This document shows positions 1-64,000 of a DNA stretch of 64,000 nucleotides, one piece after another (positions within the stretch are counted from its first letter, which is position 1; each line of letters starts with the position of its first letter). The stretch spans positions 1,922,001 through 1,986,000 of the forward strand of contig NZ_CP102382.1 in the NCBI RefSeq assembly GCF_024628805.1. Reading direction: 5' to 3'. The position numbers were made by a program, and so were the translations under genes. Source of the DNA: Paenimyroides aestuarii (GTDB lineage Bacteria > Bacteroidota > Bacteroidia > Flavobacteriales > Flavobacteriaceae). Below the pieces are notes generated by a model. It was not told where the DNA came from, ran no database searches, and saw only the letters and a program-made list of their open reading frames with translations.

Positions 1-564
1 AAGGCAAGCGGTCCTTTGCTTATTACCCATTGGGGAATGAGTGGTCCTGCAATTTTAAGACTTTCGGCTTGGGGTGCACGCGAATTGTTCCAGAAAAACT
101 ATCAGTTTCAACTAATCGTTAATTTTACCAATGATTTGGTCTTTGATGAGGTTTTAGATGAATTAATGCAATTGAAACAAAATAATCCTAAAAAAACAAT
201 TTACAAACATGCGCATTATGGCTTAACCATGCGTTTGTGGCATCAATTGGTTCAGGCATCAGGCATTACAGAAGCAATGATTTGGGCAGATGTACCTAAA
301 AAACAGTTGGTAAAATTAGCAGAGCAACTCACCAAAGCCACATTTAATGTAAACGGAAAAAGCACGTTTAAAGACGAATTTGTAACGGCCGGCGGAATTG
401 ACCTCAAAGAAGTAAATTTTAAAACAATGGAAAGTAAATTGCAAGATAATTTGTATTTTACAGGCGAAATTTTAAATATTGATGCCATCACTGGCGGTTT
501 TAATTTTCAAAATGCCTGGACAACAGGTTTTTTAGCAGCGAATGCCATTGCAGCAAAATATTAA
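1..564 (+). CDS. HI0933/YhiN-family FAD-dependent oxidoreductase (C-terminal part)
   Basis: The frame is open from base 1, so this is the 3' part of a gene that begins before the window; the TTG at 16 is internal. About 187 residues are visible. The segment THWGMSGPAILRLS and the ending TGGFNFQNAWTTGF match the C-terminal half of the HI0933-like (YhiN, aminoacetone-oxidase-type) flavoproteins, where the second motif closes the FAD site. The family is predicted to be cytoplasmic and its physiological substrate is not settled. The next gene, mvaD, starts 75 bases downstream on the same strand. The family call is firm; the reaction is not known. Confidence 0.85.
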   Translation, partial: KASGPLLITHWGMSGPAILRLSAWGARELFQKNYQFQLIVNFTNDLVFDEVLDELMQLKQNNPKKTIYKHAHYGLTMRLWHQLVQASGITEAMIWADVPKKQLVKLAEQLTKATFNVNGKSTFKDEFVTAGGIDLKEVNFKTMESKLQDNLYFTGEILNIDAITGGFNFQNAWTTGFLAANAIAAKY

Positions 565-639
565 AAAATTTATTTGAAATAAAGTTACTGTGACGCCATT
601 TCAATTTTACCAAAAGCTAAAAAAAATTAAATAGATATA

Positions 640-1719
640 ATGACAACTTTAGATACATTCAAAACTACAAACTACACAAAACCAACCACCAAAGGTTCGT
701 TTACTTTTTCAGCACCCAGCAATATTGCTTTGGTAAAATATTGGGGCAAAAAAGAACATCAAATTCCTGCAAATCCGTCGTTGAGTTTCACCTTGAACAA
801 CTGCAAAACAGTCACCACATTGCAATACGAACCAAAAACAGAGAAAAACATTTCGTTTGATTTGCTATTTGAAGGTCAACCTAAAGAATCATTCCGACCA
901 AAAATTCAAAAGTATTTCGAACGCATTCAGGATTTGTGTCCGTATATCTTAGATTATCATTTTACGATTGATACCAAAAATACGTTTCCACACAGTTCTG
1001 GTATTGCATCATCGGCGTCGGGAATGGCGGCATTGTCGGCAAATATCATGGCGTTGGAAAAGTTGATACACCCCAACCAAACCGAAGCATATTATTTGCA
1101 AAAAGCATCCTTATTGGCTCGTTTAGGATCGGGGAGTGCATGCCGAAGCATTAAAGGAAACATTGTAGTTTGGGGAGCAACCGAAAGTATTGAAAACAGT
1201 TCTGATTTGTTCGGAGTTGATTTTCCGTATGAAATAAATGCGGTTTTCCAGAATTATCAAGATACGATTTTATTGGTTGATAAAGGCGAAAAGCAGGTTT
1301 CTAGCACCGTGGGCCATGAATTAATGCACAATCATCCATTTGCAGCACGTCGCTTTCAACAAGCTCATGAACATATTGCAAAGCTGAAAGAAATTTTAAA
1401 ATCGGGCAACTTAACAGAATTTATTGCATTGGTAGAAAGCGAAGCATTAACGCTGCATGCCATGATGATGACCTCGATGCCGTATTTTATTTTAATGAAA
1501 CCAAATACCTTGGAAATCATCAATCAAATCTGGAAATTCAGAGAAACAACCCATGTTCCGGTTTGTTTTACGTTAGATGCAGGTGCAAACGTACATGTGT
1601 TGTACCCGAATGATTATAAAGAAGAAGTTCAGAAATTTATTGCAAATGAATTAGCAAAATACTGCCAAAACAATCAATTTATACATGATGAAATGGGCTT
1701 TGGAGCGATAGAATTATAA
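640..1719 (+). CDS. mvaD: diphosphomevalonate decarboxylase
   Basis: ATP-dependent decarboxylation of mevalonate 5-diphosphate to isopentenyl diphosphate, the last step of the mevalonate pathway, in the cytoplasm. The 359-residue protein has the family's N-terminal SNIALVKYWGK motif (residues about 28-38), the GHMP glycine/serine loop SGIASSASGMAAL (about 121-133), GSGSACRSIKG, and the late FTLDAGANVHVL motif. Length is a little above the usual 320-340 because of an N-terminal extension. It heads a same-strand group with a GHMP kinase and a UbiA prenyltransferase, which fits isoprenoid synthesis by the mevalonate route, common in Flavobacteriaceae. Confidence 0.95.
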   Translation: MTTLDTFKTTNYTKPTTKGSFTFSAPSNIALVKYWGKKEHQIPANPSLSFTLNNCKTVTTLQYEPKTEKNISFDLLFEGQPKESFRPKIQKYFERIQDLCPYILDYHFTIDTKNTFPHSSGIASSASGMAALSANIMALEKLIHPNQTEAYYLQKASLLARLGSGSACRSIKGNIVVWGATESIENSSDLFGVDFPYEINAVFQNYQDTILLVDKGEKQVSSTVGHELMHNHPFAARRFQQAHEHIAKLKEILKSGNLTEFIALVESEALTLHAMMMTSMPYFILMKPNTLEIINQIWKFRETTHVPVCFTLDAGANVHVLYPNDYKEEVQKFIANELAKYCQNNQFIHDEMGFGAIEL

Positions 1720-1791
1720 TCGGATGAATTTTCTGCAAGCTATCAAAACCTCATAGGTATTAAACAATTACAGCTTTTAAAAATTAATCTA

Positions 1792-2136
1792 TTGAAAACC
1801 GAAAACTGCACCCATTGCCACAAAACCATCACCTGCAACGTGGATGATATTGCAAACTGCGATTGCCAAAAAGTGGAGCTTTTAGATGAAACTGTTGCGT
1901 TTTTATATGAAAAAACACGGCACGATTGTTTATGTAACGACTGCCTAAAAAAGTTCGATGAACTCACAAAGTTTTCATTGACCAATAAATTTCCAAAACG
2001 TCCAACAGAGTTGGTGGAAGGTTTGCATTTTTACATAGAAAATGGCTTGTTTGTGTTTACAGAAACCTATCATTATTTAAAAGGAAGGTGTTGCCAAAAC
2101 GGCTGCCGACATTGTGTGTATGGAATTCATAAATAA
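1792..2136 (+). CDS. cysteine-rich CWC / DUF5522 two-domain protein
   Basis: A 114-residue protein of unknown function carrying 11 cysteines, in pairs that suggest metal binding. The N-terminal part (CTHCHKTITC, CDC, then CLCNDC) matches the cysteine-rich CWC family. The C-terminal part (HFYIENGLFVFTETYHYLKG followed by a CCQNGCRHCVYG motif) matches DUF5522. The frame is open right back to the mvaD stop without an ATG, so the start is probably TTG at 1792; this fits the CWC N-terminus. Lying between mvaD and a mevalonate-kinase-like gene, it is probably co-transcribed with them. Function unknown; a zinc or Fe-S role is inference only. Confidence 0.7.
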   Translation: MKTENCTHCHKTITCNVDDIANCDCQKVELLDETVAFLYEKTRHDCLCNDCLKKFDELTKFSLTNKFPKRPTELVEGLHFYIENGLFVFTETYHYLKGRCCQNGCRHCVYGIHK

Positions 2137-2153
2137 TTAACCAACTTATTAAT

Positions 2154-2169
2154 TAAATTTGTACATTTG
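2154..2169 (+). promoter_or_regulatory. two overlapping-register -7 boxes before the GHMP kinase
   Basis: TAAATTTG (2154-2161) and TACATTTG (2162-2169) both match the Bacteroidota -7 consensus TAnnTTTG and lie 20-36 bases before the kinase start. No clear -33 TTG is seen, so an internal promoter is plausible but unproven. Confidence 0.45.
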
Positions 2170-2189
2170 TTTTACAAAATAGAATGATT

Positions 2190-3128
2190 ATGAAAGGTCC
2201 GTTGTTTTACTCAAAGATCTTATTGTTTGGCGAATACGGAATTATTAAAGATTCTAAAGGCTTAGCAATTCCGTATAATTTTTATAACGGAGCGTTGAAG
2301 ATTGATGAAAATCAAACCGAGATTACGCAAAAATCGAACAAAAGTTTAAAAGCATTTGCAACCTATTTGAACCAGTTAATGGCAAACGAGCCAGAGTTGG
2401 TTCAGTTTGATATGGAAGCTTTAAACAAAGATGTAGAAGCTGGTATGTATTTCGATTCCAGTATTCCACAAGGATACGGTGTAGGAAGCAGCGGTGCTTT
2501 AGTGGCTGCGATTTACGATAAATATGCAACTGATAAAATCACTGTTTTAGAAAATTTAAACCGAGAAAAATTACTTGTTTTGAAGAAAATTTTCGGTAGA
2601 ATGGAATCGTTTTTTCACGGCACATCTTCTGGATTAGATCCTTTAAATAGTTATTTAAGTTTACCTATTTTAATCAATTCAAAAGATCATATCGAACCAA
2701 CTGGCATTCCATCGCAAAAAGAAGAAGGAAAGGGTGCTGTGTTTTTAATTGATTCTGAAATGGTTGGCGAAACCGCACCAATGGTCACTATTTTTATGGA
2801 TAACCTTAAAAATGAAGGTTTTAGAAATATGATGAAATCACAGTTTGCCAAATATACCGATGCAGCTGTTGAAAACTTTTTGAAAGGCGATTTTAAGACC
2901 TTGTACCAAAACACTAAAGAGCTTTCTAAGATTGCATTGAGCCACTTTAAACCAATGATTCCTGAAAAATTTCACCACGTTTGGCAACAAGGAATTGATA
3001 GCAATGATTATTATTTGAAATTGTGCGGATCGGGTGGAGGAGGCTACATTTTAGGTTTTGCACCTGATTATGATAAAGCTAAGGAAGCGTTAAAAGATTA
3101 TAAATTAGAATTGGTTTACAAGTTTTAA
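2190..3128 (+). CDS. GHMP kinase, mevalonate kinase type
   Basis: Predicted ATP-dependent kinase of the GHMP superfamily, most likely mevalonate kinase given its place after mvaD. The 312-residue protein shows the ATP loop PQGYGVGSSGALVAA (about 94-108), the motif GTSSGLDPLNSYL (about 147-159) and the C-terminal GHMP segment KLCGSGGGGYILGF. ATGs at 2184 and 2190 are both possible; MKGPLFYSKILLFGEYG is where homologues I know of begin. It ends two bases before the UbiA gene, so the two are probably translated from one message. The exact substrate (mevalonate or phosphomevalonate) cannot be settled from sequence alone. Confidence 0.85.
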   Translation: MKGPLFYSKILLFGEYGIIKDSKGLAIPYNFYNGALKIDENQTEITQKSNKSLKAFATYLNQLMANEPELVQFDMEALNKDVEAGMYFDSSIPQGYGVGSSGALVAAIYDKYATDKITVLENLNREKLLVLKKIFGRMESFFHGTSSGLDPLNSYLSLPILINSKDHIEPTGIPSQKEEGKGAVFLIDSEMVGETAPMVTIFMDNLKNEGFRNMMKSQFAKYTDAAVENFLKGDFKTLYQNTKELSKIALSHFKPMIPEKFHHVWQQGIDSNDYYLKLCGSGGGGYILGFAPDYDKAKEALKDYKLELVYKF

Positions 3129-3130
3129 AA

Positions 3131-4057
3131 ATGATACAAAAACGAAAACTCAAAAGAACATTATTAAAATTTCTTAGTTTCTTTTCGGTTGTTCGTGGAT
3201 ACAATATAGCTGTTGTAGTGTTGGCACAATACTTATCGGCAATCTTTATTTTTGGCTCTCAATCGAGAGCCATTACTGTTTTAACAGACGGTGGTTTGTT
3301 TTTAATCATTTTCAGTAGTTCGCTTGCAATTGCATCTGGATACATCATCAATAATTTTTACGATACCGAAAAAGATCTTATCAACCGACCTTATAAATCA
3401 ATACTCGATAAAAAAATTAGTAAAACCACTCAGCTTCGGGTTTATTTTTTCTTAAATTTTTTAAGTGTTGCTATTGCTTGGTTGGTTTCGTGGCGGGCTG
3501 CATTTTTTTATGCTGTTTATATTTTCTTGTTATGGTTTTATTCACACAAGTTGAAAAAGTTTCCAATTGTGGGAAATATCACGGCATCGCTCTTGGTTTT
3601 AATTCCATTTTTTGGAATTTTAATGCACTTTCAAAATTTTAGTTGGGGCATTTTCGCTCATGGCTTTTATCTCTATTTAATCCTTTTTATTAAAGAATCG
3701 GTAAAAGATTTAGAAAATTTAAAAGGCGATTTCGCCAATAATTATCAAACCATACCGGTACGTTTTGGAAGCAAAGTCTCAAAAAGTTTAATTACTTTTT
3801 TGGTGTTGCTTACTTTAGTACCTGCATTTGCGTTAATTGCTTACTATAAAATAGGTTATATGCAATACTATTTTTATGTAAGCAGTGGGTTGCTATTGGC
3901 CTTTTTAATTTTTTTATATCAAGCATCCTCGCAAATTGAATACAAAAAGTTGCATATTTTATTAAAACTGATTATCATTTTAGGAGTGCTTTCCATTGTT
4001 TTGATCGATCCAAATGTAATCATCAATGGGAAAAACCTCGTAGTGCCTTATTTATAA
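3131..4057 (+). CDS. UbiA-family prenyltransferase (geranylgeranylglycerol-phosphate type)
   Basis: Integral-membrane prenyltransferase of 308 residues with about eight or nine hydrophobic segments. The two aspartate-rich motifs that bind Mg-prenyl diphosphate are present: NNFYDTEKDLINRP (about 75-88) and the later KDLENLKGDFANNYQT. Flavobacterial homologues are usually named geranylgeranylglycerol-phosphate geranylgeranyltransferase, but the in-vivo acceptor is uncertain. It starts two bases after the GHMP kinase stop and uses the product line of that pathway. Its last 10 bases overlap the end of the convergent gene at 4048-4419. Confidence 0.88.
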   Translation: MIQKRKLKRTLLKFLSFFSVVRGYNIAVVVLAQYLSAIFIFGSQSRAITVLTDGGLFLIIFSSSLAIASGYIINNFYDTEKDLINRPYKSILDKKISKTTQLRVYFFLNFLSVAIAWLVSWRAAFFYAVYIFLLWFYSHKLKKFPIVGNITASLLVLIPFFGILMHFQNFSWGIFAHGFYLYLILFIKESVKDLENLKGDFANNYQTIPVRFGSKVSKSLITFLVLLTLVPAFALIAYYKIGYMQYYFYVSSGLLLAFLIFLYQASSQIEYKKLHILLKLIIILGVLSIVLIDPNVIINGKNLVVPYL

Positions 4058-4419
4058 ACAATTGTTTTAGGATTTGATTTAACGAGATATTTCCATATCA
4101 TTAAAGTTGCAACAATGATTGTTCCTAAAAAATAAGCAAGTCCAATAAACAGCAATCTTTGTGCATTGCTGTTAAAACTTTCAAATTCATTTACTTCTGA
4201 AAAAAGAGCCAAAAGCATATACATAGACAACAAAATCAGTGTACAAGCTATCAATACACCTACAACATTGTTTTTAAAAATAAGTTGAAAAATGAGAACA
4301 GCCAATAACCCAATCGCAAAAGGATTTAATAGGTTTGATGTTCCATGCCAATAAATAAGCACAGCAATTATCAATAGATATTCTACAAAATTTGAAAGAA
4401 ACGAAATACTATTTTTCAT
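4048..4419 (-). CDS. small four-helix membrane protein, function unknown
   Basis: A 123-residue protein that I do not recognise. Hydrophobicity suggests four transmembrane helices (about residues 13-28, 33-50, 53-70 and 90-110), with short loops and a basic tail (KYLVKSNPKTIVYK). Stop codons of this gene and the UbiA gene overlap tail to tail by 10 bases, with no terminator between. It follows another small membrane protein (4472-4942) on the same strand by 52 bases, so the two may be co-transcribed. Real gene on the basis of length, membrane pattern and normal codon use; no function assigned. Confidence 0.65.
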   Translation of the reverse strand: MKNSISFLSNFVEYLLIIAVLIYWHGTSNLLNPFAIGLLAVLIFQLIFKNNVVGVLIACTLILLSMYMLLALFSEVNEFESFNSNAQRLLFIGLAYFLGTIIVATLMIWKYLVKSNPKTIVYK

Positions 4420-4471
4420 AAACTAGGGTTTTAATTATCAACGCAATATTTAAGAAAAATAGTATGTGCTA

Positions 4472-4942
4472 CTATAAATTTAAGTCATCACTATTGGTAA
4501 CTTCTGATGTATTTATAGGTGTAACCGCAGGCTTTGGCTTCACACGGGCAAAAAAGAAAAAAATACACGTTACAAACCATCCCGCCCAAAACAAATAGCC
4601 GCCTGCATGAAACTGACTGTTCATATACTGATGGCTGGTTGATGTGAAATCGTAAAAAGTATAGATAAGACCGATTAACCCCAAAATGATAAAAACTAAA
4701 TTTACAATGCTAAAGTTTTTAAAAGTGGTGGTGCGTTTCACAATCCACAGAATAGCGATTAAAAGCAGTTGAATCACAAAAACCGCGGCAAAACCTTTAT
4801 ACCAATGTTTCATAAAAGCATATTCGGTATAAACAGTTGACACGCCAATGCGGCCAATAATTGACATTTTCGACAATAAAATTCCGGCAACCAAACTAAT
4901 AATTGCCTGAATTAAAATAAGGATAACCCATTTATTTTTCAT
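4472..4942 (-). CDS. small four-helix membrane protein, function unknown
   Basis: A 156-residue protein starting MKNKWVILILIQAIISLV, with about four predicted transmembrane helices (near 5-22, 48-66, 75-97 and 117-133). The C-terminus is a polar tail (KPKPAVTPINTSEVTNSDD) likely on the cytoplasmic side. I cannot place it in a named family. It is divergent from rluB, whose promoter lies in the 70 bases between them, and precedes the membrane protein at 4048-4419. Confidence 0.65.
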   Translation of the reverse strand: MKNKWVILILIQAIISLVAGILLSKMSIIGRIGVSTVYTEYAFMKHWYKGFAAVFVIQLLLIAILWIVKRTTTFKNFSIVNLVFIILGLIGLIYTFYDFTSTSHQYMNSQFHAGGYLFWAGWFVTCIFFFFARVKPKPAVTPINTSEVTNSDDLNL

Positions 4943-4990
4943 AACGTTTTTACAATTTAAAACTTATGGTAAAGATGCTAAATATTCTCG

Positions 4991-4998
4991 TATCTTTG
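4991..4998 (+). promoter_or_regulatory. -7 box for rluB
   Basis: TATCTTTG fits the Bacteroidota -7 consensus TAnnTTTG and ends 14 bases before the rluB ATG, implying a very short leader. No obvious -33 TTG at the usual spacing. Confidence 0.5.
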
Positions 4999-5012
4999 TA
5001 AAAATTTTTTTA

Positions 5013-5921
5013 ATGAATACGCAAGGCGGAAATAACGGCAATAAAAATAATAAAAAATCTTCTTTTTCTAAAAAGGGATCTTACGATAAAAGCAAACAAG
5101 GTGGATCGGCATCGGGCTCAAAATTTGGTAAACCATTTAAAAAAGACGACAAACCGTTTAAAAAATGGACCAACGACAAGCCCTCAAAAGCCTTAAAAAC
5201 TACAACGGTTAAAGATGATACCATCCGTTTAAACAAATATGTGTCCAATTCAGGTGTGTGTTCACGTCGAGATGCAGACTTGTACATTCAATCGGGAAAT
5301 GTCACTGTAAATGGAGAGGTTATCACCGAAATGGGCTACAAAGTAAAACCAAACGATAAAGTGGTTTTTGATGGAGTTTTATTAAACCCAGAAAAAAAAG
5401 TATATGTTTTATTGAACAAGCCGAAAGGTTTTTCTACCTCAGACGATGAAAATGTTTCTAGCGTGTATGATTTGGTTCGCAATGCTTCCACATCGATCTT
5501 AAAACCAGTGGGTAGAATGGATAAAAGCACAGTGGGGCTATTGTTGTTTACAAACGACAACGAAATGATTCAGAAATTTACAAATGCCGCACAGCATTCT
5601 TCAAAACTTTATCAGGTTTCGTTAGATAAAAACTTAAAATTCGACGATTTAGAGAAAATTCAAACAGGTGTTTATATCAACGAACATAAAGTTTGGGTGG
5701 AAGAAATTTCGTATGTAGAAAATCAACCAAAAAGCGAAGTAGGCATAAAAGTAAAAACATCAAACGTAAAAGTGGTTCGTGCCGTTTTTGAAAAATTGGG
5801 CTACAACGTGATAAAATTAGACCGTGTGATGTATGCTGGATTAACCAAATGGGGTATTGCCCGCGGACAATGGCGTTTTCTTACCGAACAAGAAGTCATA
5901 AATCTTAAAAATATAAAATAA
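5013..5921 (+). CDS. rluB: pseudouridine synthase, RsuA/RluB family
   Basis: Predicted 23S rRNA pseudouridine synthase. The 302-residue protein has a low-complexity basic N-terminus rich in Lys, Gly, Asn and Ser (about 1-65), an S4 RNA-binding domain (IRLNKYVSNSGVCSRRDADL, about 71-118), and the RsuA/RluB catalytic motif VGRMDKSTVGLLLFTND, where the Asp is the nucleophile. Basic tails of this kind are common in flavobacterial RluB proteins. It is a single-gene unit with its own -7 box and a strong terminator. Confidence 0.92.
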   Translation: MNTQGGNNGNKNNKKSSFSKKGSYDKSKQGGSASGSKFGKPFKKDDKPFKKWTNDKPSKALKTTTVKDDTIRLNKYVSNSGVCSRRDADLYIQSGNVTVNGEVITEMGYKVKPNDKVVFDGVLLNPEKKVYVLLNKPKGFSTSDDENVSSVYDLVRNASTSILKPVGRMDKSTVGLLLFTNDNEMIQKFTNAAQHSSKLYQVSLDKNLKFDDLEKIQTGVYINEHKVWVEEISYVENQPKSEVGIKVKTSNVKVVRAVFEKLGYNVIKLDRVMYAGLTKWGIARGQWRFLTEQEVINLKNIK

Positions 5922-5924
5922 ATG

Positions 5925-5963
5925 AAAAGCCGTTTCAAACAAAAGATTGAAACGGCTTTTTTT
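5925..5963 (+). terminator. intrinsic terminator after rluB
   Basis: A 14-bp perfect stem (5925-5938 with 5947-5960), eight-base loop, followed by a T run. The A-rich left side could also serve the convergent tcdA transcript. Confidence 0.9.
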
Positions 5964-5985
5964 ATAATGCTGGAAGAGTATTTTT

Positions 5986-6714
5986 TTACCACTCCGTTTT
6001 TGTTGCCAATAAATGTCTAATCACGGTTTCGGCGCTGTGAAGTCCAAATAAGCCCGGCATCCAACTATTGGTTCCAAAAAATGATTTTTTAAAGTTGGTT
6101 CCGTCGGTCATTTTTAAACTGCTTTCATCTGGTTTTTCTAAAGAAAAAACGGCTTTTACCCCACTTTTTACGCCCATTTTTCGCAAGCGTTTACGCACTA
6201 CTTTTGCTAAAGGACATACATCGGTTTTGCTAATATCTTTAACAACCACTTTGCTGGCAAGCATTTTTCCACCGGCTCCCATGTTTGAAATTACTTTTAC
6301 ACGTGCTTTTTTCGCGGCTACTATTAAGTGCAATTTTGGCGTGATACTGTCAATACAATCTAAAACGTAATCGTATTCGGAAGTTACAATTTCATGGGCA
6401 CGTTCGGGAGATACAAATTCTTGAATACGTGTTAAATTTAATTTCGGATTTATATCCATTAAGCGGTTGCCCACAATCTCTACCTTTGGTTGACCAACCG
6501 TGCTGTGCAACGCTGGTAATTGTCGGTTTATATTGGTGATATCTACCGTGTCGCCATCCACAATAGTTACATTTCCAACACCTGCACGCACTATAAATTC
6601 TGCTGCAAACGATCCAACACCTCCTAAGCCAACAATTAATACATTTGCCTTTTGCAAAGCTTCAATTCCCTCTGGTTTAAATAATAATTCTGCTCTTTCT
6701 TGCCAAACAGCCAT
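5986..6714 (-). CDS. tcdA: tRNA threonylcarbamoyladenosine dehydratase
   Basis: E1-like ATP-dependent enzyme that cyclises t6A to ct6A in tRNAs (TcdA/CsdL/YgdL family), cytoplasmic. The 242-residue protein has the Rossmann motif GLGGVGSFAAE (about 28-38), the E1 nucleotide site DGDTVDITNINRQ (about 53-65), and the DCIDSITPK segment. Length matches the family. It is followed on the minus strand's upstream side by a TatD hydrolase gene ending 50 bases before its start; this pairing is seen in related genomes from what I remember. Confidence 0.92.
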   Translation of the reverse strand: MAVWQERAELLFKPEGIEALQKANVLIVGLGGVGSFAAEFIVRAGVGNVTIVDGDTVDITNINRQLPALHSTVGQPKVEIVGNRLMDINPKLNLTRIQEFVSPERAHEIVTSEYDYVLDCIDSITPKLHLIVAAKKARVKVISNMGAGGKMLASKVVVKDISKTDVCPLAKVVRKRLRKMGVKSGVKAVFSLEKPDESSLKMTDGTNFKKSFFGTNSWMPGLFGLHSAETVIRHLLATKTEW

Positions 6715-6763
6715 CTAAAAATAAATTGTGTAAAACTTCTTCGATCGAAAAATCGATTCCGTT

Positions 6764-7399
6764 TTACTGGTTAAAAACTCGGTTATAATTTTCTGCAATT
6801 ATAGGTTCTAAATTGATATTTAAAACACTTTTTGCTTTGCTATACACTTCAAAAATTGTTTGATCAATCATATCTGTTTCAAAAAAAAGCCGATTGAGCG
6901 GAATGGTTTTCAGCACCATTTCCAAGTCGGGGTTTTGCAACAAATATTTTCCAAACGATAAATAAAACCCATTGTTAACTAAACTCTCAGCTACCTGACT
7001 GTTTTTTGAAAAGCCATGAATAATCATAGGAATAGTTAGTTTTAGATCTTTTTTAATCTCAATGATTTCTTGATAGGCAGCAACGCAGTGCAAAATTACT
7101 GGTTTTTTATGTTTTTCGGCCAAAAGCAATTGCGGAATCACTATTTTTTTCTGAATTTCAATCGAAGTTGTAATCCTTTTGTCTAAACCGCATTCGCCAA
7201 CTGCTTTAAAATTGGGAAGATGTATCGCATGCTCAATTGCTGCCATGTCATTCAAAAAGTTTTCTTCATTGATATACCATGGATGAATGCCTACTGTGAA
7301 ATGCGGTAATTCTGTATTTATTTCGTTTGGATATTGATTTACTAATTCTACAATTTCATTATTGTTTGAAAAATGGTGGGTGTGAATATTGTAATACAT
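6764..7399 (-). CDS. TatD-family metal-dependent hydrolase, short form
   Basis: TatD-like TIM-barrel hydrolase (putative DNase or phosphodiesterase). Visible metal-site elements: HTHH near the N-terminus (residues 6-9), VGECGLD (the bridging Glu), VILHC, MIIHGFS, and FETDMID (the catalytic Asp). At 211 residues it is shorter than the usual 255-265, in the way flavobacterial versions often are, so this is not taken as truncation. It starts four bases before the DUF1684 gene stop and is therefore probably in one operon with DUF1684 (upstream) and tcdA (downstream). Confidence 0.85.
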   Translation of the reverse strand: MYYNIHTHHFSNNNEIVELVNQYPNEINTELPHFTVGIHPWYINEENFLNDMAAIEHAIHLPNFKAVGECGLDKRITTSIEIQKKIVIPQLLLAEKHKKPVILHCVAAYQEIIEIKKDLKLTIPMIIHGFSKNSQVAESLVNNGFYLSFGKYLLQNPDLEMVLKTIPLNRLFFETDMIDQTIFEVYSKAKSVLNINLEPIIAENYNRVFNQ

Positions 7400-7402
7400 G
7401 AG

Positions 7403-7987
7403 CTAGAATTTTACACCAGCCGTAATTGCGGTATTCAAAAAGTTCACATCGGGCGTTATTGGGCATGAATAACCAATTGTATAAGCACAATATGGATGAT
7501 AGGCTTTGTTAAAATCAAGTACAATTTCGTTTCCATCAGGAATTTCAATATCTAAATAACGTCCGGCTCCGTAGGTTTCATTTCCGCTGGTTTCATCGAT
7601 AAAAGGCAGAAACAAGTGTTTTTTGAAGCCTTTTCGCTTTATAAGTTCTATATTTTGATACACTTCTAATTGATAATTTACATCATCAATCGTGAAATGT
7701 AAAATTCCGAAACGTTTGTAATTTGGAGTGTGTTTTCCAGAAGTTGGCATTTTAAAAACAGCTTGCTTTTTTAAACGTTCTAATCGGGCCTTAACTACAA
7801 ATTTTTTATTATATGGATAGAAATTTAATCCTTTAAAATCCTTCAACTCATCTGTTTTTAAAGGAGTAGTTTCTTGATTAAGATATGATTCGTTGAGTGC
7901 CTTTTGATAAGCAAGCACTTCCTTTTCAGATTGTTGAGAAAAAGTTAAATTGCTGTATAAAAGAAAAAAAATCAGTAATTTTCGCAT
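7403..7987 (-). CDS. exported DUF1684 protein
   Basis: A 194-residue protein with a signal peptide (MRKLLIFFLLYSNLTFSQ, cut after SQ) and a DUF1684 domain, recognised by the closing pattern YGAGRYLDIEIPDG, DFNKAYHPYCAY and YSCPITP. The family has a conserved two-Cys YCAY/YSCP motif but no established biochemical function. A TAAATTTG -7 box on the minus strand (plus bases 8002-8009) lies 15 bases upstream. The TatD gene begins directly after its stop. Confidence 0.85.
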   Translation of the reverse strand: MRKLLIFFLLYSNLTFSQQSEKEVLAYQKALNESYLNQETTPLKTDELKDFKGLNFYPYNKKFVVKARLERLKKQAVFKMPTSGKHTPNYKRFGILHFTIDDVNYQLEVYQNIELIKRKGFKKHLFLPFIDETSGNETYGAGRYLDIEIPDGNEIVLDFNKAYHPYCAYTIGYSCPITPDVNFLNTAITAGVKF

Positions 7988-8001
7988 GTTATTTTTTTAT
8001 T

Positions 8002-8009
8002 CAAATTTA
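8002..8009 (-). promoter_or_regulatory. -7 box for the DUF1684-TatD-tcdA group
   Basis: Minus-strand TAAATTTG matches TAnnTTTG and sits 14 bases ahead of the DUF1684 start, in the 59-base gap shared with the divergent gene at 8047. No -33 element is evident. Confidence 0.45.
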
Positions 8010-8046
8010 CTATTTATTTTGTTTAACTCTTTAAATAAGAATTGAA

Positions 8047-8670
8047 ATGAAAAATTTTAAAATTACTTGGTTGTTCGTAGCATTTTTTATGCTTAGTGGC
8101 ATTGGTTTTGCTCAAGAAGCGCAATCTGCACATACTGTTGACAGTGTTCAAACAACATTTTCTGTAGAGATTAATGCAGATACCACGCTAAAAGATCTTA
8201 AAGAAATTGAAGAAATGTTGCAAAAAAATTACAACATACATGTAACATTTGAAAATGTAAAGACAATTGATAATAAAATCGTTGCCATACGCATGCAACT
8301 CATAAACGGAAATCAATCGTTTATGAGATCAATTAAAAATTCGGATCGAGCTATTGACCCATTTGCTATACGCATTACCAAAATCGAAGGTGATAAATAC
8401 GATGTGCAACTCGCTACTAATTCAGCAAAAATGGGTGTAAATAGTATTTCTAAAAATCCATTTTCAGCATTTGATTCTTTATCAGAAAAAACATTTAATT
8501 TCCAATCCGAATTTTCAAATTTCAGTGAAGAATTAGAAGAAGTGTATCAGCAAATGCAGGCTTCGCAACAAAGGTTTCAAGAATTTTTTAAAGATTTTAG
8601 AGACGAAGCTAAGCAATTCTTAGAAGTGCCTGCAGAGCAAAATGAAAAACAAATTAAAAAGGAATTATAA
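8047..8670 (+). CDS. exported protein related to its downstream neighbour
   Basis: A 207-residue protein with a clear signal peptide (MKNFKITWLFVAFFMLSGIGFAQ). The mature region holds one small alpha/beta-looking domain (about 37-115) with TTLKDLKEIEEMLQKNYNI, then IRMQLINGNQ and IDPFAIRITKIEGDKYDV. A Gln/Glu-rich, probably helical tail follows (about 150-207). The first part resembles the next gene and the extracytoplasmic part of the BlaR1-like protein at 17859. No named family recognised; probably periplasmic. Forty bases separate it from the related gene. Confidence 0.7.
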   Translation: MKNFKITWLFVAFFMLSGIGFAQEAQSAHTVDSVQTTFSVEINADTTLKDLKEIEEMLQKNYNIHVTFENVKTIDNKIVAIRMQLINGNQSFMRSIKNSDRAIDPFAIRITKIEGDKYDVQLATNSAKMGVNSISKNPFSAFDSLSEKTFNFQSEFSNFSEELEEVYQQMQASQQRFQEFFKDFRDEAKQFLEVPAEQNEKQIKKEL

Positions 8671-8710
8671 TAAACAGTCACTTTTTTCGTTACAATTAGA
8701 AAATATAAAA

Positions 8711-9172
8711 ATGAAAAAAATTGTTTGTAGTATTATTGGGTTAATGGGTTTCTTTGCAAGTGCACAAGAATCTTATGCGAAATTAGAAGAAACAGAAAAG
8801 CAACTACCTAATAATTATGCGGTTACATATGAATTTATTGGCAGTAGTACAGGTTTGATAAAAGTTTCGGGAAGCTCGTCACTAAACGATTTAAAAGAGA
8901 TTGAGCAGCTAGCAGAAAACCATGGAATTAAAATTTCGTTTGTAAACCAAAAATTCAACCGCAATCGATTAGAGTACATAGAGCTTATGTATTTGAGTAA
9001 CGGAAAATGGGAAACTTTAACTTTTGGAACCGACGATTTAAAGCTTTTGCCATTTGGCATTTCTTTTTTTCAAGATAAAAGACAAGGAAAAGAATCGAAG
9101 CGTTTTTCTATTAAAAATAATAAAAATAGTAGAGCAGCATTTTCCGAGAATATTGATTATGAAATTATATAA
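8711..9172 (+). CDS. exported protein, paralogue of upstream gene
   Basis: ATG at 8711 is chosen because it gives a proper signal peptide (MKKIVCSIIGLMGFFASAQ); an open frame extends back to 8642, inside the preceding gene, but adds a charged stretch with no export signal. The 153-residue product contains SLNDLKEIEQLAENHGIKI and IELMYLSNGKWETLTFG, aligning with TTLKDLKEIEEMLQKNYNI and IRMQLINGNQ of the gene at 8047. The two are probably a tandem duplication of one small exported domain. Function unknown. Confidence 0.7.
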   Translation: MKKIVCSIIGLMGFFASAQESYAKLEETEKQLPNNYAVTYEFIGSSTGLIKVSGSSSLNDLKEIEQLAENHGIKISFVNQKFNRNRLEYIELMYLSNGKWETLTFGTDDLKLLPFGISFFQDKRQGKESKRFSIKNNKNSRAAFSENIDYEII

Positions 9173-9181
9173 TTGAACAAG

Positions 9182-9204
9182 AAAGGCTTTTAAAGCCTTT
9201 TTTT
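9182..9204 (+). terminator. intrinsic terminator
   Basis: Stem 9182-9189 with 9193-9200 (AAAGGCTT/AAGCCTTT), three-base loop, then T run; directly after the paired exported proteins. Confidence 0.8.
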
Positions 9205-9216
9205 ATAAACCACAAA

Positions 9217-10083
9217 ATGAAAAAATATATCCTGTTTTTTGGTATTTCGTTACTGTATGCGTGTTCCTCCAAATCGCACGAGCATCAATTGAAAGAGTTT
9301 TTTTCGTTGGATAAAAAACATACAGAAATATCAGGAATGATTTATCAAGAGCCAACTCAGCAATTGTGGATGTTGCAAGATAAAGGCAATCCACCGGAAT
9401 TGTATGTATATTCGGTTGATGGTGCTTTTAAACATTCGGTTTTTGTGAATAATCAAAAGAATACGGATTGGGAAGATTTATCGCAAGACAGTTTTGGAAA
9501 TATTTATATTGGCAACTTTGGAAATAACGAAAACAAGCGTAAAGATTTGCGTATTCTAAAGATTGATGCCTCACAGCTACATTTAAAAACGGTTGATGTG
9601 GTACAAGAAACTACTTTTTTTTATGAAGATCAAACTGATTTTCCACCGAAAAAAAGTAATTTGTGGTACGATTGTGAAGCCTTTGTAACCACTACCGACG
9701 CATTTTATCTGTTTACCAAAAACAGAGCAAAAGGATTTGATGGGTCTTTTTTTGTTTATAAAATTCCGAATAAAGCAGGGAATTTCAAAGCTCAGAAAAT
9801 AGCTGTTTTAAAAACCTGCAGAAATTTTAAAAGCTGTGCTATCACAGGTGCGGCAATGAACAAAGACGGCAACCAAATAGCATTGTTAACGCATGATAAA
9901 GTGCTGTTGATTCCATTTGAAAACGATGCTTCTTTCAATCAAGAAAATATTACGATAAAAGAATTGGGACATTATTCGCAAAAAGAAGCGATAACTTTTA
10001 AAAATAACCAAGAGCTTTTTGTGGCAGATGAAAAGGAAAAAGGCAAAGACGGAGGAAAAGTTTTTGCATTGCAAGTAAACTAA
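9217..10083 (+). CDS. lipoprotein, possible beta-propeller, function unknown
   Basis: A 288-residue protein with a lipobox (LLYACSS; Cys about residue 16), so likely an outer-membrane lipoprotein. The body is rich in aromatic beta-strand patterns such as LWMLQDKGNPPELYVYSVDG and DWEDLSQDSFGNIYIGNFGN, which resemble blades of a propeller (SdiA-regulated or phytase-like proteins), but I do not see a diagnostic motif. It ends at 10083, overlapping by four bases the stop of the convergent phosphoesterase gene. The family call is tentative. Confidence 0.7.
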   Translation: MKKYILFFGISLLYACSSKSHEHQLKEFFSLDKKHTEISGMIYQEPTQQLWMLQDKGNPPELYVYSVDGAFKHSVFVNNQKNTDWEDLSQDSFGNIYIGNFGNNENKRKDLRILKIDASQLHLKTVDVVQETTFFYEDQTDFPPKKSNLWYDCEAFVTTTDAFYLFTKNRAKGFDGSFFVYKIPNKAGNFKAQKIAVLKTCRNFKSCAITGAAMNKDGNQIALLTHDKVLLIPFENDASFNQENITIKELGHYSQKEAITFKNNQELFVADEKEKGKDGGKVFALQVN

Positions 10084-13000
10084 AAAGTAAAACCAATACC
10101 AAAACTCACTAAACTGTTTTCTTTGCTGGTGAATATACCTCCGTAAGCCGTAAAAGAATCTAAGGCATTTAACCATAAACCGCCGCCATAACTGTGGTAC
10201 CATTTATTGTTTGGGTTCCATTTATTCCATACCTTGCCCAGGTCGTATCCGGCATATAATCCATAACTCAAAGGCAATATGCCATTGGTAATATGTTTCA
10301 TTTTATAACGAATATCTTGGCTGGTTACAAACGATGTATCGCCCATAAAACGCTGTTGGCGGTAACCTCGTAAACCATTATTCGCACCCAAAGTAGCAGC
10401 TTGGTAAAATTTATAATCATTGCCAAAAACTTTCTCTAAGGAATAAGTAGAAGACCATGTAAGTTTTTTATTGTTCGAAATTGGCGTTACAAAATTTAAT
10501 TTGGTGTTTAAATACTGGTGTGTTTTACTAAAATCATCTACAAAGAAACGGTTTCCAAACAGCAGCATAAATCCTAATCCAACCGTAGGTTCTTGTGTGT
10601 TATCGTAATTCTCGAATTGGTATTTAATGCGTGTTCCCACAAAATCGGTTCGGGTGTAGGTATCGAATAAATTAATAAGCAGTTGCTCATCAATTAAGCG
10701 GTTATTGGTTTCTTCGATTTTAACAGATTCATACGTTGCACCAATTAAAAACGAACTTCCGTTGCGGCCTTTCCATTCGTAAGCCGGTTTTAGTTCCATT
10801 TGCGAAGTTCGAACTCGGTAATAATTATCTCTAAAAGCATCTTTATTATAGGTTGCTAAATTATCAAATCCAAAAAAGTTTCTGGTAAAGTTTGATGAAG
10901 TAGCCAATGCCTCTATATTCCAATAGCCTGTGTTGGAATAATCTTTAAAACTGCCTTTGTAAGCTGCAAAAATTCCTGATGTGGCAAAATTAAATTTAAT
11001 GCGTAGTTGATGCTTTTGCGAATATGGGTTTTGGTTGAATTTTCTAATAGTGTAAGTTCCGTTTAAGCCCAACATCACTCCGTTGTCGCGATTGTAACCA
11101 GCATCCGGCAAAATGGCTAAAATATTTAAAGGTGCTTTGCGGTAATCATATTGATTTAAATTGTATTGATCGCGCAACACCACACGTGCATTTCCTTTTT
11201 CTTCGATTGTAATTGGTTTTGATGCATAATCGAATATTTTAGTGTTTGTTTTTGAATTGATTTGATACACATCATGGTTTTTTCCGCCGACTAATTTTAA
11301 GCGAATTGATGATTTTTCTCCCGTCACTTTAATGGCATCATCATCGTCTAAACCATACACCCAGATTTCTTTTGTAGTTTTTGGATAATAAGTATAAGAA
11401 TGCATCAATGTATCGGTAGATTTTTTTGTGCGGTAATGCTCAATTGCTACTTTGTCTTTTGAAGTGTTTATAACCAATGAATCCTTTTTATTGGTTCCAG
11501 TAACAACGCCGTATTTAAACAATTCTTTGTAATATTTACCCGAAAAAGCAACTAATTTTGATCGGCGTTCTTTTAAAATTTCAATGATATCATCGCTGTA
11601 TTGGTTGCGGATTTCCTTAGGTAAGTTGTTAAAAGCATCTTCAATCACTTGATCGTTCATGCCTTTTACCACTTCTTCGGCGCTTTGTTGCCAATCTTGT
11701 AAAGTGGTGTTTTGAAGAAAAACTTTATCCAGCGGAAAAGCCGACTTGGTAATCCATCGTGGTTTGCCATAATTGCCTTTAAAATGTTGCATGTGGCGCA
11801 ACGGATTCAATTTATTTGCAAGCATGAGCAATTTTCCATCGATTTTTGCAAAAGCTTGGTCGCGGTCTCTTGGAATAGGCTGATAAATCACTTTGTGGTC
11901 GGTTTTTTGCTCCACCCAACGCCACTGATCGGCATGTCTGTCCCAATCGCCAATTAAAAAATCAAACATTCGGGCACGTAGATACATTTTAGTATCAACT
12001 TTATATTTTGCATCTTTTTCCAAATTCACAAGTAATTCTTGGGTGCTGATGATATCCGCTCCTTTTCCCAAAGAAGGAACATCTGCCTGCGATTTGTGTG
12101 GGCGTTCTTCAATCATATACAATTCGTTTCCATAAGTAGCATTGTATTTGCCCAGTGCATTTTGTTTGGGAACGAAATAAAGCTTTGGATTGGTGTGATA
12201 CAATTGCACCGCATCAGACAATTGACCTAAGATAAATGCCGTGTAGGGGTGAGAAGTGGTGTAATAATCATCGATAAAATCTAAAACATAGGTGTCTTCT
12301 AATTGATCTTCAATATAAGTGTCTTTAAAAATGGCCGATTGCAAAAACTGTTTGGAACTTTTACGCAGGCCCCGCATTACAAATTGTTTTCCGTTTTTAT
12401 CTTCTAACCATAACGACATTGATTGATTGCCACCACCTGAAATTACAGGTTTTAAACCGCCGTATAGTGTTTCCAAATTGGCCACATTTGCGTTTACTTT
12501 GGTTCCGTAAATGCTTCGGTAATGATTGCCGAAAAGAAATCTGTAAGTATTTGATTTCTTTGTAGCTTCTAATGGATAAACCGATGCCATGATTGTTTTT
12601 TCGGTGACTTCCGGAAAATTTGCCTCGTAATCATCCGGACACATAATGGTTTTCTTGAAAACAACTTCCTCACCCAATTCGGTCATTTTATGAAGAAACA
12701 CATCTACGTGATTGTCTTTGTAAATTTTTAAAGTGGCAAATCCCAAACTTCCGATGGAATAACTTGTTGGTTGCACGCTTCGTGCTTCTTCGATTTTTGA
12801 TCCGGCACCGCTAATGAGTTGTTTAATACCATCATTTTCGATATACTGCAAATTGTGTTCATGCCCCGAAACAAAAACCACTTGCTCTTTGTCTTTTGTA
12901 AGCGTTTTTAAGCGATCAATCATCATTCTGTAGTAGGTGTGTTGCGTATCTGCCGGACTTGCACCCGATGTTTTTCGAAGGTAGTTTGCAATACTTCCCA

Positions 13001-13772
13001 AAACCGGCAAAGGCATTTTTTTATAAGGAAAAAGATGATTTCGGGCAGAAAAAAAGCCTCCGTGTGTTCCATTTGTCAAAATAGGGTGGTGGATGGCTAC
13101 TACGGTAACTTTGTTTTGATTTTTATTGATTAAACTTCGAAATTCTTCAAAAAAATCCTCACGCGTTTTAACGGCACTTTCTTCGTTTATATTGGGATAT
13201 TTGTCCCAATTTTGAATAAACCATTCGCTGTCAATGGTGATAATAATAAGTTGATCATTGATTTCAACCACATCAATTGCTTCATATTTTTTTGGAAGAA
13301 AAGCGTTTTTACCCAATTTTTTTTCAACATATTCTTTTTGTTCCATTAAGCCATCAAGTCCGTGGTACCAATCGTGGTTTCCAGCCAAAAAAATTGTTTG
13401 ACCCTTTACAAATTCCGCCAAATTGATTTGTGCGTCTAATTTTTCTTCGGCCGTTTCCCGGTTTTTATCTTTCGGTTTAGGCATCCCCAAAGGATAAATA
13501 TTATCACCCATGAAAAGCAAAGTCTTCGGGTTGTTTTCTTGTTTTAGATAACCTTCAACTGTTTGCAATAATTGCTGTGCTTTTGGTTCATCGGCATTTC
13601 CTGCATCGCCCACAACAACAATTTCATGCAATAAATTACCTTTGCCATCGTTAGTAATCATATCGCGCGAAAATTCCTTACCCACTTGTTCATGAAAAGA
13701 TGCACAAGCATTCATCAAAAAAAGAATTAAAGCAAAAGCAGATATCTTTGCAATATGTAAGTTAAATTTCAT
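10080..13772 (-). CDS. lipoprotein metallophosphoesterase fused to an outer-membrane beta-barrel
   Basis: A 1230-residue protein. Start chosen at 13772 because MKFNLHIAKISAFALILFL leads into the lipobox LMNACAS; an in-frame ATG at 13826 gives no better signal. The N-terminal third is a calcineurin-like phosphoesterase with all metal motifs: VVGDAGNAD, MGDNIYP, AGNHDWYHG, VVAIHHP and SGHEHNLQ. A middle segment (about 430-850) contains RDRDQAF. The C-terminal third (about 870-1230) is beta-barrel-like, ending GIGFTF with a terminal aromatic as in BamA/surface-antigen barrels. Likely a cell-surface or periplasm-facing phosphatase anchored by its own barrel. Substrate unknown. It starts 26 bases from the divergent HD gene. 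Confidence 0.85.
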   Translation of the reverse strand: MKFNLHIAKISAFALILFLMNACASFHEQVGKEFSRDMITNDGKGNLLHEIVVVGDAGNADEPKAQQLLQTVEGYLKQENNPKTLLFMGDNIYPLGMPKPKDKNRETAEEKLDAQINLAEFVKGQTIFLAGNHDWYHGLDGLMEQKEYVEKKLGKNAFLPKKYEAIDVVEINDQLIIITIDSEWFIQNWDKYPNINEESAVKTREDFFEEFRSLINKNQNKVTVVAIHHPILTNGTHGGFFSARNHLFPYKKMPLPVLGSIANYLRKTSGASPADTQHTYYRMMIDRLKTLTKDKEQVVFVSGHEHNLQYIENDGIKQLISGAGSKIEEARSVQPTSYSIGSLGFATLKIYKDNHVDVFLHKMTELGEEVVFKKTIMCPDDYEANFPEVTEKTIMASVYPLEATKKSNTYRFLFGNHYRSIYGTKVNANVANLETLYGGLKPVISGGGNQSMSLWLEDKNGKQFVMRGLRKSSKQFLQSAIFKDTYIEDQLEDTYVLDFIDDYYTTSHPYTAFILGQLSDAVQLYHTNPKLYFVPKQNALGKYNATYGNELYMIEERPHKSQADVPSLGKGADIISTQELLVNLEKDAKYKVDTKMYLRARMFDFLIGDWDRHADQWRWVEQKTDHKVIYQPIPRDRDQAFAKIDGKLLMLANKLNPLRHMQHFKGNYGKPRWITKSAFPLDKVFLQNTTLQDWQQSAEEVVKGMNDQVIEDAFNNLPKEIRNQYSDDIIEILKERRSKLVAFSGKYYKELFKYGVVTGTNKKDSLVINTSKDKVAIEHYRTKKSTDTLMHSYTYYPKTTKEIWVYGLDDDDAIKVTGEKSSIRLKLVGGKNHDVYQINSKTNTKIFDYASKPITIEEKGNARVVLRDQYNLNQYDYRKAPLNILAILPDAGYNRDNGVMLGLNGTYTIRKFNQNPYSQKHQLRIKFNFATSGIFAAYKGSFKDYSNTGYWNIEALATSSNFTRNFFGFDNLATYNKDAFRDNYYRVRTSQMELKPAYEWKGRNGSSFLIGATYESVKIEETNNRLIDEQLLINLFDTYTRTDFVGTRIKYQFENYDNTQEPTVGLGFMLLFGNRFFVDDFSKTHQYLNTKLNFVTPISNNKKLTWSSTYSLEKVFGNDYKFYQAATLGANNGLRGYRQQRFMGDTSFVTSQDIRYKMKHITNGILPLSYGLYAGYDLGKVWNKWNPNNKWYHSYGGGLWLNALDSFTAYGGIFTSKENSLVSFGIGFTF

Positions 13773-13798
13773 AATTTTAATTTGTAAAAAAACCGTCA

Positions 13799-14980
13799 AT
13801 GGAACTTTTATTAAAAGCCGAATCATATATTTTTAAGCTGTTCAAAGATAAACTATCTTCTGAATATATGTATCATGATTATTTGCATACTTTGCGAGTG
13901 GTGACAGCTGTAAATGAGTTGATCAGCGGCATGTCTATTTTAGAGCCCGATGCCACTGCATTGAGACTTGCTGCTTGGTTTCACGATTCGGGCTATGTGG
14001 ATGGATGCGAAAATCACGAAGAAAAAAGTTGTGCAATTTTTAAAGATTTTCTTGCGGAATACCAATTTGAAACAGTAGATACAGAGAAAGTGTGTAGCCT
14101 TATTTTAGCTACAAAATGTGCTCATTTTCCTGAGAATTTATTAGAAATGTGCATGAAAGATGCCGATTTTTATCATTTTACGCTAGATAATTACAGTGAA
14201 TTGGCAGAATTGCTAAAAGTTGAAATTGAAAAAACCTGCGACAAGCAAATTGCAGAAGTGGATTGGTGCAACGAAAATTTAATTTTTCTAACCCAAAAAC
14301 ATTATTTTTTCACCGATTATGCCAAACAAAACTGGCAGCCTAAAAAAGAAAAAAATCTTTCAAAAATCCGTGAAAATCTAGAAAAGTTAAAGAACAATAA
14401 AAAAGGCAAAAGCAAAGAGTTAAAAGCAAAGAAGTTAGAAAAATTAGAGCGGCCAGAACGTGGTATAGATACCTTGTTTCGTGTAACTTTGAACAACCAC
14501 ACCCAATTAAGTGCCATTGCAGACAGCAAAGCCAATATTTTGTTGTCCGTAAATTCTATACTAATCACCATATCGCTAACGGTAATTATACCAAAATTAG
14601 ACAGTCCAAGTAATGCACATTTAATAATACCTACTTTTATATTGTTGATTTTTAGCGTGGTAACAATTGTTTATACCATTTTGGCAACAAAACCAAAAGT
14701 GAGTTCAAATACCATTAGCAAAGCAGATATTGAACAGCGCAAAGCGAATATTTTGTTCTTTGGAAATTTTCATCAATTGCAATTGACCGATTTTAACGAG
14801 GCGATGAACGATTTAATGAAAGATCGCGATTATTTATATGATACACTCATCAAAGATTTGTATTTTTTAGGTTTGGTTTTAAATAAAAAATACAAAAGAT
14901 TGAGTATAGCCTACACGGTTTTTATGTATGGAATTATAATTTCGGTAGCCGCATTTTGTTTTGCTTTTATACGGATTTAG
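13799..14980 (+). CDS. HD-domain phosphohydrolase with Pycsar-type transmembrane (PycTM) domain
   Basis: A 393-residue two-part protein. The N-terminal HD domain (about 1-180) has the expected metal ligands H30, H62-D63 (AWFHDSGY) and D121 (MKDADFYHF). A Lys/Glu-rich linker (about 181-221) follows. The C-terminal part matches the Pycsar effector transmembrane family: LFRVTLNNHTQLSAIADSKA, then helices near 247-264, 276-295 and 371-391. Known PycTM proteins respond to cyclic pyrimidine nucleotides; here no cyclase is adjacent, so a role in antiphage defence is not shown. The HD part suggests nucleotide or cyclic-nucleotide hydrolysis. The 3' end overlaps the convergent 796-residue gene by 14 bases. 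Confidence 0.8.
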   Translation: MELLLKAESYIFKLFKDKLSSEYMYHDYLHTLRVVTAVNELISGMSILEPDATALRLAAWFHDSGYVDGCENHEEKSCAIFKDFLAEYQFETVDTEKVCSLILATKCAHFPENLLEMCMKDADFYHFTLDNYSELAELLKVEIEKTCDKQIAEVDWCNENLIFLTQKHYFFTDYAKQNWQPKKEKNLSKIRENLEKLKNNKKGKSKELKAKKLEKLERPERGIDTLFRVTLNNHTQLSAIADSKANILLSVNSILITISLTVIIPKLDSPSNAHLIIPTFILLIFSVVTIVYTILATKPKVSSNTISKADIEQRKANILFFGNFHQLQLTDFNEAMNDLMKDRDYLYDTLIKDLYFLGLVLNKKYKRLSIAYTVFMYGIIISVAAFCFAFIRI

Positions 14981-17357
14981 TTAAATAATCAACATAATCG
15001 GTATAAGTGAACACTTTAAAATCAGCTGTGTTAAAATCTTTATTGATGCGCACCCGCAAGGCTTTCAAATCGGTGATGCCTTGCAGATCTTCAACAGTAA
15101 TAAATTCGGTTTCGCCAATAAGGTATTGTTTGTTTTTTAAAAAATCGATATAACTTAGATAATCAATTTTGTCTGCATCGCTTAGATAAACAATGGTTAG
15201 TTGATTTGCTTGTACCAAGCGCTCTTGGGTGTTTTTAATCAAAGCCTTTGCCAAGCGTTTTTTAATAAGTTCAAACCGAACATCGTCATTGCTTTCCACA
15301 TCAAACCTTTTTTCATCCATTCTAAACTTAATCGAAATAGGTTCGTTGTATGCTAAAATTAAACTCGTTAATTGCATATCAAAATGTAACTGAGGCTTTA
15401 AATACTGATGCATCACCACAGCTTTGCACATGACTTGCAATTGCCATAAGCGCAAATTGTGCAGGTACATAATGTCATAAATTTGTGTAGGTGTGATGCT
15501 GTTGCCAATAAACAAATTGTGTTCCACACCATCTGTTCTAAAACGTTCAAAATAATGGGGATACAATTTTTGTGCAGCAATTTGTTCACTATCTAAAATG
15601 TCGGTAAGTTGCTTGTTTACAGTTTGTAAAGCCATTTCATATTTTTTGCGTTGATGCCAAAAAAGCTCATGTTTTTCATCTAAATGCTCCTTATATTTTT
15701 CAATAATTGCGCTAAATTCGTCTTTTTCGCTTAATTGTTTAAAAAGAGGGTGAATGGTATCGGTTATGTAGCGATAAATTTGGCTTTCTGCTACAAAATG
15801 ATGCGTTTTTAATTGATTTTGAAAATAAGCAATTTCATTGATTCGTTGCTGAAATAATATGGAATTTTCAATGGGTTTAATGGCTTCAAGCACTTTCAAA
15901 ATTTCTTTTAATTGCTTGCGCAAATCTGCAAGCATGGCTTTGTTTCGTAGTTTGGTTGATGATTGAATATCGGTTTCACCATACAACGGATAAATTGCAT
16001 CAAAGACAATTTCTTTTAAAACGGCTTCTTTGTTGTGTGTTTTTGCAAAATAATAGTTTTTTGCTTGCTCTTCAAACTTCCAGTTTACGCTTGGGTGAAA
16101 ATTGGTATATTCGCGCTGAATGATCGCATCAAGTTCGTTTTTTACATCGATTTGATATTTAACAAACGTGTCGTTGATAAGTGGCATTACATCGTTTAGC
16201 TTATTTGCGTTTACTGTGTGCAAGGCAAAAGGAGTGCCGCTTGTGAGTTCTATATATGCCTGATAAGCATCGGTTTTTTTAATGGGAGCCAGAATAAAAC
16301 TGCGAATATTTTTTGATTCCAAATATTTTAAATAAGGCAACCAATCTTTTTGGTGATACAGTTCTAAAATGTCGGTTACACAGTAATAATTAATCGCATT
16401 GTTAAATTGTTTAAAAAACTTTTTTGCAGCAGCAACAATGTCTTTTGGGGTATTTTTAGGAAGTTTAAAAACACTTTTAAAATCGGCTGCCAGCGGCAAA
16501 TCGATAAAGTCAAAATGGATATCGTTTACAAAGAAAATCCCATAATCAATATCTTTTTGTTTAAAAATAGATTGAAAAATTTCTTTACCCGCGGTAATAC
16601 TCATACCTTCCTGACCGGGTTTTAAAAGATTTGTTTTAATGTTTGATATAGTGTTTTCGGTGGTTACATCGGTTAGCGTGATGATACCAAATCCTTTCAA
16701 AATCCAACTATTAATTGGAAATTTTTCTTTCCAAATGGCAATATTATTGTAATTGCGTTTCAGTGTTTTAATATCTTCTGGGGTAATTTCCTGCGCCTTT
16801 TCTGTTGGAATTAATTCGGTAAAATCTACATTCAACGTGATTCTGTAATGCTTAATAACGCCGTTTTTATCAGGTATATCGTAAAACATTGGTCTTGAAA
16901 CATCGAAATTTTCGCCATACCAACTGTTTAGAATAATACAACAGCTAAAAATATAGTATTCATCGCTATTAAATTCGCGAAAATTAATTTCAAAAGCTTC
17001 CCCCGCTTCGTTGATTATTTTTTGAAAACGCTGTGTGAAATTAAAATTGAAATTTTGCAACGGTAAACTCACCGCCTTTATTTCATTGTGCGTTAAAGCA
17101 GTAGGAAAAAGGTCTGCTAATAAGTTGTGAATTAAAGGTAAATTATCGTAAATCTCTTTTTTAGAGGTAATTCCGGTGTATAGTTGAGGTACTTTTGCAA
17201 CATCTTCCAGTAATGATTGAGCATAAATAGCGCGATAAGGCGTTTCGGTTTCTTTTGCAATTTCCTGCAAAGCATCAATCACTTTATGAAAAGAAATAAC
17301 AGAATACAACGGACTTTCGTTGAAATAATCAAGACCTAAATTCAACTCTTCGCTCAT
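14967..17357 (-). CDS. large cytoplasmic protein, possibly GAF-domain, function unknown
   Basis: A 796-residue soluble protein without signal peptide or transmembrane helices. Related flavobacterial proteins are, as I recall, annotated as GAF-domain proteins, but the sequence shows no motif I can use to confirm this. Visible: a region rich in Phe/Asn, RSFILAPIKKTDAYQAYIEL (about 354-373) that could be a GAF sheet, a helical, Gln/Lys-rich middle (about 480-600), and a C-terminal region with LHNLRLWQLQVM. Overlaps the HD-PycTM gene tail to tail by 14 bases. Divergent from the BlaI gene, with operators between. Confidence 0.65.
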   Translation of the reverse strand: MSEELNLGLDYFNESPLYSVISFHKVIDALQEIAKETETPYRAIYAQSLLEDVAKVPQLYTGITSKKEIYDNLPLIHNLLADLFPTALTHNEIKAVSLPLQNFNFNFTQRFQKIINEAGEAFEINFREFNSDEYYIFSCCIILNSWYGENFDVSRPMFYDIPDKNGVIKHYRITLNVDFTELIPTEKAQEITPEDIKTLKRNYNNIAIWKEKFPINSWILKGFGIITLTDVTTENTISNIKTNLLKPGQEGMSITAGKEIFQSIFKQKDIDYGIFFVNDIHFDFIDLPLAADFKSVFKLPKNTPKDIVAAAKKFFKQFNNAINYYCVTDILELYHQKDWLPYLKYLESKNIRSFILAPIKKTDAYQAYIELTSGTPFALHTVNANKLNDVMPLINDTFVKYQIDVKNELDAIIQREYTNFHPSVNWKFEEQAKNYYFAKTHNKEAVLKEIVFDAIYPLYGETDIQSSTKLRNKAMLADLRKQLKEILKVLEAIKPIENSILFQQRINEIAYFQNQLKTHHFVAESQIYRYITDTIHPLFKQLSEKDEFSAIIEKYKEHLDEKHELFWHQRKKYEMALQTVNKQLTDILDSEQIAAQKLYPHYFERFRTDGVEHNLFIGNSITPTQIYDIMYLHNLRLWQLQVMCKAVVMHQYLKPQLHFDMQLTSLILAYNEPISIKFRMDEKRFDVESNDDVRFELIKKRLAKALIKNTQERLVQANQLTIVYLSDADKIDYLSYIDFLKNKQYLIGETEFITVEDLQGITDLKALRVRINKDFNTADFKVFTYTDYVDYLTKSV

Positions 17358-17406
17358 AGAAAAAACTTTTCACAAAGGTACAATTTTGGATGATTTGTTT
17401 GCTAGT

Positions 17407-17462
17407 AACTAAAAAAATAGTTTAAAAACTAAAAAAATAGTTGTGTAACTAAAATTTTAGTT
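17407..17462 (+). promoter_or_regulatory. three phased palindromic operators of the BlaI-type repressor
   Basis: Three 16-bp sites start at 17407, 17427 and 17447, exactly 20 bp apart. Sites 1 and 2 are identical (AACTAAAAAAATAGTT, half-sites AACTA and TAGTT); site 3 (AACTAAAATTTTAGTT) is a perfect palindrome. They lie just upstream of and overlapping the promoter of the BlaI-like gene at 17490, as expected for autorepression by a dimeric BlaI/MecI protein. They could also affect the divergent gene at 17357. Confidence 0.8.
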
Positions 17463-17470
17463 TAAATTTG
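17441..17470 (+). promoter_or_regulatory. promoter of the blaI/blaR1-like pair
   Basis: -33 TTG at 17441-17443 and -7 box TAAATTTG at 17463-17470, with 19 bases between, fit the Bacteroidota consensus. Site 3 of the operators lies between the two elements and overlaps the -7 box edge, so bound repressor would block polymerase. Confidence 0.7.
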
Positions 17471-17489
17471 TATTATCAAAATTGGAATT

Positions 17490-17855
17490 ATGGAAAAACT
17501 GACCAATAAAGAAGAGGAAATCATGCAAATTATATGGCAACTAAAAAAAGTATTTGTAAACGATATTTTAGACGAGATGCCTGAACCCAAACCTCATTAT
17601 AACACTCTTTCAACCATTGTACGGTTGTTAGAAGAAAAGGGCTTTTTAGCACATAAAAGTTATGGAAAATCGCATCAATATTATCCACTGGTTAGTTTAG
17701 AAGCTTATCGTGGGGTTTTTGTGAAAGATTCTATTAAAAAATATTTTGGCAATTCGGTTTCAAATATGGTAAACTATTTCGTTAAAGAAGAGAAATTAAC
17801 ACCAACAGAAATCGATGAACTAATGAAGATTATTGAAGACAATCAAAAAAGTTAG
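17490..17855 (+). CDS. BlaI/MecI/CopY-family transcriptional repressor
   Basis: A 121-residue winged-helix protein. The N-terminal MEKLTNKEEEIMQIIWQLKK and the recognition region HYNTLSTIVRLLEEKGFLAH (about 38-57) match BlaI/MecI repressors, and the C-terminal helices (NYFVKEEKLTPTEIDELMKI) form the dimerisation part. It is followed three bases later by a BlaR1/MecR1-like metallopeptidase gene, the classical pair in which the membrane peptidase triggers repressor cleavage. No beta-lactamase gene is adjacent, and the signal sensed is unknown. Confidence 0.92.
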   Translation: MEKLTNKEEEIMQIIWQLKKVFVNDILDEMPEPKPHYNTLSTIVRLLEEKGFLAHKSYGKSHQYYPLVSLEAYRGVFVKDSIKKYFGNSVSNMVNYFVKEEKLTPTEIDELMKIIEDNQKS

Positions 17856-17858
17856 CCT

Positions 17859-20138
17859 ATGCATCCGTTTCTTGAATACTTATTAAAAGCAAATCTGCTG
17901 CTTGTTTTTTTCGTTTTATTCTATAGTATATTCTTGAAAAAAGAAACATTTTATCAGCTAAACCGTTGGTATCTAATTGGATCAATTGTTGTTTCGGCAA
18001 TCGCTCCTTTTATATCATTCACAAAAACGGTTTGGGTAGATCCAATTCCTGTTGAATATTCTATAAATAATGGCGAAAATGAAATTATTAATGAAGTTGC
18101 CGCAGAAACAAGTTTTTTAAAAACAATTGATATTCAACAAATTGCTGTTTATTTAATGCTATTTATAAGCTTGGTATTGCTCATCAAAAAAATATATGTA
18201 TTAGCAAAACTATATTATTCTATAAAAAAAATGCCCAATAGCGGTGCATCCAACATCAAAATAACGTTAGAACAAAAAGTAGTTTACTCTTTTTATCGAT
18301 GGATTGTGGTACCAGAAGACTTTTTTCAGTGGAAAAATCATCAATTGATTTTAGACCATGAGCGCATCCACCTAAACCAAAAACACACCTTTGATCTTAT
18401 GTTAATTGAAGTGATTGCTGCGGTTTTCTGGTTCAATCCGTTGGTAAAAGTAATGCAAAGACAGATAAACAACAACCTAGAATATATTGTTGACGAGCAA
18501 ATGGTGCAAAAAACCGAACCTGTTTTGTATCAAAAAAGTTTGTTGCAGTTTCAGGTACAAAAAAACATCCAATTTGCAAATGCGTACCACACAAGCGATA
18601 TAAAAAGTCGCATTTTACAATTAAACTCTAAAAAATCAACTCGTATGAACAGATTAAAATTATTATTAGCAGCCCCGGTTTTAGTAGCTTTCTTTGTTAT
18701 GTTTCAAACAGAAACAGTAGCACAAATTAGAGAGCATATCGAAGTGCAGGAAATTTCTGAAGGTGACACGTTAGAAGATTCTTTTTATATTCAGATTCAT
18801 AGTAAATATGACGATGAATACTATGAAAGTGTGACAAAAAAATTACGAAAAGAAATCGACTTCGAAGTTAATTTCTACGATTTAAAACGAAATAAAGATG
18901 GTGATTTAACAGATATTAAAATATCTTATGTTAAGGAGCATCCAATTATATTCGGAAGATATTCAGCTGAAAATGGTAAACCTTTTGAACCTTTTAAACT
19001 TCATATTTATAAAAAGGGTAGTGGATATACCTTAGATGTAGTTTCAGATAAAGTAGAATATAATGAAATCATTTTGAAAGAAGAAGAGGTTTCATTTAAT
19101 GCAGAAACTCTAAAAACCAACAGACAAGTTTTTGATGAAGTTGTGTCAAAATTCCCTGTAATTATTGATGGCGTTGCTTTTAGTAAAAAACAACTTAAAA
19201 ATTTTGATAACAGCAAAATCCAGTCAATGAGTTTAAATCTTGATACCAATTCTAAAAAAGGTTTATCGCTATTATTGTCAACAAGTAGTGATGCTTCCCA
19301 TGTGTTGTCAAGCAAACCAATAAAGAAAAAAATTCAATTGCCTACTAAGGACTCTGAAAAAGTGAATAACTTATTAAAACAAGATAAAACAGTAATTATT
19401 AAAGGGGAACCAACCAAAGTAAAAATTATTGCGAACAACGAGTTGTCTAGCGAACCTTTACGTTTATCAAACAGTATATATGATTATTCAACAGTTAATG
19501 TAACCAGACCTTATAATCCGTCACAATATAGAACAGTTGAAGAAATTTATACTTTGTATAAAGATGGAGACAAACCAAATACTAAAAGAACTGTTTACAA
19601 AGATGCGAATGGAAAAATTGTAAAAGTTGAAGATTCAAACGATAAAGAATCACTATTTGGTTCTAGTTATAATAGGGTTGTAACAAATAATATAGTGTAT
19701 GTTGTTGATGATCAGATTGTATTAGAAGATAGTTTTCATAAAATCAACCCTGAAGATATAGATCAAATAACAATTCTAAAAGATCAAAAATCTAAAGAAA
19801 AATACGCTGCTACTAAAAAAGACGGTGTGATTGTAGTAACAACAAAAGCTAAGAAGAAAGTTTCGCTCAATCAAAATAAACAAGCACAACAAAAAAGGGA
19901 AGCACTAGTTAACAAAAAAAAGGAATTGCTTGCCGAACGTAAACAGAAGCTAAAAGAGCGAAAAAAAGAAATAGAAAAGTTAAAACAAATTAAAAAAGAT
20001 TTAGAAACAGTGACATCTATCTTCAACGACGTAAAAGAAATTAAGAAAATCGAAGATGAACAATTCAAAATCACTAAAATATCAGCATCTATAACTCGTG
20101 AAGATGGTACAAAAGTGGAGTTGTCTGAAGATTATTAA
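17859..20138 (+). CDS. BlaR1/MecR1-like M56 metallopeptidase with long extracytoplasmic tail
   Basis: A 759-residue membrane protease. The M56 part (1-~285) has transmembrane helices near 8-27, 38-56, 96-115 and 267-283 and the zinc motif H167-E-R-I-H171. The extracytoplasmic part contains a segment (about 305-395) resembling the small exported proteins at 8047 and 8711, and a stretch ending with YAATKKDGVIVVTTK, which looks like a TonB-receptor plug motif. A Lys/Glu coiled coil (about 665-735) precedes the C-terminus. Penicillin-sensor domain as in BlaR1 is absent, so it is not a beta-lactam sensor of the classical type. It is translated with blaI (three-base gap). Confidence 0.88.
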   Translation: MHPFLEYLLKANLLLVFFVLFYSIFLKKETFYQLNRWYLIGSIVVSAIAPFISFTKTVWVDPIPVEYSINNGENEIINEVAAETSFLKTIDIQQIAVYLMLFISLVLLIKKIYVLAKLYYSIKKMPNSGASNIKITLEQKVVYSFYRWIVVPEDFFQWKNHQLILDHERIHLNQKHTFDLMLIEVIAAVFWFNPLVKVMQRQINNNLEYIVDEQMVQKTEPVLYQKSLLQFQVQKNIQFANAYHTSDIKSRILQLNSKKSTRMNRLKLLLAAPVLVAFFVMFQTETVAQIREHIEVQEISEGDTLEDSFYIQIHSKYDDEYYESVTKKLRKEIDFEVNFYDLKRNKDGDLTDIKISYVKEHPIIFGRYSAENGKPFEPFKLHIYKKGSGYTLDVVSDKVEYNEIILKEEEVSFNAETLKTNRQVFDEVVSKFPVIIDGVAFSKKQLKNFDNSKIQSMSLNLDTNSKKGLSLLLSTSSDASHVLSSKPIKKKIQLPTKDSEKVNNLLKQDKTVIIKGEPTKVKIIANNELSSEPLRLSNSIYDYSTVNVTRPYNPSQYRTVEEIYTLYKDGDKPNTKRTVYKDANGKIVKVEDSNDKESLFGSSYNRVVTNNIVYVVDDQIVLEDSFHKINPEDIDQITILKDQKSKEKYAATKKDGVIVVTTKAKKKVSLNQNKQAQQKREALVNKKKELLAERKQKLKERKKEIEKLKQIKKDLETVTSIFNDVKEIKKIEDEQFKITKISASITREDGTKVELSEDY

Positions 20139-20308
20139 CACACTAAATAGTTTTTATTAACCATAAACCATCACAAAAGTTGGGAAGTTTAGAAAAACCC
20201 CAATTACATATTCGCTAAAAAAACAACAAATATCCATCAAAAAAATTATAATTGTTTATACTAAAACCGTAAATTGCACGTTTTTAAAACAAAACAAAAC
20301 AAAATTTT

Positions 20309-20926
20309 ATGAAAAAGACATTTAAAAGTGTTTTAATAGCCACATGCCTTTTGGCTGTAAGTCAGGTCAATGCACAGTCAAATGCACCTGTTAGCGTTTT
20401 TGACAACCTAAGCATCGAAGCTCAGTATGGATTAAACAACGCTTTAAGTCCAAACGAAGGAATAACAACCAGCGACTACAGCGGGTTCAACTTTTTCCAA
20501 GCAGGTCTAACTTACCATATAGACGAGGTGTGGGGCGTTCGCGGAACTTTTGCAAACTCCAACTTTAAGCACAAAGATTTCGACAATTTAGGTGTAAGCT
20601 ACAGCAAATTAACCTTAGAAGCTACCTACAACATTTTTACAGCTGTAAACGGAATGATGCAACCCTTTGACGTAACCGCACACGCCGGTTTTGGTGCCGC
20701 ATCAGGAAAAAGCGAGCAAGGAAGCGGAAAAGACATGGTAGGAGTTGCACAAATCGGAATCATGCCAAAATACAACTTCAATTCACAATTTGCCGTATTT
20801 ATCGATGCCACTTTCGTAAACCAATTCAGCCAAGATTACGGTTTTGATGGTTCAGCTATAAATCAAGGATCAGGAAGCTACCTAAACGTTGGTCTAGGCG
20901 TACAATACCGCTTTAAAAAACAATAA
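20309..20926 (+). CDS. small outer-membrane beta-barrel protein
   Basis: A 205-residue protein with signal peptide (MKKTFKSVLIATCLLAVSQVNAQ) and alternating beta-strand pattern typical of an eight-stranded OmpA-like/OmpW-like barrel: FFQAGLTYHIDEVWGVRGTF, YSKLTLEATYNIF, and the ending LNVGLGVQYRFKKQ with a near-terminal aromatic. No periplasmic OmpA peptidoglycan-binding domain is present. A strong terminator follows. The 170-base region before it (20139-20308) is AT-rich, and no clear promoter motif can be named. Confidence 0.8.
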   Translation: MKKTFKSVLIATCLLAVSQVNAQSNAPVSVFDNLSIEAQYGLNNALSPNEGITTSDYSGFNFFQAGLTYHIDEVWGVRGTFANSNFKHKDFDNLGVSYSKLTLEATYNIFTAVNGMMQPFDVTAHAGFGAASGKSEQGSGKDMVGVAQIGIMPKYNFNSQFAVFIDATFVNQFSQDYGFDGSAINQGSGSYLNVGLGVQYRFKKQ

Positions 20927-20940
20927 CAAAAACCTTCAGA

Positions 20941-20973
20941 AATCCATCCTTAACACCGATGGATTTTTTTTTT
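20941..20973 (+). terminator. intrinsic terminator
   Basis: Stem AATCCATC (20941-20948) with GATGGATT (20958-20965), nine-base loop, T run; directly downstream of the barrel gene. Confidence 0.85.
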
Positions 20974-20983
20974 ATGATAAAAA

Positions 20984-21084
20984 TTAGGGCAATCCCTTCC
21001 ACTCCGTTGCAGGGCCGGGCTTTCGCGAGTCGCTTTTGTTTTTTTGCAAAAACAAAGAGCTCCAACAATCGCTCAATCCCTATT
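20984..21084. repeat. GC-richer intergenic element, probably a dispersed flavobacterial repeat
   Basis: About 100 bases much richer in G+C than their surroundings, with matching ends (left TAGGGCAATCCCTT, right GCTCAATCCCTA) and an internal hairpin (21035-21043 with 21048-21056). From memory this has the layout of dispersed intergenic repeats found in Flavobacterium genomes; no second copy lies in this window, so that is inference. The reading frame across it is not a credible gene. Confidence 0.45.
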
Positions 21085-21123
21085 GCAAATCCCCGGAACA
21101 AAGAAAAAATTCAGCAAAAAAAA

Positions 21124-21154
21124 AACCTTGAAATAGATTAAACATTTCAAGGTT
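21124..21154 (-). terminator. intrinsic terminator of the 37-residue gene
   Basis: Perfect 11-bp stem (21124-21134 with 21144-21154), nine-base loop, followed on the minus strand by a long T run. It lies 25 bases after the small minus-strand gene at 21179-21292. Confidence 0.8.
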
Positions 21155-21178
21155 ATGCCAATATTTGCTAAAAAATAT

Positions 21179-21292
21179 TTATTTCTTCTCGTTCTTCGGA
21201 AGATACTCATCTGTTTTTTTAGCAGCAGTAAGTTTTTTGTAGCCAAATAAAACCAGCACAATCGCCGCCATTGCTAAATATACGTATTGCAT
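21179..21292 (-). CDS. 37-residue single-helix membrane protein
   Basis: ATG at 21292 to TAA at 21179 encodes 37 residues starting MQYVYLAMAAIVLVLFGYKK and ending with a charged tail rich in Lys and Glu (LPKNEKK). One transmembrane helix (about 4-18) with a basic cytoplasmic side is predicted. Support for a real gene: a TACATTTG -7 box 19 bases upstream on the minus strand and a strong terminator just downstream. Function unknown. It lies between an outer-membrane protein and a histidine kinase gene, and no other gene claims this stretch. Confidence 0.65.
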   Translation of the reverse strand: MQYVYLAMAAIVLVLFGYKKLTAAKKTDEYLPKNEKK

Positions 21293-21310
21293 AATTTCAA
21301 ATTTAAAAAA

Positions 21311-21318
21311 CAAATGTA
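21311..21318 (-). promoter_or_regulatory. -7 box for the 37-residue gene
   Basis: Minus-strand TACATTTG matches TAnnTTTG; the ATG lies 18 bases downstream. A TTG occurs upstream but 14 bases away, shorter than usual. Confidence 0.5.
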
Positions 21319-21384
21319 ACTTATTTTTAGAACAATAAACTGTTAAAATTTAACCCACATAAAAATCTTTTAAAACCAACATCA

Positions 21385-23847
21385 TTAAGCAATAATCGCT
21401 GCAATTTCATTTAAAATAGCAGGCGTTTCAGTCCGAATCGCTTCAATTTGATTGGCCATTTCATCAGTCGATAATTCCTCCGTTTTTTGTTCTAAAAGAA
21501 GAAGGCGGTTTGCAATTTGCGCTATTTTTAATTGCCTAAACATAGGCAGCATTTTGTGAGCAGTTTGTTTCACCGTTTCCAAATCATTTGCTTCAAAAGC
21601 ACGTTGAATCTTCTCTATATCGGTTTTATAACTTTCAAAAAAGGCATTTAAAATTTGTTGGGCAGCGTTTTTGTCGTTTTCTAACAGCGTAAATAAATCC
21701 GTTAAATCAAACAACTCGTTTTTTAAGGACATAGTAGAAGAATTTTCGTTGGGAACAGTCTGCGAATGTTTATTTTTAATACGCAACATTTTATAAATCA
21801 CATTATAAAGCGTATTGATATTTAAAGGTTTTTTCATGTAAAAATTAAAACCCAGTTTTTGATATTCATGTTCGTCAAAATCAATTTTTCCGGTAAGCGC
21901 AATCACAGGAATATCTTTATAATTTTCTAACGAGCGAATGTCTTCAATCACTTTAATGCCGCTGTAAAAAGGCATTTGCATATCGGTTATTATCAACTGA
22001 TATTGTTCTTCTTGTAATATTTTTTTAGCTAATTTTCCGTTTTCAATCGTAGTGAGTTTTTTCACTTTATTGCTGAAAATCTCTTCGATTAATTTTAACT
22101 GCAGCGGATCGTCATCAATCACTAAAATCTTTTTATTTTCTAATTTTTTGGCATTGTCGTATTCAAACTCGTTAACGGTTTTCACTTCTTTGCTTTCTTC
22201 AAACAATTCCAAAGGAATATCAATATAAAAAACAGTTCCTTTATTGTACTCGCTTTCAAACGAAATAGCCCCTTTTAGCAAGTTCACCAAGCGTTTGGTG
22301 ATGTTTAACCCCAAGCCAGAACCGCCGTAATTGTTCTCTGAATTGTCATGAGCCTGCATAAATTCTACAAACAAATCGTCTTTATTTTCGGTTTTTATAC
22401 CAATTCCGGTATCGGTAATTTTAAATTTAGCACTATTGTTTTCCAAGGTGGCATCAACAGTTACACTGCCGTGGTGCGTGAATTTTATAGCATTCGAAAT
22501 AACATTGGTGAGAATTTGTTGTATTCTAAAAGAATCGGAATAGAAAGCCGTGTTCAATTGCTCATCGATATTAAAAATTAAATCTATTTTTTTGCGTTCG
22601 GCACTGTTTTTTAGGTTGTTATAAATGTTTTGAAGCAATTCATTGAAATTAAATTTCCCTTTCTTTAACTTTATTTTGTTGAATTCCAAATTGGAAAAAA
22701 GCGATAAATCGTCCACCATTTTTTTGATGTATTTAGTGGAATGAATAATGTTTTTAAGAAATTCTTTTTGTTTAGGGGTTTTTAATGAATTTTGCAATAA
22801 AGCCGAAAATCCCAATAGCGAATTAATGGGCGACACCATATCGTGTGAAATAGTGGCCATAAAAAAACTTTTTTGTTTGATTAAATCTTGCATATCGCCA
22901 TTCAGCTTTTCTAATTTTTGCTTGTTGCGTGCCGATTTGTTCAAATCAATCAAGATAATAAATCCAAAAACCAAGGCCACTATCGAAATTACAATCCCAA
23001 TTTTTGCAATATTGTTGCTAACAGCGTCTATTTTTTCCTTCGAAGATTCATAATTTATCGACGAATTTTGAATAATGATTTTTTCTACCTGGTTCAAAAT
23101 TTCACGCAACTCTTCGGTGAGTTTTTTGTTGCGTTTTATGAGCAATTCTTCTTTTAAATAATACTGTTTCAGCAGTTTGTTCTCTTCTTTTTTTGCCTTG
23201 TCAAGTACCGATTCTGTGGCTGCGTTTATTTTTCTTTGATGCTCTATTTGTTGTTGTGCCAGTTTGTCGTTTTCTTCAACAAGCACTTCTTTAATCACTT
23301 TTTCATTGTCTTTAAAGCGGTTTTTTAAGCGCGACCAAAAATTAGGTCGTTCAACAGTGGTGTCAATTTTAATGGTTTGTTCTTCTTTTAGCTTTTGAAT
23401 TTGCTTAATTTCAGACTTTGCATTTTCATATACATTAAATTGGGCATATTTCGACTGCACATCTAAAACCTGATCAAAAGTTAAACTTTTAAGGTTGATT
23501 AAATCAATAATTGTATCTAGCTTTTGATGCAAGCTTTCATCCTGAACGTTGTTTTGTTTAAAAATTTCAATGTTTTGAATAAGCGAATCTAATTGCGTGT
23601 GGTATTTGGCAGCATCTGTTTTGCTGTAGGAAAGCAATGCCAATCTGCCGGTGTTTTCCGTAGCGTATAAATCACTTACAATGGTTCCTAATTGGATCAC
23701 TTTTGTATTCTCTGAAAGAATATCGTCTTTAGAAACATTCAGGTTTTTAACCTCGTTAAGAATATAAAGAATCGAGACAGAAAATATCGAAATCAACAAA
23801 ATATATCCAAGCGTCAACTTGATTTTTAGGGTTTGTTCGGTGGTCAT
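21385..23847 (-). CDS. hybrid sensor histidine kinase with receiver and HPt domains
   Basis: An 820-residue membrane kinase. Transmembrane helices near 9-29 and 283-302 enclose a helical, charged sensor region. Then follow HisKA (SHDMVSPINSLLGF, phospho-His), HATPase (NVISNAIKFTHHG, DTGIGI, GGSGLGL), a receiver domain (ILVIDDDPLQ, TDMQMPF with the phospho-Asp, and ALTGK), and a C-terminal HPt domain (QTAHKMLPMFRQL, phospho-His). All phosphorelay residues appear intact, so the protein can run His-Asp-His internally. The final response regulator is not adjacent, and the ligand is unknown. Confidence 0.93.
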   Translation of the reverse strand: MTTEQTLKIKLTLGYILLISIFSVSILYILNEVKNLNVSKDDILSENTKVIQLGTIVSDLYATENTGRLALLSYSKTDAAKYHTQLDSLIQNIEIFKQNNVQDESLHQKLDTIIDLINLKSLTFDQVLDVQSKYAQFNVYENAKSEIKQIQKLKEEQTIKIDTTVERPNFWSRLKNRFKDNEKVIKEVLVEENDKLAQQQIEHQRKINAATESVLDKAKKEENKLLKQYYLKEELLIKRNKKLTEELREILNQVEKIIIQNSSINYESSKEKIDAVSNNIAKIGIVISIVALVFGFIILIDLNKSARNKQKLEKLNGDMQDLIKQKSFFMATISHDMVSPINSLLGFSALLQNSLKTPKQKEFLKNIIHSTKYIKKMVDDLSLFSNLEFNKIKLKKGKFNFNELLQNIYNNLKNSAERKKIDLIFNIDEQLNTAFYSDSFRIQQILTNVISNAIKFTHHGSVTVDATLENNSAKFKITDTGIGIKTENKDDLFVEFMQAHDNSENNYGGSGLGLNITKRLVNLLKGAISFESEYNKGTVFYIDIPLELFEESKEVKTVNEFEYDNAKKLENKKILVIDDDPLQLKLIEEIFSNKVKKLTTIENGKLAKKILQEEQYQLIITDMQMPFYSGIKVIEDIRSLENYKDIPVIALTGKIDFDEHEYQKLGFNFYMKKPLNINTLYNVIYKMLRIKNKHSQTVPNENSSTMSLKNELFDLTDLFTLLENDKNAAQQILNAFFESYKTDIEKIQRAFEANDLETVKQTAHKMLPMFRQLKIAQIANRLLLLEQKTEELSTDEMANQIEAIRTETPAILNEIAAIIA

Positions 23848-23868
23848 TGGGCAAATTTTTTATAAAAA

Positions 23869-23900
23869 TAAAAAAGACTATCGAAACGATAGCCTTTTTT
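23869..23900 (-). terminator. intrinsic terminator after acyl-CoA dehydrogenase
   Basis: Stem GACTATCG (23876-23883) with CGATAGCC (23887-23894), three-base loop; A run on the plus strand gives the T run on the minus strand. Confidence 0.8.
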
Positions 23901-23919
23901 ACAATATATTTAAGGTTGC

Positions 23920-25059
23920 TTATTTAGCAATTCCTCTTGAAATTACAATTTTTTGGATTTCTGAAGTTCCTTCGTAAATCTGGGTGATTTTTGCATCGCG
24001 CATCATACGTTCTACATGGTATTCGCTTACATAACCGTTACCACCGTGAATTTGAACTGCTTCTACCGTTGTATCCATCGCTGTTTGTGATGCAAACAAT
24101 TTTGCCATAGCACCAGAAATAGAAATATCTTCGCCATTGTCTTTTTCAGCAGCAGCTTTCATACACAACATACGTGCAGCTGTGATGTTTACCGCCATAT
24201 CTGCCAATTTAAAAGCAATTGCTTGGTGGTTAATAATTTCGGTTTTAAACGCTTTGCGCTCTTTCGCATATTTTAAAGACAATTCGTAAGCACCTTGCGC
24301 AATACCTAAAGCTTGCGATGCAATACCAATACGTCCGCCGTTTAAAACGTTCATTGCAAAAGCAAAACCAAAACCGTCTTCGCCAATTCTGTTTTCTTTC
24401 GGAACTTTCACATCAGTAAACATTAAAGAATGAGTGTCGCTTCCACGAATACCCATTTTCTTTTCTTTTGGACCAATTTCAAAACCTGGCCATCCTTTTT
24501 CAACAATAAAAGCGTTGATTCCTTTATGTCCTTTTTCAGGATGTGTGTGTGCAATCACTAAATAAGTAGAAGCTGTTCCGCCGTTTGTGATCCAGTTTTT
24601 TGTACCGTTCAGCAAATAATGGTCGCCCATGTCAACAGCTGTTGTTTTTTGTGAGGTAGCATCAGATCCAGCTTCTGGCTCTGATAAACAAAAAGCACCA
24701 ATTACTTCACCAGATGCTAATGGCACCAAATATTTTTGTTTTTGCTCTTCAGAACAGTATTTTTCCATACCTGCACAAACCAACGAGTTGTTAACAGACA
24801 TAACCACTGCTGCCGATGCATCAACTTTAGCAATTTCTTCCATTGCCAAAACATACGAAACACTGTCTAAACCAGCACCGCCATATTTTGGATCAACCAT
24901 CATTCCTAAAAAACCAAGCTCACCCATTTTTTTTACTGCTTCAGCAGGAAATTTTGAGTGCTCGTCACGTTCAATAACTCCAGGTAATAATTCAGTTTGA
25001 GCGAAATCACGAGCAGCTTGTTGAATCATTAATTGCTCTTCAGTTAATTTAAAATCCAT
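23920..25059 (-). CDS. acyl-CoA dehydrogenase
   Basis: FAD-dependent alpha,beta-dehydrogenation of acyl-CoA thioesters (fatty-acid or branched-chain amino-acid breakdown), cytoplasmic. At 379 residues it has the usual family length. Signatures: AFCLSEPEAGSDA (about 124-136), the ITNGG segment after NGTKNW, RKAFKTEIINHQAIAF, and the C-terminal QIHGGNGYVSEYHVERMMRDA followed by QIYEGTSEIQ, which includes the catalytic Glu of short/medium-chain and butyryl-type enzymes. Chain-length preference cannot be read. It has its own good promoter and terminator. Confidence 0.93.
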   Translation of the reverse strand: MDFKLTEEQLMIQQAARDFAQTELLPGVIERDEHSKFPAEAVKKMGELGFLGMMVDPKYGGAGLDSVSYVLAMEEIAKVDASAAVVMSVNNSLVCAGMEKYCSEEQKQKYLVPLASGEVIGAFCLSEPEAGSDATSQKTTAVDMGDHYLLNGTKNWITNGGTASTYLVIAHTHPEKGHKGINAFIVEKGWPGFEIGPKEKKMGIRGSDTHSLMFTDVKVPKENRIGEDGFGFAFAMNVLNGGRIGIASQALGIAQGAYELSLKYAKERKAFKTEIINHQAIAFKLADMAVNITAARMLCMKAAAEKDNGEDISISGAMAKLFASQTAMDTTVEAVQIHGGNGYVSEYHVERMMRDAKITQIYEGTSEIQKIVISRGIAK

Positions 25060-25098
25060 CTATTTTATTGTTTTTGTAAACATATTTAATTTCCGCAT

Positions 25099-25129
25099 CA
25101 AATATAATTGAATATTGCCAATTTTTCAA
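25099..25129 (-). promoter_or_regulatory. promoter of acyl-CoA dehydrogenase gene
   Basis: Minus-strand -33 TTG (plus 25127-25129), 20-base spacer, -7 box TATATTTG (plus 25099-25106), a full match to the Bacteroidota consensus; 39 bases before the ATG. Confidence 0.7.
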
Positions 25130-25151
25130 AAATTATAGCTATTTTTAATTC

Positions 25152-26240
25152 ATGAATATAGAAAAATTTAAGGTGCTTGGTGTGATGTCGGGTACATCGC
25201 TAGACGGGATTGACTGTGCTGTTGTGGAATTCACAAAGCAAAATGCCGATTGGAGTTTCCGTTTAATATCTGCTGAAACCATAGCATATGCAAAGGTTTG
25301 GCAAGACAAGCTGCAAAACGCCCTTCATCTTTCTGAAGCCGATTTACATCTTTTAAATATAGAATATACGCATTTTTTAGGTGGATTTTTAGCCGATTTT
25401 ATTAGGGATAATAATTTGAATGATCTGGATTTTATTTCATCGCACGGGCACACGGTTTTGCATCAACCCGAAAATGGAATCACGCTACAAATTGGAAATT
25501 TACCTACCGTTACCGATATGATTTCGTTGCCTTTTGTGTGCGATTTTCGGGTACAAGATGTGCAGTTGGGCGGGCAAGGAGCGCCGCTGGTTCCTATGGG
25601 CGATCGGTTGCTTTTCTCGGAATATGATTATTGCTTGAATTTAGGCGGATTTTCAAATATATCTTTTGAACAAGATGGAAAACGCACGGCATTCGATATT
25701 TGTCCGGTGAACACCTTGTTGAATCATTTTGCAAAAAAAATAGGGAAAGAGTTTGATGAAAGCGGAAATTTTGCAGCATCTGGAACTATAAATAACGGTT
25801 TATTTAATGAATTGAACAATTTATCGTTTTATAATCAACAAGGCCCCAAATCATTAGGAATAGAACAAGTACATGCGATATACCTGCCTTTAATTGAAAA
25901 ATACCAGTTAACTGCACAAGATTCTTTATCGACTGTAACAGAGCATATTGCGTATCAAATCGCATCAATCCTTACAAAAGAAAATGCAAAGTTATTGGTA
26001 ACTGGTGGCGGTGCTTTTAACGAACACCTTATTAATAGATTAAAAATCTATTCACCCCATACAACCATTGTTTTAGGTTCAAAAGAGCTGATAGAATTTA
26101 AAGAAGCTATTATTTTTGCCTTTTTGGGTGTATTGCGCATTACAAACGTTCCAAATGTGCTGAGCAGCGTAACCGGAGCAACGCATGATCATTGTGCAGG
26201 TGTGGTTTTTAATCAGGAATTATTGCCAACTAATTGCTAA
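25152..26240 (+). CDS. anmK: anhydro-N-acetylmuramic acid kinase
   Basis: Phosphorylates and hydrolyses 1,6-anhydro-MurNAc to MurNAc-6-phosphate in cell-wall recycling, cytoplasmic. The 362-residue protein has the ATP-binding opening LGVMSGTSLDGIDCAVVEF (about 9-27), SSHGHTV, the segment CDFRVQDVQLGGQGAPLVP with the catalytic Asp region, and LLVTGGGAFN near the C-terminus. Its length is close to that of the family. Recycling fits the GH3 and amidase genes elsewhere in the window, although they are not linked to it. Confidence 0.94.
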   Translation: MNIEKFKVLGVMSGTSLDGIDCAVVEFTKQNADWSFRLISAETIAYAKVWQDKLQNALHLSEADLHLLNIEYTHFLGGFLADFIRDNNLNDLDFISSHGHTVLHQPENGITLQIGNLPTVTDMISLPFVCDFRVQDVQLGGQGAPLVPMGDRLLFSEYDYCLNLGGFSNISFEQDGKRTAFDICPVNTLLNHFAKKIGKEFDESGNFAASGTINNGLFNELNNLSFYNQQGPKSLGIEQVHAIYLPLIEKYQLTAQDSLSTVTEHIAYQIASILTKENAKLLVTGGGAFNEHLINRLKIYSPHTTIVLGSKELIEFKEAIIFAFLGVLRITNVPNVLSSVTGATHDHCAGVVFNQELLPTNC

Positions 26241-26265
26241 ATTGATTTGTAATGAATTATATTTG
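26234..26265 (+). promoter_or_regulatory. promoter of amino-acid dehydrogenase gene
   Basis: -33 TTG at 26234-26236, 21-base spacer, -7 box TATATTTG at 26258-26265; the gene starts 27 bases downstream. The -33 lies inside the last codons of anmK. Confidence 0.6.
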
Positions 26266-26292
26266 TAGAGAAAATAAAAAGTAATCAAAATA

Positions 26293-27519
26293 ATGAAGGA
26301 TTTATTAAAGAAATTCGAAGATAAAAAACCAGAGGTAGTTTTTCATTGGTCTGATGCCGAAACCGAAGCAGAAGGATGGACAGTAATTAATTCATTGCGC
26401 GGAGGTGCTGCCGGTGGTGGTACACGCATGCGTAAAGGTTTAGATATGAATGAGGTTTTGTCATTGGCAAAAACTATGGAAGTGAAATTTACAGTTGCCG
26501 GTCCGGCTATCGGTGGTGCAAAATCGGGTATTAATTTCGATCCTGCAGATCCACGTAAAGAAGGCGTTTTAAAACGTTGGTACAAAGCGGTTTTTCCTTT
26601 GTTGAAAAATTATTACGGAACAGGTGGCGATTTGAATGTAGATGAAATTCATGAAGTAATCCCAATGACGGAAGATTGCGGTTTGTGGCATCCGCAAGAA
26701 GGTGTTTTTAACGGACATTTTAAACCCACCGAAGCAGAAAAAATCAATAGAATTGGGCAATTGCGCCATGGTGTTTTGATGGAAGTGGTAGACACAAATT
26801 ACACTCCAGATGCATCGAAAAAAATAAAAGTAGCCGATTTGATTACTGGATATGGTGTTGCAGAAGCTGTAAATCATTACTATAATATTTACGGTGGAAA
26901 TGTGGCCGGAAAAAGAGTAATTGTTCAAGGTTTTGGAAATGTAGGTGCAGCAGCTGCTTACTATTTTGCACAAATGGGTGCAAAAGTTGTAGGTATCATT
27001 GACCGTGATGGCGGAATTATGAATCCGAACGGCTATTCGTTTGAAGAAATAAAAACCTTATTCTTAAACAAAAACGGAAATACTTTGATAGCAGACCACA
27101 TGATTCCTTTTTCTGAAATTAATGAGAAAATCTGGAGTATGGGTGCTGAAGTATTTGCACCTTGTGCAGCATCGCGTTTAATTACAAAAGAACAAGTTGA
27201 TGCAATGATCAATGCCGGATTAGAAGTGATTACATGCGGAGCCAACGTACCATTTGCAGATAAAGAAATTTTCTTTGGGCCAATTATGGAATATGTTGAT
27301 TCAAAAATTAGTTTAATTCCAGATTTTATTTCAAACTGCGGAATGGCACGCGTATTTGCATATTTCATGGAAAGCAGAGTTGAAATGAACGATACAAAGG
27401 TTTTCGAAGATACATCAAACATCATTAAAAAGGCTTTAGAAAAAGCACATGCGTTGAATCCATCTACAACCGGAATATCAGCAGCAGCTTTTGAAACCGC
27501 TTTAAAACAATTGGTATAA
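26293..27519 (+). CDS. Glu/Leu/Phe/Val-family amino-acid dehydrogenase
   Basis: NAD(P)-dependent oxidative deamination of an amino acid, cytoplasmic. The 408-residue protein shows the dimerisation/substrate motif GPAIGGAKSGINFDP (about 75-89, catalytic Lys in the GGAKSGI loop), GTGGDLNVDEIHE, and the Rossmann segment VIVQGFGNVGAAAAYYFA (about 212-229). The 408-residue length lies between leucine dehydrogenases (about 365) and glutamate dehydrogenases (about 420-450), and the substrate cannot be fixed from sequence. It has its own promoter and terminator. Confidence 0.88.
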   Translation: MKDLLKKFEDKKPEVVFHWSDAETEAEGWTVINSLRGGAAGGGTRMRKGLDMNEVLSLAKTMEVKFTVAGPAIGGAKSGINFDPADPRKEGVLKRWYKAVFPLLKNYYGTGGDLNVDEIHEVIPMTEDCGLWHPQEGVFNGHFKPTEAEKINRIGQLRHGVLMEVVDTNYTPDASKKIKVADLITGYGVAEAVNHYYNIYGGNVAGKRVIVQGFGNVGAAAAYYFAQMGAKVVGIIDRDGGIMNPNGYSFEEIKTLFLNKNGNTLIADHMIPFSEINEKIWSMGAEVFAPCAASRLITKEQVDAMINAGLEVITCGANVPFADKEIFFGPIMEYVDSKISLIPDFISNCGMARVFAYFMESRVEMNDTKVFEDTSNIIKKALEKAHALNPSTTGISAAAFETALKQLV

Positions 27520-27544
27520 GCAGCAAAAAAAATAATTTATAAGG

Positions 27545-27571
27545 AAGCAAGTAGCAATACTTGCTTTTTTT
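27545..27571 (+). terminator. intrinsic terminator
   Basis: Perfect 9-bp stem AAGCAAGTA/TACTTGCTT (27545-27553 with 27558-27566), four-base loop, T run. Confidence 0.9.
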
Positions 27572-27642
27572 ATGCATAAATGTTTAAAAATAAAAACAAT
27601 ATAATGTATATTTACCTGAAATTTTAGCTTTTAAAAGTAATT

Positions 27643-28518
27643 ATGATGCATTTTACCACAGAGGAAAAAAAATCAATGGTATTCACAACAGCAGTTGCTG
27701 GTATTTTACTGTTGATTTTACTATTCATTCGGTTTGCCGATTCTGTTGCTATACCTGAATTAGCTGGCGGTGGCGGTGGCGGAGTTGAAATAAACTTTGG
27801 TGATAGCGAATTGGGTATGGGACCTGATTTTACTAGTGAAATTTTAAATGTAAACGATGCTAATAAAAAATCGGCAGCAGCTCGTGAACCTGAAGTTGAA
27901 GAAGATATTTTAGCTCAGGAAAACACAAAAGACGTGCGCGATTTTACCGTAGCAAAAAAAACAACTACCAAAGAAAAAGCCAAAACAACAACAACTCCCG
28001 TAAAAGAACAACCTAAAAAACGAGAGGTGTCTGACTTTGTTAAAAATGCAGCTTCAAGCTTAAACGGAAACAAATCGGGTGGAGATGGTAATGATGGCGT
28101 TGCAGGAAACAAAGGAAAAAGAGATGGGTCGTTAAATTCTAATAACTACTATGGCGATGGCGGTTCTGGCGGCGGAACAGGCGGTGGTCACGGAACAGGA
28201 AACGGAACTGGAGTAGGAGCAGGTTCGGGAAGCGGAACAGGCGGCGGACACGGCTATTCCTTATCAGGTAGAAAAGCAACCTCAAGACCAGCCCCACAAA
28301 ACAATTGCAACGAAGCAGGAACAATTGTTGTTCGGGTTACGGTTGACAGAAATGGAAATGTGATCAGTGCATTGCCCGGAGTAAAAGGATCTACAAACAG
28401 TTCAAGCTGTTTAAAAAATATAGCAAAAGATGCCGCAATGCGCACCAAATGGGAACCTAAATCATCTGCCCCTGACAATCAGATAGGGAGCATTGTTTAT
28501 AATTTTAAATTGAGGTAA
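27643..28518 (+). CDS. TonB-like energy transducer
   Basis: A 291-residue protein with a cytoplasmic start, one transmembrane helix (about 12-32), a charged spacer with Lys/Thr-rich low complexity (about 75-125), a Gly-rich stretch (about 150-205) and a C-terminal TonB domain (GTIVVRVTVDRNGNVISALP to GSIVYNFKLR). It would couple the ExbB/ExbD motor to outer-membrane receptors. No exbB or standard exbD gene is adjacent; the nearest ExbD-like gene is at 29643 and is a lipoprotein. The glycine-rich spacer is unusually repetitive. Confidence 0.88.
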   Translation: MMHFTTEEKKSMVFTTAVAGILLLILLFIRFADSVAIPELAGGGGGGVEINFGDSELGMGPDFTSEILNVNDANKKSAAAREPEVEEDILAQENTKDVRDFTVAKKTTTKEKAKTTTTPVKEQPKKREVSDFVKNAASSLNGNKSGGDGNDGVAGNKGKRDGSLNSNNYYGDGGSGGGTGGGHGTGNGTGVGAGSGSGTGGGHGYSLSGRKATSRPAPQNNCNEAGTIVVRVTVDRNGNVISALPGVKGSTNSSSCLKNIAKDAAMRTKWEPKSSAPDNQIGSIVYNFKLR

Positions 28519-28525
28519 AAAGTAT

Positions 28526-28557
28526 AAAACCTCAAATGTTATGTTTGAGTTTTTTTG
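28526..28557 (+). terminator. probable intrinsic terminator
   Basis: Stem CTCAAA (28531-28536) with TTTGAG (28544-28549), extended by A/T pairs, then T run. Confidence 0.6.
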
Positions 28558-28610
28558 TTATATTTATATTTTACTCCAACTAAGAGGTATTTATATCTAA
28601 TCATAAAAAA

Positions 28611-29594
28611 ATGTGGTTCCAACAGTTAACAGGTTTTTCAGAAGGATCTTTTGAGAATGTGAAAAAAAATATCATAATTGAGGATGATAAAATAGTTTCA
28701 TTGGTAAATTCTCGAAAATTCACATTTGGAAATTTAGAGATTCCAACTTTAGAGCAATTAAGAAAGGAAAATGTTATTGATCATTTCAATGATAAAATTC
28801 AAATTAGTGAAGTAGTTGCTGATATAAAAGAATTGCACTGTGATATCTCTAATAAAGATGCTTTATTTCAAGTGGCTTCTCAATTTAATTTATTAGAAAT
28901 GATTAATCCTGATATAACACCTGAATTAGGAATTGATCGATACGAGTTTGATTATACACAAGGTCCTATTTGTGCAATAGCATGTGGTGCTGGAACAATT
29001 TACAGAAATTATTTTGTTGAAGTGAAAGGGCAAATTGGTCAAACCGAAAATAATCAAATTGATTGTTTAGATTTAATTGGAAAAGAATTAGAAAACGAAA
29101 AGTTGAATCTTTGGTCAATGAAGAATGGCTATGCTTTGGTAAATCAAAATGGACTTTTATCAATCAATAAAAAAATAGCTCAACTAAATGATGATGAAAG
29201 AGAAAAGTTAAAAGGCAAACTGAAGACGGGAATACAATGGAAAACAGAAGTAACTGCATCTGAAACAAAACATAGGGTTTCACAAATTTATTGTTCAGCA
29301 CTTCCTGTGTCTTACAGTTATATAGAATCTTTCTATTGGGAATCTTTTGCAAGAATTATTTTAGAGTCATTGTATGAATCAACACTCTATGCTGGACTTT
29401 TAAATATGCAAAATAATAATTCAAATTTAGTATACTTAACTTTAGTGGGAGGCGGAGCTTTTGGCAATGAAGAATGTTGGATATTAGAATCGCTACAAAA
29501 GGCACTTACTAAATTTAAAAATGTTCCTTTAGATCTTAAAATAGTCAGTTATGGTAAGTCTAATTTAAGTCTTAAAAAGTACATAAAAATATAG
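28611..29594 (+). CDS. conserved protein with macro-domain-like C-terminus, function unknown
   Basis: A 327-residue soluble protein. The family opens with a MWFQQLTGFSEGS-type motif and contains YEFDYTQGPICAIACGAGTI followed by YRNYFVEVKGQIGQT (about 103-137), then VSQIYCSALPVSYS (about 223-236). The C-terminal VYLTLVGGGAFGNEECWI (about 273-290) and DLKIVSYG resemble the ADP-ribose-binding loop of macro domains. I recall similar proteins in cyanobacteria and some eukaryotes, none with known function. No signal peptide. It stands alone between the tonB terminator and a bidirectional terminator. Confidence 0.7.
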   Translation: MWFQQLTGFSEGSFENVKKNIIIEDDKIVSLVNSRKFTFGNLEIPTLEQLRKENVIDHFNDKIQISEVVADIKELHCDISNKDALFQVASQFNLLEMINPDITPELGIDRYEFDYTQGPICAIACGAGTIYRNYFVEVKGQIGQTENNQIDCLDLIGKELENEKLNLWSMKNGYALVNQNGLLSINKKIAQLNDDEREKLKGKLKTGIQWKTEVTASETKHRVSQIYCSALPVSYSYIESFYWESFARIILESLYESTLYAGLLNMQNNNSNLVYLTLVGGGAFGNEECWILESLQKALTKFKNVPLDLKIVSYGKSNLSLKKYIKI

Positions 29595-29604
29595 CAAACA
29601 TTAA

Positions 29605-29645
29605 ATTAAAAAAAAACTCCCAACCAACTGATCGGGAGTTTTTTA
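29605..29645. terminator. bidirectional terminator
   Basis: Stem AACTCCC (29615-29621) with GGGAGTT (29634-29640), A run on the left and T run on the right, placed between convergent genes. Confidence 0.85.
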
Positions 29646-30002
29646 GTTCTTGTTAGTTGCAATTACAAATTTAAGATTGTTCTTAACACCAATTTGTAAA
29701 ACATTTACCAAATCTTGTACCTGTAAGTTATAAGGAATTCTTACCACCACAGTCTGGGTTTTATCTTCGCCTAGCTTAGCTAGCAAATGCGCTTCTAAAT
29801 CTTGCGGATTAACGGGTTCTTTATCAATAAAAAATTCTTTGTTTTCATTTACAGATAAAATAGCAGTCAGTTCCTTTTTATTAGCAGTCGAAGAATCAAC
29901 CTTATAATGAATTAATTCGTCAAAATTAACAACCGATATCGGTTTTTTGTTACAAGAGATAAAGCATAAAAACAACCATAAAAATGTCACAAGTTTCGCC
30001 AT
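29643..30002 (-). CDS. lipoprotein carrying an ExbD/TolR-like domain
   Basis: A 119-residue protein. The N-terminus (MAKLVTFLWLFLCFISCNKK) is a lipoprotein signal with lipobox and Cys at residue 17, unlike ExbD, which has an uncleaved helix with a proton-binding Asp. From about 45 the sequence follows the periplasmic ExbD/TolR domain: AILSVNENKEFFIDKEPVNP, VVVRIPYNLQVQDLVNVLQI and KFVIATNKN. It would therefore sit on the periplasmic face of a membrane without the motor helix. The function is not known; it lies 1.1 kb downstream of a tonB-like gene on the opposite strand. Confidence 0.7.
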   Translation of the reverse strand: MAKLVTFLWLFLCFISCNKKPISVVNFDELIHYKVDSSTANKKELTAILSVNENKEFFIDKEPVNPQDLEAHLLAKLGEDKTQTVVVRIPYNLQVQDLVNVLQIGVKNNLKFVIATNKN

Positions 30003-30055
30003 AAATTATACATACTTTTAAAACACTAATTTATAAAAAAACCGAAGCTATTTCG

Positions 30056-30063
30056 TAGATTTG
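30056..30063 (+). promoter_or_regulatory. -7 box for the MFS-AAA-dgt group
   Basis: TAGATTTG matches TAnnTTTG and lies 19 bases before the MFS gene start. Confidence 0.5.
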
Positions 30064-30082
30064 TTTTCTTAATAAAAAAAGT

Positions 30083-31300
30083 ATGGGCTCTAAAAAGTCA
30101 GCTGCAATAGGTTTTATATTTATTACCATGTTAATTGATATTATTGGCATTGGTATCATTATTCCGGTAATTCCTAAATTATTACAAGAATTAAATCATT
30201 CCGATATTAGCGAAGCCGCACAATTAGGTGGCTGGTTGGCATTTGCGTACGCTTTCACACAGTTTTTGTGTGCTCCACTCATGGGCAGTTTATCCGATCG
30301 ATATGGAAGACGCCCTGTTTTGTTAATCTCTTTAATGGCATTTGCAGTAGATTACTTAGTTTTGGCGTTAGCGCCTAGCGTTCCATGGCTTTTTGTAGGA
30401 AGAATTGTAGCCGGAATAACCGGAGCAAGCATCTCTACCGCAATGGCTTACATATCCGATGTAAGTACACCCGAAAATAAAGCCAAAAATTTTGGTTTGG
30501 TTGGGGCTGCTTTCGGAATTGGTTTTATTATTGGTCCTGTAATTGGTGGTTTGCTAGGGCAGTTTGGTTCACGCGTGCCGTTTTACGCTGCTGCGGCTTT
30601 GTGTTTTGTGAATTTTGTGTATGGATATTTTGTGCTACCTGAATCATTACAACCCGATAAGCGTAGAAGTTTTGAATGGAAAGCTGCCAACCCAATTGGC
30701 TCTTTATTGCGCCTAAAAAAATTCCCGAATATTATTGGCTTAGTAGCCGCCATGTTTTTTATGTATTTTGCATCGCATGCCGTTCACGGAAATTGGAGTT
30801 TTTATACCATGTATCGATACAACTGGGACGAGCGAATGGTGGGTATTTCTTTGGGCGTTATTGGTTTGTTGGTTGCTATTGTGCAAGGTGGTTTGGTGCG
30901 ATACATTAACCCACGTATTGGCAACGGTAAAAGTATTTTATTAGGCTATTCGATAAACTGTTTGGGTTTAATTTTAATTGCATTTGCATCAAAAGAATGG
31001 ATGGTTTTTGTGTTTTTAATACCTTATTGTTTGGGTGGATTAGCCGGTCCAGCCATTCAATCAGAAATTACCAACCACGTGCCACCAAACGAACAAGGAC
31101 AAATTCAAGGAACGTTGGCAAGCTTAAACAGTGCCACAGCTACGTTTGGTCCGTTGGTAATGACCAGTATTTTTTATTATTTTACGCACGATTCGGCTCC
31201 GTTTATCTTTCCGGGTGCACCCTTTGTTTTGGCATCTATTTTAATGCTATTCGCTTTTAGAATGGCTTTTAAAGGTTTAAAGAAAACACAATCTATATAA
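30083..31300 (+). CDS. MFS efflux transporter, TCR/Tet family
   Basis: A 405-residue, 12-helix drug:H+ antiporter. The start (FIFITMLIDIIGIGIIIPV) and the loop-2/3 motif GSLSDRYGRRPVLLI are those of the TetA-like DHA1 group, together with PVIGGLLGQFG in helix 5. The N-terminal region also has LCAPLMGSLSD. Related flavobacterial chromosomal copies are often called tetracycline resistance transporters, but substrate cannot be inferred. It is the first gene of an unbroken trio: the AAA ATPase starts on the base after its stop codon. Confidence 0.88.
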   Translation: MGSKKSAAIGFIFITMLIDIIGIGIIIPVIPKLLQELNHSDISEAAQLGGWLAFAYAFTQFLCAPLMGSLSDRYGRRPVLLISLMAFAVDYLVLALAPSVPWLFVGRIVAGITGASISTAMAYISDVSTPENKAKNFGLVGAAFGIGFIIGPVIGGLLGQFGSRVPFYAAAALCFVNFVYGYFVLPESLQPDKRRSFEWKAANPIGSLLRLKKFPNIIGLVAAMFFMYFASHAVHGNWSFYTMYRYNWDERMVGISLGVIGLLVAIVQGGLVRYINPRIGNGKSILLGYSINCLGLILIAFASKEWMVFVFLIPYCLGGLAGPAIQSEITNHVPPNEQGQIQGTLASLNSATATFGPLVMTSIFYYFTHDSAPFIFPGAPFVLASILMLFAFRMAFKGLKKTQSI

Positions 31301-31996
31301 ATGAGTACTTTTTATTATATTGATAGAAGCAATGTTTCATTTGAAGATTTCATTGCATCGCCCGAAATTAAAAGTCATTTAATGGCGTTTTTGCACGAGC
31401 AGCAGTTTAAACATTTGTTTGATCAATACAAAATACCTATATCGAACAAATTGTTGCTATATGGCGACAGTGGTACAGGAAAAACCATGACTGCAAAAGT
31501 GATTGCCAACCATTTAAACAAAAAATTAATGATTGTAAATTTAGCTACTATCATTTCATCAAAGTTGGGCGAAACAGCTAAAAATTTAGATGCGTTGTTC
31601 AAAGAATCGCAGTATGAAAGTATGGTTTTGTTGTTAGATGAATTTGATTCGTTAGGACAAATTCGCGATTATGATAACAAAGACAATTCCGAAATGAAAC
31701 GCGTGGTAAATGCCATTATTCAATTAATGGATTATTTTCCACAGAAATCGATCCTGATTGCAGCAACCAATCAGGTACAGATGATTGATGAAGCGTTAAA
31801 ACGTAGATTTGAATGGCAAATTTCCTACGAAAAACCATCAAACAAATTATTAGATGATTTGTACGATACGCTAAAAGTATCAATACCTGAAAAATATCAT
31901 CCCAAAAAACGTTTGTATCAAGTATCGTATGCGCAGGCAAAAGACGATTTTTACAAACAAGTGAAGCAAAATATTATAAACGAACAATTGTCTTAA
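31301..31996 (+). CDS. small AAA-family ATPase
   Basis: A 231-residue soluble ATPase with a single AAA module: Walker A YGDSGTGKTMTAK (about 52-64), Walker B VLLLDEFDSLG (about 109-119), sensor 1 IAATNQ and the arginine finger region ALKRRFEW. It lacks N-terminal adaptor or protease domains, so its target is not evident. It begins immediately after the MFS gene and ends four bases before dgt, so all three are probably one transcript. Remodelling of a protein complex is likely; anything more specific is inference. Confidence 0.82.
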   Translation: MSTFYYIDRSNVSFEDFIASPEIKSHLMAFLHEQQFKHLFDQYKIPISNKLLLYGDSGTGKTMTAKVIANHLNKKLMIVNLATIISSKLGETAKNLDALFKESQYESMVLLLDEFDSLGQIRDYDNKDNSEMKRVVNAIIQLMDYFPQKSILIAATNQVQMIDEALKRRFEWQISYEKPSNKLLDDLYDTLKVSIPEKYHPKKRLYQVSYAQAKDDFYKQVKQNIINEQLS

Positions 31997-32015
31997 CAAA
32001 ATGACAAATACGATA

Positions 32016-33347
32016 ATGAACTGGAAGCAGTTACTTTCATTAAAAAAATTTGGCGATACAAACGTTCGCGAACGCAAAAACGAGAATCCTTCACGTATTG
32101 GTTTTGAAGTAGATTACGACCGCATTATTTTCTCGAACGCTTTTCGGAGTTTGCAAGATAAAACACAAGTAATCCCGCTATCAAAAACCGATTTTGTACA
32201 CACCCGATTAACGCATAGCTTGGAAGTTTCGGTTGTTGGTCGATCAATTGGTAGACTTGCAGGCGACCAAATCATTAAAAAATATCCTGAATTGATAGAT
32301 TTGGGGTACACGATTAACGATTTCGGAGCCATTGTTGCCGCAGCTTGTTTGTGTCATGACATTGGAAATCCTCCGTTTGGTCATTCAGGTGAAAAGGCTA
32401 TTGGCGACTTTTTTAAACACGGAGCTGGTGAACAATTTCGATTAGATTTAGAACCTGCCCAATGGCAAGATTTAATTGATTTTGAAGGAAATGCCAACGG
32501 TTTTCATATTTTAACCGATTCACGTCCGGGAGCTGAAGGCGGTTTGCGCATTTCGTATGCCACTTTGGGTGCGTTTATGAAATATCCAAAAGAAAGTCTT
32601 CCAAAAAAGCCAACCAACGAAATTTCTGATAAAAAATACGGGTTTTTTCAAGCCGATAAATCAAGCTTTTTAGACATTGCCAATACGCTTGGTTTGTTGA
32701 AAAGAGAAGGGGAGCGGTTGCGCTATTTTCGCCATCCATTGACTTATTTAGTAGAAGCCGCAGATGATATTTGCTATACCATTATTGATTTTGAAGACGG
32801 AATAAACTTAGGCTGGATTCCTGAAGAGCACGCGTTGGAATTTTTAATAAAGATTGTAAAAGACAATATTAATTCGGTAAAATATGCACAGTTAAAAACC
32901 AAAGCAGAGCGTGTAAGTTATTTGCGTGCGTTGGCTATTGGCAGTTTAATAAACGATGTGGTGCGTGTGTTTATGGAAAACGAAGATGAAATCTTAAAAG
33001 GAAATTTCCCGTTTGCATTAACCGATAAATGTGCCTATGTAGCCCAAATGAAAGACATCATCACCATAAGTATTTCCAATGTATATGAAAGCAAAGAAGT
33101 GGTAGAAAAAGAAGTGGTGGGATACAAAGTATTACATACATTGTTAGAAAAATTCATCGCAGCCACCAATAATAAATATAATGGCACAACCACTCATTTT
33201 GATGAGCTTATTTTGAAATTGCTACCCGAACAATATCAAACCGAAAATGAAAGTTTATATCTTCGTTTGCTGAACGTATGCCGTTTTATTTCCTTGTTAA
33301 CAGATGGCAAAGCGTTAGAATTGTATCATTCTATCGTGGGTAGATGA
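32016..33347 (+). CDS. dgt: deoxyguanosine triphosphate triphosphohydrolase
   Basis: HD-domain dNTPase that splits dGTP (or other dNTPs) into the deoxynucleoside and triphosphate. Signatures: SNAFRSLQDKTQV, the first His motif FVHTRLTHSLEVS and the HD pair CLCHDIGNPPFGHSGE. ATGs at 32001 and 32016 are possible; the second gives MNWKQLLSLKKFGDTN, the usual family start. At 443 residues it is the bacterial dGTPase type, not the SAMHD1 length. It is the last gene of the MFS-AAA-dgt group. Depletion of dNTPs by such enzymes can limit phages, but the sequence gives no sign of a defence role. Confidence 0.92.
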   Translation: MNWKQLLSLKKFGDTNVRERKNENPSRIGFEVDYDRIIFSNAFRSLQDKTQVIPLSKTDFVHTRLTHSLEVSVVGRSIGRLAGDQIIKKYPELIDLGYTINDFGAIVAAACLCHDIGNPPFGHSGEKAIGDFFKHGAGEQFRLDLEPAQWQDLIDFEGNANGFHILTDSRPGAEGGLRISYATLGAFMKYPKESLPKKPTNEISDKKYGFFQADKSSFLDIANTLGLLKREGERLRYFRHPLTYLVEAADDICYTIIDFEDGINLGWIPEEHALEFLIKIVKDNINSVKYAQLKTKAERVSYLRALAIGSLINDVVRVFMENEDEILKGNFPFALTDKCAYVAQMKDIITISISNVYESKEVVEKEVVGYKVLHTLLEKFIAATNNKYNGTTTHFDELILKLLPEQYQTENESLYLRLLNVCRFISLLTDGKALELYHSIVGR

Positions 33348-33364
33348 GGTGTAGATATATAATT

Positions 33365-33398
33365 AAAAAAGGGTTTTCATTAAGAAAACCCTTTTTTT
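33365..33398. terminator. bidirectional terminator after dgt and tRNA-Ser
   Basis: Perfect 8-bp stem GGGTTTTC/GAAAACCC (33371-33378 with 33384-33391), five-base loop, A run before and T run after. Confidence 0.9.
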
Positions 33399-33399
33399 G

Positions 33400-33484
33400 C
33401 GGAGAAAGAGGGATTCGAACCCCCGGACCTGTTACAGTCAACAGTTTTCAAGACTGCCGCATTCGACCACTCTGCCATTTCTCC
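33400..33484 (-). tRNA. tRNA-Ser (anticodon UGA)
   Basis: Read on the minus strand, acceptor GGAGAAA pairs with TTTCTCC; the anticodon arm is CAGTCTTGAAAACTG with UGA in the loop; there is a long serine-type variable arm and the T-loop GGTTCGAATCC. Discriminator base G; the CCA end is not encoded. Confidence 0.95.
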
Positions 33485-33561
33485 ATAAAATGATTGCTCA
33501 TTTTCAGTGGTGCAAATATAAAATGATTTTTTAATTCTGCAAAAACAATTCTCTAAAAAAT

Positions 33562-34695
33562 CTAAAAATTAATATAATCTACAATTTCTAAACCGTAGCC
33601 CACCATTCCAACACGTTTGCTGTGTTCTGAATTACTCATTAATTTAATTTTAGTGATGTTTAAATCGTGCAAAATTTGGGCGCCAATTCCAAAATCTTTG
33701 GTGTCCATTTGAATTTTAGGTGCTTTAACAATTCCCTTGGTTTCGGCTTGCAGCTCTTTTAATTCGTTTAAACGTTTCAATAAATCTAAGGTGTTGTATT
33801 CTTGATTGATAAACAAAATAGCCCCTTTGCCTTCTTTATCAATAGCCTGAAACATCAATTCTAACTTTTCTTCTGGGTTATTGGTTAAGTTGCCCAAAAT
33901 ATCATTGTTTACTTGCGAAGAATTAATGCGTGTTAAAACGGCATCGCCTGTATTCCAAATGCCTTTTGTTAGTGCAATGTGTACTTGTTTATTGGTTACT
34001 TGCAAGTAAGCTCGTAAACGAAATGTGCCAAATTTTGTTTGTATGTCAAAATCTTCTTTTTTCTGAATCAAACTGTCGTGCTTCATGCGATAGGCCACTA
34101 AATCTTCAATAGAAATAAGTTTCATATCAAATTTTTTGGCAACTTCCATTAGTTCTGGTAAGCGTGCCATGGATCCGTCTTCGTTCAAAATTTCTACTAA
34201 AATTCCTGCGGGTTTAAATCCGGCTAATCGAGCTAAATCTACTGCAGCTTCTGTGTGTCCGGTTCTTCTTAAAACGCCGCCTTCCTTTGCAATTAATGGA
34301 AAAATGTGTCCTGGGCGGCCTAAATCTTCTGGCTTGGTTTCATCTTTCACTAAAAACTCAATAGTTTTTGATCGGTCGTGGGTAGAAATTCCGGTTGTGC
34401 AACCATGACCAATTAAATCAACAGAAACCGTGAACGCTGTTTGGTGCAAAACGGTGTTGTTGATTACCATTGGGTGCAGGTCTAATTCTTTACAGCGCTT
34501 TTGGGTAAGCGGTGCACAAATTAATCCTCTACCGTGTGTTGCCATAAAATTGATCATTTCTGGGGTAACTTTTTCGGCAGCTGCTATAAAATCGCCTTCG
34601 TTTTCGCGGTCTTCATCGTCAACCACAATAATAATTTTTCCTTGGCGAATATCTTCTATAGCTTCTTCAATCGTATTTAGTTTTATATCAGACAT
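33562..34695 (-). CDS. ribB: 3,4-dihydroxy-2-butanone-4-phosphate synthase with degenerate GTP-cyclohydrolase-II-like domain
   Basis: Riboflavin pathway enzyme of 377 residues. The N-terminal domain is a normal Rib[19 protein letters not shown] (about 23-40), [13 protein letters not shown], and [16 protein letters not shown]. The C-terminal half (about 210-377) aligns to GTP cyclohydrolase II through [20 protein letters not shown] near the end, but lacks the zinc cysteines and the usual arginine/nucleophile segment; in their place is [16 protein letters not shown]. It is therefore unlikely to act as RibA. A separate ribA should exist elsewhere in the genome. It overlaps the upstream LptF/G gene by eight bases. 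Confidence 0.88.
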
Positions 34696-36139
34696 TTTCG
34701 ATATTGTTTTGTTTCTTTTTAAACTTTGTTTTTAAATAATTCGTAAGTGGATACAGCAGGTTGTCTATGCTATTGATACCCCGGTCACGAGTGGCTTTGT
34801 ATGTAAATGTAATAGCCATGGGAAGTAAAATTAGGGTAGATAACCATGCACCAAAAAAAGGTGTAATTCCGTTTTCTTGAGCTAATTTTTTTCCAAATGT
34901 ATTAATGAAATGATAGGTAATAAAAATTAAAACGGCAAAAACCATAGGCAATCCTAAACCGCCTTTTCTGATAATTGCACCCAAAGGCGCACCAATAAAA
35001 AACATTAGTAAACACGAGAAAGCAATTACAAATTTTTCGTAAAGGGCAACCCAGTGGCGGTTTATGTGTTTTTCTTTTTCGTTTACTGCATTTTTATTGT
35101 TGGTGATATTGAATTTTATATTTTCAGCAACAGCGACAGCATTGGAATATAAACTTATTTTTTGCGCATATTTTTTTTGCTTTAATAACGAATCTAAACG
35201 AATAGTTTTATAAGTGATTTCTGGTTCTTTTGGTGTGTTCGATAAAAACAAACGTGTGTTTTCTTTGTCGGCATCTGCCTGAATTTTTATTTCGTTCTTA
35301 AGATTGTTATCTAATGAATCTATGGTGTAAGCAAGCTGCGAAATATTCATCATGTTTGCTGTATTGGATATTTCTTGCAATTCTTCTTCCGATTTATCAA
35401 ATTCTGAAACATCAATACTCATTATATAATGTTTGAAATCTGATTTAATAAAAGGTTCGTTTGATGAAGACCTGCGGGTAGTTACATCTTCATAATAATT
35501 GCCATCGAACAAATGCAGTTTCAAAATCGGACTGTTTTCGTTGGTTTCAATTTTTCCGGTTTTAGCTTTTATAACGGTTTTGTTTTGACTGTTTTGTTGG
35601 TTGATAACATGCATGGTTACATTGCGAAGCTGCTCATCTTTCTCGCCATATTTTTCTTCTACCTTAATATTTAAAGCGCCTAAACTGTTAAATTGTCCTG
35701 CAGAGATTGCCATAGCTGGTTTGGTATGAATGATATCTCTACGCATATTCACAAACTTAAATTCTGATTTTGGCGCCACATTGTTAATGAACCAAAACGA
35801 TAGACCCGATAAAATAAAAATAAAGATGATTAAGGAACGCATGGCTCTTTGCAATGAAATTCCCGATGATTTCATGGCAGCAAACTCATAGTTTTCTGAA
35901 AAATCGCCAAACGTCATAATAGAAGCCAACAAAACCGATAAAGGCAAAACCATCGGAATCATTTTTGGCGAATAGAAAAACAGAAACTTAAATATTGTAA
36001 TAAAATCAAGGTCTTTACCGGCTAAATCACCAATAAAGACCCAAATTCCTTGTAAAACAAATATGAAAAACAAGATTGCAAATACCGAGAAAAATGTTTT
36101 TACAAAGCTTGTTAATATATAACGATCAAGTATTTTCAC
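34688..36139 (-). CDS. LptF/LptG-family LPS export permease
   Basis: A 483-residue membrane protein of the YjgP/YjgQ family that forms, with LptB, the ABC transporter moving lipopolysaccharide from the inner membrane. It has the expected helices at the N-terminus (about 12-33, 51-80, 100-118), a large periplasmic domain (about 125-365) and three helices near the C-terminus, including [20 protein letters not shown]. Which of LptF or LptG it is cannot be decided. Upstream is lolA (eight-base gap), downstream ribB (overlap). Confidence 0.88.
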
Positions 36140-36147
36140 GTGCTACC

Positions 36148-36771
36148 TTAATCTAAATTGTTGATGTAATAATTTGGATATTTTGACTTTGCAAAGGTAA
36201 AAAGGTTTTTTGACAATGCTTGATTTGTTTTGAAAGATTTTAACGTTATGATTGATTTACTGCCGCTTTTGTACACATCGGTGCGGTTGTAAATATTTTT
36301 ATTTTTGGTGTCGATGCCTAAATAGATTTCTTTAACATCTTTTTTTGAGGTAGGAATCAGTTTAATGAATTGGATCGGTTTTCCGTTGATCGTTTGTTTT
36401 TTATCCCACACATAGGTGTAACCTTTTTTGTAAAAAGATAATAAACTTGCAATGCTCACGGCTTGCGAATCTGCTGATTGGGCACTTGCAATTGTTACTT
36501 CTTCATCGTTTGGATTGATGATGTACATTTTAGAACCATCAAAAATTTGAGTAATTCCCATGAAATCTACCGTATATTTTTCGCCTTGAATAGTAGCTTT
36601 TCCGTTGGTTTCTTGCTTTCCGTTGTTAAAACTAAAATCAATAACCATATTTTTATAAGATTTTGTTTTTGCCGAAACTTCATCTAAAAGCTTCTTTGCA
36701 GCAGTTGCGTTTTGAGCATGAGTTGCTATTCCTATAAATAAAACAGAAAGTATTGTTGCTAATTTTTTCAT
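36148..36771 (-). CDS. lolA: outer-membrane lipoprotein carrier protein LolA-like
   Basis: A 207-residue periplasmic chaperone that carries lipoproteins to the outer membrane. The signal peptide is MKKLATILSVLFIGIATHAQ. The rest has the LolA half-barrel pattern: MVIDFSFNNGKQETNGKATI, YTVDFMGITQIFDGSKMYII and FIKLIPTSKKDVKEIYLGID. It starts eight bases after the ftsK stop and ends eight bases before the lptF/G start, a compact envelope operon. Confidence 0.88.
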   Translation of the reverse strand: MKKLATILSVLFIGIATHAQNATAAKKLLDEVSAKTKSYKNMVIDFSFNNGKQETNGKATIQGEKYTVDFMGITQIFDGSKMYIINPNDEEVTIASAQSADSQAVSIASLLSFYKKGYTYVWDKKQTINGKPIQFIKLIPTSKKDVKEIYLGIDTKNKNIYNRTDVYKSGSKSIITLKSFKTNQALSKNLFTFAKSKYPNYYINNLD

Positions 36772-36779
36772 TACATTTT

Positions 36780-39218
36780 TTATTTTTCGTTGTTTAAAAA
36801 TTCATCTAAAGAAACCAAATCGGGAATGTTCACAGAGCGTGCTTTGCTACCTTCAAAAGGCCCTACAATTCCTGCAGCTTCTAACTGATCGATTAATCGG
36901 CCGGCACGGTTATACCCCAATTTTAGTTTTCTTTGTAACAACGATGCCGATCCTTGCTGTGCCGTAACAATAATTTCAGCAGCTTCGCGGAACATTACAT
37001 CGCGGTCTGCAATATCAATATCAAGACTTGTGCCACTTTCTTCACCTACATATTCTGGCAATAAATACGCATCGCCATAACCTTTCTGAGCACCAATAAA
37101 TTCTGTGATTTTTTCAACCTCTGGTGTGTCAACAAAACCACATTGCACACGAACGGTATCGTTTCCTTGGGTAAAAAGTAAATCTCCGCGACCTATTAAT
37201 TGATCTGCTCCGGGACCATCTAAAATAGTTCTTGAATCGATTTTTGAACTCACACGGAAAGCAATTCGGGCAGGGAAATTGGCTTTAATAATACCTGTAA
37301 TTACGTTTACCGACGGGCGTTGAGTGGCAATAATTAAGTGAATACCAATGGCACGCGCCAGCTGTGCTAAACGAGCAATGGGGGTTTCTACTTCTTTACC
37401 GGCGGTCATAATTAAATCGGCAAACTCATCAACCACCAAAACAATATAAGGTAGAAAACGATGCCCTAATTCAGGATTTAACTTGCGTTGCTTAAATTTT
37501 TCATTATACTCTTTAATGTTGCGTACCATGGCATCTTTCAACAGTGAATAGCGATTGTCCATTTCAATACACATAGAGTTCAATGTGTGAATTACTTTGG
37601 TGTTATCGGTGATAATTGCATCTTCAGTATCGGGTAATTTCGCTAAGAAATGACGCTCAATTTTGTTGAACAACGTTAATTCTACCTTCTTTGGATCCAC
37701 CAAAACGAATTTCACTTCGGCAGGATGTTTCTTGTATAGCAATGATGTTAATACGGCATTTAATCCAACCGATTTTCCTTGTCCGGTAGCACCCGCCATT
37801 AGTAAATGGGGCATTTTAGCCAAATCGAAAACAAATGTTTCATTTGAAATAGTTTTACCAATTGCAATAGGCAATTCCATTTCGGCATTTTGAAATTTGG
37901 GCGATAAAATCAACGATTTCATTGAAACCGTTGTGGGTTTTGTATTCGGAACTTCGATACCAATAGTTCCTTTTCCCGGAATAGGTGCAATAATACGAAT
38001 TCCTAAAGCAGATAATGACAATGCAATATCGTCTTCCAAACTTTTAATTTTTGAAATACGAATACCGGCATCAGGCACAATTTCATAAAGCGTTACAGTT
38101 GGTCCAACGGTTGCTTTGATTTGTGCAATACCAATTTTATAGTTGTTTAATGTTTCAACAATGCGGTTTTTATTTTCTTCTAATTCTGCTTGATTAATAG
38201 TGATACCGCCTGTTGTGTGTTCAAAAAGTAATTCGCTGGTTGGAAATTGGTATTTCGATAATTCCAATGTGGGGTCAAACAATCCAAAGTCTTCCACAAT
38301 TTTAGTAGCTAAATCTTCATCAGATATCGCTTCTTCTTTTGTGGTTTCAATGATGAATTCTTCGTGATGCGTTGTTTCTTTTTTACTGTTGTCTGTAACT
38401 GAGAAATTGGTTAAATAGTCATCGTTTTCTGTTTCCTCTTCTTTGTTTAAACTAAAATCAATTTGGTTTGAAACCGCAGGTTCAGCCACTTCTTTTTTAG
38501 CTGTGGGAGCAGGCACACTTACTTTTGCATCTTCTTTTACAGGCTGGTTGATGTTTATAGGTTGTGCAGGTTGCGTTTTAATAATATCTTCTGCTTTTTC
38601 TAAATTATCCTTTATTTTGGCATGCGTGTTCGAAACTACGTTTGTAAATGCCTTCGGAGTCATTTTTACTCTGAAAATCAAGTAGAAAATTATTAAGAAA
38701 ACCACTACTAACAAAGCGCCTATTTGCCCAATATAATCTTGCAAATAATCGTTCATTTCAAAACCAACCACACCACCCAAAAACGGATGATTTGCACCAA
38801 AATGTCCCAATGCAATGGAAAGCACTAATACCGCAAACAAATCCCAAAAAATCATTCGGCGCAACTTGGCAGCACTGAACCGAATGCCAAACCAAAGTGC
38901 AATTTCAGCAAAGATTTTTACGAATAAAAAGGATGCAATTCCAAAGCCATTAAAAATGAAATTGTGAGCCAACCAGGCACCAAACTTACCAATCCAATTT
39001 TGAGGTTCTAGCTCGCGGTTATCTAATTGGTTTACGATGCTTTGGTCAAAAGCTCCTGAGGTGAAATAGGAGATAAAACTGCACAGCAAAATCACCGAAA
39101 ACATTAAAAACAATGTTCCGAAAATAAAACTTATGCGTGCACCGTTTGTGGCTGTTTGTTTAGCCTTTGGCGGATTTTGTTTTGTACTTTTTGTATCAGG
39201 TTTTTTCTTTGCTGGCAT
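36780..39218 (-). CDS. ftsK: DNA translocase FtsK/SpoIIIE
   Basis: A double-stranded DNA pump at the division septum. Start chosen at 39218 (MPAKKKPDTK), since the frame upstream of it overlaps dgkA. The 812-residue protein has four helices in the N-terminal third (about 32-185), a Pro/Glu-rich linker, the alpha/beta motor with Walker A MAGATGQGKSVGLNA and Walker B YIVLVVDEFADL, and a C-terminal winged-helix gamma domain (LLQRKLKLGYNRAGRLIDQL) that recognises polar sequences. It is shorter than E. coli FtsK because of the linker. Confidence 0.95.
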   Translation of the reverse strand: MPAKKKPDTKSTKQNPPKAKQTATNGARISFIFGTLFLMFSVILLCSFISYFTSGAFDQSIVNQLDNRELEPQNWIGKFGAWLAHNFIFNGFGIASFLFVKIFAEIALWFGIRFSAAKLRRMIFWDLFAVLVLSIALGHFGANHPFLGGVVGFEMNDYLQDYIGQIGALLVVVFLIIFYLIFRVKMTPKAFTNVVSNTHAKIKDNLEKAEDIIKTQPAQPININQPVKEDAKVSVPAPTAKKEVAEPAVSNQIDFSLNKEEETENDDYLTNFSVTDNSKKETTHHEEFIIETTKEEAISDEDLATKIVEDFGLFDPTLELSKYQFPTSELLFEHTTGGITINQAELEENKNRIVETLNNYKIGIAQIKATVGPTVTLYEIVPDAGIRISKIKSLEDDIALSLSALGIRIIAPIPGKGTIGIEVPNTKPTTVSMKSLILSPKFQNAEMELPIAIGKTISNETFVFDLAKMPHLLMAGATGQGKSVGLNAVLTSLLYKKHPAEVKFVLVDPKKVELTLFNKIERHFLAKLPDTEDAIITDNTKVIHTLNSMCIEMDNRYSLLKDAMVRNIKEYNEKFKQRKLNPELGHRFLPYIVLVVDEFADLIMTAGKEVETPIARLAQLARAIGIHLIIATQRPSVNVITGIIKANFPARIAFRVSSKIDSRTILDGPGADQLIGRGDLLFTQGNDTVRVQCGFVDTPEVEKITEFIGAQKGYGDAYLLPEYVGEESGTSLDIDIADRDVMFREAAEIIVTAQQGSASLLQRKLKLGYNRAGRLIDQLEAAGIVGPFEGSKARSVNIPDLVSLDEFLNNEK

Positions 39219-39219
39219 T

Positions 39220-39591
39220 CTATAATATTTTTGGTAGATAAATAATAGCACCAATAACAATGGCTGTTAATGCAGCAAAAGTTACGGCACCGGCGGCTAT
39301 ATCTTTAATAAATCCTATTTTTTTGTCGAAATTGGGTTGTATGTAATCGCACACGGCTTCGATAGCAGTGTTAAGACTTTCGGCTGTTAACACTAAACCT
39401 ATAGCAAGAATTTGAAACATCCATTCCACAAGGCTGATTTCGAAATAGAAACCAACACCGCACATAAACCCACTAATGAGCAATTGGGTAATAATGCTGT
39501 GTTCTGTTGAAATTAAAAGGTAAAACCCTTTAAGGGCATAGGTTACGCTTTTAATTCTACCCGAAAGGAAAGATGTTTTTTTGTGCTTCAT
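39220..39591 (-). CDS. dgkA: diacylglycerol kinase family protein
   Basis: A 123-residue small membrane kinase of the DgkA/undecaprenol kinase family. ATG at 39591 is used because the alternative upstream codon is TTG. Motifs: AESLNTAIEAVCDYI (residues about 70-84), with the Glu and Asn of the active site, and IAAGAVTFAA. Three transmembrane helices are predicted. It starts the ftsK-lolA-lptF/G-ribB minus-strand run, with one base between its stop and ftsK's start. The substrate may be diacylglycerol or undecaprenol. Confidence 0.85.
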   Translation of the reverse strand: MKHKKTSFLSGRIKSVTYALKGFYLLISTEHSIITQLLISGFMCGVGFYFEISLVEWMFQILAIGLVLTAESLNTAIEAVCDYIQPNFDKKIGFIKDIAAGAVTFAALTAIVIGAIIYLPKIL

Positions 39592-39646
39592 CAACAAACA
39601 ATTTTGGCAAAATTACTGAAAATATTTGGCATTGGGGTAATAAAAA

Positions 39647-39676
39647 AACCACGAGTTTGGCTCGTGGTTTTTTTGT
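39647..39676. terminator. intrinsic terminator, bidirectional
   Basis: Perfect 9-bp stem AACCACGAG/CTCGTGGTT (39647-39655 with 39661-39669), five-base loop, A and T runs on both sides; ends the peroxiredoxin-thioredoxin group. Confidence 0.9.
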
Positions 39677-39685
39677 GGTTTTTGT

Positions 39686-39787
39686 AGCTTCTTATTTATC
39701 AATTGACCCTAATACACGTTGCATAAAAGTGTTTAAAGCTTCTTATTTATCAATTGACCCTAATACACGTTGCATAAAAGTGTTTAA
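39686..39787. repeat. 51-bp tandem duplication at the 3' end of a small gene
   Basis: Two perfect copies, 39686-39736 and 39737-39787, with eight further bases of a third start (39788-39795). The unit is 51 bp (17 codons) and spans the last 15 codons, stop codon and following bases of the gene at 39743-40000, so its downstream copy would encode the same C-terminal residues again but lies after the stop. Confidence 0.95.
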
Positions 39788-40000
39788 AGCTTCTTTTTTC
39801 GGAGTGCCTGATTTAATAAGTTTATCAACTTCAAGCGCACCATACATATTAGAGATTAATTCGCCAATTACATCTAATTCTTCATCTTTTAAAGAGGGAA
39901 CTTCGGTTAAAGCTTCTAAAACTTCAATCGTTTCATTGATATAATCTTGATCGTTCTCTTCTATGAATTGCGTAAGATGTTTTATTACAGGTAGTTTCAT
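39743..40000 (-). CDS. small acidic protein, DUF6952-type
   Basis: An 85-residue soluble helical protein (MKLPVIKHLTQFIEENDQDY at the start) rich in Glu and Asp. It starts four bases after the thioredoxin gene's stop. I recall the same trio (peroxiredoxin, thioredoxin, this small protein) in related genomes, suggesting a shared redox function, but its activity is unknown. The 3' end is duplicated in tandem: the stop codon at 39743-39745 lies within the first, gene-proximal copy. Confidence 0.82.
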   Translation of the reverse strand: MKLPVIKHLTQFIEENDQDYINETIEVLEALTEVPSLKDEELDVIGELISNMYGALEVDKLIKSGTPKKEALNTFMQRVLGSIDK

Positions 40001-40004
40001 GTCG

Positions 40005-40313
40005 TTAGGTTAATTTATTCACTAATTCTGCTAAAACCTCTGCTTTGTTGGTTTGGGTTTCATCAACTAATGCCCCATTGTTAAAAATCGCAAAAGTTGG
40101 TAGGTTGGATACATTTGCTAATTTTCTTGATTCAGGAAATTTCTCTGCATCAACAATTACAAAAGCGATATCTTCTTTTTCGCTAGCCATTTTTTTGAAT
40201 TTAGGTTTCATAATACGGCAGTTTCCGCACCATGAAGCCGAAAATTGAACAGCTACTTTTTCATTTTGAGTAATAACCTCTTGTAAATTATCTTGTTCTA
40301 GTTCTAATACCAT
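40005..40313 (-). CDS. thioredoxin-family protein
   Basis: A 102-residue single-domain thioredoxin-like protein with the active site SASWCGNCRIMKPKF (CGNC, about residues 29-32) in place of CGPC, and the cis-Pro region NLPTFAIFNNG. It is probably a reductant for the adjacent peroxiredoxin encoded upstream at 40389-41027. Cytoplasmic, no signal peptide. The gap upstream holds a 17-bp inverted repeat, so it may not be expressed at the same level as the peroxiredoxin. Confidence 0.9.
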   Translation of the reverse strand: MVLELEQDNLQEVITQNEKVAVQFSASWCGNCRIMKPKFKKMASEKEDIAFVIVDAEKFPESRKLANVSNLPTFAIFNNGALVDETQTNKAEVLAELVNKLT

Positions 40314-40322
40314 AATTTTTTT

Positions 40323-40378
40323 GTTTAAGGTTTAAAGTTTAAGGTTTTGCTCAACACTTTGAACTTTAAACCTTAAAC
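40323..40378. repeat. 17-bp perfect inverted repeat between peroxiredoxin and thioredoxin genes
   Basis: Arms 40323-40339 and 40362-40378 are exact reverse complements with a 22-base spacer; no T run follows, so it may slow or process the transcript more than end it. Twenty bases (40330-40349) recur exactly at 43475-43494. Confidence 0.8.
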
Positions 40379-40388
40379 TTTGAACAAA

Positions 40389-41027
40389 TTAAAGTTTTGC
40401 TAAATATTCAGCAGTAGAATTGCGGTTTGCATTCATTGCTTCTTTACCTGATTCCCAGTTTGCCGGACAAACTTCGCCATGTGTTTGCACGTGTGAATAC
40501 GCATCAATTAAACGTAAATACTCGTTTACGTTACGTCCTAACGGCATATCGTTTACCGATTCGTGGAAAATTTTTCCTGTTTCATCAATTAAATAAGTGG
40601 CGCGGAAAGTAACATTTGAGCCTTCGATTTGAACAGAATCCAATTCTTCGTTATACGTTTCAGATGTAACATCTAAAATTCCTAAAACGCTTGAAAGGTT
40701 TCTTGTAGTATCTGCTAATAACGGATAAGTTACACCTTCAATTCCACCATTATCTTTCGCTGTGTTCAACCATGCAAAATGCACTTCATTTGTATCGCAT
40801 GATGCACCAATTACCATTGTGTTTCTTTTTTCAAACTCAGGCAAAGCAGCTTGAAATGCGTGAAGCTCTGTAGGACACACAAAAGTAAAATCTTTTGGAT
40901 ACCAGAATAATAATACTTTTTTATTGTTTTTTGTTGCTTCTTCTAAAACGTTGATTCGTAAATCATCGCCCATTTCTGAAATTGCGTCAACTGTAATGTT
41001 TGGGAATTGTTTTCCTACTAATGCCAT
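40389..41027 (-). CDS. peroxiredoxin (2-Cys, AhpC/Prx type)
   Basis: Reduces hydrogen peroxide and organic peroxides. The 212-residue protein has the peroxidatic Cys in KDFTFVCPTELHAF (C51) and the resolving Cys in HGEVCPANW (C187), so it is a typical 2-Cys enzyme. Cytoplasmic. It heads a minus-strand group with a thioredoxin and a small acidic protein; the thioredoxin probably recycles it. Expression would be expected to respond to oxidative stress, but no OxyR site can be named from sequence. Confidence 0.93.
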   Translation of the reverse strand: MALVGKQFPNITVDAISEMGDDLRINVLEEATKNNKKVLLFWYPKDFTFVCPTELHAFQAALPEFEKRNTMVIGASCDTNEVHFAWLNTAKDNGGIEGVTYPLLADTTRNLSSVLGILDVTSETYNEELDSVQIEGSNVTFRATYLIDETGKIFHESVNDMPLGRNVNEYLRLIDAYSHVQTHGEVCPANWESGKEAMNANRNSTAEYLAKL

Positions 41028-41249
41028 AATAATTTTTATTTTTAAGTTAGTAAATTCGGTTTATTATTAATTTTCTACTACAAAGATACGTTCAATTTGA
41101 AGCATTACCATAAATAATTTATTGTTTAAATTTATTATTTGATAGTTTTTGTTTATACCAACCATTTTTCATTTTGTTGTGTATCTTTCTGTAAAATTAA
41201 TTAGATTTACCAAAACAAAAAATAACAATTATCATACTTTTTAACGTAA

Positions 41250-43163
41250 ATGAATATATTCCGTAAAAAAAATGTGACCGATATTCTTGCCGAGTTAGAG
41301 GCAAATGAAAACAAAAACGAAAGTTTAGGAAAGTTTTTAACTCAAAAAGATCTCATCTTTTTTGGTATAGCTGCTATTGTGGGTGCTGGTGTTTTTAGTA
41401 CCATTGGTCAAGCAAGTTATGATGGTGGTCCAGCTGTGATTTTCTTGTTTATGTTTACAGCTTTGGCTTGTGGATTTGCAGCAATGGCCTATGCCGAATT
41501 TGCGTCGATGGTTCCGGTTTCGGGTAGTGCTTACACGTATAGTTATGTAGCTTTTGGCGAAATGATTGCTTGGATCATTGGTTGGTCACTCATTATGGAA
41601 TATGCGGTTGGAAATATCACACTTGCAATTTCTTGGAGTGATTATTTCACAGGTCTTTTAAGCAATATGGGCATTCATTTACCTCAGTGGATACAGATGG
41701 ATTATCTTTCTGCAAACAAAGGCTTTAACGATGCAATGGCATTAATGGCAAGTGGAAAATCGTTTGAAAATTTACCAACAAACATTCAACTAGCACACAC
41801 CGCATGGACGACTGCGCCTCAAATAGGCACTTTTCATTTTGTGGCAGATATACCGGCTTTAGGCATTATATTTTTAATCACGTGGTTGGTGTATCGGGGT
41901 ATGAAAGAATCGCGAAACGCAAGCAATATCATGGTTTTTGTGAAACTGGCTGTGATTGCTTTGGTCTTAGTTGTAGGTGTTTTCTATGTAGATATGGATA
42001 ACTTTGACCCATTTGCACCTAATGGATTTTCAGGTGTTCTAAAGGGTGTTTCGGCTGTTTTCTTTGCTTATATAGGTTTTGATGCCATTTCTACCACAGC
42101 CGAAGAATGCAAAAATCCGCAGCGCGATTTGCCTCGAAGCATGATTTGGTCTATCGTGATTTGTACTTTATTATACATTGCGATTGCTTTGGTTTTAACA
42201 GGAATGGTAAATTACAAAGAATTGCGGGTAGGCGATCCATTGGCTTACGTTTTTGATCAGGTAAATCTAAAATGGTTTGCCGGAATTGTAGCAGTAAGTG
42301 CCGTAGTTGCCATGGCAAGTGTTTTGCTGGTTTTTCAAATGGGGCAGCCGCGTATTTGGATGAGTATGAGCCGTGATGGATTGTTGCCACCAAAGTTTTC
42401 AAAAATACATCCAAAATATAAAACACCGTCATTTGCAACCATTGTTACAGGTTTCGTAGTGGCAATTCCTGCTTTGTTTATGAATTTAACCATGGTGACC
42501 GATTTATGCAGCATTGGTACGCTTTTCGCCTTTTCTTTGGTTTGCGCAGGTGTTTTGGTGCTGCAAGATAAAGACATTCCAAGAGGCAAGTTTCGAATTC
42601 CTTATGTAAACGGAAAGTATATTTTGCCTGTGGGTTTTATTTTAGGATTGCTTTCGGTTTTTATCTGGAACAAGAATGGGGTAGAAGCTTTTGTGTATAA
42701 TACTCCTCAGGTTTATGAACCTACCCCTTTTGTAACACAACTTTCCAAACAAGAAGCAGATCAAATGATTTATTATATACAAATTAATGATGCAATCAAC
42801 CCCGACCAATTCACCAATGATTTAGAGGCAATACTCACTTCGGTTCATGAAAAATCGGCAGATGCATATACCGTTTTGATTGAAAAAGCGCCTGTACAAA
42901 AGCATCTAAAATTTGAAACCGGTTTTAACCTTTTCAAACATAAAATACCTATGTGGTTGTTTTTGTTTTCTATGGTTTTTCTATGTATTTGGAGTTTTAA
43001 AAAGAATTTATCTTTAATTCCTATGCTAGGACTTATTTGCTGCATGTACATGATGGCAGAGCTCACTATTTGGAATTGGTTGTATTTTACCGTTTGGTTA
43101 ATTATTGGGTTGCTGATTTACTTTAGCTATTCGCGTTTTCACAGTAAATTGAATGGGAAGTAA
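41250..43163 (+). CDS. amino-acid permease, APC superfamily
   Basis: A 637-residue, 12-plus-helix cationic amino-acid-type permease. Motifs: FFGIAAIVGAGVFSTIGQAS (helix 1), AFVSGSAYTY-like segment in MVPVSGSAYTYSYVAFGEM, GFDAISTTAEECKNPQRDLP, and the C-terminal hydrophilic loop (about 485-570) before two final helices. Similar proteins are annotated as basic amino-acid/polyamine antiporters. The TATCTTTC at 41182-41189 resembles a -7 box. Substrate not defined. Confidence 0.88.
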   Translation: MNIFRKKNVTDILAELEANENKNESLGKFLTQKDLIFFGIAAIVGAGVFSTIGQASYDGGPAVIFLFMFTALACGFAAMAYAEFASMVPVSGSAYTYSYVAFGEMIAWIIGWSLIMEYAVGNITLAISWSDYFTGLLSNMGIHLPQWIQMDYLSANKGFNDAMALMASGKSFENLPTNIQLAHTAWTTAPQIGTFHFVADIPALGIIFLITWLVYRGMKESRNASNIMVFVKLAVIALVLVVGVFYVDMDNFDPFAPNGFSGVLKGVSAVFFAYIGFDAISTTAEECKNPQRDLPRSMIWSIVICTLLYIAIALVLTGMVNYKELRVGDPLAYVFDQVNLKWFAGIVAVSAVVAMASVLLVFQMGQPRIWMSMSRDGLLPPKFSKIHPKYKTPSFATIVTGFVVAIPALFMNLTMVTDLCSIGTLFAFSLVCAGVLVLQDKDIPRGKFRIPYVNGKYILPVGFILGLLSVFIWNKNGVEAFVYNTPQVYEPTPFVTQLSKQEADQMIYYIQINDAINPDQFTNDLEAILTSVHEKSADAYTVLIEKAPVQKHLKFETGFNLFKHKIPMWLFLFSMVFLCIWSFKKNLSLIPMLGLICCMYMMAELTIWNWLYFTVWLIIGLLIYFSYSRFHSKLNGK

Positions 43164-43220
43164 ATTTTTTCTAAGCAAAACTTGTATTTCTGTAAAATGT
43201 ATTACTATATAATGTATTTT

Positions 43221-43700
43221 GTAAAACAGAGATAACATCACTCCGCAAAATTCCCCCTTTGAAGGGGGACTAAGGGGGATGTAGTTTTTAAATGTATATT
43301 GTATTTCTGTATTTTGTAAAACAGAGATAACATCACTCCACAAAACTCCCCCTTTGAAGGGGGACTAAGGGGGATGTGTTTTTTAAATGTATATTGTAAT
43401 GTTGTGTTTTGTATTTCTGCAATAATGCAATTCATAAAGCAATTTGAGAAAAACTTTTAATCTGTGGTTGATTTGTTTAAAGTTTAAGGTTTTGTTTGCT
43501 GTATAGCGTATTAATGTATATTGTAATGCTGTATAATTTATTAATGTATAATGTTTATCGTAAAACAGAGATAACATCACTCCACAAAACTCCCCCTTTG
43601 AAGGGGGGACTAAGAGGGATGTATTTTTTAAATGTATATTGTATTGCTGTATCATGTAAAACTGAAATAGCATTATTACACAAAACTCCCTCTTTAAAAC
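43221..43700. repeat. repeat-filled intergenic region with four 95-bp units
   Basis: Units begin at 43221, 43316, 43560 and 43656 (the last decayed). Units 1 and 2 are directly adjacent (95-bp period); units 3 and 4 also (96 bp). Each starts with GTAAAACAGAGATAACATCA, then a hairpin of CCCCCTT and AAGGGGG around a TG loop, then GACTAAGGGGGATG and an AT-rich end. Between units 2 and 3 lie AT-rich bases including the 20-mer shared with 40330-40349. This explains the whole 653-base gap 43164-43816; no gene is credible. Confidence 0.9.
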
Positions 43701-43816
43701 AGGTTTCGGTTGATTGTATGCATCAATAGTTTAAAATAGAATTAAATTTTTCAATCATTACGGCGGAATCGCACGTATATTTATAATCTTTTTTAGTATC
43801 TTCCAAAAAAAAAAGT

Positions 43817-44581
43817 ATGCTTTTCTTTGGCTCTTCCCATTTTTATGACCGCTATCGTTTAGAAAATCCCAACGGAAATTTTCCTTTAAAGTTAGCACCT
43901 GAACAAGTTGTTTTTCAATTTGCGGATGCCATTACAAAAGTTTTTCCAATTTTTAATCAATTGCCGCATAAGTTTAAGCTGAACTTTAGCATGCGGATTC
44001 TAGAGTTTTTAAAACAGTATGCAATCATACCAAAAGAAAATGCACCGCTAACCAACGCCCACAAAGTGGCAATTGCAGCAACTTATGTAAAGCTTACTTT
44101 GGGATATAAGTACTTTTTAATCAATACCTTTAATAAGGTTATTGTCTATCCAACGGCTTACTATTTTCCACAATTAGATGAAACCCATACCGGACATTTT
44201 AACCCTAAATTGAAAACCATTATGTTGGCCTTAGATGTTTTTGAGAATGATATTCTTTATAACGAAGACGGAAAAGATGTAGCATTGCACGAATTTACAC
44301 ATGCCTTGTGTTTTGAAATGTTGCAAACTGCCGCAAAACATCCCGATGCAGAACGTTTTAAAAAGGGATTTCGCTTAATTGTGGAATGGATTCAAGTTGC
44401 TGAAAATCAATCGAGAATAAATCAAGTTGATTTTGTGCGTGCCTATGCTTTTACGGATCGATTAGAGTTGGTTTCGGTTTTAATTGAATTGTTTTTTGAA
44501 AAAGAAACCGCTTTTAAACAACATTTTCCCGATTTGTACCTACACGTGGGCAATATGATTAAGCACCCAAAAACCAGATAA
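43817..44581 (+). CDS. mtfA: MtfA-type zinc peptidase (M90)
   Basis: A 254-residue soluble protein with the zinc site LHEFTHALCFEML (HExxH, about 155-159) and the neighbouring Glu-containing helix, matching the MtfA/YeeI family of cytoplasmic peptidases (E. coli MtfA controls Mlc). It starts MLFFGSSHFYDRYRL, without the membrane anchor found in some longer homologues. It stands alone and nothing adjacent hints at its target. Confidence 0.85.
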   Translation: MLFFGSSHFYDRYRLENPNGNFPLKLAPEQVVFQFADAITKVFPIFNQLPHKFKLNFSMRILEFLKQYAIIPKENAPLTNAHKVAIAATYVKLTLGYKYFLINTFNKVIVYPTAYYFPQLDETHTGHFNPKLKTIMLALDVFENDILYNEDGKDVALHEFTHALCFEMLQTAAKHPDAERFKKGFRLIVEWIQVAENQSRINQVDFVRAYAFTDRLELVSVLIELFFEKETAFKQHFPDLYLHVGNMIKHPKTR

Positions 44582-44631
44582 ATAGAAATTCTTGCAAAAG
44601 TATGTTTTTGAATAATACACCCTATTAATTA

Positions 44632-44663
44632 TTGTAAGTACGTGTTGAAAAATCGTATTTTTG
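44632..44663 (+). promoter_or_regulatory. promoter of the threonine-aldolase gene
   Basis: -33 TTG (44632-44634), 21-base spacer, -7 box TATTTTTG (44656-44663). It overlaps the TTG at 44661, which is therefore not the translation start; ATG at 44697 is. Confidence 0.7.
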
Positions 44664-44696
44664 AACTGCTCAACCAATCCACAATTAAATTCTTGT

Positions 44697-45728
44697 ATGT
44701 ATAACTTTAGAAACGATTATTCCGAAGGCGCTCACCCAAATATTCTTCAAAAACTTATTACAACCAATTTGCAGCAACAGCCTGGGTATGGTGATGATGT
44801 TTATTCAGAACAAGCAAAAATATTGCTAAAAAAGCATTTGGAAAATTTCAATGCAGCTATACATTTTGTTTCGGGCGGCACACAAACCAATTTACTCGTG
44901 ATTGCTGCTTTACTAAAAGTGCATGAAGCGGTGATCAGTGCACATACCGGACATATCTTTTCACACGAAACAGGTGCCATTGAAGCTGTGGGGCATCGCA
45001 TTATTACAATTGAAACGACAAATGGTAAGTTGCAACAGCAATGCATCGAGGCTGCTCTAAAAAATTATCAATTACGCCCCCACATAGTTAAACCAAAAAT
45101 GGTTTATATTTCAAACGCCACCGAAGTGGGCAGCATTTACACCAAAGCCGAGTTGATTGCCTTGTGGGAATTTTGCCAAACAAATAATTTGTTGCTTTTT
45201 ATGGATGGCGCTCGTTTGGGAAATGCTTTAATGACCCCAAAATCGGATGTGACATTGGCCGACCTTTCAAAATATACTGATGTTTTTTACATAGGAGGAA
45301 CAAAAAATGGTGCATTGTTAGGCGAAGCCATCGTTTTTAATAATCAATCTTTAGCACCTGAATTTGATTATGTGTTGAAACAAAAGGGTGCATTATTGGC
45401 AAAAGGCAGGCTATTAGGGATTCAATTTTTAGAATTATTTACAAACGATTTATACTTTCAATTGGCAACACATGCCAACCAAATGGCAATGAAAATGGCT
45501 ACAGCAATAAGCGCATTAGGATTCGGTTTTTTATCGGAACCAGTTACCAACCAAATTTTTCCAATTCTTCCCAAAAAAGTAATCGAATCATTAGCAAATA
45601 AATATCTTTTTTATCAGTGGAAAGAGATAGATGCCGAAACAGCCATAATACGACTCATTACTTCATGGGCTACGGATGAGCAAGTGGTAAATGAATTTAT
45701 TGCCGATTTGCAACAAGCAGTGAATTGA
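44697..45728 (+). CDS. low-specificity threonine aldolase family enzyme
   Basis: PLP enzyme that cleaves L-threonine or allo-threonine to glycine and acetaldehyde. ATG at 44697 (MYNFRNDYSEGAHPNIL) is chosen over the longer frame because the promoter -7 box covers the upstream TTG. The 343-residue protein has the usual FVSGGTQTNLL, TGHIFSHETGAIE, FMDGARLGNAL and FYIGGTKNGALLGEAIV, the last containing the PLP lysine. It lies opposite the topoisomerase gene with an inverted repeat between them. Confidence 0.9.
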   Translation: MYNFRNDYSEGAHPNILQKLITTNLQQQPGYGDDVYSEQAKILLKKHLENFNAAIHFVSGGTQTNLLVIAALLKVHEAVISAHTGHIFSHETGAIEAVGHRIITIETTNGKLQQQCIEAALKNYQLRPHIVKPKMVYISNATEVGSIYTKAELIALWEFCQTNNLLLFMDGARLGNALMTPKSDVTLADLSKYTDVFYIGGTKNGALLGEAIVFNNQSLAPEFDYVLKQKGALLAKGRLLGIQFLELFTNDLYFQLATHANQMAMKMATAISALGFGFLSEPVTNQIFPILPKKVIESLANKYLFYQWKEIDAETAIIRLITSWATDEQVVNEFIADLQQAVN

Positions 45729-45762
45729 ATAGAAAGAACAATTTTCGCATAATTTCATATGA

Positions 45763-45811
45763 TTAAACCACCAATAACCTTCTGAAATCCAAAAGATTAT
45801 TGGTGGTTTAA
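45763..45811. terminator. 15-bp inverted repeat between convergent genes
   Basis: Arms 45763-45777 and 45797-45811 are exact reverse complements with a 19-base spacer; no long T run, so a Rho-independent terminator role is probable but not certain. Confidence 0.55.
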
Positions 45812-45843
45812 CTTGTTGATAGATAGCTTGTTTTTGCATCAAT

Positions 45844-46827
45844 TTACTTTAAACGTTCACGCAAAAGGCATAAAACGCCCAATTCGCTATTTGATAAATT
45901 TTCGCTTGTTTGAAGCATTTTGTTTATTTCTTTCTGAAAATACCGCAGTGTTTTCCCATCAAGGTATTTATCGATTACTCTTGGGTCGATATACGAACTT
46001 CGTGCTACTGCTGGTGTATTTCCTAATTTTTCACTCACTTGAATCACTGCCTTCCGAATGTTTTTATCCATCGTTTTTTGATCCAAAGGTTCTTCGGCAT
46101 TCAGTTCGTCCAATGCAATAGCAGCAATCATGGTACCTGACCACGTTCTGAAATCCTTTGCAGAAAAAGCATCGCCCATTACTTCGTGAATGTATTGGTT
46201 TAAATGCTCGCTTTTCACATCTTGAACAGCACCGTTTTCATCGATAAATTTAAAAATTTCATAGCCGGGCAAGTCATCTACTTCCTGCACTATTTTGGCC
46301 AACTTAGCGTCCACAATATGCTTCTCTTGGTCTTTGCCCGATTTGCCCCGATAAGTAAAAACCAGCTCGTTGCCATTAATTGTCAAATGTTTACTGCGTA
46401 ACGTGGTTAATCCATACGATTGATTTTGTTTGGTATAGGTATCGCTTCCAGGTCGGAAAAAAGCAGATTCTAGCAAACGCACCATAGTGGCAAGCACCTT
46501 TTCGCGTGTGGGTTTTCTTTTGCGAAGATGTTGTCCGGTAACCCGGCGCATGTGCTCCAGTTGCTCGGCAAAATCAATAATTCGGTCAAATTTTTTCTGT
46601 TCTTGTTTTTGTCGGAATTGCGGGTTGTAGATGTATTGTTTTCGGCCTTGAAGATCACGCCCAGTAACTAAAATTTTGCTTTTTTTCTTTTCTGCAATTT
46701 CTACTTCAGTCCACGCCGGTGGGATAACCAATGATTTAAAGTAGTTTTTCAGTGCGGTATCGGTAACGGTTTCTCCCTTTGAATTAAGGTAACGAAAACC
46801 CTTTCCATGTTTTTTTCGAAGATACAT
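45844..46827 (-). CDS. DNA topoisomerase IB (poxvirus-type)
   Basis: Type IB topoisomerase, 327 residues. The N-terminal domain (IPPAWTEVEIAEKKKSKIL and YIYNPQFRQKQEQKKFDRI) is that of the bacterial/viral TopIB; catalytic residues include KRKPTREKVLA, DFRTWSGTMIAAIALDE and the active-site Tyr in ARSSYIDPRVIDKYL. These enzymes relax supercoils by a transient 3'-phosphotyrosine bond. They are patchily distributed in bacteria but widespread in Bacteroidota. Confidence 0.92.
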   Translation of the reverse strand: MYLRKKHGKGFRYLNSKGETVTDTALKNYFKSLVIPPAWTEVEIAEKKKSKILVTGRDLQGRKQYIYNPQFRQKQEQKKFDRIIDFAEQLEHMRRVTGQHLRKRKPTREKVLATMVRLLESAFFRPGSDTYTKQNQSYGLTTLRSKHLTINGNELVFTYRGKSGKDQEKHIVDAKLAKIVQEVDDLPGYEIFKFIDENGAVQDVKSEHLNQYIHEVMGDAFSAKDFRTWSGTMIAAIALDELNAEEPLDQKTMDKNIRKAVIQVSEKLGNTPAVARSSYIDPRVIDKYLDGKTLRYFQKEINKMLQTSENLSNSELGVLCLLRERLK

Positions 46828-46928
46828 AGTTTGGTAGATTGATTCATAGCTGTATCAAATTTACGAAAATTCACGCATACTTAATTAAAGAATTTAACCG
46901 ATCTGTTTTGTTTTAGAAGATTTAGAAT

Positions 46929-46960
46929 GAAAAACGCCCCGGAATATCGAGGCGTTTTTT
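46929..46960 (-). terminator. terminator after lptD-ridA
   Basis: Stem AAAACGCC (46931-46938) with GGCGTTTT (46951-46958); T run on the minus strand. It lies three bases after the RidA stop. Confidence 0.75.
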
Positions 46961-46962
46961 AA

Positions 46963-47343
46963 TTATCTATGCAAAATCATTGATATTTCAATGTTTACAT
47001 TTCTAGGTAATTTTTCAACTTGCACACATTCGCGTGCGGGTGCTGTTTCGGTTTTGAAATAATGCGCATACACTTCGTTTATCAAACTAAAGTGGTCCAT
47101 ATTTCTAATAAAAATGGTTGCTTTTACTACGTTTTCAAAGGTTAAACCAGCTTCTTCGATAATGTATTGCAGGTTTTGCATCACTTGTTCTGTTTCGTCT
47201 TGAATACCACTTGTAACCAATGTTTCTGTTGCTTGGTTAAAAGGTATTTGTCCGGAAATAAACAATAAATCGCCTACCATTACCGAATGGTTGTATGGAC
47301 CAATTGGTGCAGGAGCTTTTGATGAATTAATAATTTTTTTCAT
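46963..47343 (-). CDS. ridA: RidA-family enamine/imine deaminase
   Basis: Hydrolyses reactive 2-aminoacrylate and related imines, mainly from serine and threonine dehydratases. At 126 residues it has the family's usual length, with SSKAPAPIGPYNHSV, ISGQIPFN and the conserved Arg/Glu block APARECVQVEKLPRNVNIEI near the end. It follows lptD by 23 bases and probably shares its transcript, though the functions are unrelated. Confidence 0.93.
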   Translation of the reverse strand: MKKIINSSKAPAPIGPYNHSVMVGDLLFISGQIPFNQATETLVTSGIQDETEQVMQNLQYIIEEAGLTFENVVKATIFIRNMDHFSLINEVYAHYFKTETAPARECVQVEKLPRNVNIEISMILHR

Positions 47344-47366
47344 TGTTTTATAGAATAAATTGTTGA

Positions 47367-50105
47367 TTATCTGTTTCTGAATCGGCGTTCTGCAGCATTT
47401 CGTTTTTCATACTTAATGTCTTGTAGTATCGATGATTTAATTCCGATAAAGAAGTTCCATTGTTTATAGTATCCGTTTGGAATCCATGAAAAATCCATTC
47501 GCCATGATTTCAAATCACGTTCAAATCGCAATTGCGTGTAGGTCACCCCTTTGTTTTTAAAATCGTATCCCGTAGAAAATCCTGCAACCCATCCCGGAGA
47601 TAAGGTAACGTTTCCAGAAACCATCAACGAGTTGTTACTAATTTCGGATGTTCGGCGGGCATTGTTATAGGTTAAACTCCAAGCTAAGGTTAAATCCCAA
47701 GGAATGTCGGTATTGTAAAACGAAGTTTTTGTTTCTTTTCGCTTGTTCTCATCAAACATTGATTTTTGTCGGTCTGCCAAATCAATCGATTGCCCAAATA
47801 AATCATCCCCGCGACCACCGTTTTGCACATTTTGGTCAATCTCTTCGTCATTTGGTTTGGGAGCACCACCAAAAATGGGGTCGGTACTTGCCAAGGAATA
47901 ATTCACGGTTATATTTGCACTGGTTAATCGCAACAAACTTCCGCCGTTTGCGATGTTGAATTTATCAATTCGGTTTCCGGCATTATCAATAGCCAATGGA
48001 TCTAAATTGGCACCAAAGTTTAAACGCAATTTGTCTTTCAGTAAATTGGTATTGGCGTTCATCCGAATTGGTTGCAATTTTAATGAATCTGCCGTAAAGT
48101 TATACGATGTGCCAAAGTTCAATGAATTCAATAGCATTACCTTTTTTGGTTCGCCAGTTGCAGATTCCTCATCGCGCACTTTTGCTTCAAAATTATTTCC
48201 CAATGAAAAACTCATGATGTTTGACATGGTTTGATTGGGAGTACCAAACAAAGTACCTTGGAAACGGGAATATTCTTCCATGGTTGTTCCCAAAGCATCA
48301 ATCGCATAGGTATCATAATATTGTTTAAACGCAGGCGTGTACGAATAGGAAACAGCCGGACGCATTACATGGCGAATCGCTTGGATTTTAGCGTTTTTAT
48401 TGAAGTTAAAAGTACCATAAACGGTGGTTCCAATATTGGTGCTAAAGTTATACGTTCTATAACTATCAAAACCATTCACGCGTGCGGTTTCGCGCTGATT
48501 GGTTTCTAAACTGTAAAATCTATTAAAAGTATTCAATACCCATGTTTCGGTATAATTACCTGTTAATGAAACAGATAAATATTTTAACACCTTGAAGTTG
48601 GTGGCCAATGGAATGGTGTGTTGAAGGCCTGCATCCATTTCGTTAAACATTTCCGATTTAAAAAACAGAGAATCGGTGGTTTGAATTTGGTTTCTACCGC
48701 TTAGATTGTATTGCAAATTAATGTTTTGAATAAATCCTTTTTTAGAGCCGCTTTTTGGCGCGAAAGGATACACCCGATCCATACTTGCCTGCACATTGGG
48801 AAGCGACATGGTTATTGCTTGTGTGTTGGTGTTTTGGGTGTGATTTGCCGAAATAGTATAGTTGATCTGCGGTGTTGATTGAAACGTTTTGGAATAACTT
48901 ATCGATGATGATAAGGTATTATTCATATTGGAACCAATGTTTTGTGTATTTAATGAGTTTCGAAAATAACTGCTGCTACCCAAGTTTACCGATGCCGAGA
49001 AACGCGATGTGGGGTTTGCTTTTGCATCTTGTGAATGGCTCCATTGAATATTGTATATTTTTGCATTCAAATAATCGGGCAATCCGCGTTCACTTTCCAC
49101 GATGTTTTCATAGCGAATGTTAAAGTTACCATTATATTGATAACGTTTGCGATATTGTGATTGGGCATTGATTGCAAAGGTACCTTTTGTGTAATAATCA
49201 CCCAACAAAGTTAGATCCACATAATCGTTGAAAGCAAAGTAATATCCACCATTTTGCAAGAAATAACCTCGTAAATTGGTGTCGCCAAACGAAGGAATTA
49301 TGAAGCCCGATGATGCTTTTTGCGACAATGGAAAAAAGGCAAAAGGCAACCCTATTGGAGTAGGTACATCTTCAATAACCAAATTGGTCAAACCGGTTAC
49401 AATTTTTTTATTGGGCACAAATTTTGCCTGGCGTGTTTGAAAATAATACTCCGGATTATCAATGTCTTCGGCAGTTGTAAAAATTACATCTTTCATAAAG
49501 TAAACAGAATCGCTTACTTTTTTCGTTTTCGCAGCTTTTACATTAAAATCATTGTACTTGGTACGGGTGTTCCAAACAATGGCTCTTTTGGTTTTGGTAT
49601 TGAAGCGAATGGAATCGGGTTCAACTACTTGATTACCTTGCTTAAAAACCGGATGTTGCACCAAATTTCCTAATGAATCTTTAATTCTACCTGCATACAC
49701 TTCTTCTTTATCATAATCATAAATAATGATTCCGGCAGTAAGTTCGTAATCTTGATATTTAAAAACCGCTTGATTATATAAAGTAACTTTCTTGTTTTTT
49801 TGATCTAATTTTTCATAATCTTTTGCCGTTCTAAACATAGGTGCTTCTAATTTTTGACCTTGTTTTGGTGGGGCACTGCTTTTTCTTACCGTATCTAAAA
49901 CAGTGATTGGTGATGTGGTTTTGGTAAGTGTATCTTTCTTGTTTTCAATGTTTAATCGCTTGTTGGTGTGTGGGAAATCCTGAGCTAAAGCAGTTGATGT
50001 AGCTGTCGGAATCACTAGTAAACTAAAAACGATATATAAAACTTTTCTTTGCAATTTGATTATGCTATTTTGTAAAACAGATAGGTGCTTTTTTTTCGAC
50101 TTCAA
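47367..50105 (-). CDS. lptD: LptD-like LPS-assembly outer-membrane protein
   Basis: Outer-membrane barrel inserting lipopolysaccharide. The 912-residue protein has a signal segment (VLYIVFSLLVIPTATSTALA), a periplasmic OstA/LptA-like domain (about 90-240; YNQAVFKYQDYELTAGIIIY), the lumen-insert LPFAFFPLSQKASSGFIIPS, and a large C-terminal barrel (about 270-912). No ATG is near: the TTG at 50105 is used, giving MKSKKKHLSVL. A piece of this 5' end recurs downstream at about 51003-51062, showing a duplication that included the divergent amidase gene. Confidence 0.9.
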   Translation of the reverse strand: MKSKKKHLSVLQNSIIKLQRKVLYIVFSLLVIPTATSTALAQDFPHTNKRLNIENKKDTLTKTTSPITVLDTVRKSSAPPKQGQKLEAPMFRTAKDYEKLDQKNKKVTLYNQAVFKYQDYELTAGIIIYDYDKEEVYAGRIKDSLGNLVQHPVFKQGNQVVEPDSIRFNTKTKRAIVWNTRTKYNDFNVKAAKTKKVSDSVYFMKDVIFTTAEDIDNPEYYFQTRQAKFVPNKKIVTGLTNLVIEDVPTPIGLPFAFFPLSQKASSGFIIPSFGDTNLRGYFLQNGGYYFAFNDYVDLTLLGDYYTKGTFAINAQSQYRKRYQYNGNFNIRYENIVESERGLPDYLNAKIYNIQWSHSQDAKANPTSRFSASVNLGSSSYFRNSLNTQNIGSNMNNTLSSSISYSKTFQSTPQINYTISANHTQNTNTQAITMSLPNVQASMDRVYPFAPKSGSKKGFIQNINLQYNLSGRNQIQTTDSLFFKSEMFNEMDAGLQHTIPLATNFKVLKYLSVSLTGNYTETWVLNTFNRFYSLETNQRETARVNGFDSYRTYNFSTNIGTTVYGTFNFNKNAKIQAIRHVMRPAVSYSYTPAFKQYYDTYAIDALGTTMEEYSRFQGTLFGTPNQTMSNIMSFSLGNNFEAKVRDEESATGEPKKVMLLNSLNFGTSYNFTADSLKLQPIRMNANTNLLKDKLRLNFGANLDPLAIDNAGNRIDKFNIANGGSLLRLTSANITVNYSLASTDPIFGGAPKPNDEEIDQNVQNGGRGDDLFGQSIDLADRQKSMFDENKRKETKTSFYNTDIPWDLTLAWSLTYNNARRTSEISNNSLMVSGNVTLSPGWVAGFSTGYDFKNKGVTYTQLRFERDLKSWRMDFSWIPNGYYKQWNFFIGIKSSILQDIKYEKRNAAERRFRNR

Positions 50106-50168
50106 ACTTACTAATATTTTTTTTTAATTTTAGACTTTTAAATAAGAAACGAACATATAAAATATACT

Positions 50169-50930
50169 ATGATTGTAAATAGGCTTTCAAGAGTTTTAAT
50201 AATGCTTTTAATATGCTTTTGTTCAATGGGTTATGCTCAAAAATTCAAAGTGGTTTTAGATCCCGGACATGGTGGGAAAGACCCCGGAGCTGCTTATGGA
50301 AATTTTATTGAGAAAGAAATTGTTTTAGATGTAGCTTTAAAGGTGGGCGAATTGCTCAAGGCCGAAAAAGATATCGAAGTGATTTTTACTCGAAAATCAG
50401 ATGTTTTTATAGAAGTGGCAGAACGAACAAAAATTGCAAATCGCGAAAAAGCAAATGTTTTTATATCGATACATGCCAATGCAGCAAAAAACAGATTGGC
50501 TACCGGTACCGAAACCTATATTATGGGTATTAGTAAAAACGAAGCCAACTTAGAGGTTGCTAAACGCGAAAATGCTGTAATTACCTTAGAGGATAATTAT
50601 CAGAAAAAGTACGAAGGATACGACCCTAATCGTCCGGAATCGCTCATTGGTTTAACCTTGTTGCAAGAACAATTTATAAAACAAAGTATCGATTTGGCAT
50701 CAAAAATCCAAGTAGGCTTTAAAAATGATGTGAAAAGAGTTGACCGGGGTGTTCGTCAAGGACCTTTTTGGGTTTTACACAGTGCCTTAATGCCTAGTAT
50801 TTTAATTGAGTTAGGTTTTGTATCCAATAAAGAAGAAGGCACATATCTTCGATCTGAAACAGGAAAAAGTGCATTGGCAAAGGCGATTGCAAAAGCTATT
50901 ATCGATTATAAAAAGACCAATCCAGTGTAA
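50169..50930 (+). CDS. N-acetylmuramoyl-L-alanine amidase (copy 1, short)
   Basis: A 253-residue zinc amidase cutting MurNAc-L-Ala bonds in peptidoglycan. A signal peptide (about 1-23, ending GYAQ) is followed by Amidase_3 with zinc ligands H34 (DPGHGGKDPG), E48 (FIEKEIVLD) and SIHANAA, and the catalytic Glu in ILIELGF. Compared with the next gene it lacks the linker and the SPOR domain. The two share sequence along their whole amidase domain, so this is a tandem pair. Transcribed away from lptD from a shared 63-base gap. Confidence 0.93.
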   Translation: MIVNRLSRVLIMLLICFCSMGYAQKFKVVLDPGHGGKDPGAAYGNFIEKEIVLDVALKVGELLKAEKDIEVIFTRKSDVFIEVAERTKIANREKANVFISIHANAAKNRLATGTETYIMGISKNEANLEVAKRENAVITLEDNYQKKYEGYDPNRPESLIGLTLLQEQFIKQSIDLASKIQVGFKNDVKRVDRGVRQGPFWVLHSALMPSILIELGFVSNKEEGTYLRSETGKSALAKAIAKAIIDYKKTNPV

Positions 50931-51002
50931 AAAAAGCCATATTTACAGGTTAGTTAGCTTATTCGTTTTAATTCTTAATTACAAGTTGATACATAAAATC
51001 AA

Positions 51003-51062
51003 TTAAAAACGATATATATTACTTTTGTATGCAATTTTTAAATACTATTTTTGTAAAATTGT
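51003..51062. pseudogene. remnant of lptD 5' end, copied with the amidase
   Basis: Bases 51003-51062 align with 50023-50082, which lie inside the lptD coding start (identical blocks TAAAAACGATATAT, ACTTTT, GCAATTT, and CTATTTTTGTAAAA in slightly changed form). In the copy the frame is disrupted. A second match, TAATTTTAG-CTTTTAAATAA, lies nearer each amidase start (50125 and 51100). The remnant marks one end of the duplicated segment. Confidence 0.7.
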
Positions 51063-51143
51063 TTATTTGTATTTTATAAATAACAAATGGATATTTCATT
51101 AATTTTAGTCTTTTAAATAAAAAACAAAATATAAAAAAAAGCT

Positions 51144-52313
51144 ATGTTTAAAAACAAGTTTAAAACTGCTTTGGGCGTTTTTATATGGTGCATTGGCTCA
51201 ACGGTTTATGCACAAAATTTTAAGGTGGTTTTAGATGCCGGTCATGGGGCACATGACTTTGGCGCAACAAGAGGAAATTATGTAGAAAAAAGAATTGTTC
51301 TAGATGTGGCACTAAAAGTAGGCGAGCTGCTTAAAAAAGATAAAACCATTGATGTGGTTTACACCCGAAAAACGGATGTTTTTTTAGAATTAAGAGAGCG
51401 AACAGATATTGCCAATCGTGAAAAAGCTGACATTTTTGTTTCAATTCATGCCAACGCAGTTGCCAATGCGCCAAGTGCTTCGGGTACTGAAACCTATGTT
51501 ATGGGAAGAAGCAAAAATGCTTCGAACTTAGAAGTTGCAAAAAAGGAAAATGCAGTTATTACATTAGAAGATGATTACCAAACAAAATATGCAGGATACG
51601 ACCCAAGCAGACCAGAATCATTAATAGGCTTGACCTTAATGCAAGAACAATATGTATTGCAAAGTATTGATTTGGCTTCTAAAGTGCAAACGCGCTTTAC
51701 AAATGATGCCGAAAGAAGAAATCGCGGGGTAAAACAAGATTTGTTTTTGGTATTGCACGGTGCTTTTATGCCAAGTATCTTAATTGAGCTAGGTTTTTTA
51801 TCTAACAGCGAAGAAGGTGCGTATTTGAACAGTGAAGAAGGAAAAAATGAATTGGCACTTTGTATTGCCAAAGCGATATTAGACTACAAACGCCAGCATC
51901 ATTCGGCAAGCGATGAAATCGAATCAAAACCTAAAAAGCAAGAACCCGTTGTGGCAAAAGTAGAACCTAAAAAAGTAGATACTGTTCAAGAGAAAGTTGT
52001 TCCGGTAGCTCAAACGTCATCGGTTGATGCTTCAAAGCCAGAAAAGGTCACAGCAGCAGGCGTTACCTTTAAAGTGCAGATTGCTGCTAGCGGAAATAAT
52101 ATAGGTTTGCAACCAAGTAATTTTAAAGGTTTAGATAAGATATCGGTTATGAAAGAAGGTACCTTGTACAAATATTTTTATAACGAAACCACTGATTATG
52201 AACACGCGCGCAAAGCTTTAGAAGTTGCCAAAAACAAAGGATACAACTCTGCTTTTTTGGTGGCATATAAAAACGGAAAAAAAATCAGCATACAACAAGC
52301 CATAAATAACTAG
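51144..52313 (+). CDS. N-acetylmuramoyl-L-alanine amidase with SPOR domain (copy 2)
   Basis: A 389-residue zinc amidase. Signal peptide (MFKNKFKTALGVFIWCIGST then VYAQ), Amidase_3 with ligands in LDAGHGAHDFG, YVEKRIVLD and SIHANAV, and catalytic Glu in ILIELGF. A linker rich in Lys, Pro and Val (about 255-300) leads to a C-terminal SPOR-type repeat (FKVQIAASGNNIGLQPSNF to AFLVAYKNGKKI) that binds denuded glycan at the septum. It is probably the ancestral full-length form, with copy 1 as a shortened duplicate. Followed by the MlaD gene after 18 bases. Confidence 0.92.
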   Translation: MFKNKFKTALGVFIWCIGSTVYAQNFKVVLDAGHGAHDFGATRGNYVEKRIVLDVALKVGELLKKDKTIDVVYTRKTDVFLELRERTDIANREKADIFVSIHANAVANAPSASGTETYVMGRSKNASNLEVAKKENAVITLEDDYQTKYAGYDPSRPESLIGLTLMQEQYVLQSIDLASKVQTRFTNDAERRNRGVKQDLFLVLHGAFMPSILIELGFLSNSEEGAYLNSEEGKNELALCIAKAILDYKRQHHSASDEIESKPKKQEPVVAKVEPKKVDTVQEKVVPVAQTSSVDASKPEKVTAAGVTFKVQIAASGNNIGLQPSNFKGLDKISVMKEGTLYKYFYNETTDYEHARKALEVAKNKGYNSAFLVAYKNGKKISIQQAINN

Positions 52314-52331
52314 TAATTAAAAAAATAAAAA

Positions 52332-53285
52332 TTGAAAATAGCTATATCAAGAGAGATAAAAACCGCAGTATTAGTGTTGTTATCGATAGGAATGTTAATT
52401 TGGGGTTATACCTTTTTAAACGGTAAAAACTTGTTTAACAGCTCACGTACCTTTTTTGTGGAATACGATAATGTTGAAGGACTTTCAACCGCTTCATCGG
52501 TAACTATCAACGGAATGGTGGTAGGAAAGGTGCATCATATTTCGCTTAAAGGTCAAGGAAAAATATTGGTAGAATTAGTCATGACAGATGATGTGGATAT
52601 TCCTATTTCGTCAAAAGCGGTTATGTATTCACCCGATTTAATTGGTGGTAAGCAAATTGCTTTACAAATTAATTACAATGATGCAACCTTGGCAAAAAGT
52701 GGCGATTATTTACAATCGGGTAAAATGACGGGGATGATCGATGATTTTACTCAAAAAGTAGATCCTATTGCAAAAAAGTTAGATTCTGTTCTTTATAATG
52801 TAAATATTTTAGTACAATCAATCAACAAAACTTTAGACCCGGCAGCTCAGAAGAATTTGCAGGAATCTTTGGCACAGTTAAACGCTACAATGGGCAATGC
52901 AAATGCTATTACGGGGAAGTTTGATAGAATTGTATCCACCAACGAAGCAAAAATCAACAATATTGTAAGTGATTTCAATACCACTTCTAAAAACCTTTCG
53001 GCTTTTTCAAACGATTTAGATAAAATTCAGTTACAAAAACTGCAGGACATCTTAAATAAGTTCGATAGTGCAGCATCAAGCCTCAACCAAATGATGGCAG
53101 ATGCAAATAGTGGCAAAGGAAATATTGGTAAATTAATGAAAGAAGAACAATTGTACAATAATTTAGAATCGGCTACAAAAGAGTTGAACCAATTGTTGGA
53201 AGATGTGAAGCTAAACCCAAGCAGATACATCAATATTTCGGTCTTTGGTAAAAAAGCACAGCCTTATCAAGAATCAGAAAAATAA
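52332..53285 (+). CDS. MlaD-family (MCE) lipid-transport protein
   Basis: A 317-residue protein with one N-terminal helix (TAVLVLLSIGMLIWGYTFL) and an MCE domain (about 40-120; FVEYDNVEGLSTASSVTING and VVGKVHHISLK), followed by a long helical, Asn/Ser-rich tail (about 150-317). MCE proteins tether phospholipids for retrograde transport. The start is TTG at 52332; no ATG lies nearby and MKIAISREIKTAVLV is the family N-terminus. It is in one run with the amidases and the Fe-S genes. MlaE/MlaF partners are not in view. Confidence 0.88.
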   Translation: MKIAISREIKTAVLVLLSIGMLIWGYTFLNGKNLFNSSRTFFVEYDNVEGLSTASSVTINGMVVGKVHHISLKGQGKILVELVMTDDVDIPISSKAVMYSPDLIGGKQIALQINYNDATLAKSGDYLQSGKMTGMIDDFTQKVDPIAKKLDSVLYNVNILVQSINKTLDPAAQKNLQESLAQLNATMGNANAITGKFDRIVSTNEAKINNIVSDFNTTSKNLSAFSNDLDKIQLQKLQDILNKFDSAASSLNQMMADANSGKGNIGKLMKEEQLYNNLESATKELNQLLEDVKLNPSRYINISVFGKKAQPYQESEK

Positions 53286-53329
53286 TAAAGCATACATCAA
53301 AATACAAACAATAATTAATCTTATTTAAT

Positions 53330-54670
53330 ATGCATATTCTTAGCAGTATATTATTTATAGCTTTAACCGCAGTAGGATTTGGTTTTTTTGCAAAAAATGC
53401 CAAAAAAATCTACCGCAATATAAAGTTGGGTCAACCAATAGATCGCACAGACAAGCCCGCAGAACGTTGGCGAAATATGCTTTTGGTAGCCTTTGGGCAG
53501 AAAAAAATGTTTGCAAGACCCATTCCGGCAATTTTGCATTTTGCGATTTATGCAGCTTTTATGATTACCCAAATTGAATTAATTGAAATTTTTATCGATG
53601 GAATTTTTGGGAAACACCGCATCTTCAAAGAATCATTAGGTGGTTTTTATACGTTTATGATTAGTTTAATCGAAATTGTTTCGGTTGCTGCGTTGCTGGC
53701 AACAATTATCTTTTTATCGAGAAGAAACCTGCTAAAGTTGCCGCGCTTAAACATGATAGAACTTTTGGGCTGGCCTAAAAAAGACGCCAACTTAATTTTA
53801 ATAATGGAAATTATTTTGGTGTTGTGTATTTTTACCATGAACGGAACCGATGAGGTTTTATACAACATGGGCAAATCGCATTTTGCAGGTCAAGGCTCGT
53901 TTAATTTTGCTATTTCGCAGTATGTAGGTCCTGCTGTTTTTGGCGCTCTTAGCGAAGGAACTTTACACGTTTTAGAGCGAATAGGTTGGTGGGGACACTT
54001 TATAATGGTGCTTTCTTTCTTAAATTATTTGTACTATTCAAAGCACTTACACATTTTGTTGGCTTTTCCAAATACCTATTATGCACATATAGAACCGCTT
54101 GGTGAGTTTGATAACTTAGAAGCAGTTACAAACGAGGTGAAATTAATGATGGATCCCAACGCCGATCCGTTTGCAGCACCAGCACCTGATGAAAATGCAG
54201 TACCCGCAAAATTTGGTGCACAAGATGTTCAAGATTTGAATTGGGTTCAGTTATTAAATGCTTATTCTTGTACCGAATGTGGTCGATGCACTTCTGCGTG
54301 TCCGGCAAATATTACAGGAAAAAAATTATCGCCGCGCTTAATCATGATGAAAACGCGTGATCGTTTGGAAGAAGTTGGGAAGAATATCGATGCCAACAAA
54401 GGAACCTTTGTAGATGATGGCAAAACGCTTTTGAATGATTACATAACCCCAGAAGAATTATGGGCGTGTACCACTTGTAATGCCTGTGTTCAAGAGTGTC
54501 CGATAGACATTAGTCCATTGTCAATCATTATGGATATGAGAAGATTTTTGGTTATGGAGCAAAGTGCCGCACCAATGGAACTAAACGCCATGATGACCAA
54601 TATCGAGAACAATGCCGCACCTTGGCAATACAGCCAAATGGATCGTTTAAACTGGAAAGACGAGAATTAA
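53330..54670 (+). CDS. membrane Fe-S oxidoreductase subunit
   Basis: A 446-residue protein with about five N-terminal helices (residues 3-22, 65-90, 102-125, 155-172, 205-245) and two 4Fe-4S motifs, CTECGRCTSACPANITG (about 313-329) and CTTCNACVQECPIDIS (about 383-398). This domain order resembles the membrane/Fe-S subunits of heterodisulfide-reductase-like or glycolate-oxidase-like electron carriers. The partner CCG protein follows 36 bases downstream. Electron donor and acceptor are unknown. Confidence 0.85.
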   Translation: MHILSSILFIALTAVGFGFFAKNAKKIYRNIKLGQPIDRTDKPAERWRNMLLVAFGQKKMFARPIPAILHFAIYAAFMITQIELIEIFIDGIFGKHRIFKESLGGFYTFMISLIEIVSVAALLATIIFLSRRNLLKLPRLNMIELLGWPKKDANLILIMEIILVLCIFTMNGTDEVLYNMGKSHFAGQGSFNFAISQYVGPAVFGALSEGTLHVLERIGWWGHFIMVLSFLNYLYYSKHLHILLAFPNTYYAHIEPLGEFDNLEAVTNEVKLMMDPNADPFAAPAPDENAVPAKFGAQDVQDLNWVQLLNAYSCTECGRCTSACPANITGKKLSPRLIMMKTRDRLEEVGKNIDANKGTFVDDGKTLLNDYITPEELWACTTCNACVQECPIDISPLSIIMDMRRFLVMEQSAAPMELNAMMTNIENNAAPWQYSQMDRLNWKDEN

Positions 54671-54705
54671 CCAGCACACGAAGTATCAATTAAAAAAAAG
54701 AAATC

Positions 54706-55497
54706 ATGTCAGAAAATTTAGTAGTGCCAACAATGGCAGAAATGATGGCGAAAGGCGAACAACCCGAAGTATTATTCTGGGTAGGTTGTTCGGGAAGTTT
54801 TGACGACAGAGCAAAAAAGATTACCAAAGCGTTTGTACGCATTTTAAATAGAGCCAATGTGAAATTTGCCGTTTTAGGCACAGAAGAAGGTTGTACCGGA
54901 GATCCGGCAAAGCGCGCAGGAAACGAATTTTTGTTCCAAATGCAAGCCATGATGAACATTCAAGTGTTTGATGGTTACGAAGTGAAGAAAATAGTAACGG
55001 CGTGTCCGCACTGCTTTAATACCATTAAAAACGAATATCCTGGTTTGGGCGGAACATATGAAGTGGTGCATCATACCGAATTTCTAAAGTCGCTTTTAGA
55101 AGAAGGCCGATTAACCATTGAAGGCGGACAGTTTAAAGGCAAACGTATCACTTTTCATGACCCTTGCTATTTAGGTCGTGCTAACAAAATTTATGAAGCT
55201 CCACGCGATTTGATCCAAAAATTAGACGCCGAATTGGTGGAAATGAAACGCTCTAAAGCCAATGGATTATGTTGCGGTGCTGGTGGTGCGCAAATGTTCA
55301 AAGAACCTGAAAAAGGTAATAAAGACGTGAACATGGAGCGTACTGATGACGCTTTGGAAGTGAAACCAAATATTATTGCAGCAGGTTGTCCGTTTTGCAA
55401 TACCATGTTAACAGACGGTGTGAAATTTAACCACAAAGAAGGCGAAGTACAAGTTTTAGACGTAGCCGAATTAATTGCTAACGCCCAAGATTTGTAA
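54706..55497 (+). CDS. CCG-domain Fe-S protein (HdrB-like)
   Basis: A 263-residue soluble protein with two cysteine-rich CCG-type modules: first CSGSFD, CTGDPAKRAGNEF and ACPHCFN (about 28-105), second HDPCYLGRANKI, GLCCGAGGAQMF and AAGCPFCNTM. These bind Fe-S clusters in HdrB, LutA and GlpC-like proteins. It follows the membrane Fe-S gene and probably forms a complex with it. The conserved pairing is known in Flavobacteriia, but its physiological reaction is not established. Confidence 0.85.
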   Translation: MSENLVVPTMAEMMAKGEQPEVLFWVGCSGSFDDRAKKITKAFVRILNRANVKFAVLGTEEGCTGDPAKRAGNEFLFQMQAMMNIQVFDGYEVKKIVTACPHCFNTIKNEYPGLGGTYEVVHHTEFLKSLLEEGRLTIEGGQFKGKRITFHDPCYLGRANKIYEAPRDLIQKLDAELVEMKRSKANGLCCGAGGAQMFKEPEKGNKDVNMERTDDALEVKPNIIAAGCPFCNTMLTDGVKFNHKEGEVQVLDVAELIANAQDL

Positions 55498-55499
55498 TA

Positions 55500-56096
55500 A
55501 TGAATAAATTTTTGATAATATCTTTTCTTATTTCTAATCTTGCATCGGCGCAAAAGCTTTCTAAGATAGACTTGTTAAGCACTATTGCAGACGATATTTG
55601 CAACGAAGTGAATAATGACAAAGTGGAAATAAAGTCTGAATTCACAATGGGTGTCTATATGTTGAAATCAGTAAATAAACACAGAGAAGATATAACGCAT
55701 TATTACGGAAATGATTATTTTGGAGATGAAGGTGTAATGCAAACAATGGGTGAAGATATTGGTGTGTATTTAGCTTTGAAATGTCCAGAAATTTTTGAAC
55801 ATTTTGTTTATGAAGAAGAAGCAGAAATTTTTGAAAGCATAGAAACAAAAACGGTTACAGGATCCATTCATAATATAAACGATGAAAGGTTTATAACTTT
55901 TGTTGTACAAGAAGAATCGGGAAAAAAACACGAATTCATTTTGTTGTATGATTTTGAAACGGCTTATTTGTTAACCGATAAATTAGTGAAAGTTAAAGAT
56001 AAAGTAGAAATATCTTATTATGTTGGCGAACTATATGATGCCAAAGTAGGAAAATTTGTAAATTATAATATAGTATCTTATATACAAGCAAAATAA
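55500..56096 (+). CDS. small exported protein, function unknown
   Basis: A 198-residue protein with a signal peptide (MNKFLIISFLISNLASAQ) and an acidic mature part (many Glu, Asp), including LLSTIADDICNEVNNDKVEI and a C-terminal beta-rich stretch (FVVQEESGKKHEFILLYDFE, about 136-155). No family recognised. It starts two bases after the Fe-S gene's stop and ends one base before the next gene, so it is very probably part of that operon. Confidence 0.65.
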   Translation: MNKFLIISFLISNLASAQKLSKIDLLSTIADDICNEVNNDKVEIKSEFTMGVYMLKSVNKHREDITHYYGNDYFGDEGVMQTMGEDIGVYLALKCPEIFEHFVYEEEAEIFESIETKTVTGSIHNINDERFITFVVQEESGKKHEFILLYDFETAYLLTDKLVKVKDKVEISYYVGELYDAKVGKFVNYNIVSYIQAK

Positions 56097-56097
56097 C

Positions 56098-56580
56098 ATG
56101 TTGATACCTTTTGAAGAAATGCCGAAATCGGCTCGGGTTTGGATTTACCAATCAAATAGAAAAATGACCGACGAAGAGCTGGCAACAGCAAATGAAGTGT
56201 TGACTAGTTTTGTAGAAAATTGGGCAGCACACAGCACTCCACTAAAAGCATCGTATCAAATAAAATATAATCGTTTTATTATTTTGGCGGTAGATCAAGA
56301 GTACCATGCAGCTTCGGGCTGTTCCATTGATGCTTCGGTAAAAATCATTCAAGATTTAGAACAAAAATTCGGAATCGATTTATTAGATAAAATGAATGTA
56401 ACCTACAAAACAGGTGCATTCATCGCTCATAAATCATTAATCGATTTTAAGAAAATGGCAAAAGAAAAAGCTGTTAACGCCAATACCATTGTTTTTAACA
56501 ATTTGGTGAATACCATTGAAGAATTCGAAGAATTTTGGGAAGTTCCTGCTGGTGAAAGCTGGCACAGCCGCTTTTTTTAA
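56098..56580 (+). CDS. conserved small protein (often misnamed ABC transporter ATPase), function unknown
   Basis: A 160-residue soluble protein: LIPFEEMPKSARVWIYQSNR (about 2-21), ASGCSIDASVKIIQDLEQKFG (about 77-97) in shortened form ASGCSIDASVKI, and the ending EVPAGESWHSRFF. It has no Walker A, so the database name ABC transporter ATPase is not supported. The last 34 bases are duplicated at 58796-58829, 2.25 kb downstream; the copy here contains the real stop. The gene closes the Fe-S operon. Confidence 0.8.
   Translation: MLIPFEEMPKSARVWIYQSNRKMTDEELATANEVLTSFVENWAAHSTPLKASYQIKYNRFIILAVDQEYHAASGCSIDASVKIIQDLEQKFGIDLLDKMNVTYKTGAFIAHKSLIDFKKMAKEKAVNANTIVFNNLVNTIEEFEEFWEVPAGESWHSRFF
56547..56580. 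repeat. 34-bp direct repeat, left copy (3' end of the host gene)
   Basis: Identical for 34 bases to 58796-58829 and includes the stop codon of the host gene. Bases on both outer sides differ. Confidence 0.95.
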
Positions 56581-56600
56581 TTTAGAATCTCAGTTTATTT

Positions 56601-56658
56601 TTTAAATTTATAAAGTAAAAGACAGATTATAATCTGTCTTTTACTTTATAAATTTAAA
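56601..56658. terminator. 58-bp perfect palindrome, probable bidirectional terminator
   Basis: Every base from 56601 to 56629 pairs with 56658 down to 56630, giving a perfect 29-bp arm with no loop; the centre is AGATTATAATCT. It lies 20 bases past the host gene and five bases before the propeller gene's stop. Outermost bases are A/T, which would give T runs in both directions. Confidence 0.85.
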
Positions 56659-56663
56659 TCTTT

Positions 56664-57728
56664 TTATTTTACAAAAATACCCATTGCAGAACCAATATTG
56701 TTACCATCTGTAAGGCTAGTAGGTACACCATTTTTCCAGTATGTACCAACAGGATGTCCACTTGAATTATATATGTCTCCTGCAACATATACATCATTTT
56801 CTAAAACAAATATCGACACAGCTGCAGCATCTCGCTGACCATTAGTTAGTGCTGTTGGCTCGCCATTTTTCCAGTATTTAGCAATTGAAGGTCCTGTATT
56901 AGGGATACCTTCTCCACCAGCAATATAAACATCATTACCTGATACAAATATTGAATTCGCGAAGGCATTTAATGTACCGTCTGTAATAGAGACGACTACG
57001 CCGTTTTTCCAATATTTAACTACACTTGTGTAACCGTTATTTTCGTTTCCAGCTATATAAATATCATTACCAGAAACGAAAATAGATTTAGCAATAGTAT
57101 GTATCGAACCATCACTAAGGTTTATACCAATACCATTTTTCCAATATTTTGCTATTTCATTACCGTTTGGATCATTTTCGTATCCTGCAACGTAAATATC
57201 GTTTCCAGAAATAAAAATAGATTCTGCATAAGAACTGAACTTATTGCTTGGTAGTGGAAATTCTACACCGTTTTTCCAATAAGTAGCTACCGGAGGTGCG
57301 TTGTGATGTTCTTGTTTCCAGCCTGCAACATATATATCATTTCCTGATACAAAAATAGATGTTGCATTTGCGCTATTTTCTTTAGTGGTAAGCGAAACTC
57401 CTATTCCATTTTTCCAGTATTTTGCTATAGTTGTTTGGCCATCATGTTCTAAACCTGCTACATACACATCATTTCCTTCGACAAATATTGAATTCGCAAA
57501 CGCACCTTTATTACCATTGTTAATTGGAAACGCTATACTGTCTTTCCAGTAAGTTACAACAGCCGTTACTCCGTCAAGACCTCCACTTGTACCAACTATA
57601 TATACTGTTGGCGGAGGTGTTGGATCATCTTCAATATTAAGAACTTCGACATCAGTACACGATACTGCGTTTAGATATAATATAGATAATAAGGAAATAC
57701 CTAAGATCTTTGTTATGAAATTTTTCAT
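56664..57728 (-). CDS. lipoprotein with seven propeller-like repeats
   Basis: Start at 57728 (MKNFITKILGISLLSILYLN then the lipobox AVSC); an upstream ATG lacks a signal. The 354-residue protein has a Pro-rich hinge (DDPTPPPTVYI) and seven repeats of about 45 residues, each with YWKNG (YWKDS in the first) and a SIFVSGNDVYVAG-type strand pair. Seven copies of each mark, with the first blade opening VYIVG and the last ending GIFVK, suggest a seven-bladed propeller closed by its ends. Likely surface- or periplasm-exposed. It lies in the 2.25-kb insert bounded by 34-bp repeats. Ligand unknown. Confidence 0.78.
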   Translation of the reverse strand: MKNFITKILGISLLSILYLNAVSCTDVEVLNIEDDPTPPPTVYIVGTSGGLDGVTAVVTYWKDSIAFPINNGNKGAFANSIFVEGNDVYVAGLEHDGQTTIAKYWKNGIGVSLTTKENSANATSIFVSGNDIYVAGWKQEHHNAPPVATYWKNGVEFPLPSNKFSSYAESIFISGNDIYVAGYENDPNGNEIAKYWKNGIGINLSDGSIHTIAKSIFVSGNDIYIAGNENNGYTSVVKYWKNGVVVSITDGTLNAFANSIFVSGNDVYIAGGEGIPNTGPSIAKYWKNGEPTALTNGQRDAAAVSIFVLENDVYVAGDIYNSSGHPVGTYWKNGVPTSLTDGNNIGSAMGIFVK

Positions 57729-57830
57729 GAAATAGAGAGATAGAAAATTTGAAAAAAGGTTCATAAATGTTTTGTTTTTTTAGTTTTATAATATCTAGTT
57801 TTAGTTTATAATAATACTTTAACAAAAGAA

Positions 57831-57838
57831 CAAATTTA
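57831..57838 (-). promoter_or_regulatory. -7-like box for the propeller gene
   Basis: Minus-strand TAAATTTG matches TAnnTTTG but is about 100 bases from the gene start, so a long leader would be implied; no -33 TTG. Confidence 0.35.
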
Positions 57839-57922
57839 TTTTTTAAAATCAAAAAAAAAATCCTAGTTTTTAGTCAGCGCTTTTTAAATTTTATTTAATT
57901 TTATATAAAATTTAAAATGAAA

Positions 57923-58811
57923 TCATTGCAAATTTATTGTTTGATTTACATTTCTTTGATTTAAAAAAGTTTCATCGTGAGAAATTACTACTAAAGTACC
58001 TTGATAATCGTTAATTGCATTAGTAAGAATTTCTTTGTTTTGAATGTCGAGATTGTTGGTAAGCTCAGCTAAAATAATAATATCCGGCGATTCACTTCTA
58101 ATAGTCAAACAACATAACATTAACCGCATACGTTCGCCACCACTTAAAGCATTACAAGATTTGTCCCAAGTATTTTGAGGAAAAAGAAAACGATTCAATC
58201 TGATTTTCACTTCATGTTCCTCCAAGTTAAAAGCGTTGAACTGTTGTGCTTGTTCGTACACTTTCAAGTTGTTATTAATTAAAGAATAATCCTGATCTAT
58301 GTAAACCGATTTACTTTCTTTGTGAAAAACAGTTCCTTGTTGCGGTTGTAAATTATCTAATAATATTTTTATAAATGTGGTTTTGCCCGATCCGTTATTA
58401 CCTTTTACAGCAATACGTGATCCACTTAAAATTTGTATATTTAAATTGTTCTTCCATATAAAATCGCCGTTTTCATACTTATTAATTTATGTTTTCTGCA
58501 TTAAAAAGCACTTTACCTTTATGAAGCGAAGAATTGTTAAAGCCGAATTTCATTTGTTCGGTTTATACTAGAGTTGATCTTAAATCTTGCAGTTAGTCTC
58601 TAATACTTCCAGCTTTTTCTGTGTGAATACTTTTAAGCTTCGCCGTGCTGTTTTCGGCATTGTTTCGCAGTGTATTCATCATTATTTTAGTAACGCCTGA
58701 TTTTTCTTGTTTGCCTTTTCCTCTGCTATCTAATTTTTGCTGTCGTTCAATGGTTTCGCGTTCCTTTTCGCATGCTTTCTTCAATGCTTTTTCCTTGCTG
58801 GTGAAAGCTGG
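57923..58811 (-). pseudogene. truncated, broken ABC-F ATPase gene
   Basis: On the minus strand the reading begins at 58811, inside the right 34-bp repeat, so everything before the inter-domain linker (ABC domain 1) is missing. The linker (KEKALKKACEKERETIERQ) is intact to SIRD, then in-frame TAA codons interrupt (after SIRD and after RSTLV), and a shift of frame near NIN leads to the second ABC domain: KYENGDFIWKN, Walker A GNNGSGKTT, signature LSGGERMRLML, a changed Walker B (IIILAELTNNLDI, where LDEPTNN is expected) and switch His in VVISHDET. A non-functional relic of an antibiotic-resistance-type or translation-type ABC-F protein. Confidence 0.85.
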
Positions 58812-58829
58812 CACAGCCGCTTTTTTTAA
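58796..58829. repeat. 34-bp direct repeat, right copy
   Basis: Exact copy of 56547-56580. It cuts the ABC-F relic at its 5' end and is followed by a terminator that presumably once belonged to the host gene. Confidence 0.95.
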
Positions 58830-58837
58830 AAAAACAG

Positions 58838-58873
58838 AAAATCATCTTTAGTTATTTAAAGATGATTTTTTTT
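58838..58873. terminator. intrinsic terminator, 13-bp stem
   Basis: Perfect stem 58838-58850 with 58857-58869, six-base loop, T run on the plus strand. It lies directly after the right 34-bp repeat and 22 bases before the convergent serine-hydrolase stop. Confidence 0.85.
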
Positions 58874-58895
58874 AGCGTTCTTTTTTTATAAAAAG

Positions 58896-60236
58896 CTACT
58901 TTACTTTTACACACTTAATAGCCATTTTTCCTTGTTCCAACACCAGATTTTTTACTTTGTTGTTTTCCATTGTAAAAATCAATTTGCCTTTTGCATTTCG
59001 TAAAAAGAATGTGTTTGCATCCATTCGTTCCAACAAAGCTCTTTCGCCTATTTTTCCGTTTTCAAGTTCGTTCATAAACAAATAATTGTTTTCGGCTTCG
59101 GTGATTTCAAACTTTGCAATCGTTACTAAACCGGCAATTTTTGCTTTATATGTCCCTGTGAAAATAGCTAATTCAGGCTTGGTAACTTCCGAATGATAAA
59201 ATACAGGATATTCATATTTTTTGTCGAAATAAGCAGAAAGAATACCCACCATTATATCGTTGATGTTTAATCGCGAACCATTGCAAGTGATTGATAGATA
59301 CAAATCCTCACTCGGAAAATACAATGCAGCACTTTTAAACTCATCAATTCCACCCGTATGCCCCCAACCAATTTTATCGTAAAATGGTGCTTTAAATAAT
59401 CCGTGTCCAATTGCTTTGCTTTTTAGTTTTTGCATTACGGCAAGTGATTCGTTTGAAACTAAATCTCCGTGGAATAAGTGATACATTAATTTGTTCAAAT
59501 CACTTACGTTTGAAATGATGGCACCTGCTGCAAAAGGAAGGCTGGGATGCGAACTCACATCTTCAAACCAATCTTTTCCGTTAAATAAATACGATTTATA
59601 CTGCTTAATGTCTTGTTCATTTTCTGCAACGAAAGTCTTTTGCAATCCTGCTTTTTTCACAATACGTTCATCTATGTTTGTTGCATAACTTTTCCCCGTA
59701 AGGTCTTCAATAATGTATCCCAATAACACGTAATTTGAATTACTGTATGAACAATCTTTGTTGGGTTTAAAGTCGGGTTTTTCTTTCGTGATGATATTTA
59801 AAATCTGCTCTTTTGAAAAGTTTTGATTTCTTGTGGAGTAATAATTATCCCAAAAAGTAATATTGAAGATGCCGCTTGTATGTGAAAGTAAATTTTCAAT
59901 TGTTATTTGGTCAGCATATTTAATCTGAGGATAAAATTTGCTCAAAGGTGTTTGAAGTGTTAGTTTTTTTTCTTCAATCAATTGAAAAACAGCAATAGCT
60001 GTAAAAATCTTAGTGACAGAACCAACCCTGTATTGACCATTTTCTGCTTTTAATGGATTCGATTTATAGGAATACACCGTTTCATTCCCCTTTTTCATTT
60101 CTACCGTTCCCAAAAAAGAATTTTCTTTTGAAAGGTAATTTAGGAAGTTATTTACTGCAATTTTATTGCTATCCGTTTGTGAAAAACAGTTTGTTGTTAT
60201 CAAAAAACTTAATAAGATAATTGCTTTTTTTGTCAT
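58896..60236 (-). CDS. serine hydrolase, class-C beta-lactamase/penicillin-binding-protein-like
   Basis: A 446-residue exported enzyme (signal MTKKAIILLSFLITTNCFSQ). The beta-lactamase-related fold has SxxK in RVGSVTKIFTAIAV (about 72-85), YSNSNYVLLGYIIE as the YxN motif and GHTGGIDEFKSA as the final H-T-G motif. A C-terminal beta-rich domain (about 350-446) is typical for the wider family. More likely a peptidase or esterase than a true beta-lactamase; the substrate is unknown. No promoter identified in the 264 bases up to the next gene. Confidence 0.85.
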   Translation of the reverse strand: MTKKAIILLSFLITTNCFSQTDSNKIAVNNFLNYLSKENSFLGTVEMKKGNETVYSYKSNPLKAENGQYRVGSVTKIFTAIAVFQLIEEKKLTLQTPLSKFYPQIKYADQITIENLLSHTSGIFNITFWDNYYSTRNQNFSKEQILNIITKEKPDFKPNKDCSYSNSNYVLLGYIIEDLTGKSYATNIDERIVKKAGLQKTFVAENEQDIKQYKSYLFNGKDWFEDVSSHPSLPFAAGAIISNVSDLNKLMYHLFHGDLVSNESLAVMQKLKSKAIGHGLFKAPFYDKIGWGHTGGIDEFKSAALYFPSEDLYLSITCNGSRLNINDIMVGILSAYFDKKYEYPVFYHSEVTKPELAIFTGTYKAKIAGLVTIAKFEITEAENNYLFMNELENGKIGERALLERMDANTFFLRNAKGKLIFTMENNKVKNLVLEQGKMAIKCVKVK

Positions 60237-60469
60237 TTTTTCAAAATAATTTCAACTATACTAAACGGTAGTAAAGTTACTTTTTTTTAGGAAAAAACAA
60301 ATTAGAAGAAAAAAATATGAAATGTATCTTTCTGTTGAATATTAAGGTATCGTTTTTGGTAAACCATTATCCCTGCTTCAAAAGAATATTTTCTTGTATA
60401 AAGTGGTAGGTGGTTTGTTTTTTAACGCAAAATTCCGAATTATAATTATTAAAATCGTAGCTAAAACAT

Positions 60470-60477
60470 TATTTTTG
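60470..60477 (+). promoter_or_regulatory. -7 box for the GH3/beta-lactamase fusion gene
   Basis: TATTTTTG fits TAnnTTTG and is 24 bases before ATG 60502. This supports 60502 as the true start over the ATG at 60394. The rest of the gap 60237-60469 holds no gene or repeat that I can see. Confidence 0.55.
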
Positions 60478-60501
60478 AAAATGTTTTATTTAAAATTTGT
60501 T

Positions 60502-63381
60502 ATGAAAAAAATCTGGGTAACGTTTTTATTAGCTCCTATATTACTAGTTGCACAACCAAAACAAAAGTTTCAAGCACCTGATAAATGGGTTGATAGCGTT
60601 TACAATCAAATGTCGTTCAATGAAAAAGTGGGGCAACTTTTTATGGTAGCCGCATACTCCAACCGCGATGAAAAGCACCTTCAAGAACTCTTAGATTTGG
60701 TACGATCTAAAAATATTGGCGGTGTGATTTTTTTTCAAGGCGGACCGGGCAGGCAAGCACACATGACTAATAAATTACAAGCGGCTTCAAAATTGCCTTT
60801 ATTTGTTGGTATTGATGCCGAATGGGGATTGGGCATGCGTTTAGATTCTACTTATGTTTATCCTTGGAATATGAACCTTGGAGCCATTCAAAACAACGAT
60901 TTAATAGAACAAATGGGCACGCAAATGGGCGAACAAGCAAAACGCTTGGGAGTTCATTTTATGTTTGCACCTGTGGTTGACATCAATATCAATCCATTGA
61001 ACCCTATTATTGGTAACCGCTCATTTGGAGAATCAAAAGAGAACGTAGCCGATAAAGCAACTGCTTTAATGCGCGGCATGCAAAAAAATAATGTGTTTGC
61101 AACAGCCAAGCATTTTCCGGGACATGGCGATACAGCAACCGATTCGCATCATGCGTTACCCAATATCGGTTTTGATAGAAAAAGATTAGACAATATTGAA
61201 TTGTATCCATATAAAAAATTGATCAAAGAAGGTTTGGCATCGGTTATGGTGGCGCATTTATCAGTACCTGCACTAGAGCCAAAATCGGGTGTTCCTACCT
61301 CCTTGTCATACAACACTATTACCAAGCTTTTAAAAGAAGAATTAAATTTTAAAGGATTGATTTTTACAGATGCTTTAAATATGAAAGGTGTTGCCAACCA
61401 CAAATCGCCGGGTGAAGTTGATTTAGCAGCCTTTTTAGCCGGAAACGATGTGTTGCTTTTTGCAGAAAATGTGCCCTTGGCAGTTGAAAAATTCAATCAA
61501 GCATTTGAAAAAGGCGAATTTACAGAAGAGCGATTGGCACATTCGGTAAAAAAAATATTGCTTTACAAGTACAAAGCAGGTTTAAATAAATACCAACCAA
61601 TCCTTACAAAAAATCTGTATAAAGATTTAAACAAAGAAGAATATACCAACTTAAGCTACAAGTTGTACGAAGATATGGTTACTGTTGTTAAAAACAATAA
61701 AAACATAGTACCTTTTAAAAGTGCTAAACCTCAAAATATTGCCTATGTGAAATTGGGCGACGATGTGAACGATACATTTATCGAAGCTTTGCAGGCAAAC
61801 CAACCTGTAACGGTTTTTAATCATTATCAAATCGAAGATCATTTGAACGATTTAAAAGCATTCGATCTAATAATTGTGGGCTATCACAAAGCAGACGGAG
61901 TGTGGAAAAAACATGATATGGCACGCAATGAAATCAACTTGCTAGACAATATCGCCAAAAACAATAAAACCATTTTTGTGTCTTTTGCAAAGCCATACGC
62001 AATAAGTGATGTGAAAGATTTTTCAAATTTTGAAGCCGTAGTTTTAGGCTATCAAAACAATGTGATTGCCCATAGAAAAGTAACCGATGTTTTGTTTGGA
62101 ATGCAGGCTGCAAAAGGAAAATTACCTGTTTCTATTGGTTCTCATTTTAAATATGGTGATGGAATAACAACCAAGGCCAATAAAAATTTGCGTTACGGCC
62201 GTGCCAGCGAACAAGGTTTTAACGAAGAAAAATTAAAAGAAATCGATGCGTTTGTTCAAACAGCGATTAGAAACAAATATACACCTGGTGCACAAGTTTT
62301 AGTAGCTAAAAACGGAAATATTGTGTATAATAAATCGTTTGGAACCATGACCTATAACGATCATTTAACTGTGAATAATCAAACCATTTACGATTTGGCT
62401 TCGCTTTCTAAAATGTTGGGAACCTTGCCCATGGTGATGAAAATGTATGACGACGGAAAGTTGCGTTTCGACCAAAAATTAGGAGATTTATTGCCCGAAT
62501 TTAAAAATACAGATAAAGCACATATCACTATAAAAGAATTACTAACACACAATTCTGGTTTAGTTGCTTGGATTCCGTTCTACAAAGAAACCTTGGAAAA
62601 CGGCAAGCCTAATGCAACTTTATACAAACCTACTTTTTCAAATGATTATAATTTACAGATTAATGATAATTTATTTTTAAAATCAGATTATAAAAAAGTT
62701 GTTTTGCAAACCATTGCTGCATCAAAATTGGGCAGAAAGGAATACAAATACAGCGATCTTAATTTTATTCTTTTGGCTGAAATTGTAGAACGAACCTACA
62801 AAAAACCGTTGAATGAATTGGTGAACCAGTATTTTTTTGATAAAATATCAGCAAACAATTTAACCTATCTTCCGTTAACAAAATTTGATGTATCGCAAAT
62901 CGCACCAACCGAAGAAGATACCTATTACCGATACACCACCGTTCAAGGATATGTGCACGATATGGGTGCTGCGATGTTTGGCGGAGTTGCAGGTCATGCA
63001 GGATTGTTTGGCAATGCATTGGATGTTGCAAAAATGATGCAGCTTTTTTTAGACAAAGGCAGATTTAATGGCGAACAATTGCTCTCTGAAAAAACCATTA
63101 ACGATTTTAATACCTGTTATTATTGCAAGGAAGGAAATAGGAGAGGAGCCGGTTTCGATAAACCCCAATTAGGCAAAAGCGGACCTACCTGCGGTTGTGC
63201 TTCCATGAACAGTTTTGGGCATACAGGTTTCACAGGAACAATGGCTTGGGCAGATCCAGAAAACGATTTAATTTATGTTTTTTTATCGAACCGAACCTAT
63301 CCAAATGCCGATGAAAATAAGCTTTCAAAAGCCAATACCCGAGAAGATATTCAGCAAGTGATATACGATGCACTTAAATAA
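60502..63381 (+). CDS. glycoside hydrolase family 3 / beta-lactamase-fold fusion
   Basis: A 959-residue exported two-enzyme protein; start at 60502 gives the signal MKKIWVTFLLAPILLVAQ. Part 1 (about 25-370) is a NagZ-type GH3 domain: GIDAEWGLGMR, KHFPGHGDTATDSHH (the His/Asp dyad loop) and FTDALNMKGV with the nucleophile Asp. A GH3 C-terminal domain follows (about 380-560). Part 2 (about 590-959) is a beta-lactamase-like serine hydrolase: SLSKMLGTLPM (SxxK), KYSDLNFILL, and GHTGFTGTM. It probably removes GlcNAc and processes peptide stems of wall fragments. bshA begins 21 bases later. Confidence 0.92.
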   Translation: MKKIWVTFLLAPILLVAQPKQKFQAPDKWVDSVYNQMSFNEKVGQLFMVAAYSNRDEKHLQELLDLVRSKNIGGVIFFQGGPGRQAHMTNKLQAASKLPLFVGIDAEWGLGMRLDSTYVYPWNMNLGAIQNNDLIEQMGTQMGEQAKRLGVHFMFAPVVDININPLNPIIGNRSFGESKENVADKATALMRGMQKNNVFATAKHFPGHGDTATDSHHALPNIGFDRKRLDNIELYPYKKLIKEGLASVMVAHLSVPALEPKSGVPTSLSYNTITKLLKEELNFKGLIFTDALNMKGVANHKSPGEVDLAAFLAGNDVLLFAENVPLAVEKFNQAFEKGEFTEERLAHSVKKILLYKYKAGLNKYQPILTKNLYKDLNKEEYTNLSYKLYEDMVTVVKNNKNIVPFKSAKPQNIAYVKLGDDVNDTFIEALQANQPVTVFNHYQIEDHLNDLKAFDLIIVGYHKADGVWKKHDMARNEINLLDNIAKNNKTIFVSFAKPYAISDVKDFSNFEAVVLGYQNNVIAHRKVTDVLFGMQAAKGKLPVSIGSHFKYGDGITTKANKNLRYGRASEQGFNEEKLKEIDAFVQTAIRNKYTPGAQVLVAKNGNIVYNKSFGTMTYNDHLTVNNQTIYDLASLSKMLGTLPMVMKMYDDGKLRFDQKLGDLLPEFKNTDKAHITIKELLTHNSGLVAWIPFYKETLENGKPNATLYKPTFSNDYNLQINDNLFLKSDYKKVVLQTIAASKLGRKEYKYSDLNFILLAEIVERTYKKPLNELVNQYFFDKISANNLTYLPLTKFDVSQIAPTEEDTYYRYTTVQGYVHDMGAAMFGGVAGHAGLFGNALDVAKMMQLFLDKGRFNGEQLLSEKTINDFNTCYYCKEGNRRGAGFDKPQLGKSGPTCGCASMNSFGHTGFTGTMAWADPENDLIYVFLSNRTYPNADENKLSKANTREDIQQVIYDALK

Positions 63382-63402
63382 TTAATTTTTGAAATTTACA
63401 AT

Positions 63403-64000
63403 ATGAAAATAGCCATAGTTTGCTATCCAACCTTTGGTGGAAGTGGTGTAGTTGCTACCGAATTAGGTATTGAACTTGCCAAGCGCAACCACGAAGTTCA
63501 TTTTATAACTTATAGCCAGCCGGTGCGTTTGGCACTTTTAAATAAAAATATTCATTACCATGAAGTGGTCGTGCCAGAATATCCATTGTTTCATTACCAG
63601 CCTTATGAATTGGCGCTTTCTAGCAAAATTGTAGATACAGTTAAAGAATTTGGTATCGATCTTTTACATGTACATTATGCCATTCCACATGCTTTTGCGG
63701 GTTATATGGCAAAACAAATGTTGGCAGATCAAGGAATTTCATTGCCAATGGTAACCACATTGCATGGTACGGATATCACATTGGTGGGCAATCACCCGTT
63801 TTATAAAACCGCGGTGAGTTTTAGTATCAACCAGTCCGATTATGTAACTTCGGTTTCTGAGGATTTAAAAAAATCTACCTATGAATTATTCGATACCACG
63901 AAAGATATTCATGTAATTCCCAATTTCATAGAAGAAAAAAACACCTTTGATGCCAATTTTCAGTGCAAACGAAGCCTATTTGCCCATGAAGGTGAACGTA
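63403..64000 (+). CDS. bshA: N-acetyl-alpha-D-glucosaminyl L-malate synthase (N-terminal part)
   Basis: First step of bacillithiol synthesis: joins GlcNAc from UDP-GlcNAc to L-malate. ATG at 63403 opens MKIAIVCYPTFGGSGVVATE, the BshA/GT4 hallmark, followed by HVHYAIPHAFAGYMAK and TTLHGTDITLVG. The gene runs off the window after 199 residues (full family length about 375-380). Bacillithiol synthesis is known in Bacteroidota. It follows the GH3 fusion by 21 bases, a neighbourhood I recall in related genomes. Confidence 0.94.
   Translation, partial: MKIAIVCYPTFGGSGVVATELGIELAKRNHEVHFITYSQPVRLALLNKNIHYHEVVVPEYPLFHYQPYELALSSKIVDTVKEFGIDLLHVHYAIPHAFAGYMAKQMLADQGISLPMVTTLHGTDITLVGNHPFYKTAVSFSINQSDYVTSVSEDLKKSTYELFDTTKDIHVIPNFIEEKNTFDANFQCKRSLFAHEGER

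Follow-up and report, generated by a model that had tools for sequence, protein, structure and literature searches.

Genomic islands at gene 3' ends are characterized by a direct repeat of the gene end, a gene that is kept whole, and a clean empty site. Products of homology-facilitated illegitimate recombination (HFIR), as reported in PMC3240628, contain foreign DNA with one border formed by homology and the other mostly via microhomology of 3-10 bp, and usually show a deletion in the recipient. A HFIR-like process has been proposed for the type VI secretion clusters of Vibrio cholerae, where an incoming module anchored upstream displaces the old gene end (PMC5361080). Small variable segments and integrase-free hotspots, as described in PMC2884548 and PMC5635113, hold cargo between conserved neighbours, with recombination at the flanking core genes. 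The locus described here lies in a window of 64,000 bp (the whole stretch of DNA that was analysed, genome positions 1922001-1986000) and resembles the genomic islands in its gene-end repeat, whole gene, and clean empty site, but differs from them in having no PF00589 integrase nearby, in a right end that lies inside a gene, and in the existence of a relative (L033) that carries the cargo without the repeat. Its features, in order along the window, are:

56098..56580, + strand: host gene, encoding a conserved 160-aa protein, with a match in 61/61 genus genomes
56547..56580, + strand: repeat copy 1, the end of the host gene (34 bases, stop codon included)
56601..56658, no strand: perfect palindrome of 58 bp between convergent genes (RNA fold -30.9 kcal/mol, z -10.0)
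56664..57764, - strand: predicted propeller-like lipoprotein gene with an intact reading frame and repeats of 132-138 bp, part of the acquired block
57926..58800, - strand: back half of an ABC-F ATPase gene, a remnant that carries a frameshift and two in-frame stops
58796..58800, + strand: TGCTG, five bases common to ABC-F and the host-gene tail, the proposed illegitimate joint
58796..58829, + strand: repeat copy 2, the displaced host-gene tail, an exact copy 2249 bp on
58836..58871, no strand: probable original host-gene terminator, now behind copy 2, a hairpin with a T run (fold z -5.07)
58874..60419, no strand: second, separate addition with a serine-hydrolase gene, lying after the displaced terminator and before the GH3 gene
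58896-60236, - strand: serine-hydrolase (beta-lactamase-fold) gene, PF00144
60493..63381, + strand: right-hand core neighbour, a glycoside hydrolase family 3 plus beta-lactamase-fold protein (GH3 gene)

The host gene was matched in every one of the 61 genus genomes drawn, own genome counted and G033 matching only partially, and is thus a core gene, in agreement with the conservation noted in the first-pass annotation. It has no Pfam or NCBIfam family at E 0.001, and its closest named relatives are mostly Paenimyroides. The exact repetition of its last 34 bases, stop included, is confirmed by the sequence and by a search of the complete genome of 2,961,016 bp, where with up to 3 mismatches allowed the repeat occurs at two sites, and the reversed control pattern gives 0 matches. 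A general repeat family, which the first-pass annotation had named as a condition that would overturn its reading, is ruled out by these two sole genomic sites. Gene ends that are exactly repeated downstream were found for 2 of 1,791 ORFs, namely this host gene and one in L057, in a scan of 1,667,660 bases (the window, 80/80 relative loci, and six stretches from four other genomes) in which ORFs of at least 100 aa were tested with a 20-base seed near the stop, simple-sequence seeds were skipped, and the repeat was sought 200-12,000 bp downstream. The case in L057 (19166-19546, read on the - strand) is a 127-codon ORF whose end is covered by an 89-bp exact repeat that occurs again 478 bp further.

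An empty site, with the gene running straight into the terminator and a single repeat copy, had been predicted and is present in the sister genome G173, where the host gene is followed at once by the terminator and the GH3 gene, with one tail copy and with no propeller gene, ABC-F remnant, or serine hydrolase at the locus. Neither a propeller match at E 1e-20 nor an ABC-F match at E 1e-60 was found in the G173 genome. The flanks of G173 and the window are 97.1% and 97.7% identical, and the two are sisters in 2/2 flank trees (support 1.000) with L033 outside. For 44 bases past the stop codon, copy 2 and the host gene of G173 continue identically, and compared with G173 no bases are missing from copy 2 and its terminator. 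The good terminator behind copy 2 (z -5.07) is very probably the host gene's original one, as first proposed, a reading based on its match to the terminator directly behind the gene in G173. The part of the first-pass reading by which DNA stands at the 3' end of the host gene, and that gene is whole, is supported.

A metagenome-assembled genome, L033 (labelled Myroides sp.), carries the counterpart of the inserted block; the order there is host gene, palindrome, propeller gene, intact ABC-F gene, MepB-like gene, and GH3 gene. At the left junction the bases past the host stop align with L033, and those behind copy 2 align with G173. The 58-bp palindrome, confirmed at 56601-56658, has an imperfect counterpart at the same position in L033 and is probably the two-way terminator of the acquired block. 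The adjacent gene is read from its sequence as encoding a lipoprotein with a propeller-like fold, and its product shares 85% amino acid identity with that of the L033 gene at the same place. The ABC-F counterparts are intact, at 542 aa, in both L033 and L036 (P. baculatum), and the window block is therefore cut inside ABC-F. The ABC-F gene is indeed broken, as the first-pass annotation had stated: its front half is gone, and the remainder differs from L033 by one single-base insertion, which shifts the frame, and two in-frame stops. Changes unique to the window fall at first or second codon positions in 32 of 70 cases (L033, 15/43; L036, 10/51), and the remnant is decaying. It is the sole match to its family in its own genome at E 1e-60.

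At the right-hand joint the window tracks the ABC-F genes of L033 and L036 up to TTGCTG and, followed from the other side, tracks the host gene back to TGCTG, which also constitutes the first bases of the 34-bp tail. An overlap of at least 5 bases arises in 0.8% of 200,000 random joints between ABC-F and the host gene. The surroundings of the joint are alike when gaps are admitted (TTCCTTGCTGTGAA in L033 vs TTCCTGCTGGTGAA in the host gene).

Judging from a comparison of one genome per species, the interval from the host gene to the GH3 gene has the look of a variable locus that is flanked by core genes and is free of integrases. The distance between the two genes is below 400 bp in 66 of 85 loci and larger in 9, and the remaining 10, including the close relatives L035, L038, G261, and G083, showed no GH3 gene on the examined stretch. 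The window has a gap of about 3,913 bp, L033 one of 3,681, G276 one of 2,402, and L036 one of 2,383, with shorter versions in L037 (1,418 bp), L034 (819), and G173 (139), and the cargo differs among L033, L034, L036, L037, and G276. That of L036 consists of the intact ABC-F gene and a 166-aa gene resembling the MepB-like one, without the propeller gene. Homology resumes at window positions 60417-60420 in L033, L034, L036, L037, G173, and G276, and at 60445 in L039 and L040. A second tail copy in the same direction was found in 0 of 80 relative loci, L033 included, at a threshold of 27 of 40 bases and a reach of up to 10 kb downstream, often less; the relatives thus do not share the doubled tail, whose presence in all of them, together with the propeller gene, the first-pass annotation had named as grounds for refuting its reading. 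One inverted tail match at the bare 27/40 threshold (L034, 13310) is taken as chance. In G276 the same gap (L157, 2816-5001) is filled by a tandem pair of closely similar genes that carry type IX secretion sorting tails. In L034 about 200 bp (10484-10690), perhaps a leftover of an earlier exchange, separate the host stop from a terminator that resembles the one at window 58836-58871.

Divergence at third codon positions bears on the origin of the block. Between the window and L033 this divergence is 0.175 for the propeller gene and 0.270 for the ABC-F remnant, compared with 0.343, 0.449, 0.492, 0.294, and 0.415 for five core genes, the value of 0.294 belonging to the host gene. The block is missing from G173, and the propeller gene is clearly, the ABC-F remnant barely, closer to L033 than the core genes are. 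The propeller divergence points to horizontal entry. The ABC-F evidence for a horizontal origin is weak, because the remnant diverges scarcely less than the host gene does and its placement in a tree has no support (0.006). Between the window and L036 the values are 0.315 for ABC-F and 0.319 for the host gene, and between L033 and L036 ABC-F stands at 0.280 vs 0.068-0.206 in four core genes. No conspecific genome of the window species was found, and none of the 40 proteins compared with the remnant, out of 120 ABC-F proteins listed, stood out as the window species' own. In a protein search with the propeller the best identity among the 120 matches listed was 48%, its own protein and the L033 copy not being among them. 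Within 299 genus genomes, own included, the propeller has a match at E 1e-30 in 23 and the serine hydrolase at E 1e-40 in 105; apart from their own copies, these matches reach at most 52-55% identity over part of the propeller and at most 50% for the hydrolase. A phage origin of the block was rejected after 0 matches among 50,697 phage records, as was a plasmid origin, 3 of 72,556 plasmid records matching, all from Empedobacter and in the ABC-F part alone at about 70%.

The reading that we favour, and consider fairly likely, is that the locus is a hybrid of two locus versions, formed when the two paired through homology at the gene end and were joined illegitimately within ABC-F. Of the three options offered in the first-pass annotation the data favour the third, recombination between short homologies. 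An L033-type version would have met an empty version, and a 2.2-kb piece of a related bacterium's version, comprising the propeller gene and the back half of ABC-F, would have been spliced in without an integrase. The left border would lie where incoming and resident DNA share homology, at the end of the host gene, and the right border, inside ABC-F and without homology, would have been closed illegitimately at TGCTG. With a gene end and a terminator (the 58-bp palindrome) supplied by the incoming DNA, the host gene would have stayed whole, and the tail and terminator of the resident version would have come to lie 2,249 bp downstream, as copy 2 and its flank. Such a course of events follows the pattern of HFIR (PMC3240628). 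The order of events, the homologous pairing at the left border, and the route of entry are parts of this scenario that we infer, the ground for homology at the left border being collinearity with L033 rather than a donor tract. Natural transformation is a possible route. ComEC-type and DprA-type genes are present in the genome, and DNA uptake by the window species is plausible; within Flavobacteriaceae two Riemerella species are reported to be naturally competent, whereas under those conditions Flavobacterium johnsoniae showed no competence (PMC7965970).

Several observations bear on whether such a hybrid arose in one step from the L033 side. After a one-step transfer, the host gene should carry donor-type changes as far as the crossover, and the gene is instead G173-like (19/483 differences), with no L033-like tract seen in it and no divergent donor tract seen in the left flank relative to G173 in 500-bp bins. 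Moreover, both tail copies carry the same three synonymous changes, which are missing in G173 and L033; therefore the tails either matched from the outset, as with a donor of the same species, or became identical afterwards. The identical tails could thus reflect a conspecific donor with a circulating long version, later homogenisation, or entry of a circle by a single crossover. At the three sites G173 has the older state in 3/3 by majority rule over eight relatives, and the window's state occurs in one or two of the eight, depending on the site. The clustering of 3 window-derived changes in the tail (majority rule), where 0.6 are expected, corresponds to a Poisson P of 0.024 for a region picked post hoc and is not pressed because it was chosen after the fact. 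A further observation against the HFIR reading is that the usual deletion in the recipient is absent and a short duplication is present instead.

Entry as a circle, the last of these options, would mean that the block was excised from the donor chromosome through a join between TGCTG in ABC-F and TGCTG in the host-gene tail, and that the circle, with the 34-bp tail on it, entered by one crossover in that tail, thereby duplicating it. The L033-like DNA is apparently confined between the two copies and the host gene lacks a donor-like tract, both as expected for a circle, and in an E. coli conjugation assay most of 60 clones were reported to be duplications ascribed to re-circularised molecules, compared with 4/60 for HFIR (PMC3240628). 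The pairing length would, however, be only 34 bp, close to the threshold of 30 bp given for E. coli (PMC2884548), and a crossover between unlike tails should give mosaic copies, whereas those of the window are identical; we consider this route unlikely, though deserving of weight. Its broader version, in which circles pair via a core gene's short tail, bring a terminator, duplicate the tail, and thus become precisely removable as self-made pseudo-attachment sites, is distinctly unlikely; if true, it would amount to site-specific behaviour without any recombinase. A block ancestral to both the window species and G173, already flanked by both copies and later removed from G173 through a deletion from one 34-bp repeat to the other, would yield exactly the site of G173 and agrees with an ABC-F divergence from L033 close to that of the host gene. 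Such a loss is nevertheless improbable, given that G173 has the majority state at all three tail sites and that the propeller gene is nearer to L033 than the core is.

Least probable is insertion by site-specific recombination, with the 34-bp repeats as attachment sites of a small element that has lost its integrase, although a repeat at the 3' end of a gene, a whole gene, and a clean empty site are what it predicts. L033 has the same left junction and propeller gene with no right-hand copy, which mostly refutes it, and the right end falls within ABC-F, which is whole in L033 and L036; the tail copy, moreover, is found in none of the 80 relatives. The statement in the first-pass annotation that no integrase is present held for the PF00589 family, which gave 0 matches in the window; its three matches in the genome (at 1519496, 2200034, and 2211838) all lie outside the window, the nearest more than 200 kb from the element. 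The likeness to site-specific elements drawn in that annotation is thus not borne out, and an integrase island is rejected on the L033 arrangement, the cut ABC-F gene, and, for PF00589 only, the integrase positions.

The serine-hydrolase addition is missing at the same place in G173 and L033, and the closest other protein is 83% identical to the hydrolase. The displaced terminator now lies just behind the serine-hydrolase gene and may serve it. Elsewhere, window 43190-43725 comprises about 536 bp vs about 36 bp in G173 and may be an array of short interspersed repeats, because PPSKGEFCGVMLSLFY words occur in three reading frames. The megablast alignment with 58 kb of G173 starts at window ~29848, and about 17 kb more of G173 lies on that side, so that the start may mark a gene-order break, a large insertion, or strong divergence. 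For the gene at 54706-55497 third-position divergence of L034 is 0.300 from the window vs 0.445 from L033, and L034 is nearer L033 in the genes at 53330-54670 and 56098-56580; at a distance of about 1 kb from the variable locus, an exchange thus seems to have affected the flank of the L033/L036 group.

A direct repeat of a gene end, commonly taken as the mark of an integrase, can plausibly arise through recombination alone, and where islands are annotated from gene-end repeats, relatives should be checked for the repeat before it is called an attachment site. No paper was found by title on this kind of event, and its absence from print is not claimed. The locus resembles the HFIR products described in PMC3240628 in an illegitimate border with microhomology, of 5 bp here, but the usual products lose recipient DNA, whereas here 34 bp of the gene end are present twice. 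The type VI secretion clusters of Vibrio cholerae (PMC5361080) share with it a module anchored at a conserved upstream stretch and a gene end pushed downstream; there, however, the effector gives way to a new one and immunity genes remain, whereas here the host gene is whole and just 34 bp and the terminator are displaced. The integrase-free hotspots (PMC2884548, PMC5635113) are alike in holding variable cargo between conserved neighbours without recognised mobile-element genes, although the present case is one locus, followed in one genome per species. Set beside these systems, the locus appears to be a tidy but unexceptional relic of gene exchange, and it is a fresh example of a known recombination product for which the empty, donor-type, and hybrid forms are all at hand.
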